From contig JADLHC010000302.1 of the NCBI GenBank assembly GCA_020849035.1, positions 1-33,580 on the forward strand: a stretch of DNA of 33,580 bases, written 5' to 3'. Position 1 is the first letter of the stretch. Every line of letters begins with the position of its first letter. The notes under the pieces are model-generated. The model was not told where the DNA came from and did not search any database. It saw only the letters and a list, made by a program, of their open reading frames with translations. Shown piece by piece: positions 1 through 33,580 of the stretch. A program made the translations under genes and the position numbers. This DNA is from Planctomycetia bacterium (GTDB lineage: Bacteria > Planctomycetota > MHYJ01 > WSZJ01).

Positions 1-143
1 GTGGACTTCCCGCACCCCGACGGCCCGATGAACGCCGTGACCTGCCGGGCGGGAATCTCGAGCGAGACGTTCTTGAGCGCGCGCTGGTCGCCGTACCAGG
101 CGTCGAGGTTGCGGATCGAGACGGAGGCGGCGTCGGTAGCCAT
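1..143 (-). CDS. pstB: Phosphate ABC transporter ATP-binding protein PstB (N-terminal fragment, cut by window edge)
   Basis: Minus-strand translation [48 protein letters not shown] runs into the Walker A motif at the window edge. It lies directly downstream of pstA. Confidence 0.9.
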
Positions 144-145
144 GA

Positions 146-1732
146 TCACAGAGCGGAGCCCCTGAAGCGCCTGCGGAGCCGGTTTCGGATGACGATGGCG
201 GCGAGGTTGAGACCGAGCACGAGGAGCAGGAGGACCATCGTGCTCGCGTACGTCATCGGTTTCGCCGCTTCCACGTTGGGCGACTGCATCGAGACGTCGT
301 AGATGTGGAACCCCAGGTGCGTGAACTTCCGGTCGAGGTGGAACCACGGAAACGCGGAGTCGACGATCGGCTGCGGGGCGAGCTTGACCGCCGCGCCGAG
401 GACCCTCAGCGGCGCGACCTCGCCCGCGCCCCGGCCCACCGCGAGGATCATGCCGGTGAGGATCCCGGGAAGCGCCTGCGGCAGGACGACGTGCCGGATC
501 GTCTGCCAGCGCGTGGCTCCCAGCGCGAGGGCCCCGTCCCGGAAGGCCTGCGGCACGGAGCGGAGCCCTTCCGTCGCCGCCACGATGACCACCGGCACGG
601 TCAGCAGCGCAAGCGTCAGCGCCCCCCACAGGATGCCGCCCGTCCCGAACGTCGGGTGGCCTCTTCCCGGGAAGAACGTGCGATCCAGGTTCGCGCCGAC
701 GGTATAGACGAAGAGGCCGAGGCCGAAGATGCCGAAGACGATGGAGGGGACGCCCGCGAGGTTGGCCATGGAGAGGCGGACGATGCGGAGCACCCAGCCG
801 TCGCGGGCGTACTCGTTGAGGTAGAGGGCGGCGACGACGCCCAGGGGCACGGCTGCGAGGGTCATGAGGGTGACGAGGAAGAGGGTTCCCATGATGACGG
901 GGAAGATGCCGCCCTCGGTGTTCGACTCCCTGGGTTTCGAGGTGAGGAACGTCCACGCGCCGGCGACGTAGTGCCGCACCCGCGAGGGCAGGCCCATGGC
1001 GTTGGGCTGCCATGCCCGCACGACGTCGATCGCGGCGGTCGTGGCGATGGTGCCGTCGGCCTGGAGCCAGTCGATCCGGATCGCCTTTCCGGCCTCCTCC
1101 AGCCCGACCCGTTTTGCCTCCAGCGCCGCCAGCCGCGCGGGGTCGCGCGTGGAATTCATGTCGTCGCGGACGGACTCGAGGGAGCGAGCAAGGGTGCTGC
1201 CGCGCTCGAGGGCCTCCTGGAGGGATGCGGCGCCCTGGACGGCGGAGAAGGTGCCGAAGAGCCTGCCGTACTCCGTCCGATCGAGGGCCCAGGCGTCGCG
1301 GGGAGCGGACTCGGAGAGGACGTCCGGGTCGTCGATCCACTGGAAGTCGTTCACGCCGTTGGCCTCGCGGCGCCCCGCGTAGACGAGGCGGCGGGCGACG
1401 CCCGTGGTTCTCCCGGGTTCGCGGCGCGCCCCGTGGTCGCGGATTTCGCCCAGGACGGGGGGGCCTCCGCGGCGCTCGATGCGGACGACGCGCGAGGGCC
1501 AGAACTGCCCGAACCCCTCGACGAGCGTGATCCCGAGGATGGCGACGAGCATCGTGGCGACGATGACGAGCCCCGCGGCGGTCGACCAGATCCACGCGCG
1601 GCCCTGCGGGCGCCCCTCGCCGCCGAAGACCGACCCGGGCGACGGCGTGGCGCCCGCGGGCGCCGCCGGCGGCTCCTGCGGCGGCTTCTCGGGGGCCTTT
1701 ACCGGCGCTTCCAGCACGCTAGATCCGTCCAT
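146..1732 (-). CDS. pstA: Phosphate ABC transporter permease PstA with enlarged extracytoplasmic N-terminal region
   Basis: C-terminal BPD-type permease domain with EAA-like loop ([46 protein letters not shown]). The start at [10 protein letters not shown] overlaps the pstC stop by 14 nt; the longer ORF start at 1825 is less likely. Confidence 0.88.
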
Positions 1733-3971
1733 ATTTCCTCCGCAGTCGCGTCCCGACGATTTCGGCGATCGTGTTGAGCACGGCGGTGAAGGCGAAGAGG
1801 AGGAGGCCGGTAAGGAAGAGGACACGGTAGAGGGAGCCGTCGACGGGGGCTTCGGGGATCTCGATGGCCATGGCGGCGGAGAGGGTGCGCATGCCGTTCC
1901 AGGGGGCAGGGTCGAGGATCGGGGTATTGCCTGCGGCCATGACGACGATCATGGTCTCGCCGGCGGCGCGGCCGAGGCCGAGGACGACGGCGGCGAAGAG
2001 GCCGGAGGCGGCTGCGGGGAGGACGACGTGGCGGACGGTCTGCCAGCGGGTGGCCCCGAGGGCGACGGCGGCGCTGGTCATGGAAGCGGGGACGTTGGCG
2101 ACGGCGTCTTCCGCGATGGTGAAGATCACGGGAATGACGGCGAACCCGAGGGCAACGCCGACGAGGAAGCCGTTGCGGATGTCGTACTGGACGTGGAGGG
2201 CTTCGAAGAGCCACTGGCGGAAGTCGCCGCGGAAGAGCATCCGTTCGACGGGGCCGTCGAGGGCGAAGGCCAGGAGGAGGGTGACGGCGAGCGAGAGGGC
2301 GGCGCCCGCGAGCTCGACGCCGGGACGGAGGCCGCCGGCCGTTGCGGGGAGGCGTGCGAAGCCCGCGACGACGCCGAGGAAGACCGGCGGGAGCAGGACG
2401 ACGCCGACGAGGACGGTGCAGAGGGAGCGCTCGAGGACGGGGGCGAGCCAGAGAGCGGCGATCATCCCGACGACGACGCTCGGAATGCCGGCCATGAGTT
2501 CGATGGAGGGCTTGGCCCAGGAGCGGAGGCGCGGGTGGGCGAAGCGCGCGACGTAAATGGCGGCGGCGAAGGCGACGGGGACGGAGAAGAGGAGCGCGTA
2601 GAGCGTTCCCTTGAGGGTGCCGGCGAAGAGGGGCCAGAGGGAGTACTTGGGCTCCGAGTCCTGGGTTCCGGAACTGGACTGCCAGACGAACTCCGGCCCG
2701 GCGTAGCTCTCGTACCAGAGGGGAGCCAGCAGGGCGGAGGCCGAGACGTCCGGATGGGGATCGCGGATGGACCAGGTCCTGAGCCGGTCGGACCACGCGG
2801 CAATCCCGGTCCCCGCCGCGTCGAAAGCGAGGGAGGAGGTCGGCCGAGGCGCGGACGCCTCGATCCGCAGCGTGCGGCGCCCCGTCGTGGCGTGATAGGT
2901 CGAGACGCCTCCGAGCACGTCGGCCACGGCGAAGGACTTGTTCCTCCCGGAGACGGCGATGCAGGCCGCGGGAGCGGGCAACGGCGGGAACGAACGCGAG
3001 GAGATGAACCGATGTCCGCCGGGCCCGATCGTCAGGGCCCCGCCGCGGACGACGTGCTTTGCATGGTCCCGATCCGGGACGACCACGCTTCCCCCCGCGG
3101 GGATCGAGTCCCCGAGGACGGAGGCGGCGGAGCCGCCCGAGTTCGTGATCGTGATGTGCCTCACGCGCATCCAGCCCGCGACGGAGCCGCGGCTGTCCGC
3201 GGCGAGGAGCGTCTCGTCGCCGAGGAGGAACGCCACGGCCGCCCACGGCGCCGGCCCGGCCGGCAGCGTCGGCATGAGCCCCGGCTCGGAAACGTCCTCG
3301 ACGTTCCAGAGCTGAAGCTCGCCGTTCTCGAGCGCGGCGGCGAGCGTGTGGCCCGAGGAGGAGAGGGCGATGGCGGCAATGCCGGGCGTGGGGATCGCCG
3401 TGTCGGCGGACCCGGCCAGGCCGGCGAGGCCGCAGATGGAGACCTTCCCGTCCCGGAGAACGGCGAGTCGCGCATGCCCTTCCGAGTCGCGCGCGGCGGC
3501 GACCCTGCCACCGGCACCCTGGGCCGTCTCGAGAACGTCCAGCACGGCGCCCGCGATGGCGCCTCCCGGCGCCTTCTCGACCCGCACGAGTGCGAACCGC
3601 CCGTCGGTGAACAGGATTCCCGTGGCCCTTGCCGTCGGCACCTGCACCGCGGCTGCCGGAACCGCGCCGGCCAGCCCCGGCAGGGCGATGCGCTCCGCCT
3701 TTTCGTCCGCGCCGGGGAGCCAGGCCCCTTCCCGGGTCACCCACCACGGCGCCGGCGCGCCCTCCACGAAGTCCACCCCGAGGCACGGCCAGTCGGACGC
3801 AATCGAGGCCGCGGCCGAAGCGCGCGCGGGGATGAACAGGGGGACCGCGACGGTGAACAGGAATACCAGGATCCCCAGGACGCACGCGACGATCAGGATC
3901 CCCCCGGCGGGAATCAGCTTCGCGGCGACCCGGTCGATGACGACGGCCTTCAGATTCGGCTGATGCGCCAT
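1719..3971 (-). CDS. pstC: Phosphate ABC transporter permease PstC with large WD40/beta-propeller-like insert after TM1
   Basis: N-terminal TM helix, about 370 aa with WD-like repeats (e.g. IALSSSGHTLAAALENGELQLWNVEDV), then a permease domain ([46 protein letters not shown]). Confidence 0.88.
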   Translation of the reverse strand: MAHQPNLKAVVIDRVAAKLIPAGGILIVACVLGILVFLFTVAVPLFIPARASAAASIASDWPCLGVDFVEGAPAPWWVTREGAWLPGADEKAERIALPGLAGAVPAAAVQVPTARATGILFTDGRFALVRVEKAPGGAIAGAVLDVLETAQGAGGRVAAARDSEGHARLAVLRDGKVSICGLAGLAGSADTAIPTPGIAAIALSSSGHTLAAALENGELQLWNVEDVSEPGLMPTLPAGPAPWAAVAFLLGDETLLAADSRGSVAGWMRVRHITITNSGGSAASVLGDSIPAGGSVVVPDRDHAKHVVRGGALTIGPGGHRFISSRSFPPLPAPAACIAVSGRNKSFAVADVLGGVSTYHATTGRRTLRIEASAPRPTSSLAFDAAGTGIAAWSDRLRTWSIRDPHPDVSASALLAPLWYESYAGPEFVWQSSSGTQDSEPKYSLWPLFAGTLKGTLYALLFSVPVAFAAAIYVARFAHPRLRSWAKPSIELMAGIPSVVVGMIAALWLAPVLERSLCTVLVGVVLLPPVFLGVVAGFARLPATAGGLRPGVELAGAALSLAVTLLLAFALDGPVERMLFRGDFRQWLFEALHVQYDIRNGFLVGVALGFAVIPVIFTIAEDAVANVPASMTSAAVALGATRWQTVRHVVLPAAASGLFAAVVLGLGRAAGETMIVVMAAGNTPILDPAPWNGMRTLSAAMAIEIPEAPVDGSLYRVLFLTGLLLFAFTAVLNTIAEIVGTRLRRKYGRI

Positions 3972-3983
3972 GGTGAAGACGCC

Positions 3984-4020
3984 CGGAGGACCGGGTCGAC
4001 CCCGGCCCCCCGGGCCTCCG
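3984..4020 (-). promoter_or_regulatory. Intercistronic stem-loop between pstS and pstC
   Basis: CGGAGG (3984-3989) pairs with CCTCCG (4015-4020), with nested CCGGG/CCCGG or GGCCC/GGGCC stems. It starts immediately after the pstS stop codon. Confidence 0.5.
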
Positions 4021-5007
4021 TTACTTCGTTTCCAGCTTCAGCAGTTCCTTCTTCACCAGCGCTGGCGTCAGCGGCATGTACCCGTCCTTCACCACGATCT
4101 CCTGCCCTTCCTTCGACAGCACGAATCTCACGAATTCCCGCACCACCGGGTCCATTCCCTTCCCCGGCGCGTTCTCGACGTAGAGGATCAGGAAGCGCGC
4201 GAGCGGGTACTTCCCGGAGAGGGAGTTCTCGTACGTCGGCTTGAAGACCGTTCCGCCGAACGACTTCGCCAGCGGCACGGCGCGCACGCCGGGGGTGAGA
4301 TAACCGATGCCTCCGTAACCTATGCCGTACAGGTCCTCCGCAACGCCCTGGACGACGGCCGCCGTCCCCGGCTGCTCCTTCACGTTCGACTTGAAGTCGC
4401 CCTTGTAGAGGGCGTGCTCCTTGAAGTACCCGTAGGTGCCGCTGGCGCTGTTGCGGCCGTACAGCGAGATGGGCTTGTTCTCCCAGTCGCCCTTGAGGCC
4501 CAGCTGGCCCCAGGTCGTGATGTCCTCGTGATACCCGCCCTTCCGCGTCTTGGAGAAGATCGCGTCGATCAGCTCCAGGGTCAGGTTCTGCAGGGGGTTG
4601 TCCTTGTGGACGACGATGGCGAGGGCGTCGATCGCCATGTTGACGCCCGTCGGCTGGTAGCCCCACTTGCTCGAGACGGAGTCGAGTTCCTCCGGCTTCA
4701 TCGGCCGGCTCATCGGGCCGACGTTCGCCGTGCGTCCGGCCAGCGCGGGCGGCGCGGTCGCGGATCCCTTCCCCTCGACGCTGACGTTGACTTCCGGGTA
4801 GACCTTCTTGAACCCCTCGCCCCACAGGGTATCGAGGTTCACGCAGGAGTCGGACCCGATGATGTTGATGTTCCCCTTGATCCCCTCGACCTTCGAGTAC
4901 GCGGGGATGGCGGGATCCACGGACAGTGTGCTGTCGGCGACCACCGTGAGCGCGAGGGCCGCGCTGCCGGCAAGCGCCGTCGCCCAGAAACGACCGTTCC
5001 AGTTCAT
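4021..5007 (-). CDS. pstS: Phosphate-binding periplasmic protein PstS
   Basis: 328 aa with signal peptide, IIGSDSCVNL...GKGSATAPPAL...MSRPMKPEE, GRNSASGTYGYFKEHAL. First gene of the pstSCAB order. Confidence 0.92.
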   Translation of the reverse strand: MNWNGRFWATALAGSAALALTVVADSTLSVDPAIPAYSKVEGIKGNINIIGSDSCVNLDTLWGEGFKKVYPEVNVSVEGKGSATAPPALAGRTANVGPMSRPMKPEELDSVSSKWGYQPTGVNMAIDALAIVVHKDNPLQNLTLELIDAIFSKTRKGGYHEDITTWGQLGLKGDWENKPISLYGRNSASGTYGYFKEHALYKGDFKSNVKEQPGTAAVVQGVAEDLYGIGYGGIGYLTPGVRAVPLAKSFGGTVFKPTYENSLSGKYPLARFLILYVENAPGKGMDPVVREFVRFVLSKEGQEIVVKDGYMPLTPALVKKELLKLETK

Positions 5008-5078
5008 CGGACACTCCTTTCCGTTGGTTGTTGGCCGGAACGGTAGGAGGACGGGTTAAAGGCCCGATGAGGGCGCGG

Positions 5079-5756
5079 TTAAGGTCCCGTAAATTCCGGG
5101 CCCGCGCCGGCGCCCCCGGGCGGACCGAGTTGCCTGTCGTGCAGCCGTGCCAGCGCGACCTGCGCGCACAGCGCCCCCGTAAGCGCCAGGAACATGTCCC
5201 ATTGCGAATCCCACACGTCTCCCTGGGTCCCCAGGAACGCCTCCGCCGCTTCCCCCGTCGCCACCGCCGTCCACCACTCGATCAGCTCGTAGAACGCGCT
5301 GAACGCGAGGCAGACCGAGGTCACCAGCGCGAACAGCCACTTTCCCTGCCGCAGCGGCGACGTCCGCAGCAGCACCTCCCGCGCCAGGATCGCCGGCACG
5401 AACCCCTGCGCGAAATGACCGAGCCGGTCGTAGTGGTTGCGCGCCAGCCCCAGCGCGTCCCGCACCCAGAACCCCGCCGGCACCTCCGCATAGGTGTACT
5501 TCCCGCCCACCATCAGGATCACCCCGTGCAGGAACAGCAGCACGGTGAGCAGCGGCGTGAGCGGGAAGCGCTTCCGCGTCGTCACGAGGACCGGCGCGGC
5601 GATGAGGACGGGGAGGACCTCGAGGAACCAGGTGAAGCGGTCCTTCGGGGAGACGCCGGACCAGGCGAGGACCACGAGGGTCGCGACGAGGACGGCGACG
5701 GGCAGGCGGGGACTCTGCTTCACGCGGGGGAATGCTATCCGTAGACTTTCCCGCAT
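5079..5756 (-). CDS. DUF2238/YjdF-like integral membrane protein
   Basis: Multiple TM segments with NHYDRLGHFAQGFVPAILAREVLLR and SAFYELIEWWTAVATGEAAEAFLGTQGDVWDSQWDMFLALTGA, typical of the DUF2238 family. Start at 5756, or a GTG at 5723. Confidence 0.8.
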   Translation of the reverse strand: MRESLRIAFPRVKQSPRLPVAVLVATLVVLAWSGVSPKDRFTWFLEVLPVLIAAPVLVTTRKRFPLTPLLTVLLFLHGVILMVGGKYTYAEVPAGFWVRDALGLARNHYDRLGHFAQGFVPAILAREVLLRTSPLRQGKWLFALVTSVCLAFSAFYELIEWWTAVATGEAAEAFLGTQGDVWDSQWDMFLALTGALCAQVALARLHDRQLGPPGGAGAGPEFTGP

Positions 5757-7623
5757 GAGCGGGAAATGGGACGAGCGGTTCCGGGCGCGGCTGGTGACGC
5801 CGGCGCAGGCGGTGGCGTGCGTGAAGCGCGGGTCGCGGGTGTTCGTGGGGTCGGGGTGCGCGGAGCCGGTGCTGCTGGTGGGGGCGCTGGGGGCGCGGCC
5901 GGACCTGGAGGACGTCGAGGTCCTGCACATCATGACGGTGGGGCACGCGCCGTACGCGAAGGCGGAGGCGACGCGGCGGTTCCGGGCGAACGCGTTCTTC
6001 ATCGGCTCGAATGTCCGGGACGCGGTGGCGCACGGGGCGGCGGACTACACGCCGATCTTCCTCTCGGAGATCCCGGGGCTGTTCCGGTCGCGGCGGGCGA
6101 GGATCGACGTCGCGCTCGTGTCCACGACGCTGCCGGACGCGCACGGGTTCGTGTCGCTGGGGGTGTCGGTGGACGTGGTGAAGGCGGCGGTCGAGTCGGC
6201 GGACGTCGTCGTCGCCGAGGTGAACCCGACGATGCCGCGCACGCACGGAGCCTCGTTCGTGCACGTCTCGGACGTCGACATGTTCGTGCGGAACGACACG
6301 CCGATTCTCGAGTCCGCCCCGGAGAAACCCGGTCCGACCGGCCTCCAGATCGGGCGCTTCTGCGCCAGCCTCATCGAGAACGGCGCCACGCTCCAGATGG
6401 GGATCGGCGAGATCCCCAACGCCGTGCTGGCGAACCTCGGGGACAAGCAGGACATCGGGGTCCACACGGAGATGTTCTCGGACGGCATCATCGAGCTGAT
6501 CGAGAACGGCGTCGTGACGGGGAAGCGAAAGACGCTGCATCCCCGCAAGGTCGTGACGTCATTCTGCAAGGGGTCGCGGCGGCTGTACGACTACGTGCAC
6601 GACAACCCGTTCTTCGAGTTCCTGCCGACGGAGTTCGTGAACGACCCGTTCGTGATCGCGCGCAACGACCGCATGGTGTCGGTCAACTCCGCGCTGCAGG
6701 TGGACCTGACGGGACAGGTGTGCGCGGACTCGATCGGGACGCGGTTCTACTCCGGGATCGGCGGGCAGGTGGACTTCATCCGCGGCGCCGCGCGCTCGGC
6801 CGGCGGGCGCAGCATCATCGCGATCGAGTCGACGGCGAAGGGCGGGACGCTCTCGCGCATCGTGCCGACGCTGGCGGAGGGCGCCGGGGTGGTGACGACC
6901 CGCGGCGACGTCCACACCGTCGTCACCGAGTACGGGATCGCCGAGCTCAAGGGGCGCTCCGTCCGCGAGAGGGCGCTGTCCCTCATCAGCATCGCGCACC
7001 CCGACTTCCGCGGCGAGCTCCTCGCCGCCGCGCGCAAGCGCTGCCTCGTCGCGGCCGACCAGGTGCCGTGGCCCGAGAAGGGCCGCCCGTACCCCGTCGA
7101 GCTGGAGGCGCGCGAGCGCTTCGGCGACGCGGAGGTCTTCTTCCGCCCGCTGCGTCCCGCCGACGAGCGCCTGTTGCGGGAGTTCTTCTATTCGCACTCC
7201 CCGGAGACGATCTACCAGCGCTACGGGGCGCCGCTGAAGTCGCTCACGCCGCAGCAGATCCAGGACCAGTGCGCGCTGGACTACGACGCCGAGATGGCGT
7301 TGGCGGGGATCGTGCGGGACGGGGAGGGGGAGCGCATCGTCGCCCTCGGCCGGTACGAGCTGGACCGCGCGACGGGGATGGCCGAGATCACCTTCACCGT
7401 CGGCGAGACCCTCCAGGGGCGGGGCGTCGGCACCTGGCTCTTCCAGCGCCTCATTCGCGTCGCCCGCGACCGCGGGATCCGCGGGTTCACGGGCACGGTG
7501 CTGGCCGGGAACGCGCGCATGCTCGGGATCTTCCACAAGAGCGGCCAGCCGGTGGAGTCGAGGCTGGAGGACGGGAAGTACCGTGTGGTGGTGCGGTTCG
7601 CGGGGGAGGGGGCGCCGGCGTGA
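5755..7623 (+). CDS. Acetyl-CoA hydrolase/4-hydroxybutyrate CoA-transferase family protein fused to C-terminal GNAT acetyltransferase domain
   Basis: CoA-transferase motifs (GIGEIPNAVLANLGDKQDIGVHTEMFSDGIIELIENGVVTG; FYSGIGGQVDFIRGAARSAGGRSIIAIESTAKGG), then a GNAT module (ALGRYELDRATGMAEITFTVGETLQGRGVGTWLFQRLIRVARDRGIRGFTGTVLAGNARMLGIFHKSG). Confidence 0.88.
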   Translation: MSGKWDERFRARLVTPAQAVACVKRGSRVFVGSGCAEPVLLVGALGARPDLEDVEVLHIMTVGHAPYAKAEATRRFRANAFFIGSNVRDAVAHGAADYTPIFLSEIPGLFRSRRARIDVALVSTTLPDAHGFVSLGVSVDVVKAAVESADVVVAEVNPTMPRTHGASFVHVSDVDMFVRNDTPILESAPEKPGPTGLQIGRFCASLIENGATLQMGIGEIPNAVLANLGDKQDIGVHTEMFSDGIIELIENGVVTGKRKTLHPRKVVTSFCKGSRRLYDYVHDNPFFEFLPTEFVNDPFVIARNDRMVSVNSALQVDLTGQVCADSIGTRFYSGIGGQVDFIRGAARSAGGRSIIAIESTAKGGTLSRIVPTLAEGAGVVTTRGDVHTVVTEYGIAELKGRSVRERALSLISIAHPDFRGELLAAARKRCLVAADQVPWPEKGRPYPVELEARERFGDAEVFFRPLRPADERLLREFFYSHSPETIYQRYGAPLKSLTPQQIQDQCALDYDAEMALAGIVRDGEGERIVALGRYELDRATGMAEITFTVGETLQGRGVGTWLFQRLIRVARDRGIRGFTGTVLAGNARMLGIFHKSGQPVESRLEDGKYRVVVRFAGEGAPA

Positions 7624-7693
7624 CGACGGACTTCTCCCCGCGGCGGCGCGCCTCTGCTAGATTCCGGCGGTCCCGATCGAGGGAGGTGGGTGG

Positions 7694-8554
7694 ATGAAGC
7701 ACGTTCTGCCGGTGATGGCGCTTGCGCTGGCCTTCGCGCTGGCCGGGGAAGCGCGGGCGCAGCTCGTCACGGAGGACGCGGGGGTGATCCCGGAGGATTC
7801 CCCGCTCGCCCGGCTGACGATCCGCGGGAGCCGGTGGCGGCACGTGGACGAGGTGCAGGCGGTCGGCGAGTTCCGGCTCGCGTTCCACGAGCGCTTCGAG
7901 GGCGCGGCGTTCCTGCCGCTGATCGGGCGGAAGTTCGACCTGGGATCGGAGCACGAGCGGATCGGCGGGCTGGGGGACGTGGCGATCCAGGGGAAGGTGA
8001 ACATTCTCCGCGAGGACACGGCGAAGCACGGGATCCGCGCGGCGGTCTTCGGGCGGATCGAGTTCCCGACGGGGGAGTGGGACGACACGCTCGAGGATTC
8101 CGACGTGGCGTACACGCGCAAGCTCCAGCTCGGCAGCGGGACGTTCGACTTCCGGCTCGGCGCCGCGTTCTCGTACTCGTCCGGGCGGCACCTCGTCGCG
8201 CTGGACGCCTGGGGACAGGCCAGCACGTCGCGCGACGACGTCTCCCCCGGGCCGATCATCCGCGCCGACGCCGGCTACTGGTTCCGGCTGGTCCCCGGCG
8301 AGACCGCGCCCGAGGGGAGCAGCCTCGAGCTGCGCATCGGCCTCGAGGGCTGGTACTTCCACCGCTACCACACCCGCGGCGAGGACCTCGACGACAGCGC
8401 CGACCAGGTCTGGGTCGCCCCGGGCGTGAGATTCCAGGTGACAAAGTGGCTCGTGCTGGAAGCGAGCTGCGGCTTCAACCTGGCCGACAGCGCGGACGAC
8501 GAGTACGGGCGGGCGCAGGTGACGGGGTACGTCGCGGGCCGCATCAACTTCTAG
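7694..8554 (+). CDS. Secreted outer-membrane beta-barrel-like protein (transporter/porin-like, function unknown)
   Basis: N-terminal signal peptide (MKHVLPVMALALAFALAGEARAQ) and alternating amphipathic strands ending in an aromatic C-terminus (GYVAGRINF). Confidence 0.65.
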   Translation: MKHVLPVMALALAFALAGEARAQLVTEDAGVIPEDSPLARLTIRGSRWRHVDEVQAVGEFRLAFHERFEGAAFLPLIGRKFDLGSEHERIGGLGDVAIQGKVNILREDTAKHGIRAAVFGRIEFPTGEWDDTLEDSDVAYTRKLQLGSGTFDFRLGAAFSYSSGRHLVALDAWGQASTSRDDVSPGPIIRADAGYWFRLVPGETAPEGSSLELRIGLEGWYFHRYHTRGEDLDDSADQVWVAPGVRFQVTKWLVLEASCGFNLADSADDEYGRAQVTGYVAGRINF

Positions 8555-8907
8555 GCGCCGAACGTCGCGGCGTACGCCGACCTGGCTTCGCCCAGGAACG
8601 CCTGGAGCGCCAGCAGGCGCAGGATCCCGCCGCGCGCCTTGACCGCGCCGGTCGCCGCGGCCTGCGCCGGGGCGAGGCGGCCCGACAGGAGCTCGTGCGC
8701 GGCCGCGACCGTGAGCGTGAGCTCGACGCCCGGCTCCGGGTGCTCGTCCGAGGACACCGCGAACGGGTCCGACGACAGGTCCAGCACCACGAACGACGCC
8801 GGCGCCAGCAGCCGGAACTGCAGCACGACGCCCGACTTCCTCGCCGCGGCGCGCGCTTCCTCGCGCTCCCGCATCGCCACGAACATCGCGACGAATTCGG
8901 CGCTCAT
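8551..8907 (-). CDS. SCP2 sterol-binding-domain-like small protein
   Basis: 118 aa MSAEFVAMFVAMREREEARAAARKSGVVLQFRLLAPASFVVLDL... pattern resembles SCP2 folds. ATGA overlap with the cysS stop, so translationally coupled. Its stop shares CTAG with the convergent gene. Confidence 0.55.
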   Translation of the reverse strand: MSAEFVAMFVAMREREEARAAARKSGVVLQFRLLAPASFVVLDLSSDPFAVSSDEHPEPGVELTLTVAAAHELLSGRLAPAQAAATGAVKARGGILRLLALQAFLGEARSAYAATFGA

Positions 8908-10313
8908 TTGCGCGCCCGCCGCGGACGCTGGCCGCGCGCCGTGTCCTCCACCAGCACGCCCTTCGCCTCCAGCTCCTTCCGCAGCCGGTCGCTCTCCGGC
9001 CAGTTCTTCGAAGAGCGGGCCGCCGCCCGCGCCGCCAGCAGCTTCTGCTCCTCGTCCGTGAACACGTCCGGCGGCGCGCTCGCCGTGTTGAACACCGTGT
9101 CCAGCTTGTCGAACGCGTCCCGCACGAACGCCGCCGCCGCCGGGTCCGGGTCCAGCCGGTTGATCTCCCGCACCATCGTGAACAGCGCCGCCGTCGCCTC
9201 GGAGACGTTGAGGTCGTCGTCCATCCCCTTCTCGAAGTCCTTCCGCGCCTTCTCCACCACCGGCTTCACCGCCTCCAGCGGCGCCTTCCCGTGCGCGTCC
9301 GACAGCCGCTTCCGGAACTCGATCAGCTTGTCCACCGAGCCCTGCGCGACCTGCATCGACTCCCACGTGAAGTTCATCTGCTGCCGGTAGTGCGACGTGG
9401 CGAGGCCCCAGCGGAGGGCCGGCGCCGTGACGCCGTGCCTGAACACGTCCTCGACCGTGTAGAAGTTGCCGGCGGACTTCGACATCTTCTGGCCGTCCAC
9501 CAGCAGGAACCGCGCGTGCATCCACATCCTGCAGAACGGCTTGCCGTTGGCCGCCTCGCTCTGCGCGATCTCGCACTCGTGGTGCGGGAAGATGTTGTCC
9601 TCGCCGCCCGTGTGGATGTCGAGCGTTTCGCCGAGGTACTTCATGGACATCGCCGAGCACTCGATGTGCCACCCCGGAAACCCGCGACCCCACGGCGAAT
9701 CCCACTGCATGATGTGCTTCGGGTCGTGCTTCCACAGCGCGAAGTCCCGCGGGTCCTTCTTGTCCGGGTGCGGCTCGATCCGCGCTCCGGCCTCGAGATC
9801 CTCGGTGATGTTCCCCGACAGCTTCCCGTAGTTCGGGAACGTCGCGACGCTGAAGTACACGTTGTTCCCCACGACGTACGCGTGCCCCTTCGCGACCAGC
9901 TTTTCGATGATCGCGATCATCTCCGGGATGTGCTCCGTCGCTTTCGGGTGCGCCAGCGCGTCCGCGAACCCGAGTTGCTTGCGAAGGTCGAGGAAGATCC
10001 CCCCGTAGTGCGCCGCGATCTGCCAGGGGTCCTTCTTCTCCTTCTTCGCCTGCGCCTCCATCTTGTCCTCGCCCTCGTCGGCGTCCGCCGTGATGTGGCC
10101 GACGTCGGTGATGTTCATCACCTGCTTCACTTCCATCCCGCGGTACTCGAGGTAGCGCCGCAGCACGTCCGCAAACACGAACGACCGGAAGTTCCCGATG
10201 TGCGGGTACGAGTACACCGTCGGGCCGCAGTTGTACATCCGCACCACGCCCTTCTCCTGCGGCGTGAACTCTTCCTTCTGCTTCGTCAGCGTGTTGTAGA
10301 ACTGGATCGCCAA
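8904..10313 (-). CDS. cysS: Cysteinyl-tRNA synthetase
   Basis: 469 aa with YNCGPTVYSYPHIGNFRSFVFADVLRRYL, GWHIECSAMSMKYLGETLDIHTGGEDNIFPHHECEIAQSEA and KMSKSAGNF. Confidence 0.97.
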   Translation of the reverse strand: MAIQFYNTLTKQKEEFTPQEKGVVRMYNCGPTVYSYPHIGNFRSFVFADVLRRYLEYRGMEVKQVMNITDVGHITADADEGEDKMEAQAKKEKKDPWQIAAHYGGIFLDLRKQLGFADALAHPKATEHIPEMIAIIEKLVAKGHAYVVGNNVYFSVATFPNYGKLSGNITEDLEAGARIEPHPDKKDPRDFALWKHDPKHIMQWDSPWGRGFPGWHIECSAMSMKYLGETLDIHTGGEDNIFPHHECEIAQSEAANGKPFCRMWMHARFLLVDGQKMSKSAGNFYTVEDVFRHGVTAPALRWGLATSHYRQQMNFTWESMQVAQGSVDKLIEFRKRLSDAHGKAPLEAVKPVVEKARKDFEKGMDDDLNVSEATAALFTMVREINRLDPDPAAAAFVRDAFDKLDTVFNTASAPPDVFTDEEQKLLAARAAARSSKNWPESDRLRKELEAKGVLVEDTARGQRPRRARK

Positions 10314-10401
10314 GGGTGTCTCCGGAGGTTGATCGCGCGGCGGCGAAGGGCGGTTCGGGAAGTTAGCTGAAATGGGGCCGGAAATGAAGGGCGGCGGAGT
10401 G

Positions 10402-10902
10402 CTACTTGCGCGTCTTCTTCTTCGACGCGGGCGCTTTCTCGAGCACCACCAGCACCTGCGCCGCGATCGCCTCGCCCGCCCCGATCGCCCCCAGCCCCTC
10501 CATCGTCTTCGCCTTCACGCAGGCGCAGTCCTTCGCAATCCCCAGCAGCCGCGCCAGCTCCGCCGCCAGCTCCGGCTTGCGCTTCTTCAGCTTCGGCAGC
10601 TCCAGGAACACCGTCGCGTCCACCTGCGCCGGTCTCCATCCCTTGGCTGCGACGAGCTTCAGCGCCGCCTTCACGAACACCTCCCCCGCCGTCCCTTTCC
10701 ACTTCGGGTCCGTGTCCGGGAAATGGTCCCCGATGTCGCCCAGCGCCGCGGCGCCGAGCAGCGCGTCCACCAGCGCGTGGAGCAGCACGTCGCCGTCGGA
10801 GTGCCCCGACGGCCCGCGCGGATGGTCGAACGTGAGGCCGCCCAGGACGAACGGCCGGCCGGGAACGAGGCGGTGGATGTCGAAGCCGAGGCCGTGGCGC
10901 AT
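10402..10902 (-). CDS. ispF: 2-C-methyl-D-erythritol 2,4-cyclodiphosphate synthase
   Basis: 166 aa with GFDIHRLVPGRPFVLGG, GHSDGDVLLHALVDALLGAAALGDIGDHFPDTDPKWKG. Confidence 0.95.
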   Translation of the reverse strand: MRHGLGFDIHRLVPGRPFVLGGLTFDHPRGPSGHSDGDVLLHALVDALLGAAALGDIGDHFPDTDPKWKGTAGEVFVKAALKLVAAKGWRPAQVDATVFLELPKLKKRKPELAAELARLLGIAKDCACVKAKTMEGLGAIGAGEAIAAQVLVVLEKAPASKKKTRK

Positions 10903-10915
10903 GGCGTAAGATTAA

Positions 10916-11290
10916 GTGGCCGAGGTGATTGCCCGCAGGGAATTCCACAAGGGAGAAGTCAGATTGGCGAACTGGCACCTGCAGGAACTGCGTGCGGCAA
11001 TCGAAGCCCGTGGGTGGCGAATCACGGAACTGCCCGGCGACGACTATCGCTACACGGCGAGGTGGCGACTGCGGCGAGGGAACGATCGCCGTGTGCCCGT
11101 CATCGCCTTTGAAGGCCTGGATGACATGGTCACACTTCCAATCGAGAAAGCGTACGGCGTTGTCGGAGAAGGGCTGCCCGCCAGCCTCTATTTCAGGCGT
11201 CGAGGAAAGTCAGGCTCAGCCGCCAGGAGCCGATGGAAACGGGAGCTTGCTGCATTTGTCGCCGCGCTGGACGCGGCGGCAGAGTCATAA
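10916..11290 (+). CDS. Hypothetical protein (124 aa), no family recognised
   Basis: GTG-initiated ORF, 13 bp from the divergent ispF start and convergent with the next gene. Third positions look less GC-rich than neighbours. Confidence 0.5.
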   Translation: MAEVIARREFHKGEVRLANWHLQELRAAIEARGWRITELPGDDYRYTARWRLRRGNDRRVPVIAFEGLDDMVTLPIEKAYGVVGEGLPASLYFRRRGKSGSAARSRWKRELAAFVAALDAAAES

Positions 11291-11299
11291 GCTCACGAC

Positions 11300-12760
11300 C
11301 TAGAACCCGACGCTCAGCTGCGCGCCGACGATGAAGGCCCTTCGCGTCCCCGTGTCGTAGGCGTCGCGGCTTGCGAGCCATTCGGAATCGAGGAGTGCCC
11401 CGGCGAAGACCGAGAACGACGCGTGTTCGCTGAAGTCGAACTTGGCGCGGAGGTCGACTTCGTGGCCGATGTGGCGGCCGGGGTCGCGGCCGGCGGCGCG
11501 GGTGGGTTCGCGGTAGAAGCGGAACCAGGCGTAGAGGAGTTCGAGGTGGAGGTCGTCGGGGTCGATGAGGGTGGCGGTGGCGGTGGCCTTGAGGCGGGGG
11601 GAGATGTAGTTGGAGTCGAGGTCGAGGCCGTAGAGGGCGGACTCGACGACGAGGGCCTCGTTGATGTTCTCGTAGGAGACGAAGTCGCGGTTGGTGTGGG
11701 TGTCGGGGCCGCCGCGGTCGCCGGAGAGGATCCAGAAGGACGGTTCGATCGCGGGCTTGAGCGGCAGGGGGAGGGGGATTTTCGCGCCGGCGCGGCCGGC
11801 GAAGGCGCGGTGGTGGACGCCGTGGTCCGGGGTGTCGGCGTAGTGCCCCCACTGGCCGTAGACCTCGAGGTAGATGTCGAGCGTGTCGGGGGTCATCGGC
11901 GTGAAGTCCACGCCGAGCCCGGCGGTCCAGACCTGCGAGCCGGTGCGGTCGTTCTCGATCCCCGCGAGGATCACGTTGACGAGCGACGGGCGCTCCTCGG
12001 TGAGGGGGATGAGGAGGTCGGCGTTGAGGCCGTAGAAGCGCTCGTCGGCGTGGCGGACGCCGCCCTCGAGGGTGGTGAAGTAGAAGGCGTCGACGAAGAG
12101 GAGCGATTTCCGGCCGACGTTCCACGTCAGGCGCGCGCCGCCGGCGTCGGCGCGGTCGCGGAAGAGGCCGTCGGCGGCGGGCGTGGTGCCGTCGGGCGCC
12201 CGCATCGCGTAGAGGCTTCCGGACCCGGCCGATTCCCCGACCGGCGACGCGAGGGCGAACTCGCTCTCCTGCAGGTCGGCGAAGAACGAGTCGCCGGGGC
12301 CGCGCAGCGAGAGCGCGAAGTCCTGCAGGCCGATCTTCACCGAGAGCTGGTCCCAGAACAGGTTGTCCACGCGGACGTAGGCCTGCTCGAGCAGGGCGCG
12401 GAACTCGTCGGCGCGCCCCGGGACGACGCGGTTCGCGTCCGTGCCCCAGGTGCCGCTGTCGTAGAGGTCGGACCGCAGGCGCGCGTTCTCGATCTCGACC
12501 ACGACCTGCGCGGACTTCGGGAGGCGCGCCTCCGCGCGGATCGCGAACCGCGGCGAGAGGAACGCCTCGGAGTCGCGGTCGTCGTCGCGGTCGAGGACGC
12601 GGGTCACGGCGCGGCTCCGGTAGGCGGCGGCCAGCTCGGCGTCGAGGAAGAAGTCCACCCGGAGGCGGTCCTCCGCCGCCTTCTTCGCTTCCGGCGTCTG
12701 CGCGCCGGCCGCGGCCGCGGCGAGGGCGGCGAGGACTCCGGCGAGGAGGGGGGCTCTCAC
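11300..12760 (-). CDS. Alginate-export-like outer membrane beta-barrel protein (paralogue 1)
   Basis: Signal peptide MRAPLLAGVLAALAAAAAGAQ; VVVEIENARLRSD..NLFWDQLSVKIGLQDFALSLRGPGDSFFADLQESEFALAS... shows the same layout as the upstream paralogue. Confidence 0.7.
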   Translation of the reverse strand: MRAPLLAGVLAALAAAAAGAQTPEAKKAAEDRLRVDFFLDAELAAAYRSRAVTRVLDRDDDRDSEAFLSPRFAIRAEARLPKSAQVVVEIENARLRSDLYDSGTWGTDANRVVPGRADEFRALLEQAYVRVDNLFWDQLSVKIGLQDFALSLRGPGDSFFADLQESEFALASPVGESAGSGSLYAMRAPDGTTPAADGLFRDRADAGGARLTWNVGRKSLLFVDAFYFTTLEGGVRHADERFYGLNADLLIPLTEERPSLVNVILAGIENDRTGSQVWTAGLGVDFTPMTPDTLDIYLEVYGQWGHYADTPDHGVHHRAFAGRAGAKIPLPLPLKPAIEPSFWILSGDRGGPDTHTNRDFVSYENINEALVVESALYGLDLDSNYISPRLKATATATLIDPDDLHLELLYAWFRFYREPTRAAGRDPGRHIGHEVDLRAKFDFSEHASFSVFAGALLDSEWLASRDAYDTGTRRAFIVGAQLSVGF

Positions 12761-12770
12761 GCGGCCCGGG

Positions 12771-14294
12771 CTAGAACGTCACCCCGACCTCGAACGTCCA
12801 CATCCAGAGGGTGGTGCGTCCCGTGCGGAAGCCGAGGTCGTCGACGCTGCTCCGGCGGGTGCCGAAGTGGTCGGCGTCCCAGAGGATCCCGAAGCCGGTG
12901 CCGAAGGTGACGAGCTCGGACTGGTGCCACCGGACCTTCAGGTCGACCTCGTGCCCCAGCGTCTTCCAGGAGTCGGCGCCCCCGATGTCGAAGTCGACGG
13001 TGCGCAGGCAGCGGTTGTAGGCGTAGGTCGCGCCGATCTCGAGGTCCGCCGGCGACAGGAGGCTCAGGCGCACGCCGCCGCCCACGCGGACCGACGCGTA
13101 GTTCGAGTCGACGTCGAGCCCCAGCACGTCGTCCTCGAGGACCATCAGCTCGTTGTTTCCCTCCATGCTGATGAAGTCGCGGTTCTTGCGGCTGCGCGGC
13201 GACGTCCCGGTGCCGTCGGCGACCGCGTTCTGGCCGTCGTCGCCGCTCAGCGCCCGGACGCTGGCCGAGAAGAACGGCGTGAGGAACTTCGCGTCCTTCG
13301 CCTCCAGGCTCACCTCCGGGCGGTAGTAGACCCCGAGGATCCCCGCCCATCCAACCTGCCGGATCACGTCCTCGTCCGGCCCGGAGTCAAACTCCCCGAA
13401 CTCGCCGTACTGGCCGTACGCCTCGAGGTGGAACGTGAAGTCCTTCACCCGCACACCCGTTCCGCCGCCGTACGTCAGCACGCGGTGCCGGTTCCCGCCG
13501 TTCGTGAACATCGACGCGATCAGGACCAGCGTGGACGGCTTGTCCTTGTCGAGGAAGTTCATGTCGAACCGCGCGCCGTAGAGCATCTGGTCGTCGTGCT
13601 CGGGCCCGCCCTCGAACGTCGTGAACCAGAACCCGCTCACCTCCACGTTCTCGTTCAGCGCGTAGCCGACCTTGAACCCGCCCGCGTCGTACTGGCGGTC
13701 CTTGAAGATCCCGTCGTTCGACCACAGCCCGTTGTACCCCGCCGCCGCGTTTCCCTGCGCGACCTGCGCTTCCTGCACCGACGTCCAGAACGGCGACTCG
13801 CTCCGCCGCAGGTCCATGAAGAACGGGTTCCCCGTCCCCGCCGGGTCCACCTTGAAGTCCTGGATCCCCGCGCGGAAGTTGAACCCCGTGATGAAAACGT
13901 CCTGGATGTTCACGTAGGCCTGCCCGAACCTCACCTCGAAGTCCAGGTTGTCCTCGCCGCCCCACAGGCTCGCCACCGCCTGCGTCCCCTCGCCCACCCG
14001 GTTCAGCTCGCGGTTCTCCACCTCCAGCACGACCGACACCCGCTTCTCCAGCAGCACGCGGAGCCCGATCCGCGCCGTCAGGTAGCTCCCCGTGTCGCTG
14101 TCCGACCGGTTCCCGCCGATGAACTCCCGGTCCAGCGCCTCGTTGAGCGAGCCGGAGCGGCCGAAGGTCCTGATGAAGAGATCCCCGTAGACCTCCACGC
14201 CCTGCGCCGCCGGGGCCTTGATGTTCGTGGCGCTCTCGGCGGCTGCAGGGACGACGGTCGCGAGGACGGCGAGTGCGGCGAGCGGGAAGCGCAT
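12771..14294 (-). CDS. Alginate-export-like outer membrane beta-barrel protein (paralogue 2)
   Basis: Signal peptide; SVVLEVENRELNRVGEG...QDVFITGFNFRAGIQDFKVDPAGTGNPFFMDLRRSESPFW... colinear with the 11300-12760 product; 10-bp gap. Confidence 0.7.
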   Translation of the reverse strand: MRFPLAALAVLATVVPAAAESATNIKAPAAQGVEVYGDLFIRTFGRSGSLNEALDREFIGGNRSDSDTGSYLTARIGLRVLLEKRVSVVLEVENRELNRVGEGTQAVASLWGGEDNLDFEVRFGQAYVNIQDVFITGFNFRAGIQDFKVDPAGTGNPFFMDLRRSESPFWTSVQEAQVAQGNAAAGYNGLWSNDGIFKDRQYDAGGFKVGYALNENVEVSGFWFTTFEGGPEHDDQMLYGARFDMNFLDKDKPSTLVLIASMFTNGGNRHRVLTYGGGTGVRVKDFTFHLEAYGQYGEFGEFDSGPDEDVIRQVGWAGILGVYYRPEVSLEAKDAKFLTPFFSASVRALSGDDGQNAVADGTGTSPRSRKNRDFISMEGNNELMVLEDDVLGLDVDSNYASVRVGGGVRLSLLSPADLEIGATYAYNRCLRTVDFDIGGADSWKTLGHEVDLKVRWHQSELVTFGTGFGILWDADHFGTRRSSVDDLGFRTGRTTLWMWTFEVGVTF

Positions 14295-14327
14295 GCGGGC
14301 CTCCAGTGAGTGCGGGTCGGGGGAACT

Positions 14328-14978
14328 CTAACCGCGGGCGCGTGTTTTCAGGAGTTTCCAGTCCGCGGGCGTCGTGACCTTTACGTTGCGCGGGTCGCCC
14401 TCGACGACGGCGACGGGACGCCCCGCCTTTTCGAGCAGCATCGCCTCGTCCGTGACCTCCCACCCCTCGCGGGCGGCGCGGGCGAACCCTTCGCGGAGCC
14501 AGTCGGCCCGGGCACCCTGCGGCGTCTGCACGCGCCACAGCCCTTCGCGGGACACCGTGTCCGTCACCAGCCCGTCCTTCACGCGCTTCAGCGTGTCCGC
14601 GACCGCCAGCCCCGGGATCGCCGCGCCGATCTTCAGCGTCGCCGCCATCACCCGCTTCACCGTCTCCCGCCCCGGGAACGGCCGCGCCGCGTCGTGAACG
14701 AGCACGTGCGTCGGCTCCTCCGCCGCGACGAGCGCGCGCTCCACCGAGTCCTGCCGCCGCACGCCGCCCTCCACGAACGTCGCCCGGATCCCCAGCAGCT
14801 TCTTCCAGCGCCCCGTCTCCCCCGGCGGCACCGCGATCACCACGTCCGCGATCCCGCGGAACGCCTCCAGCGCGTGCGCGATCAGCGGCCGCCCGTCGAG
14901 CCGCAGAAGCGGCTTCTTCCGGCCGCCCATGCGGCGGCCCGAGCCGGCGGCGGGGATGAGAAGGGACCAGCGGGGCAT
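14328..14978 (-). CDS. ispD: 2-C-methyl-D-erythritol 4-phosphate cytidylyltransferase
   Basis: 216 aa with LLIPAAGSGRRMGGRKKPLLRLDGRPL, VLVHDAARPF, LWRVQTPQGARADWL, TDEAMLLEKAGRPVAVVEGDPRNVKVTTPADW. Confidence 0.95.
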   Translation of the reverse strand: MPRWSLLIPAAGSGRRMGGRKKPLLRLDGRPLIAHALEAFRGIADVVIAVPPGETGRWKKLLGIRATFVEGGVRRQDSVERALVAAEEPTHVLVHDAARPFPGRETVKRVMAATLKIGAAIPGLAVADTLKRVKDGLVTDTVSREGLWRVQTPQGARADWLREGFARAAREGWEVTDEAMLLEKAGRPVAVVEGDPRNVKVTTPADWKLLKTRARG

Positions 14979-15016
14979 CCCAAGGGCTTAGCAGAAAGCT
15001 CCGCCGTGCGCGAGGG

Positions 15017-15418
15017 CTATCCGGCGGGCGCAGGCTTCCCTTCGGACTCTGACGCCCGGATCACGACCCAGGCGAGCTTGCACACGAAGTAGATCTGGAA
15101 TGCCGCGAAGCCCATCCCGAGGATCGGCATGAGAAGGTGCGCGTAACCGAACGTCCCCATCGCCATGAGCTGGGGGACGGCAATCGCGTAGCCGAGCAGC
15201 GCCGTGCCGGCCGCGATCGCGATGAGAGCCATGCCCTGGAAGCGCTCCACGAGGAGCGATCCGGCGACCCACGGGCCCGCGACGAGCAGCATCCCCAGCG
15301 CGAACCGCCACGCCAGCCCGCCCAGCAGCTCCGCGTCGGTCGCGTCGGGCGGGAATCCTCCGTAGGCCAGGCAGGGGAGCGGCAGAAGTGCGAACGCGAA
15401 GAGGAGAACGCGTCTCAT
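15017..15418 (-). CDS. Small integral membrane protein of unknown function
   Basis: 133 aa, signal/TM N-terminus and three further hydrophobic segments. Confidence 0.6.
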   Translation of the reverse strand: MRRVLLFAFALLPLPCLAYGGFPPDATDAELLGGLAWRFALGMLLVAGPWVAGSLLVERFQGMALIAIAAGTALLGYAIAVPQLMAMGTFGYAHLLMPILGMGFAAFQIYFVCKLAWVVIRASESEGKPAPAG

Positions 15419-15471
15419 GGGGTCATTGTAGCGCGAGCCCGCTTCCGGCAGATGCGGCTACACTTCCCCGG

Positions 15472-16560
15472 ATGATCCCCGCCACCGTGACCTCCCACGA
15501 CCGCGACAGCCTGCGCGACGCCCTCGTGGCGATGGGTGAGAAGGCGTTCCGGGCGGACCAGATCCTGCGACACGTCTACCGGCGGTGCGCGACGTCGTAC
15601 GACGAGATGACGGACCTGGGGGCGGCGCTGAGGGAGAAACTCAAAGTCGCTGTCCCGGTGATGGCGACGGGGGAGCCGGAGGAGAACCGGTCGAAGGACG
15701 GGACGGCGAAGCTCCTCGTGCCGTGCGCCGACGGGCAGCCGGTCGAGTGCGTGCTCATTCCCGAGCCGCCCGGGAAGTCGCCGCCCGAGCGCCGCACCGT
15801 GTGCGTCTCGACCCAGGCGGGCTGCCCGGTCGGCTGCGTCTTCTGCGCGAGCGGCCTCGCCGGCCTCGCGCGCAACCTCACGGCCGCCGAGATCGTCGAG
15901 CAGGCTGTCCGCGTCGGACGTTTCGTCCGCTCGCGCTGGGACGCCATGGACCACCCCATCTCCAACGTCGTCTTCATGGGCATGGGCGAGCCCTTCTACA
16001 ACCTCGACCGCGTCCTCGCCGCCATCGAGCGCCTCAACGCCGACTGGGGCATGGGCATCGGCCTCAACCGCATCACCGTCTCCACCGTCGGCGTCGAGGG
16101 CGGCGTCATGAAGCTCGCCGCCCACCCGCTTGCGCCGAACCTCGCCCTGTCTCTCCACGCCCCCAACGACGAGATCCGCGCCCGCGTCGTGCCATTCGCG
16201 AAGGCGCTTCCGGTCGCCGACCTCCTGGCCGAGGGCGTCCGCTACCAGCAGAAGACGGGCCGCGAGGTGACGTGCGAGTACGTGATGCTGGGCGGGGTGA
16301 ACGCGGGGGCGGAGCACGCCCGGGAGCTGGCGAAGCGGCTGTCGGGGAAGGGGTTGAAGGTGAACCTGATCCCGTACAACGCGGTGGAGGGGCTGGCGTA
16401 CCTGCCGCCGCGCCCGAAGGACGTTGCGGAGTTTTCGCGCATTCTCGAGGCGGCGGGGATTCCCGCGCCGGTTCGCCGCGCCCGGGGGGACCGCATTGCC
16501 GCGGCCTGCGGTCAGCTGCGGCTGCGGAAGGTCAAGGAGGGGCACGGGGCGCCCGCCTAG
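15472..16560 (+). CDS. rlmN: 23S rRNA (adenine-2503-C2)-methyltransferase-like radical SAM enzyme
   Basis: Radical SAM CxxxCxxC motif (CVSTQAGCPVGCVFCASG), NVVFMGMGEPFYNLDRVLAAIERL, CEYVMLGGVN, VNLIPYN. Confidence 0.92.
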   Translation: MIPATVTSHDRDSLRDALVAMGEKAFRADQILRHVYRRCATSYDEMTDLGAALREKLKVAVPVMATGEPEENRSKDGTAKLLVPCADGQPVECVLIPEPPGKSPPERRTVCVSTQAGCPVGCVFCASGLAGLARNLTAAEIVEQAVRVGRFVRSRWDAMDHPISNVVFMGMGEPFYNLDRVLAAIERLNADWGMGIGLNRITVSTVGVEGGVMKLAAHPLAPNLALSLHAPNDEIRARVVPFAKALPVADLLAEGVRYQQKTGREVTCEYVMLGGVNAGAEHARELAKRLSGKGLKVNLIPYNAVEGLAYLPPRPKDVAEFSRILEAAGIPAPVRRARGDRIAAACGQLRLRKVKEGHGAPA

Positions 16561-17357
16561 GCCCGGGGCGTGCCGGGACCGGCCGTGGGCGGGCCGAACC
16601 TGCGGGTCTTGTGCTGCCGCTTCTTCACGGCGAGATCCGCATCCGCGGCCATGATGAGCTCGGAGGCGGAGCGGCCGTTTTCGCCGCTGGCGGCGATGCC
16701 GGCGCTGATCGTGTGGCCGGTGCGGTCGAGCACGGCCTGGCGTGCGCGTTCGGCGACGGAGACGGCCCCCTCGCGCGACCCCGGCGCCACGATCAGGAAT
16801 TCGTCTCCGCCATACCGCCCGAGGGTGTCGCCGCGTCGAAGCGCCGCGCGGAGCGCGTCGGCGACCTGCCGGAGCAGGCGGTCGCCGGCAAGGTGGCCCT
16901 GGGTGTCGTTTACCTCTTTGAAGTTGTCCATGTCCATGAGGATCACGGCAACGGGATCGGTGGATCGCTCGGAGCGGGCGAGGGCGCGATCGAGTTCATC
17001 GAGGACGAATCGGCGCGTGCTTGCGGCGGTGAGGGAGTCCGTCGTGGCCTCGTGCTGGAGGCGTTCGAAGAGCTCCCGATTGCGAGTCTTGAGGTCCTCG
17101 AAGAGGGTGCCGAACGCGCCGAAGATGACGGCGAAGGCGAAGGGATGGGCGAGGAAGTAGATGTGCCAGGGGTGCTCGAGGAGGATGGAGAAGGGAGACC
17201 TGTGTCCGAAGTTGTCGAGGAGGAGGTGGTCGAGGGCGAGCGAGAAGATCGGGATGGGCAGGCCCCAGGCGAACCCGAACCAGGCGAAGCGATTCCGGCG
17301 GAGGTCGTAGGTGTGACCCCGACAAAGGGCCCGAAGGAAGGAACCCAGGGTTTCCAT
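16557..17357 (-). CDS. Membrane-anchored GGDEF diguanylate cyclase
   Basis: DTLGRYGGDEFLIVAPG signature; VAVILMDMDNFKEVNDTQGHLAGDRLL; N-terminal hydrophobic segments. ATG start at 17357 preferred over TTG at 17438. Confidence 0.88.
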   Translation of the reverse strand: METLGSFLRALCRGHTYDLRRNRFAWFGFAWGLPIPIFSLALDHLLLDNFGHRSPFSILLEHPWHIYFLAHPFAFAVIFGAFGTLFEDLKTRNRELFERLQHEATTDSLTAASTRRFVLDELDRALARSERSTDPVAVILMDMDNFKEVNDTQGHLAGDRLLRQVADALRAALRRGDTLGRYGGDEFLIVAPGSREGAVSVAERARQAVLDRTGHTISAGIAASGENGRSASELIMAADADLAVKKRQHKTRRFGPPTAGPGTPRA

Positions 17358-17418
17358 GGAGAACTCGCGTGCAAACCTGAGACCGGGGGTGCTGGAAATT
17401 GCCAGGAATCTTCGGACC

Positions 17419-17438
17419 TTGACGCGCAATAGCGTCAA
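17419..17438. promoter_or_regulatory. Perfect 7-bp inverted repeat TTGACGC-N6-GCGTCAA, candidate activator (UAS) site
   Basis: ttgacgc gcaata gcgtcaa, about 70 bp upstream of the sigma54-like promoter at 17507. Confidence 0.45.
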
Positions 17439-17506
17439 ATCCAGCGGCGTTGTGTATTTTCGCGCTGCGGACCCGCCGGAACCCGCAATTTTCCCCCTTG
17501 TCCACC

Positions 17507-17522
17507 CGGCACTTCCCTTGCA
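17507..17522 (+). promoter_or_regulatory. sigma54 -24/-12 promoter of the NtrC-family gene
   Basis: cGGCACttcccTTGCa: exact GG-N10-GC spacing, ATG at 17558. Confidence 0.75.
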
Positions 17523-17557
17523 GAACCGATTCGCCCCCCCCCTTTCACGGTGCGCCC

Positions 17558-18949
<1,392 letters not shown>

Positions 18950-18981
18950 CGCCGTCGGCTCGCGCGGTGGTGAGTCGCGTC

Positions 18982-19827
18982 ATGGACGAATCTCCGCGGA
19001 TGGACGCCTACTCGCCGGCCGAGATGGCGGCGCGGGTGGAAGAGACGGGAGTGAAGAAGGCGGGGCTGGGCGCGGGCCCGACGCTGGCGCTGGCAGTGCT
19101 CGCGGGGGCGTTCATCGGGCTTGGCGCGGCGTTCTCGGTCGTAGCCGCGACAGACACGCGTCTCGGGTACGGCCCGTCGAGACTGCTGACCGGGCTCTCG
19201 TTCTCGCTCGGGCTGATCCTCGTGGTGGTCGCCGGGGCGGAGCTGTTCACGGGAAACGTGCTGCTGGTGATGGCCTGGGCGAGCCGGCGCGTGACGACGG
19301 TGCGGCTGCTCCGGAACTGGGGGCTGGCCTACGCGGGGAACTTCGCCGGGGCCGCGGCCACGGCGGCCGCGATCTACGCCTCCCGACGCTGGACCGACGC
19401 GGACTCGCAGCCGGGAGTGACGGCGCTTCGCATCGCGCTGGCGAAGTGCACGCTGCCCTTCGGCACGGCGTTCGTGCTCGGGGCGCTGTGCAACGCGCTG
19501 GTCTGCCTGGCGGTCTGGCTCTGCTTCAGTGCTCGGACCACCACCGACAAGATTCTCTCGATCCTGTTCCCGATCACGGCGTTCGTTGCGCTCGGCTTCG
19601 AGCACAGCGTGGCGAACATGTACTTCATCCCGCTGGGGATTCTGCTCAGGGGCGAAGCGTCGGTGCTTGCGGCCGGCGGATGGAGCGCGTCGTCGATGAC
19701 GCCGGTCTGCTGGGAGGGTCTGGCGGCGAACCTGGTGCCGGTGACGCTGGGGAACGTTCTGGGCGGGGGGGTGATGGTGGCCGCGATCTACTGGTACGTC
19801 TATCTGCGGCGGCGTGCGTCGGACTGA
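18982..19827 (+). CDS. Formate/nitrite transporter (FocA/NirC, FNT) family channel
   Basis: VVAGAELFTGNVLLVMAW, AKCTLPFGTAFVLGALCNALVCLAVWL, FVALGFEHSVANMYFIPLGILL, NLVPVTLGNVLGGGVMVA are hallmark FNT motifs. Confidence 0.92.
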   Translation: MDESPRMDAYSPAEMAARVEETGVKKAGLGAGPTLALAVLAGAFIGLGAAFSVVAATDTRLGYGPSRLLTGLSFSLGLILVVVAGAELFTGNVLLVMAWASRRVTTVRLLRNWGLAYAGNFAGAAATAAAIYASRRWTDADSQPGVTALRIALAKCTLPFGTAFVLGALCNALVCLAVWLCFSARTTTDKILSILFPITAFVALGFEHSVANMYFIPLGILLRGEASVLAAGGWSASSMTPVCWEGLAANLVPVTLGNVLGGGVMVAAIYWYVYLRRRASD

Positions 19828-19896
19828 ACCCGCGGTGGAAATCGGGAAACAGCGGGCTGCGCAATTTCCCGCACCCGGTTAGAATCCCGGCCCGCC

Positions 19897-21105
19897 ATGT
19901 TCCCACTCTCGGACCGAGACGTTCTGGCACGCAAGGCCTTCCTCCATCTCACCGAGGAAGACGAACGCCTCCTGCGCGAGGTCCACTCCCTGCTCTCGCA
20001 GCACGCCGATGCGCTCATCAACCGCTTCTACGAGTACCTGCTCTCCGACGAACGCACGCGCAGAATGCTCGAGGCTCCCGGTCAGGTCGAACGGCTCAAG
20101 GCCCTTCAACGCACCTACTTTCTCCGGCTGACCGCCGGGAATTACGACGCCGCCTACTTCAGCGAGCGGGTCCGCGTTGGCCAGACCCACGAGCGAGTGG
20201 GACTCCCGCCCGAGCTCTACATGGGCGCATATCACCGCTACTACCAGATCGCGACGGAGATCATCCGCGGCGCGTTCCCGCCCGGCGATGCCAGGGCGAA
20301 CCGGACCGTCCAGGCTCTCGGCAAGATCATCACGCTCGACATGAGCCTCGCGATCGACGCCTACATCGACAGCGCGCACTCCAGGCTCCACGCCCGCAAC
20401 GAGGAGCTGATGCGCCTGCAGGCTGCGAAGAATGTCCTGACGAACATGATCATCCACGACCTCCAGAACCCGATCGCGGGCATTCGGGCGTTCCTCGAGC
20501 TGCTCCAGACTCGACAGTCGGGGCTGACGGAGAGCGAGATGGATGCGCTGCATGAAGCGCTGCGCCGGTGCGACGACCTGGGCGAGATGGTCATGAACGT
20601 GCTGCAAGTGAGCCGCGCCGAGGTCGGGTCCCTGGACGTGAACGCGGAGTCGGTGGACCTGGCGGATCTGGCGCGCCGGAGCGTCTCCGCGTTCGCGCTG
20701 CATGCGGGCCAGGCAGGGCGGACGCTCACGGTCGACGCGCCCGGGGAGCTGCCGATCCGGTCCGACCAGTCGCTGCTGAAGCGCATTTTCTACAACCTGA
20801 TCCGGAATGCGCTGCGTCACACGCCGCGGGGCACGCGCGTGGTGGTCCGCGTGGGGTCCGCCGGGGCGGGGAAGGCCGAGATCCTGGTGTCGGACAACGG
20901 GCCGGGGATCCCGCGGGAGGTGCTGCCGCTGCTTTTCCATCAGCACGGCGGGGAGCAGCTGCGCGCCGCCGGGCTCCGCGTCGACACGGGCCTGGGGCTT
21001 TCGTTCTGCCGCTCGGCGGTCAACGCGCTGGGCGGGACGATCGAGGTGGAAAGCGACGGGCGAAGCGGCACGGTGTTCCGCATCCTGCTCGGGAACGCGC
21101 CGTAG
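19897..21105 (+). CDS. Globin-coupled sensor histidine kinase (GCS/protoglobin-HisKA-HATPase)
   Basis: N-terminal about 155 aa with LRLTAGNYDAAYFSERVRVGQTHERVGLPPELYMGAYHRYY (GCS proximal-His motif), then MIIHDLQNPIAGIRAFLELL (H-box), NLIRNALRHTP (N-box), VSDNGPGIPREV, DTGLGLSFCRSAVNALGG (G-boxes). Confidence 0.87.
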   Translation: MFPLSDRDVLARKAFLHLTEEDERLLREVHSLLSQHADALINRFYEYLLSDERTRRMLEAPGQVERLKALQRTYFLRLTAGNYDAAYFSERVRVGQTHERVGLPPELYMGAYHRYYQIATEIIRGAFPPGDARANRTVQALGKIITLDMSLAIDAYIDSAHSRLHARNEELMRLQAAKNVLTNMIIHDLQNPIAGIRAFLELLQTRQSGLTESEMDALHEALRRCDDLGEMVMNVLQVSRAEVGSLDVNAESVDLADLARRSVSAFALHAGQAGRTLTVDAPGELPIRSDQSLLKRIFYNLIRNALRHTPRGTRVVVRVGSAGAGKAEILVSDNGPGIPREVLPLLFHQHGGEQLRAAGLRVDTGLGLSFCRSAVNALGGTIEVESDGRSGTVFRILLGNAP

Positions 21106-21138
21106 CGCCCCCGCGCAGGAGGTCGGGCGCGGGCGGGC

Positions 21139-21990
21139 CTACTTCGCCCGGACGACCAGCATCGGCACCGTCGCCCCCCGCAGGACCTTCTCCGTCACGC
21201 TTCCCATCACCCATCGCGACGGGCCGCTGCGGCCGTGGGTGCTCATCGCCAGCAGGTCCACGCCATGCCGCTTGGTTGCGTCGAGGATCTCGGAGGCGGG
21301 GTCGCCGAGGCGGATGACCGGGTCCACCGGGATTCCCTCCGAGGCGAGGTCCTTCACGGCGATGCGCACGAGAGGTTCGCCTTCTCCCGCTTTTCCCTCG
21401 GAGGTCGGTTCCACGACGCCGAGCACCAGCACGCTGGCCCCGACGGCTTTGGCGAAAGTCTTGACGTGCGGCAGGACCGCCAGCGACTTCTCGCTGCCGT
21501 CGATCGGGACGAGGATGCGCCGGAACGGGATCTCCTGGACTGGAGTGCGGTCCGCGCCGACGGCGGCTTCCTTGTAGGACCGCACCAGCAGGATCGGGAT
21601 CTCGCTCGCGCGGACCACCTTCTCCGCCACGCTGCCGAAAACGAACCGCGACAGCCCCGTCCGCCCGTGAGTGGCCATCGCGATCAGCGTCGCCTTCTCG
21701 TCGCGCGCCGCGTCGAGCACCGACGTCGCTTCGCCCCCGACCCGCACGAGGCCGCGGACGCTGACGCCTTCCTTACGGAGCTGGCGCTCGAGCGCCCCCA
21801 CGTAGCGCTCGGCCTCCGCCTTGAGATCGGAGAGCAGCGGGGCGTATTCGACACCCGGCTGCACGGGGACGGGGCCGGCCTCGAAGAGGATGACGCTGGC
21901 GTCCTTGACGCGCAGGAGCCTGCAGACCTGGCCGAGGACGGCCTCGGCGACTTCGGAGCCATCGAGGGGAACGAGGATGCGTTCGAGCAT
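21139..21990 (-). CDS. Universal stress protein, tandem UspA domains
   Basis: MLERILVPLDGSEVAEAVL...MATHGRTGLSRFVFGSVAEKVVRASEIPILLVR and second domain FRRILVPIDGSEKSLAVL...MSTHGRSGPSRWVMGSVTEKVLRGATVPMLVVR. Confidence 0.93.
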   Translation of the reverse strand: MLERILVPLDGSEVAEAVLGQVCRLLRVKDASVILFEAGPVPVQPGVEYAPLLSDLKAEAERYVGALERQLRKEGVSVRGLVRVGGEATSVLDAARDEKATLIAMATHGRTGLSRFVFGSVAEKVVRASEIPILLVRSYKEAAVGADRTPVQEIPFRRILVPIDGSEKSLAVLPHVKTFAKAVGASVLVLGVVEPTSEGKAGEGEPLVRIAVKDLASEGIPVDPVIRLGDPASEILDATKRHGVDLLAMSTHGRSGPSRWVMGSVTEKVLRGATVPMLVVRAK

Positions 21991-22021
21991 GGGGAACCTC
22001 CGATCCGGGTGAGGAATTGAC

Positions 22022-22036
22022 GCACAAGGCGTGCCG
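22022..22036 (-). promoter_or_regulatory. sigma54-like promoter of the minus-strand usp gene
   Basis: Minus strand cGGCACGccttGTGC: GG-N10-GC; predicted TSS about 20 nt before the start codon at 21990. Confidence 0.6.
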
Positions 22037-22148
22037 GGGACAACGAGGCGCAGGGAGGACCCAGCTCCCGGGCTTGCGTCATTTTCCGCTGAAGTCAGTG
22101 TAATTGGGCAGGACGCTTACCGCATGAGGTAATCTGCCTGCGTCGGCG

Positions 22149-22163
22149 CGGCCTTGGTTTTGC
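22149..22163 (+). promoter_or_regulatory. sigma54-like promoter of the plus-strand usp operon
   Basis: cGGCcttggttTTGC: GG-N10-GC; ATG at 22202. The -24 box is weaker than the others. Confidence 0.45.
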
Positions 22164-22201
22164 GCCTTTGCCTGATCCCTCGGATTGCCAGGAGGTGCAC
22201 C

Positions 22202-23104
22202 ATGTACCGGAACATCCTCGTTCCCGTCGACGGAAGCGACCTGTCGGAGTACGCGATCCCGTACGCGATCGAGATCGCCCGACGTGCGAAGGGGCGCGTG
22301 CGGCTGCTGCGCGCCATGCCCGAATCGCTCATCGTGACCGACATCCCGGTCTCGATCCAGGCGTCCGCCCGCAAGCTCGCGCAGGCCGAGGTGGACCGGC
22401 TCGTCAAAGCCTACGGAACCGCCGAAGTCCCCGTCGACGCCGAGGTCCGGATCGGCTTCCCCCTGGAGGAGATCAAGCGCGCCGCGACGAAGGCCGACCT
22501 CGTGGTCATGACGACCCATGGCCGCGGCGGGATCCAGCGATGGGTGATGGGAAGCGTGGCGGACAAGGTCATCCGCCTGAGTGCCCGCCCGGTGCTGGTG
22601 ATCCATCCGCCGGCCAAGCGGTCCAAGGCGATGGCCGCCGCCGGCGCCCTGCGCATGTTCCGCGACGCGATGGTCTCGCTCGACGGCTCCCCCATGTCCG
22701 CGCAGGCTCTTCGCGAACTGCGCCAGATCTCGGAGGGCGGGACGCGCGTGCACCTCGTGAGGGTGGTGGCTGCGGACGCGGCGCCCGCGGCGGTGGACCT
22801 TGCCGCGGGCCAGCTGAAGGACGCGGCGAGCGACCTCGTCGCGCGCGGGGTGAACGTCGTGCAGGCCGTTGAGAAGAACGACAGCCCGGCGGAGGCGATC
22901 GTGGACTACGCGCTGAAGAAGGGCTGCGGCGTGATTGCGATGACGACGCGCGGCGCGGGCGGCGTCGAGCGCTGGCTGCTCGGCGGCGTGACCGACAAGG
23001 TCGTCCGTCACGGGCCGACGCCGGTCCTGGTGCTGAGGGCGGCGCGGGCTCTCTGGAAGGGTGGGAAGCGGCCGCTGGGTCGGCGGAACATCCCCGTCAT
23101 CTGA
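22202..23104 (+). CDS. Universal stress protein, tandem UspA domains
   Basis: MYRNILVPVDGSDLSEYAIPYAIEIA...MTTHGRGGIQRWVMGSVADKVIRLSARPVLVIHP plus second domain ...MTTRGAGGVERWLLGGVTDKVVRHGPTPVLVLR. Confidence 0.93.
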   Translation: MYRNILVPVDGSDLSEYAIPYAIEIARRAKGRVRLLRAMPESLIVTDIPVSIQASARKLAQAEVDRLVKAYGTAEVPVDAEVRIGFPLEEIKRAATKADLVVMTTHGRGGIQRWVMGSVADKVIRLSARPVLVIHPPAKRSKAMAAAGALRMFRDAMVSLDGSPMSAQALRELRQISEGGTRVHLVRVVAADAAPAAVDLAAGQLKDAASDLVARGVNVVQAVEKNDSPAEAIVDYALKKGCGVIAMTTRGAGGVERWLLGGVTDKVVRHGPTPVLVLRAARALWKGGKRPLGRRNIPVI

Positions 23105-23130
23105 GGGCGGTGCGGATCGGAGGTGGAGCC

Positions 23131-23967
23131 ATGCTGAGGCACGTCCTGGTCCCGCTGGACGCTTCCCCGGGGGCGGAGTCGATCCTGGACCGGCTGATGC
23201 CGATCCTGGGCCGGCCGGGGACGGACACCGTGCTGCTCCACATCGCCGTCCCGCCACTCGCCGCTGCGCTGGACCCGCGTGCGGCTGACGATGCGCGGGC
23301 GGAGGCGCAGGGGTACGTGAAGGCGGCGGCGAAGCGGCTGTCGGCGAAAGGCGTGCGGTGCCGCGGCGTGGTGCGGCCCGGGTCTCCCGCGGCGGCGATC
23401 CTGGAGGCGGCGGCGGAGAAGACCAACGGGATGATCGCGATGGCGACGCACGCCAGGCGGGGGCTGGCCCGGGTGGCGTTCGGGAGCGTCGGGGAGAGCG
23501 TGCTGCGGGAGAGCCCGGTCCCGGTGCTCCTGCTGCGGGTTGCGGAGGAGGGGAAGGCGGCGCCGCTGAAGGTCCGGCGGATCGTGGTGCCGATCGACGG
23601 GAGCGCGCTGGCGCTGGAGGTGGCGCCGCACGTCGCCGAGCTCGTGCAGGCGTTCGGGGCGAGGGTGACGCTGGTGCACGTGCTGCCGCCGAAGCCGGCG
23701 ATGGGGGAGACGGTCGCGCACGCGGAGCGGGTCGTGGAGGAGGCGAAGGCGCTGTTCTCGGAGGAGGGAGTGGACTGCGACGCGCTGGTTCGCACGGGGG
23801 ACGCGGCCGAGGAGATCGTGGACGCGGCGGAGCTGAAGCGGGCCGACCTGGTGGCGATCACGTCGCACGGCCGGTCCGGGATCGCGCGGGCGGTGCTGGG
23901 GAGCGTGGCGGAGCGGGTGCTCCGCACATGCCCCGTGCCGCTGCTGGTGTCGCGTTCGCGGGCCTGA
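23131..23967 (+). CDS. Universal stress protein, tandem UspA domains
   Basis: MLRHVLVPLDASPGAESILDRL...MATHARRGLARVAFGSVGESVLRESPVPVLLLR and RRIVVPIDGSALALEVAPHV...ITSHGRSGIARAVLGSVAERVLRTCPVPLLVSR. Confidence 0.92.
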   Translation: MLRHVLVPLDASPGAESILDRLMPILGRPGTDTVLLHIAVPPLAAALDPRAADDARAEAQGYVKAAAKRLSAKGVRCRGVVRPGSPAAAILEAAAEKTNGMIAMATHARRGLARVAFGSVGESVLRESPVPVLLLRVAEEGKAAPLKVRRIVVPIDGSALALEVAPHVAELVQAFGARVTLVHVLPPKPAMGETVAHAERVVEEAKALFSEEGVDCDALVRTGDAAEEIVDAAELKRADLVAITSHGRSGIARAVLGSVAERVLRTCPVPLLVSRSRA

Positions 23968-23978
23968 CGGTCGGCAGG

Positions 23979-25595
23979 TCACTCGATCCCGGGGGCGGTC
24001 TTCTCCCCGGGCTTCGCCGGGATTTCGGTCATGGTCGCCTGGGTGAGCAAGAGGATCCCGGCGACGGAGACGGCGTTCTCCAGCGCGACGCGGACGACCT
24101 TGGTGGGATCGATGATCCCGGCTTCGAGGAGATCGACCCACCTCCCGGTTGCCGCATCGAATCCGTGCGCGCCCTTTCCCGACTTCATCCGGTCCACGAC
24201 GACGCCCGGGTCGGCGCCTGAGTTCTCCGCGATCTGCCGCGCCGGCTCCTCCAGGGCGCGGCGCAGGATGCGGACTCCCGTGCGCTCGTCGCCCTCGGCG
24301 GAGGCCTCGATCGGATCCAGCACGAGAACGGCCCGGAGCAGCGCCAGCCCGCCCCCGGGGACGATCCCCTCCGCGACGGCGGCCCGTGTCGAGGAGACCG
24401 CGTCGTCGAACGCCTCCGTGCGGTTCTTCAGCTCCGCCTCGCTCGGCGCGCCGACCCGGATCACCGCCACGCCGCCCGAGAGCTTCGCGAGCCGCTCGCG
24501 CAGCTTCTCCCTGTCGTAGTCGCCGGTCGCCGCCTCGATCTGCCGCCGGAGCTGCCCGATCCGTCCCTGGATGTCCGCCTTCGCCCCTGCCCCGCCCACG
24601 ACCGTCGTCGCCTCCTGCGCCACGACGACCCTCTGCGCCCGCCCCAGCATCTCCGGCTTCGCCTGGTCCAGCTTGACGCCAAGGTCCTCCGAAACGACGC
24701 GCCCCGCCGTCAGGATCGCCAGGTCCTCCAGCATTTCCTTCCGCCGGTCCCCGTAACCCGGCGCCTTCACGGCCGCAACCTGAAGCACCCCGCGGAGCTT
24801 GTTCACGAGAAGCGTCGCCAGCGCGTCGCCATCCACGTCCTCGGCGACGATGAGGAGCGGGCGGGACTGGTGCGCGACCGCCTCGAGAATCGGAACGAGG
24901 TCCGCCGCGTTCCCGATCTTCCGGTCCGTGACGAGGATCATCGGATCCTCCAGCACGGCCTCCATCCTCTCCCGGTCCGTCACGAAATAGGGCGAGATCC
25001 AGCCCCGGTCGAACTGCATCCCCTCCACGACATCGAGCTGCGTCTCGGTCGTCTTCGCCTCCTCCACCGTCACGACCCCCTCGCTTCCCACGCGCTCGAT
25101 CGCCTCCGCCACCACTTTCCCGATCGACTCGTCGTTGTGGGCGGAGACCGTCGCCACCTGCTCCTTCTCCTTCCGGCTTTTCACAGGGCGCGACAGATCC
25201 CTGATCCCTTTCACCGCCGCTGTCATCCCGCGGTCCAGCCCACGCTTCAGGTCCACCGCGCTCGCCCCCGCCGCGACGTTCCGCAGTCCTTCCGCGAGAA
25301 TGCGCCACGCCAGCACCGTCGACGTGCTCGTCCCGTCTCCCACCACGTCTCCCGTCTTCTCCGCCGCCTGCCGGAGCACCTGCGCGCCCAGGGCCTCTTC
25401 CGCATCCTCGAGCTCGAACTCCTTCGCAATCGTCACTCCGTCGTTGCAGACCAGCGGCGTCCCCCACGACTTCGCGATCAGGACGCACTTCGACTTCGGT
25501 CCCAGCGTGAGCCGCACGGCGTCGGCGAGCTTGCCTGCGCCGCGGAGGAGTTTTTCGTGGGCTTCGGGCTGGAAGAGGACGCGTTTCTTCGGCAT
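23979..25595 (-). CDS. groEL: GroEL/Cpn60 chaperonin paralogue without GGM tail
   Basis: LADAVRLTLGPKSKCVLIAKSWGTPLVCNDGVTIAKEFELED, VVGDGTSTSTVLAWRIL, KAPGYGDRRKEMLEDLAILTAG, VAEGIVPGGGLALLRA. C-terminus is EIPAKPGEKTAPGIE. No groES next to it. Confidence 0.92.
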   Translation of the reverse strand: MPKKRVLFQPEAHEKLLRGAGKLADAVRLTLGPKSKCVLIAKSWGTPLVCNDGVTIAKEFELEDAEEALGAQVLRQAAEKTGDVVGDGTSTSTVLAWRILAEGLRNVAAGASAVDLKRGLDRGMTAAVKGIRDLSRPVKSRKEKEQVATVSAHNDESIGKVVAEAIERVGSEGVVTVEEAKTTETQLDVVEGMQFDRGWISPYFVTDRERMEAVLEDPMILVTDRKIGNAADLVPILEAVAHQSRPLLIVAEDVDGDALATLLVNKLRGVLQVAAVKAPGYGDRRKEMLEDLAILTAGRVVSEDLGVKLDQAKPEMLGRAQRVVVAQEATTVVGGAGAKADIQGRIGQLRRQIEAATGDYDREKLRERLAKLSGGVAVIRVGAPSEAELKNRTEAFDDAVSSTRAAVAEGIVPGGGLALLRAVLVLDPIEASAEGDERTGVRILRRALEEPARQIAENSGADPGVVVDRMKSGKGAHGFDAATGRWVDLLEAGIIDPTKVVRVALENAVSVAGILLLTQATMTEIPAKPGEKTAPGIE

Positions 25596-25639
25596 GGGTG
25601 TTCTCCTGGAATGGCGGCGTCCGGACACAGGCAGAGGGG

Positions 25640-25655
25640 TGCCGAAGAGTCGGCA
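25640..25655 (-). promoter_or_regulatory. Inverted repeat TGCCGA-AGAG-TCGGCA in the predicted groEL leader
   Basis: Perfect 6-bp arms with a 4-nt loop, 45 bp upstream of the groEL start codon. Confidence 0.4.
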
Positions 25656-25672
25656 GCCGGGGGGCGAAGGTC

Positions 25673-25687
25673 GCAAAGCGTGCGCCC
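25673..25687 (-). promoter_or_regulatory. sigma54-like promoter of groEL paralogue
   Basis: Minus strand gGGCgCacgctTTGC: GG-N10-GC and TTGC -12 box; long (about 66 nt) leader. Confidence 0.4.
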
Positions 25688-25785
25688 GCGGGGGCGAAAG
25701 GGGCGGGGCGCGGGCAAACCCTCGGTGGATTGCGGGATTATCCGCGGCTGGCCAGCGAATGGGACCGGCCAGGTCTCAAACCGCG

Positions 25786-25801
25786 CGGCACCGTATTCGC
25801 A
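25786..25801 (+). promoter_or_regulatory. sigma54-like promoter of mobB
   Basis: cGGCACcgtattcGCa: GG-N10-GC with consensus GGCAC; ATG at 25832. Confidence 0.5.
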
Positions 25802-25831
25802 TCCTCCCCACCATTCCTCGGAGGAGCCCTC

Positions 25832-26386
25832 ATGAAACTCGTCGCGTTCTGCGGACCCTCGGACTCCGGCAAGACCTGGATGATCGAGCGCCTCGTCCGG
25901 ATCTGGACTTCCCGGGGCCTGCGCGTCGGCGTCGTCAAGCACTGTTCCAAGGGCTACCAGATCGACCGCGACGGAAAGGACTCCTCCCGCTTCTGGGAGG
26001 GAGGCGCAGCGGCCGTGGCCGTCGTCGGTCCGGGCGAGTGGGCCGTCCGCCGCCGCGACGCCGGTGTCGACCCGGTGCGTATTGCCAGCGAGGCCTTCCC
26101 CGACGTCGACGTCGCCATCGTCGAGGGCTTCCGCGAGGTCTCCCTGCCCCGCGTCCGCGTCTTCGGGGCAACCGAACTTCCAGCCCTGCCTTCCGACGAC
26201 CCGAACCTGATCGCGGGCGTCGCCAGAACCCCGGGGACAAGCGCCAATCTCCCGGTGTTCGCGCTCACGGATGCCGAAGGCCTGTCGGAACTTCTGGTCA
26301 AGCGCCTGGGGCTGACGCTCAAGCCTGCGGTGGACCTGGACGGTTCTGTCCTGCGCCCCGAAAGGGCGGGGGCGCGGCCGGCCTGA
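25832..26386 (+). CDS. mobB: Molybdopterin-guanine dinucleotide biosynthesis protein B (MobB-like P-loop GTPase)
   Basis: MKLVAFCGPSDSGKTWMIERLVRIWTSRGLRVGVVKHCSKGYQIDRDGKDSSRFWEGGAAAVAVVGPGEWAV...DVDVAIVEGFREVSLPRVRVF. Confidence 0.85.
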   Translation: MKLVAFCGPSDSGKTWMIERLVRIWTSRGLRVGVVKHCSKGYQIDRDGKDSSRFWEGGAAAVAVVGPGEWAVRRRDAGVDPVRIASEAFPDVDVAIVEGFREVSLPRVRVFGATELPALPSDDPNLIAGVARTPGTSANLPVFALTDAEGLSELLVKRLGLTLKPAVDLDGSVLRPERAGARPA

Positions 26387-26398
26387 GGACCTGAGCGG

Positions 26399-26450
26399 AG
26401 TCCTCCCTGCGGCGCGCGGCGCAGGTCCGACCGCCGCGCGACGGAGGACT
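26399..26450. terminator. Large GC-rich stem-loop between convergent mobB and histidine kinase genes (possible bidirectional terminator)
   Basis: AGTCCTCC (26399-26406) pairs with GGAGGACT (26443-26450), nested CGCGCGGC (26413-26420)/GCCGCGCG (26433-26440). No U-tract. Confidence 0.45.
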
Positions 26451-26551
26451 GGAGGCTGCCGAGGCCCGTGGTGCGCGCCGCGCGGCCCTGGAGCGCCGCG
26501 TCGGAGCCTGACCGGACCCGCGCCGGCGGACCCGGCCGAAGCCGCGCCCTC

Positions 26552-28150
26552 CTACCTCCGGGTACTGGGCGCCAGGATCGCAGGCACCGGCTGCGGGATC
26601 TCCCGGGGGAGGGTGATGGTGACCACGGTGCCCTTCCCGAGCTCGCTGTCGATGTCGACGCGCCCCCCGTGCGCCTCGACCATTCGCTTGGAGATGGCGA
26701 GGCCCAGCCCTGTTCCGCGGGTCTTGGTGGTGAAGAATGGTGAGAAGAGCCGAGGGAGGTGCTCGGGAGCGATGCCGGTTCCGGTGTCCGAAACGCCGAC
26801 GGTGGCGGAGCCCGGCAGCTCGCGGACGGCGACGGTGATCTGTCCGCCGCGCGGCATGGCGTCGACGGCGTTCTGCAGGATGTTGAAGAAGACTTCCTGG
26901 AGGAGCCTCGGGTCGGCGGAGAGGGCGAGGCTGTCGGGCGACTCGACTTTCAGGGCGACTGCGGCCATGCGCTCCTGCTGTTTGAGGATGCGCGTGACTC
27001 TCCCGAGCAGTTCCACGAGGTCGATGGGCTGGGGCTCCGGGGTCCAGGGGCGCGCGAACACGAGGAGGTCGCGCACGGTCTCGTCGAGGCGGCGCACCTG
27101 GGCCAGGATCTCGGTGACGATCTCGCGGCGATGATCGCCCTCGGGGATGGCGTCGGCGATCACCTGGATCGCGCCGCTGATCCCGGCGAGCGGGTTCTTG
27201 ATCTCGTGGGCGACCGTCGCAGCGAGCTCGCCCACGGCCGCCAGGCTCTGCGAGCGCACGAGGTCCGCCTGGAGGCGCTTCACCTTCGTCATGTCGCGCA
27301 GGATCGCGCTGCGGCCGACGATCCTCCCGGACTTGTCGCGGATGGCCGTGCTGCTGATGTTCATGGCGAGGCGGCGGCCGTCGCGCGAGATGCGGACGGT
27401 TTCGTACCCCTCGAGGTATCCCTCGCGCTCGACCTCGGCGCGGATGCGGCGGAGCTCGCCGGCGTCGCGCAGTTCCTCGGGGATGAGGACGTTGATCGAC
27501 TGGCCGATGATCTCGGAAGCGGGCCAGCCGAAAATGCGTTCGGCACCCCGGTTCCAGCTGCGGATGAGGTCCGCCTGGTCGACGGTGATGATCGCGTCGG
27601 AGGAGTTCTCGAGGATGTTCTCCAGCGATTCCTTGCTCTTGCGGAGTTCCTCGACGAGCAGGGAGCGTTCCAGGGCGACGGAGAGGTGGCCGGCGACAGA
27701 CCGCATCGTGGTCGCGTGCCCGGTCGTGTAGGCGTTGCGCTGGCGGGAGGAGATGAAGAAGACGCCGAAGGGATTTCCGCGGGCGATGAGGGGGAGGGAG
27801 AGCGAGGAGAGCATGCCTTCGCGGACGATGAGGCGGGTCGCTTCGGAAGTGGGGTGCTCCCGGAGGTAGGCTTCGAGATCGTCGAGGATGCGGGGTTCGC
27901 CTGTGCGGAGCAGGGGCTCCAGGCTCGACCCGCGGAGGCGGGCGCCGTATCCCTCGTGCAGGAGGACCGGTCCGTCGCTGCGGCAGGCGTGGATCGTGAG
28001 GAGATCGCGGCCGGGGTCGTAGACCGAGACCGCGACGCGGTTGCACGGAATGTGGCCGCGGAGGCGGGCGTAGATGGAGTCCAGGATGTCCTGGAAGCCG
28101 CGGCCTGCGTTCAGGTCTTCGACGATCTCGTGAAGGATGTCGCTGCTCAC
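26552..28150 (-). CDS. NtrB-like sensor histidine kinase (GAF-PAS-HisKA-HATPase)
   Basis: GTG start; GAF-like region, PAS (ILENSSDAIITVDQADLIRSWNRGAERIFGWPASEIIGQ), VAHEIKNPLAGISGAIQVI (H-box), FFNILQNAVDAMP, VSDTGTGIAPEHLPRLFSPFFTTKTRGTGLGLAISKRMVEAHGG. Confidence 0.93.
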   Translation of the reverse strand: MSSDILHEIVEDLNAGRGFQDILDSIYARLRGHIPCNRVAVSVYDPGRDLLTIHACRSDGPVLLHEGYGARLRGSSLEPLLRTGEPRILDDLEAYLREHPTSEATRLIVREGMLSSLSLPLIARGNPFGVFFISSRQRNAYTTGHATTMRSVAGHLSVALERSLLVEELRKSKESLENILENSSDAIITVDQADLIRSWNRGAERIFGWPASEIIGQSINVLIPEELRDAGELRRIRAEVEREGYLEGYETVRISRDGRRLAMNISSTAIRDKSGRIVGRSAILRDMTKVKRLQADLVRSQSLAAVGELAATVAHEIKNPLAGISGAIQVIADAIPEGDHRREIVTEILAQVRRLDETVRDLLVFARPWTPEPQPIDLVELLGRVTRILKQQERMAAVALKVESPDSLALSADPRLLQEVFFNILQNAVDAMPRGGQITVAVRELPGSATVGVSDTGTGIAPEHLPRLFSPFFTTKTRGTGLGLAISKRMVEAHGGRVDIDSELGKGTVVTITLPREIPQPVPAILAPSTRR

Positions 28151-28156
28151 TTATCT

Positions 28157-28175
28157 TGTCCCCCTGGCGGGGACA
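28157..28175 (-). promoter_or_regulatory. Leader hairpin that can sequester the Shine-Dalgarno of the histidine kinase gene
   Basis: Perfect 7-bp stem TGTCCCC-N5-GGGGACA between the sigma54-like promoter and the GTG start. The AGGGGG SD-like run is in the 3' arm on the minus strand. Confidence 0.45.
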
Positions 28176-28184
28176 TTGGCGAGA

Positions 28185-28199
28185 GCAAGCGGCGGGCCC
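28185..28199 (-). promoter_or_regulatory. sigma54-like promoter of the GAF-PAS histidine kinase
   Basis: Minus strand gGGCcCGccgcTTGC: GG-N10-GC; predicted TSS about 23 nt before the GTG start. Confidence 0.65.
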
Positions 28200-28363
28200 A
28201 CTGCGAAAGGGAACCTGCGCTTGCACCGGGGGCCGAAGCGGGGATTTCCGAGAATTGGTGAAAATACTCGCCACGGCAGACGCCGTTGAACGTCGGGCTG
28301 CGGCCGGGCCGCGGGGGATTCCCGCCGCGGGGAGATGGCAACGTCCCGGGATCCGCGTGGTAC

Positions 28364-28404
28364 AAAAAAAAGCGGAGCCGGCGCCCGCCACAGACGCCGA
28401 CTCC
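28364..28404 (-). terminator. Intrinsic (rho-independent) terminator
   Basis: Minus strand GGAGTCGGCG-N11-CGCCGGCTCC-GC-TTTTTTTT: 10-bp stem with one G-U wobble, followed by eight U. Confidence 0.8.
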
Positions 28405-28476
28405 TTGTGCGGCCGTGGTCTACACACCGCAGCCGCTGCTTTTCTTATTCGATTGTCACAGTCGTGTCCGACGACC
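28364..28476 (-). ncRNA. Putative sigma54-dependent small RNA (about 113 nt) ending in an intrinsic terminator
   Basis: Minus-strand sigma54-like promoter at 28488-28502; 5' hairpin GTCGT-CGGAC-ACGAC; A-rich AAUAAGAAAAGC linker; second hairpin GCGGC...GCCGC; terminator stem plus U8. No ATG in the transcript. Confidence 0.6.
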
Positions 28477-28487
28477 ACCGGGACTAA

Positions 28488-28502
28488 GCAAAACAAGGGC
28501 CA
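28488..28502 (-). promoter_or_regulatory. sigma54-like promoter of the putative sRNA
   Basis: Minus strand TGGCcCttgttTTGC, close to consensus TGGCACG-N4-TTGC; exact GG-N10-GC. Confidence 0.68.
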
Positions 28503-28622
28503 GCGTGAGTCCCTCTGGGGCGCCGCCGCCGACTGACGGGATCTGCGGGAATCTCCACGGGACCTGCGCGACCTTGCGCGTTCACCCGTATGCGCGTGAG
28601 CTCACGCCGCCCAACGGCCTGG

Positions 28623-28637
28623 CGGCCCCCGTTTTGC
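28623..28637 (+). promoter_or_regulatory. sigma54-like promoter of the first cupredoxin-like lipoprotein
   Basis: cGGCcCccgttTTGC: GG-N10-GC; SD GGAGG and ATG at 28680 follow. Confidence 0.5.
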
Positions 28638-28679
28638 GCCCCCCCCTCGCCGCTCCCCTTGGCTATCATGGAGGTCTCC

Positions 28680-29441
28680 ATGCGCCGGATAACCCTGCTC
28701 GCCCTCGTCGCCGTTATCGCCGGATGCGGCCAGCCCCCGTCCCTCGGCGGCCCCGCCCCGGCCCCCGGAACCCCCGGCGGCGACGCCCTCTGCGACGGAA
28801 GCCCCGAAGGCGCCGTCATCCGCGGCAAGGTCTCCTTCGAAGGAACGCCCCCCGCCTGCGAGACCCGCGTCGTCGAGGGCGATCCCTTCTGCGTCCAGCT
28901 CCACAAGAACGGCATCGTCTACGAGGACGTGAAGGTCAAGGACGGCGCCCTGGCGAACGTCTTCGTCTGGGTGAAGAAAGGCCTCACGGCCAAGTACCCC
29001 GCTCCCAAAGACCCGAAAGTCCTCACGCAGCGCGACTGCCGCTTCGAACCCCGCGTCTTCGGCATCCAGTCCGGCCAGCCGCTCCTCATCCGCAACGAGG
29101 ACGAAACGATGCACAACGTGCACGCGATCCCGAAACTGAACGACGAGTTCAATTTCGCGCAGACGAAGAAGGGCGACGAGCTCACGAAGAAGTTCACGAC
29201 GGCGGAGGTGATGGTGCGGATCAAGTGCGACGCGCACGGGTGGATGGCCGCCTGGGCCGGCGTCGTGAACCACCCGTTCTACGCAGTGACCGGAGAGGAC
29301 GGGACGTTCGAGCTGAAGGGGCTTCCGCCCGGCGAGTACCTGGTCGCGGCGTGGCACGAGCGGTTCGGGCTGAGGGACCAGACGGTGAAGATCGGCGAGA
29401 AGGAGACGAAGACGGCGGACTTCACGTACAAGGCCGAGTAG
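28680..29441 (+). CDS. Cupredoxin-like lipoprotein (carboxypeptidase-regulatory-like C-terminus), paralogue 1
   Basis: Lipobox VIAGC (MRRITLLALVAVIAGCGQ); MHNVHAIP and IKCDAHGWMAAW candidate copper ligands; GEDGTFELKGLPPGEYLVAAWHE domain. Confidence 0.75.
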   Translation: MRRITLLALVAVIAGCGQPPSLGGPAPAPGTPGGDALCDGSPEGAVIRGKVSFEGTPPACETRVVEGDPFCVQLHKNGIVYEDVKVKDGALANVFVWVKKGLTAKYPAPKDPKVLTQRDCRFEPRVFGIQSGQPLLIRNEDETMHNVHAIPKLNDEFNFAQTKKGDELTKKFTTAEVMVRIKCDAHGWMAAWAGVVNHPFYAVTGEDGTFELKGLPPGEYLVAAWHERFGLRDQTVKIGEKETKTADFTYKAE

Positions 29442-29547
29442 GCCGCGCCCTCCCCGATCCCCGCGCCCCGTGGTAATCTCGCGGCCCTGCCGCGCCCCCC
29501 GGGGCGCCGTCGTTTCCAGGTGTTCCCTCTCGAGGAGGACCGTACGC

Positions 29548-30336
29548 ATGCTTCGTTTCGCCACGCCCGCCGTCCTGGCCGTCGTTTCCATCCTCTGCGC
29601 CGGTTGCGGGGACAGCAAGAAGGGCGGGGGGCCGACGGGCGGGACCGGGAAGGACTCCGAGCCCGCGCCGGCGGGACCGGCGAAGAAGGCCGACCTCGAG
29701 AACGGGGCGATCGTGAAGGGCGTGATCCGGTTCGAGGGGACGCCGCCGCAGGACAAGGCGCTTCAGATCGACGGCGACGACTTCTGCCGCAAGCAGCACG
29801 GCGAGGGGATGAAGTCGGAGTACTACCTGGTGAAGGACGGGAAGGTCGCGAACTGTCTCGTCTACATCAAGGACGGGCTGCAGGGGCGGTATGAGGCGAT
29901 CGCCGGGAACCCCGAGCTTGACCAGAAAGGCTGCCGGTACGATCCCCACGTCCTCGGGATGGTGGCGGGGCAGGCGCTGCTGATCAAGAGCAGCGACGCG
30001 ACCGGCCACAACGTGCATGCGATCCCGAAGAAGAACGACGAATTCAACATCATGCTCACGAAGGCGGGGGACCAGATCACCCACGCTTTCCGGAGCGCGG
30101 AGATCGTGCCCTTCAAGTGCGACATCCACAACTGGATGAGCGCGTGGGTGGGCGTGTTCAACCATCCGTTCTTTGCCGTGACCGGCGAGGACGGCGCGTT
30201 CGAGATCAGGGGCATCCCGCCGGGGAAGTACACGCTCGAGGTCTGGCACGAGAAGTTCAGGGTGCAGCGGGTCGAGGTGGAGGTGAAGGAGAAGGAGACG
30301 AAGTCGGTCGAGTTCCCCGCGTACAAGGCCGAGTAG
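29548..30336 (+). CDS. Cupredoxin-like lipoprotein, paralogue 2
   Basis: Lipobox ILCAGC; GHNVHAIPKKNDEFN and FKCDIHNWMSAWVGVFNHPFFAVTGEDGAFEIRGIPPGKYTLEVWHEKF, colinear with the preceding gene. Confidence 0.75.
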   Translation: MLRFATPAVLAVVSILCAGCGDSKKGGGPTGGTGKDSEPAPAGPAKKADLENGAIVKGVIRFEGTPPQDKALQIDGDDFCRKQHGEGMKSEYYLVKDGKVANCLVYIKDGLQGRYEAIAGNPELDQKGCRYDPHVLGMVAGQALLIKSSDATGHNVHAIPKKNDEFNIMLTKAGDQITHAFRSAEIVPFKCDIHNWMSAWVGVFNHPFFAVTGEDGAFEIRGIPPGKYTLEVWHEKFRVQRVEVEVKEKETKSVEFPAYKAE

Positions 30337-30351
30337 ACGCCGGGAGGGCGC

Positions 30352-31188
30352 ATGCGCCGGGGCGAGAGGGGGGCGGCGGGCGGCCTGGTGCTGGCGCTGT
30401 TCCTCGCGGCGATCGCCGTGGCGGTCGTGGCGCTGTGGTTCTGGCGCGGCTGGCTTCCGCCGCAGGCGAGCGAGCAGGCGCGCGGCGTGGACCGCGTGAT
30501 CTCGTACATCGCGGCGGCCGCAGGGCTGATCCTCGTCGGCGGGCATTTCGTCCTCGCGCGATTCGTCCTGGCGTCGCGCCGCGAAGGCGGCCCCGCGTAC
30601 CGGCCGGCGGGAAGGCGCGCGGAACTGCTGCTCTCGGTGATCCCGGTGGCGGTCATGGTCGCGGTGACGGAGGTCGGCACGATGGTGCTGGGGGCGCCGG
30701 TGTGGAAGGACGTGCACACGCGGCAGCCGGGGGACCTCGAGGTGGAGATCACCGGGATGCAGTACGAGTGGCTCGCCCGCTATCCCGGCGGGGACGGGCA
30801 GTGGGGGAGGCGCGACATCGAGGAGTTCGACGGCGCCATCAATCCGCTCGCGCTCGATCCGCGGGACCGCGCGGGAAAGGACGACATCGTCTCCCGCGGC
30901 GTGATCGTGCTGCCGGCGGGACGCGGGGTCTGGTTCAGCATCCGGTCGTGGGACGTCCTGCACGGCTTCAACGTCCCCGCCTTCCGCCTCAAACAGGACG
31001 CCGTGCCCGGCATGGTGACGCACCTGCGGCTGGTCCCGTCCGCCCCCACGCCGCCCGGCGCGCCGCTCGAAGTCGCCTGCGCCGAACTCTGCAGTTCCGG
31101 GCACTACCGCATGAAGGCGAAGGTGATCGTCCTGTCGCCGGAGGATTACGCGAAGTGGCTCGAGACGGCTCCCCGGTTCGGCGATTAG
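30352..31188 (+). CDS. coxB: Cytochrome c oxidase subunit II (CuA)
   Basis: Two N-terminal TM segments; EITGMQYEW; DVLHGFNVPAFRLKQDAVPG; CuA motif CAELCSSGHYRM (Cx3Cx3Hx2M). No CxxCH heme c site. Confidence 0.92.
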   Translation: MRRGERGAAGGLVLALFLAAIAVAVVALWFWRGWLPPQASEQARGVDRVISYIAAAAGLILVGGHFVLARFVLASRREGGPAYRPAGRRAELLLSVIPVAVMVAVTEVGTMVLGAPVWKDVHTRQPGDLEVEITGMQYEWLARYPGGDGQWGRRDIEEFDGAINPLALDPRDRAGKDDIVSRGVIVLPAGRGVWFSIRSWDVLHGFNVPAFRLKQDAVPGMVTHLRLVPSAPTPPGAPLEVACAELCSSGHYRMKAKVIVLSPEDYAKWLETAPRFGD

Positions 31189-31198
31189 GAGCAGTCGC

Positions 31199-32890
31199 GT
31201 GAGCGCCGACGCCGGGCCCCGCGGGTTTCTCCGCCGCTTCGTGTTCTGCTCCGACCACAAGGCGATCGGCGTGCAGTACCTCGTGCTGGCGATGGCGATG
31301 AGCGTGGTCGGTGTCGGGCTGTCGTTCTGGTTCCGCGCGCAGCTGGCATGGCCGGGGGCGCAGATCATGACGCCGGAGCAGTACGTGATGGCGGTGACGA
31401 TGCACGGCACGATCATGATCTTCTTCGTCGTGTCGGCGGCGCTCTGGAGCGGGCTGGGAAGCCTCGTCGTGCCGCTGCAGGTCGGCGCGCGCGGCATGGC
31501 GTTTCCCGTGCTGGGGCCGGTCGGCTTCTGGACGAACGTCGCGGGCGCCGCGGTGATGGTCGCGTCGTTCTTCGTCGAGGGCGGCGCCTCCGCCGGGGGA
31601 TGGACCGCCTATCCGCCGCTGAGCGCGCTCCGCAACTCCGGCGCGGGCGCGCTCTGGGGCACAACACTGTGGATCCTCGGCATGGCGCTGTTCATCGTCT
31701 CGTTCACGATGGGCGCCCTCAACGTCGTCGCCACCGTCCTCAACGGGCGAACGCGCGGGCTCACCCTCATGCGGCTGCCGCTGGCGACCTGGACCTGGCT
31801 CGTCTCCGCCGTGCTCGGCCTGTTCAGCTTCCCGGCCCTCACCGCCGCGGCGATCCTCCTCCTGCTCGACCGCCACGCCGGCACGTCCTTCTTCCTGCCC
31901 TCCGGACTCCTCGTCAGCGGCCGGCCGATGCCCAACGCCGGCGGCGCGCCGCTCCTCTTCCAGCACCTCTTCTGGTTCCTTGGTCACCCCGAGGTCTACG
32001 TCCTCGTCCTCCCAGCGGTCGGCATCGCCTTCGACGTCCTCGCCGCCTTCGGGCGCCGCCCCGTCCACGGGTACCGCACCACCGTGTGGGCCCTCCTCGC
32101 CATCGCCCTCCTCGGCATGCTCGTCTGGGGCCACCACATGTTCGTCTCCGGCATGAACCCCTTCCTCGGAACCGCCTTCTCCGTCACCACCCTCCTCATC
32201 ACCGCGCCGTTCGCCCTGCTCGGCGTCAACCTCCTCGCCTCCCTCTGGCGCAGCCGCATCCGCTTCTCCACCCCCATGATGTTCGCCCTCGCCCTCATCT
32301 CCGCCGTCGGCGCCGGCGGCGTCGGCGGGCTCTTCCTCGCCACCTCCGCGGCAAACCTCCACCTCCACGACACCTACTTCGTCGTCGGGCACTTCCACCT
32401 CATGATCGGCGTCGTCACCCTCATGGGCACCTTCGCCGGCGTCTACTACTGGTTCCCCAAAATGTTCGGCCGCACCATGAACGAAACGCTCGGCCGCATC
32501 CATTTCTGGCCCACCGTCTCAGGCGCATTCGCCGTCTTCGTCCTCCACCACTTCCAGGGCCTCGGCGGCCTCACCCGCCGCTACTACGAGCACACCCAGG
32601 ACGTCTTCCAGGGCCCCGCCTCCCTCCACCCCGCCGTCACCCTCCTCGCCTACGTCGCCGGCGCCGCCCAGCTCGTCTTCCTCGTCAACTTCGCCTGGAG
32701 CGCCTTCGCGGGGCCGAAGGCGGGGGGGAATCCGTGGGAAGCGACGACGCTGGAGTGGACGACGGCGTCGCCGCCGGGGCGGGGGAACTGGGAGGGGGAG
32801 CTGCCGGAGGTGGTCGGGGAGCCGTACGGGTACGCGGAGGGGCCGGACGGCACGGGGTTCCGCATGCAGAACGCGGAGGGCGGGCGATGA
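31199..32890 (+). CDS. coxA: Heme-copper oxidase subunit I with non-canonical proton-channel positions
   Basis: FCSDHKAIGVQYLVLAMAMS, TMHGTIMIFF, WTAYPPLS, FWFLGHPEVYVLVLP, VWGHHMFVSGMNP, HDTYFVVGHFHLMIG, YYWFPKMFGR. GTG start. Confidence 0.93.
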   Translation: MSADAGPRGFLRRFVFCSDHKAIGVQYLVLAMAMSVVGVGLSFWFRAQLAWPGAQIMTPEQYVMAVTMHGTIMIFFVVSAALWSGLGSLVVPLQVGARGMAFPVLGPVGFWTNVAGAAVMVASFFVEGGASAGGWTAYPPLSALRNSGAGALWGTTLWILGMALFIVSFTMGALNVVATVLNGRTRGLTLMRLPLATWTWLVSAVLGLFSFPALTAAAILLLLDRHAGTSFFLPSGLLVSGRPMPNAGGAPLLFQHLFWFLGHPEVYVLVLPAVGIAFDVLAAFGRRPVHGYRTTVWALLAIALLGMLVWGHHMFVSGMNPFLGTAFSVTTLLITAPFALLGVNLLASLWRSRIRFSTPMMFALALISAVGAGGVGGLFLATSAANLHLHDTYFVVGHFHLMIGVVTLMGTFAGVYYWFPKMFGRTMNETLGRIHFWPTVSGAFAVFVLHHFQGLGGLTRRYYEHTQDVFQGPASLHPAVTLLAYVAGAAQLVFLVNFAWSAFAGPKAGGNPWEATTLEWTTASPPGRGNWEGELPEVVGEPYGYAEGPDGTGFRMQNAEGGR

Positions 32891-33423
32891 CGGCGGCGGT
32901 GAAGCGGCTGGAGCAGGCGGAGCGGCGCCGCGCGTCGCTTCAGACGCTCGCGTACCTCCTGGTCGCTGGGATGGCGATGCTGTTCGCGAGCCTGACGGCG
33001 GCATACCTCGTGCGCCGGCATGGAGCGGACTGGGAGCGCGTGCGCCTGTCGCCGGCCGTGTGGGTGAACGCCGGCGTGCTGGCGGCGGCGGGGGCGGCGC
33101 TGGAGTGGGGGAAGCGGCGCGGCGCGGGGTCGCGGCGCCGGTGGATCGGGGCTTCGCTGGGGCTGGCGGTCGTGTTCCTGGCGGGGCAGGCGGGGGCGTG
33201 GCGGGAGCTGGCGGCGGCGGGGGTGTCGCCGCAGACGCACCCGCACGCGGCTTTCTTCGCGGTGTTCGCGGCCGTGCACGCCGCGCACGTGGCCGCGGGG
33301 GCCGTCGCCCTCGCGTGCGCACTTCCGCACCCGCGCCCGCTCGCGCTCGGGTTGTGCGCGGTCTGGTGGCACGCGGCGGCCGCGGCGTGGGCGTGGTCGG
33401 CCGTGCTGCTCTCGTGGTTCTAG
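32887..33423 (+). CDS. coxC: Cytochrome c oxidase subunit III-like membrane protein
   Basis: 178 aa, five hydrophobic segments; THPHAAFFAVFAAVHAAHVAAGAVAL resembles the subunit III TXXHxxHVxxG signature. ATGA overlap with the coxA stop. Confidence 0.75.
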   Translation: MTAAVKRLEQAERRRASLQTLAYLLVAGMAMLFASLTAAYLVRRHGADWERVRLSPAVWVNAGVLAAAGAALEWGKRRGAGSRRRWIGASLGLAVVFLAGQAGAWRELAAAGVSPQTHPHAAFFAVFAAVHAAHVAAGAVALACALPHPRPLALGLCAVWWHAAAAAWAWSAVLLSWF

Positions 33424-33458
33424 GCCGGGCCGCGATTGCGGTAGGATCCGGAGCGATG

Positions 33459-33580
33459 GTGCGTCCCGAAACCGATCGAGTCGGAAACGACACGATCCGC
33501 CGCTGTGCCAAGCTAGCGGGTGAAAGTCCCGCCGCGGAAAGCGCCGGTGCGCCGCGTAGCAGGCTCCGGTCGGAGGAAGA
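33459..33580 (+). mobile_element. Possible 5' end of a group II intron (truncated by window edge)
   Basis: Starts GTGCG (group II 5' consensus GUGYG) and contains GTGCCAAGCTAGCGGGTGAAAGTCCCGC, a domain I-like hairpin common in bacterial group II introns. No ORF across it. Confidence 0.55.

Follow-up and report, generated by a model that had tools for sequence, protein, structure and literature searches.

A family-A heme-copper oxidase subunit I that keeps its catalytic residues, belongs to a K-channel-less clade, and has lost the residues of the D-channel mouth

Gene content of the locus

The window (the whole stretch of DNA analyzed, 33,580 nucleotides in length) carries an oxidase operon close to its end. 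The following genes were assigned to it:

28590-29441, forward strand: second copy of the lipoprotein family described in the next line
29470-30336, forward strand: predicted lipoprotein with cupredoxin-like ligands (HN..H, CD.H..M) and a CarboxypepD_reg-like C-terminal domain
30352-31188, forward strand: CoxII, with an intact CuA motif, CAELCSSGHYRM
31199-32890, forward strand: CoxI (heme-copper subunit I), with a GTG start, 563 aa, and 12 predicted transmembrane helices
32887-33423, forward strand: short CoxIII-like subunit, the start of which lies inside the CoxI stop codon

In most relatives, the cupredoxin lipoprotein gene comes first and is followed by CoxII, CoxI, a pair of CoxIII-like genes, and a CoxIV-like gene. 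The second CoxIII and the CoxIV were not seen in the window because the contig ends soon after 33423. The lipoprotein family is located upstream of CoxII in most relatives, and its tandem copies in the window were matched by no NCBIfam model. Judging from its position and ligands, the lipoprotein is a candidate electron donor to CuA.

Two-component regulators and universal stress proteins are encoded farther upstream. A protoglobin-histidine kinase (19897-21105) adjoins a formate/nitrite-family transporter (18967-19827) and an NtrC-like regulator (17450-18949), and this block is partly syntenic in relatives. Between universal stress protein genes, a Cpn60-family protein is encoded (23979-25676; only 233 bits to Pfam Cpn60) that could be a divergent second chaperonin. 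Four of the 15 relatives' loci (L034, L145, L152, and L154) carry NarG or related molybdopterin genes near the operon.

The genome is a draft assembly of 349 contigs. It also encodes a canonical A2-type oxidase with D- and K-channel residues and a qNOR; a search of the draft genome for NirK returned no match. PF07596, used as a marker of the phylum, was matched by two weak hits only. At locus L153 (genome G035), a K-less oxidase operon is situated less than 10 kb from a canonical A2-type oxidase operon. The molybdopterin oxidoreductase at G000:C238:6085-7368 (L224) spans one in-frame TGA and is possibly a selenocysteine formate dehydrogenase.

Identity, predicted fold, and catalytic core of subunit I

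The translated open reading frame at 31199-32890 contains TMHGT, GARGMAFP, VLGPVGFW, GHPEVY, VGIAFD, GHHMF, APFALLGVNLL, and VVGHFH; all of the motifs read by eye in the earlier note were thus correct in the exact translation. The protein was matched by PF00115 (Pfam COX1) with E = 3e-122, and TIGR02891 (NCBIfam CtaD) scored it at 539 bits, under the curated cut-off of 671. When solved structures were searched with phmmer, the top match was an actinobacterial aa3 oxidase (1e-112), and the B-type ba3 enzyme was matched at about 1e-8. The AlphaFold model had a mean pLDDT of 80 and featured 12 long helices (confidence was low at 260-264 and 311-319, where some of the metal ligands fall). A-family oxidases matched this predicted fold at TM 0.83-0.86 with 34-38% identity, and in the tree the protein was nested among A-type sequences. 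By sequence, tree, and predicted fold, the window CoxI is a member of family A.

Residue numbers are those of Paracoccus unless marked "win", which denotes the numbering of the window CoxI. Aligned with the other A-type subunits (127 sequences in all), the window protein keeps H94, H276, H325, H326, H411, and H413, as well as Y280, E278, R473, and R474. The six metal-ligand His, the active-site Tyr, and the Glu of HPEVY that had been noticed earlier are therefore present, the latter two at:

31991-31999, forward strand: E265 (win; E278) and Y267 (win; Y280, the cross-link Tyr), both kept in HPEVY

Of the features by which A-type enzymes are defined in PMC3084760, the six His and Tyr-I of HPEVY in helix VI were found; the protein departs from that definition in both of its sets of channel residues. 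At the positions where B-type enzymes have Thr, Ser, and Tyr in place of the K-channel residues, the window protein has L, F, and F.

K-channel residues

None of the K-channel residues listed in PMC3084760 (K354, T351, S291) is present in the window protein, which carries S291F, T351F, and K354L. The loss of the K-channel Ser (in VGIAFD) and of the Thr and Lys (in APFALLGVNLL) had been reported in the earlier note. The relevant codons are:

32030-32032, forward strand: F278 (win), S291 replaced by Phe, common to most of the clade described below
32201-32203, forward strand: T335 (win), equivalent to A348; Ser or Thr here is typical of K-less enzymes
32210-32221, forward strand: F338 (win; T351) and L341 (win; K354), the K-channel Thr and Lys replaced across the clade, with a varying replacing residue

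K354 and T351 are likewise missing from relatives at 54-73% identity, almost all of which carry Phe for S291. In the 127-sequence tree, the window's clade comprised 16 rows and had an SH-aLRT support of 100. After three Gemmatimonadota loci and ten loci from an Acidobacteria-named phylum were included, the 29 rows formed a single clade (support 100/99) that spans these two phyla and that of the window. The members other than the window come from 14 genomes of its phylum, from Gemmatimonadales UBA7889 and relatives, and from genomes of the Acidobacteria-named phylum. Using thresholds placed at a score gap, clade-level matches were obtained in 15 of the 393 genomes sampled from the window's phylum (that of the window included), 4 of 300 Gemmatimonadota genomes, and 14 of 297 genomes of the Acidobacteria-named phylum.

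K354 is absent from 36 of the 127 A-type sequences. The tree requires five changes, at least four of which are forced by starred branches; K-loss has arisen elsewhere too, with four to five changes on the tree. K354-less A-type lineages beyond the window's clade, with different replacements, include L013, L033, L017, L019, L022, L061, L132, L187, L188, and others. K-bearing A-type oxidases carry Ala or Gly at position 348; Ser or Thr was found there in 48 of 49 K-less sequences, compared to 2 of 91 K-bearing ones. When independent pairs were considered, three of four pointed in the same direction (too few for significance), so that an association between K-loss and Ser/Thr348 across independent lineages is suggestive only.

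D-channel residues

Five further substitutions were found in the window protein:

31460-31462, forward strand: S88 (win), N113 of the asparagine gate replaced by Ser (AGC)
31493-31495, forward strand: G99 (win), D124 of the D-channel entry replaced by Gly (GGC)
31514-31516, forward strand: G106 (win), N131 of the asparagine gate replaced by Gly (GGG)
31523-31525, forward strand: G109 (win), S134 replaced by Gly (GGC)
32354-32356, forward strand: N386 (win), D399 (Rhodobacter D407) replaced by Asn

The asparagine gate consists of N113 and N131 (Rhodobacter N121 and N139; PMC10341450), and D399 (Rhodobacter D407) is listed among the residues of a water cluster above the hemes (numbering table of PMC12901375). 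N113S, D124G, N131G, S134G, and D399N are confined to the window; all 28 of the other clade members keep all five residues. The D-channel entry is accordingly retained in 28 of the 29 members, the window being the exception. At the D124 position, Asp is found in 125 of the 126 other A-type sequences and Glu in the remaining one. Among the 61 columns that are at least 97% conserved in those 126 sequences, the window deviates at N113, D124, N131, and D399 only, and this deviation at near-invariant columns is more than chance.

Of the D-channel residues listed in PMC3084760 (D124, N113, N131, S134, N199, Y35, S193, and E278), only Y35, N199, and E278 are retained; S193F is common to the clade. 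Thirteen of the 184 positions that are invariant in 15 relatives were changed in the window. None of the ten catalytic residues is among them, and four of the eight listed D-channel residues are (hypergeometric P = 9e-4, a value that serves only as a guide, because the test was framed once the pattern had been noticed and win sites 106-109 lie next to each other). As the codons differ by one or two bases each in an uninterrupted frame, a single sequencing error does not account for them.

The change of Asp to Gly in GARGMAFP and the lost Asn region (VLGPVGFW) had also been reported in the earlier note, and D124G and N131G were borne out by the alignment. That note had treated the two channel losses as one pattern. 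The losses are real, but they do not share a history: K-loss is of long standing in a multi-phylum clade that bears the D-channel, and D-loss is recent and unique.

It had been considered that equivalents of the missing Asp and Lys might be supplied from shifted positions. No gain of Asp, Glu, or Lys was found in any predicted transmembrane helix of the window CoxI. The polar gains in its helices are N113 (win; helix III) and a few Ser, Thr, His, and Tyr residues; N113 (win) is the only one near the lost asparagine gate.

Evolutionary tempo

The nearest relative of the window gene is L005 (the same gene as in L144), and outgroups were taken from the same genus. Unique changes in the window lineage versus its sister numbered 71-75 vs. 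35-40 in CoxI, 54-57 vs. 19-23 in CoxII, and 44-45 vs. 17-26 in the short CoxIII. The excess shrank to 54 vs. 37 in CoxI and 37 vs. 29 in CoxII when the outgroups were more distant. The neighboring genes of the syntenic block were mostly even (e.g. 41 vs. 37, 52 vs. 45, 26 vs. 25, and 29 vs. 24). A fast neighborhood as a whole was rejected as the cause: both histidine kinases, the MobB-like gene, two of three Usp genes, and both cupredoxin genes were not significantly faster than in the sister, with one Usp gene (21 vs. 9) as the exception. Because the oxidase subunits are about twofold faster and most neighbors are even, the change is centered on the oxidase complex. The pairwise dN/dS was about 0.3-0.5. 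Both a relaxation of constraint and an altered function would fit the excess.

Interpretation

The D-channel of A-family enzymes is credited with every pumped proton and with two or three of the chemical protons, and the K-channel with the rest (PMC8079940). An Asn mutant at the D-channel entry blocks proton movement, gate-Asn mutants to D, T, or S reduce O2 without pumping, and K319M gives complete inhibition (all PMC12901375). Given that both residue sets are gone, proton pumping by the window complex is unlikely. The description "non-pumping or re-routed oxidase" offered in the earlier note still covers the best reading, with its first half ahead and its second behind: an active O2 reductase that does not pump protons is given about an even chance. 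An intact core, an intact CuA subunit and operon, the clade-wide K-loss, the lack of any gained acid or Lys in the helices, a dN/dS below 1, and the A2-type oxidase of the genome speak for it. Against it, classical single-channel mutants are mostly inactive, the D-loss is known from one sequence only, and the ca. twofold tempo relative to the sister also fits relaxed constraint.

On this non-pumping reading, the ancestor would have belonged to an A-family clade that had lost the K-channel and kept the D-channel and the active-site Tyr. The window lineage would then have dismantled the D-channel mouth, with the entry Asp, both gate Asn, and S134 changed to Gly or Ser, and the Asp on the heme-propionate side would have become Asn. 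The enzyme would be a cytochrome c/cupredoxin:O2 oxidoreductase in which electrons pass from a periplasmic donor to CuA, heme a, and the heme a3-CuB site, where O2 is reduced without proton pumping. Chemical protons might reach E265 (win; E278) by way of water in a hydrated D cavity poor in side chains; alternatively, they might be taken up from the outside, as in cNOR. The role of the complex would be that of a second, low-yield oxidase alongside the canonical A2-type oxidase. A more specific proposal, namely an active, non-electrogenic, channel-less A-family O2 reductase that takes protons from the outside like cNOR, keeps the His-Tyr/CuB chemistry, and was reached in two steps from a D-channel-only clade, is tentative, and we consider it unlikely.

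The presence of an A2-type oxidase with both channels means that the window complex need not carry respiration alone, and it also makes decay a serious rival. Selection could have been relaxed beside the canonical enzyme, leaving an inactive or nearly inactive oxidase; this is the main alternative, somewhat doubtful in our estimation. The tempo of CoxI, CoxII, and CoxIIIa, with roughly double the number of unique changes seen in the sister copy and no such excess in most neighboring genes, is in its favor, and a GC-rich drift (70% in the window vs. 66-68%) fits changes of Asn, Asp, and Ser to Gly or Ser. However, the three consecutive open reading frames are intact, every catalytic ligand and the CuA motif are kept, dN/dS is below 1, and those of the most conserved sites that were lost are proton-path positions. 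An artefact of assembly or sequencing could be suspected in a draft of 349 contigs, with a contig end just past the operon, yet the substitutions are in frame, spread over three genes, and accompanied by no frameshift; this explanation is extremely improbable.

Two other explanations were weighed. A re-routed path from the N-side (e.g. the proposed H-pathway, or a water path through S84, T170, N113, and T335, all win) might feed chemical protons and possibly pumped ones as well. The polar residues specific to the clade (S79, S84, T170, and T335, win), the N113 (win) gained in the window, the recurrence of Ser/Thr348 in K-less lineages, and the proposal that the H-pathway is conserved in families A, B, and C (PMC12901375) are consistent with such a path. 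It is nonetheless distinctly unlikely: no helix gained Asp, Glu, or Lys, F278, F338, and L341 (win) fill the former K path, and the role of the H-pathway is under debate. Very unlikely is a chief function as an NO reductase or NO-detoxifying enzyme of nitrate respirers. The NarG-type neighbors noted above, the protoglobin kinase and the transporter of the formate/nitrite family that the window encodes upstream, and the lack of proton channels in cNOR and qNOR might suggest it, but those neighbors occur in a minority of the relatives' loci, the Tyr and six His are kept, the genome has its own qNOR and no NirK match, and the HPEVQ motif of eNOR was absent from 393 genomes of the phylum.

Comparison with known systems

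Compared to A1-type cytochrome c oxidases (Paracoccus, Rhodobacter, and mycobacterial aa3), the window enzyme has the same fold, metal ligands, Tyr280, Glu278, and CuA subunit II. It differs from them in lacking the K-channel Ser, Thr, and Lys as well as D124, N131, N113, and S134, and in carrying D399N. With the K-less, D-bearing clade it shares the lost K-channel residues, T335 (win), the operon order where seen, and the 54-73% identity; unlike the window, all of the others keep D124, N131, N113, S134, and D399. Taken on its sequence, the window protein is a member of this clade that additionally lost the D-channel mouth. The openly accessible literature, of which coverage was incomplete, yielded no prior description of the clade or of an enzyme that combines an intact core with the loss of both channels; the possibility raised earlier, that a family with this exact channel pattern had already been described, thus found no support there. 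K-channel loss in family A has been reported for archaea (PMC8239418), and the window enzyme resembles those oxidases, as described there, in having lost the K-channel independently.

Like eNOR, sNOR, and CuA-NOR (PMC8756737), the window complex is HCO-derived, has a cupredoxin-type subunit II, and is reduced in channel number. Those enzymes have Gln (eNOR) or Asn (sNOR and CuA-NOR) at the Tyr position, whereas the window keeps Tyr. The statement in the earlier note that channel-less NO reductases generally lack the Tyr of HPEVY holds, as NOR types carry Q, N, D, or E there (PMC8756737, Table A4). A relationship to eNOR was rejected, since the exact HPEVQ-context pattern was present in 0 of 393 genomes of the window's phylum and the window has Tyr.

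The positions altered are also those of decoupled or blocked D-pathway mutants (bovine N98D/T/S and D91N; PMC12901375). The mutants are single laboratory changes with the K-channel intact; the changes in the window are natural and multiple, and the K-channel is gone. In the accepted view, the reductive phase depends on the K-channel, and laboratory enzymes are blocked by K319M. The K-less clade, which bears the D-channel and the Tyr, has hydrophobic residues in place of the K-channel, and recurrently carries Ser/Thr348, offers natural enzymes for the question of Tyr protonation. The window protein, which lacks the D-channel mouth too, is a natural candidate for an enzyme that performs the oxygen chemistry and does not pump.
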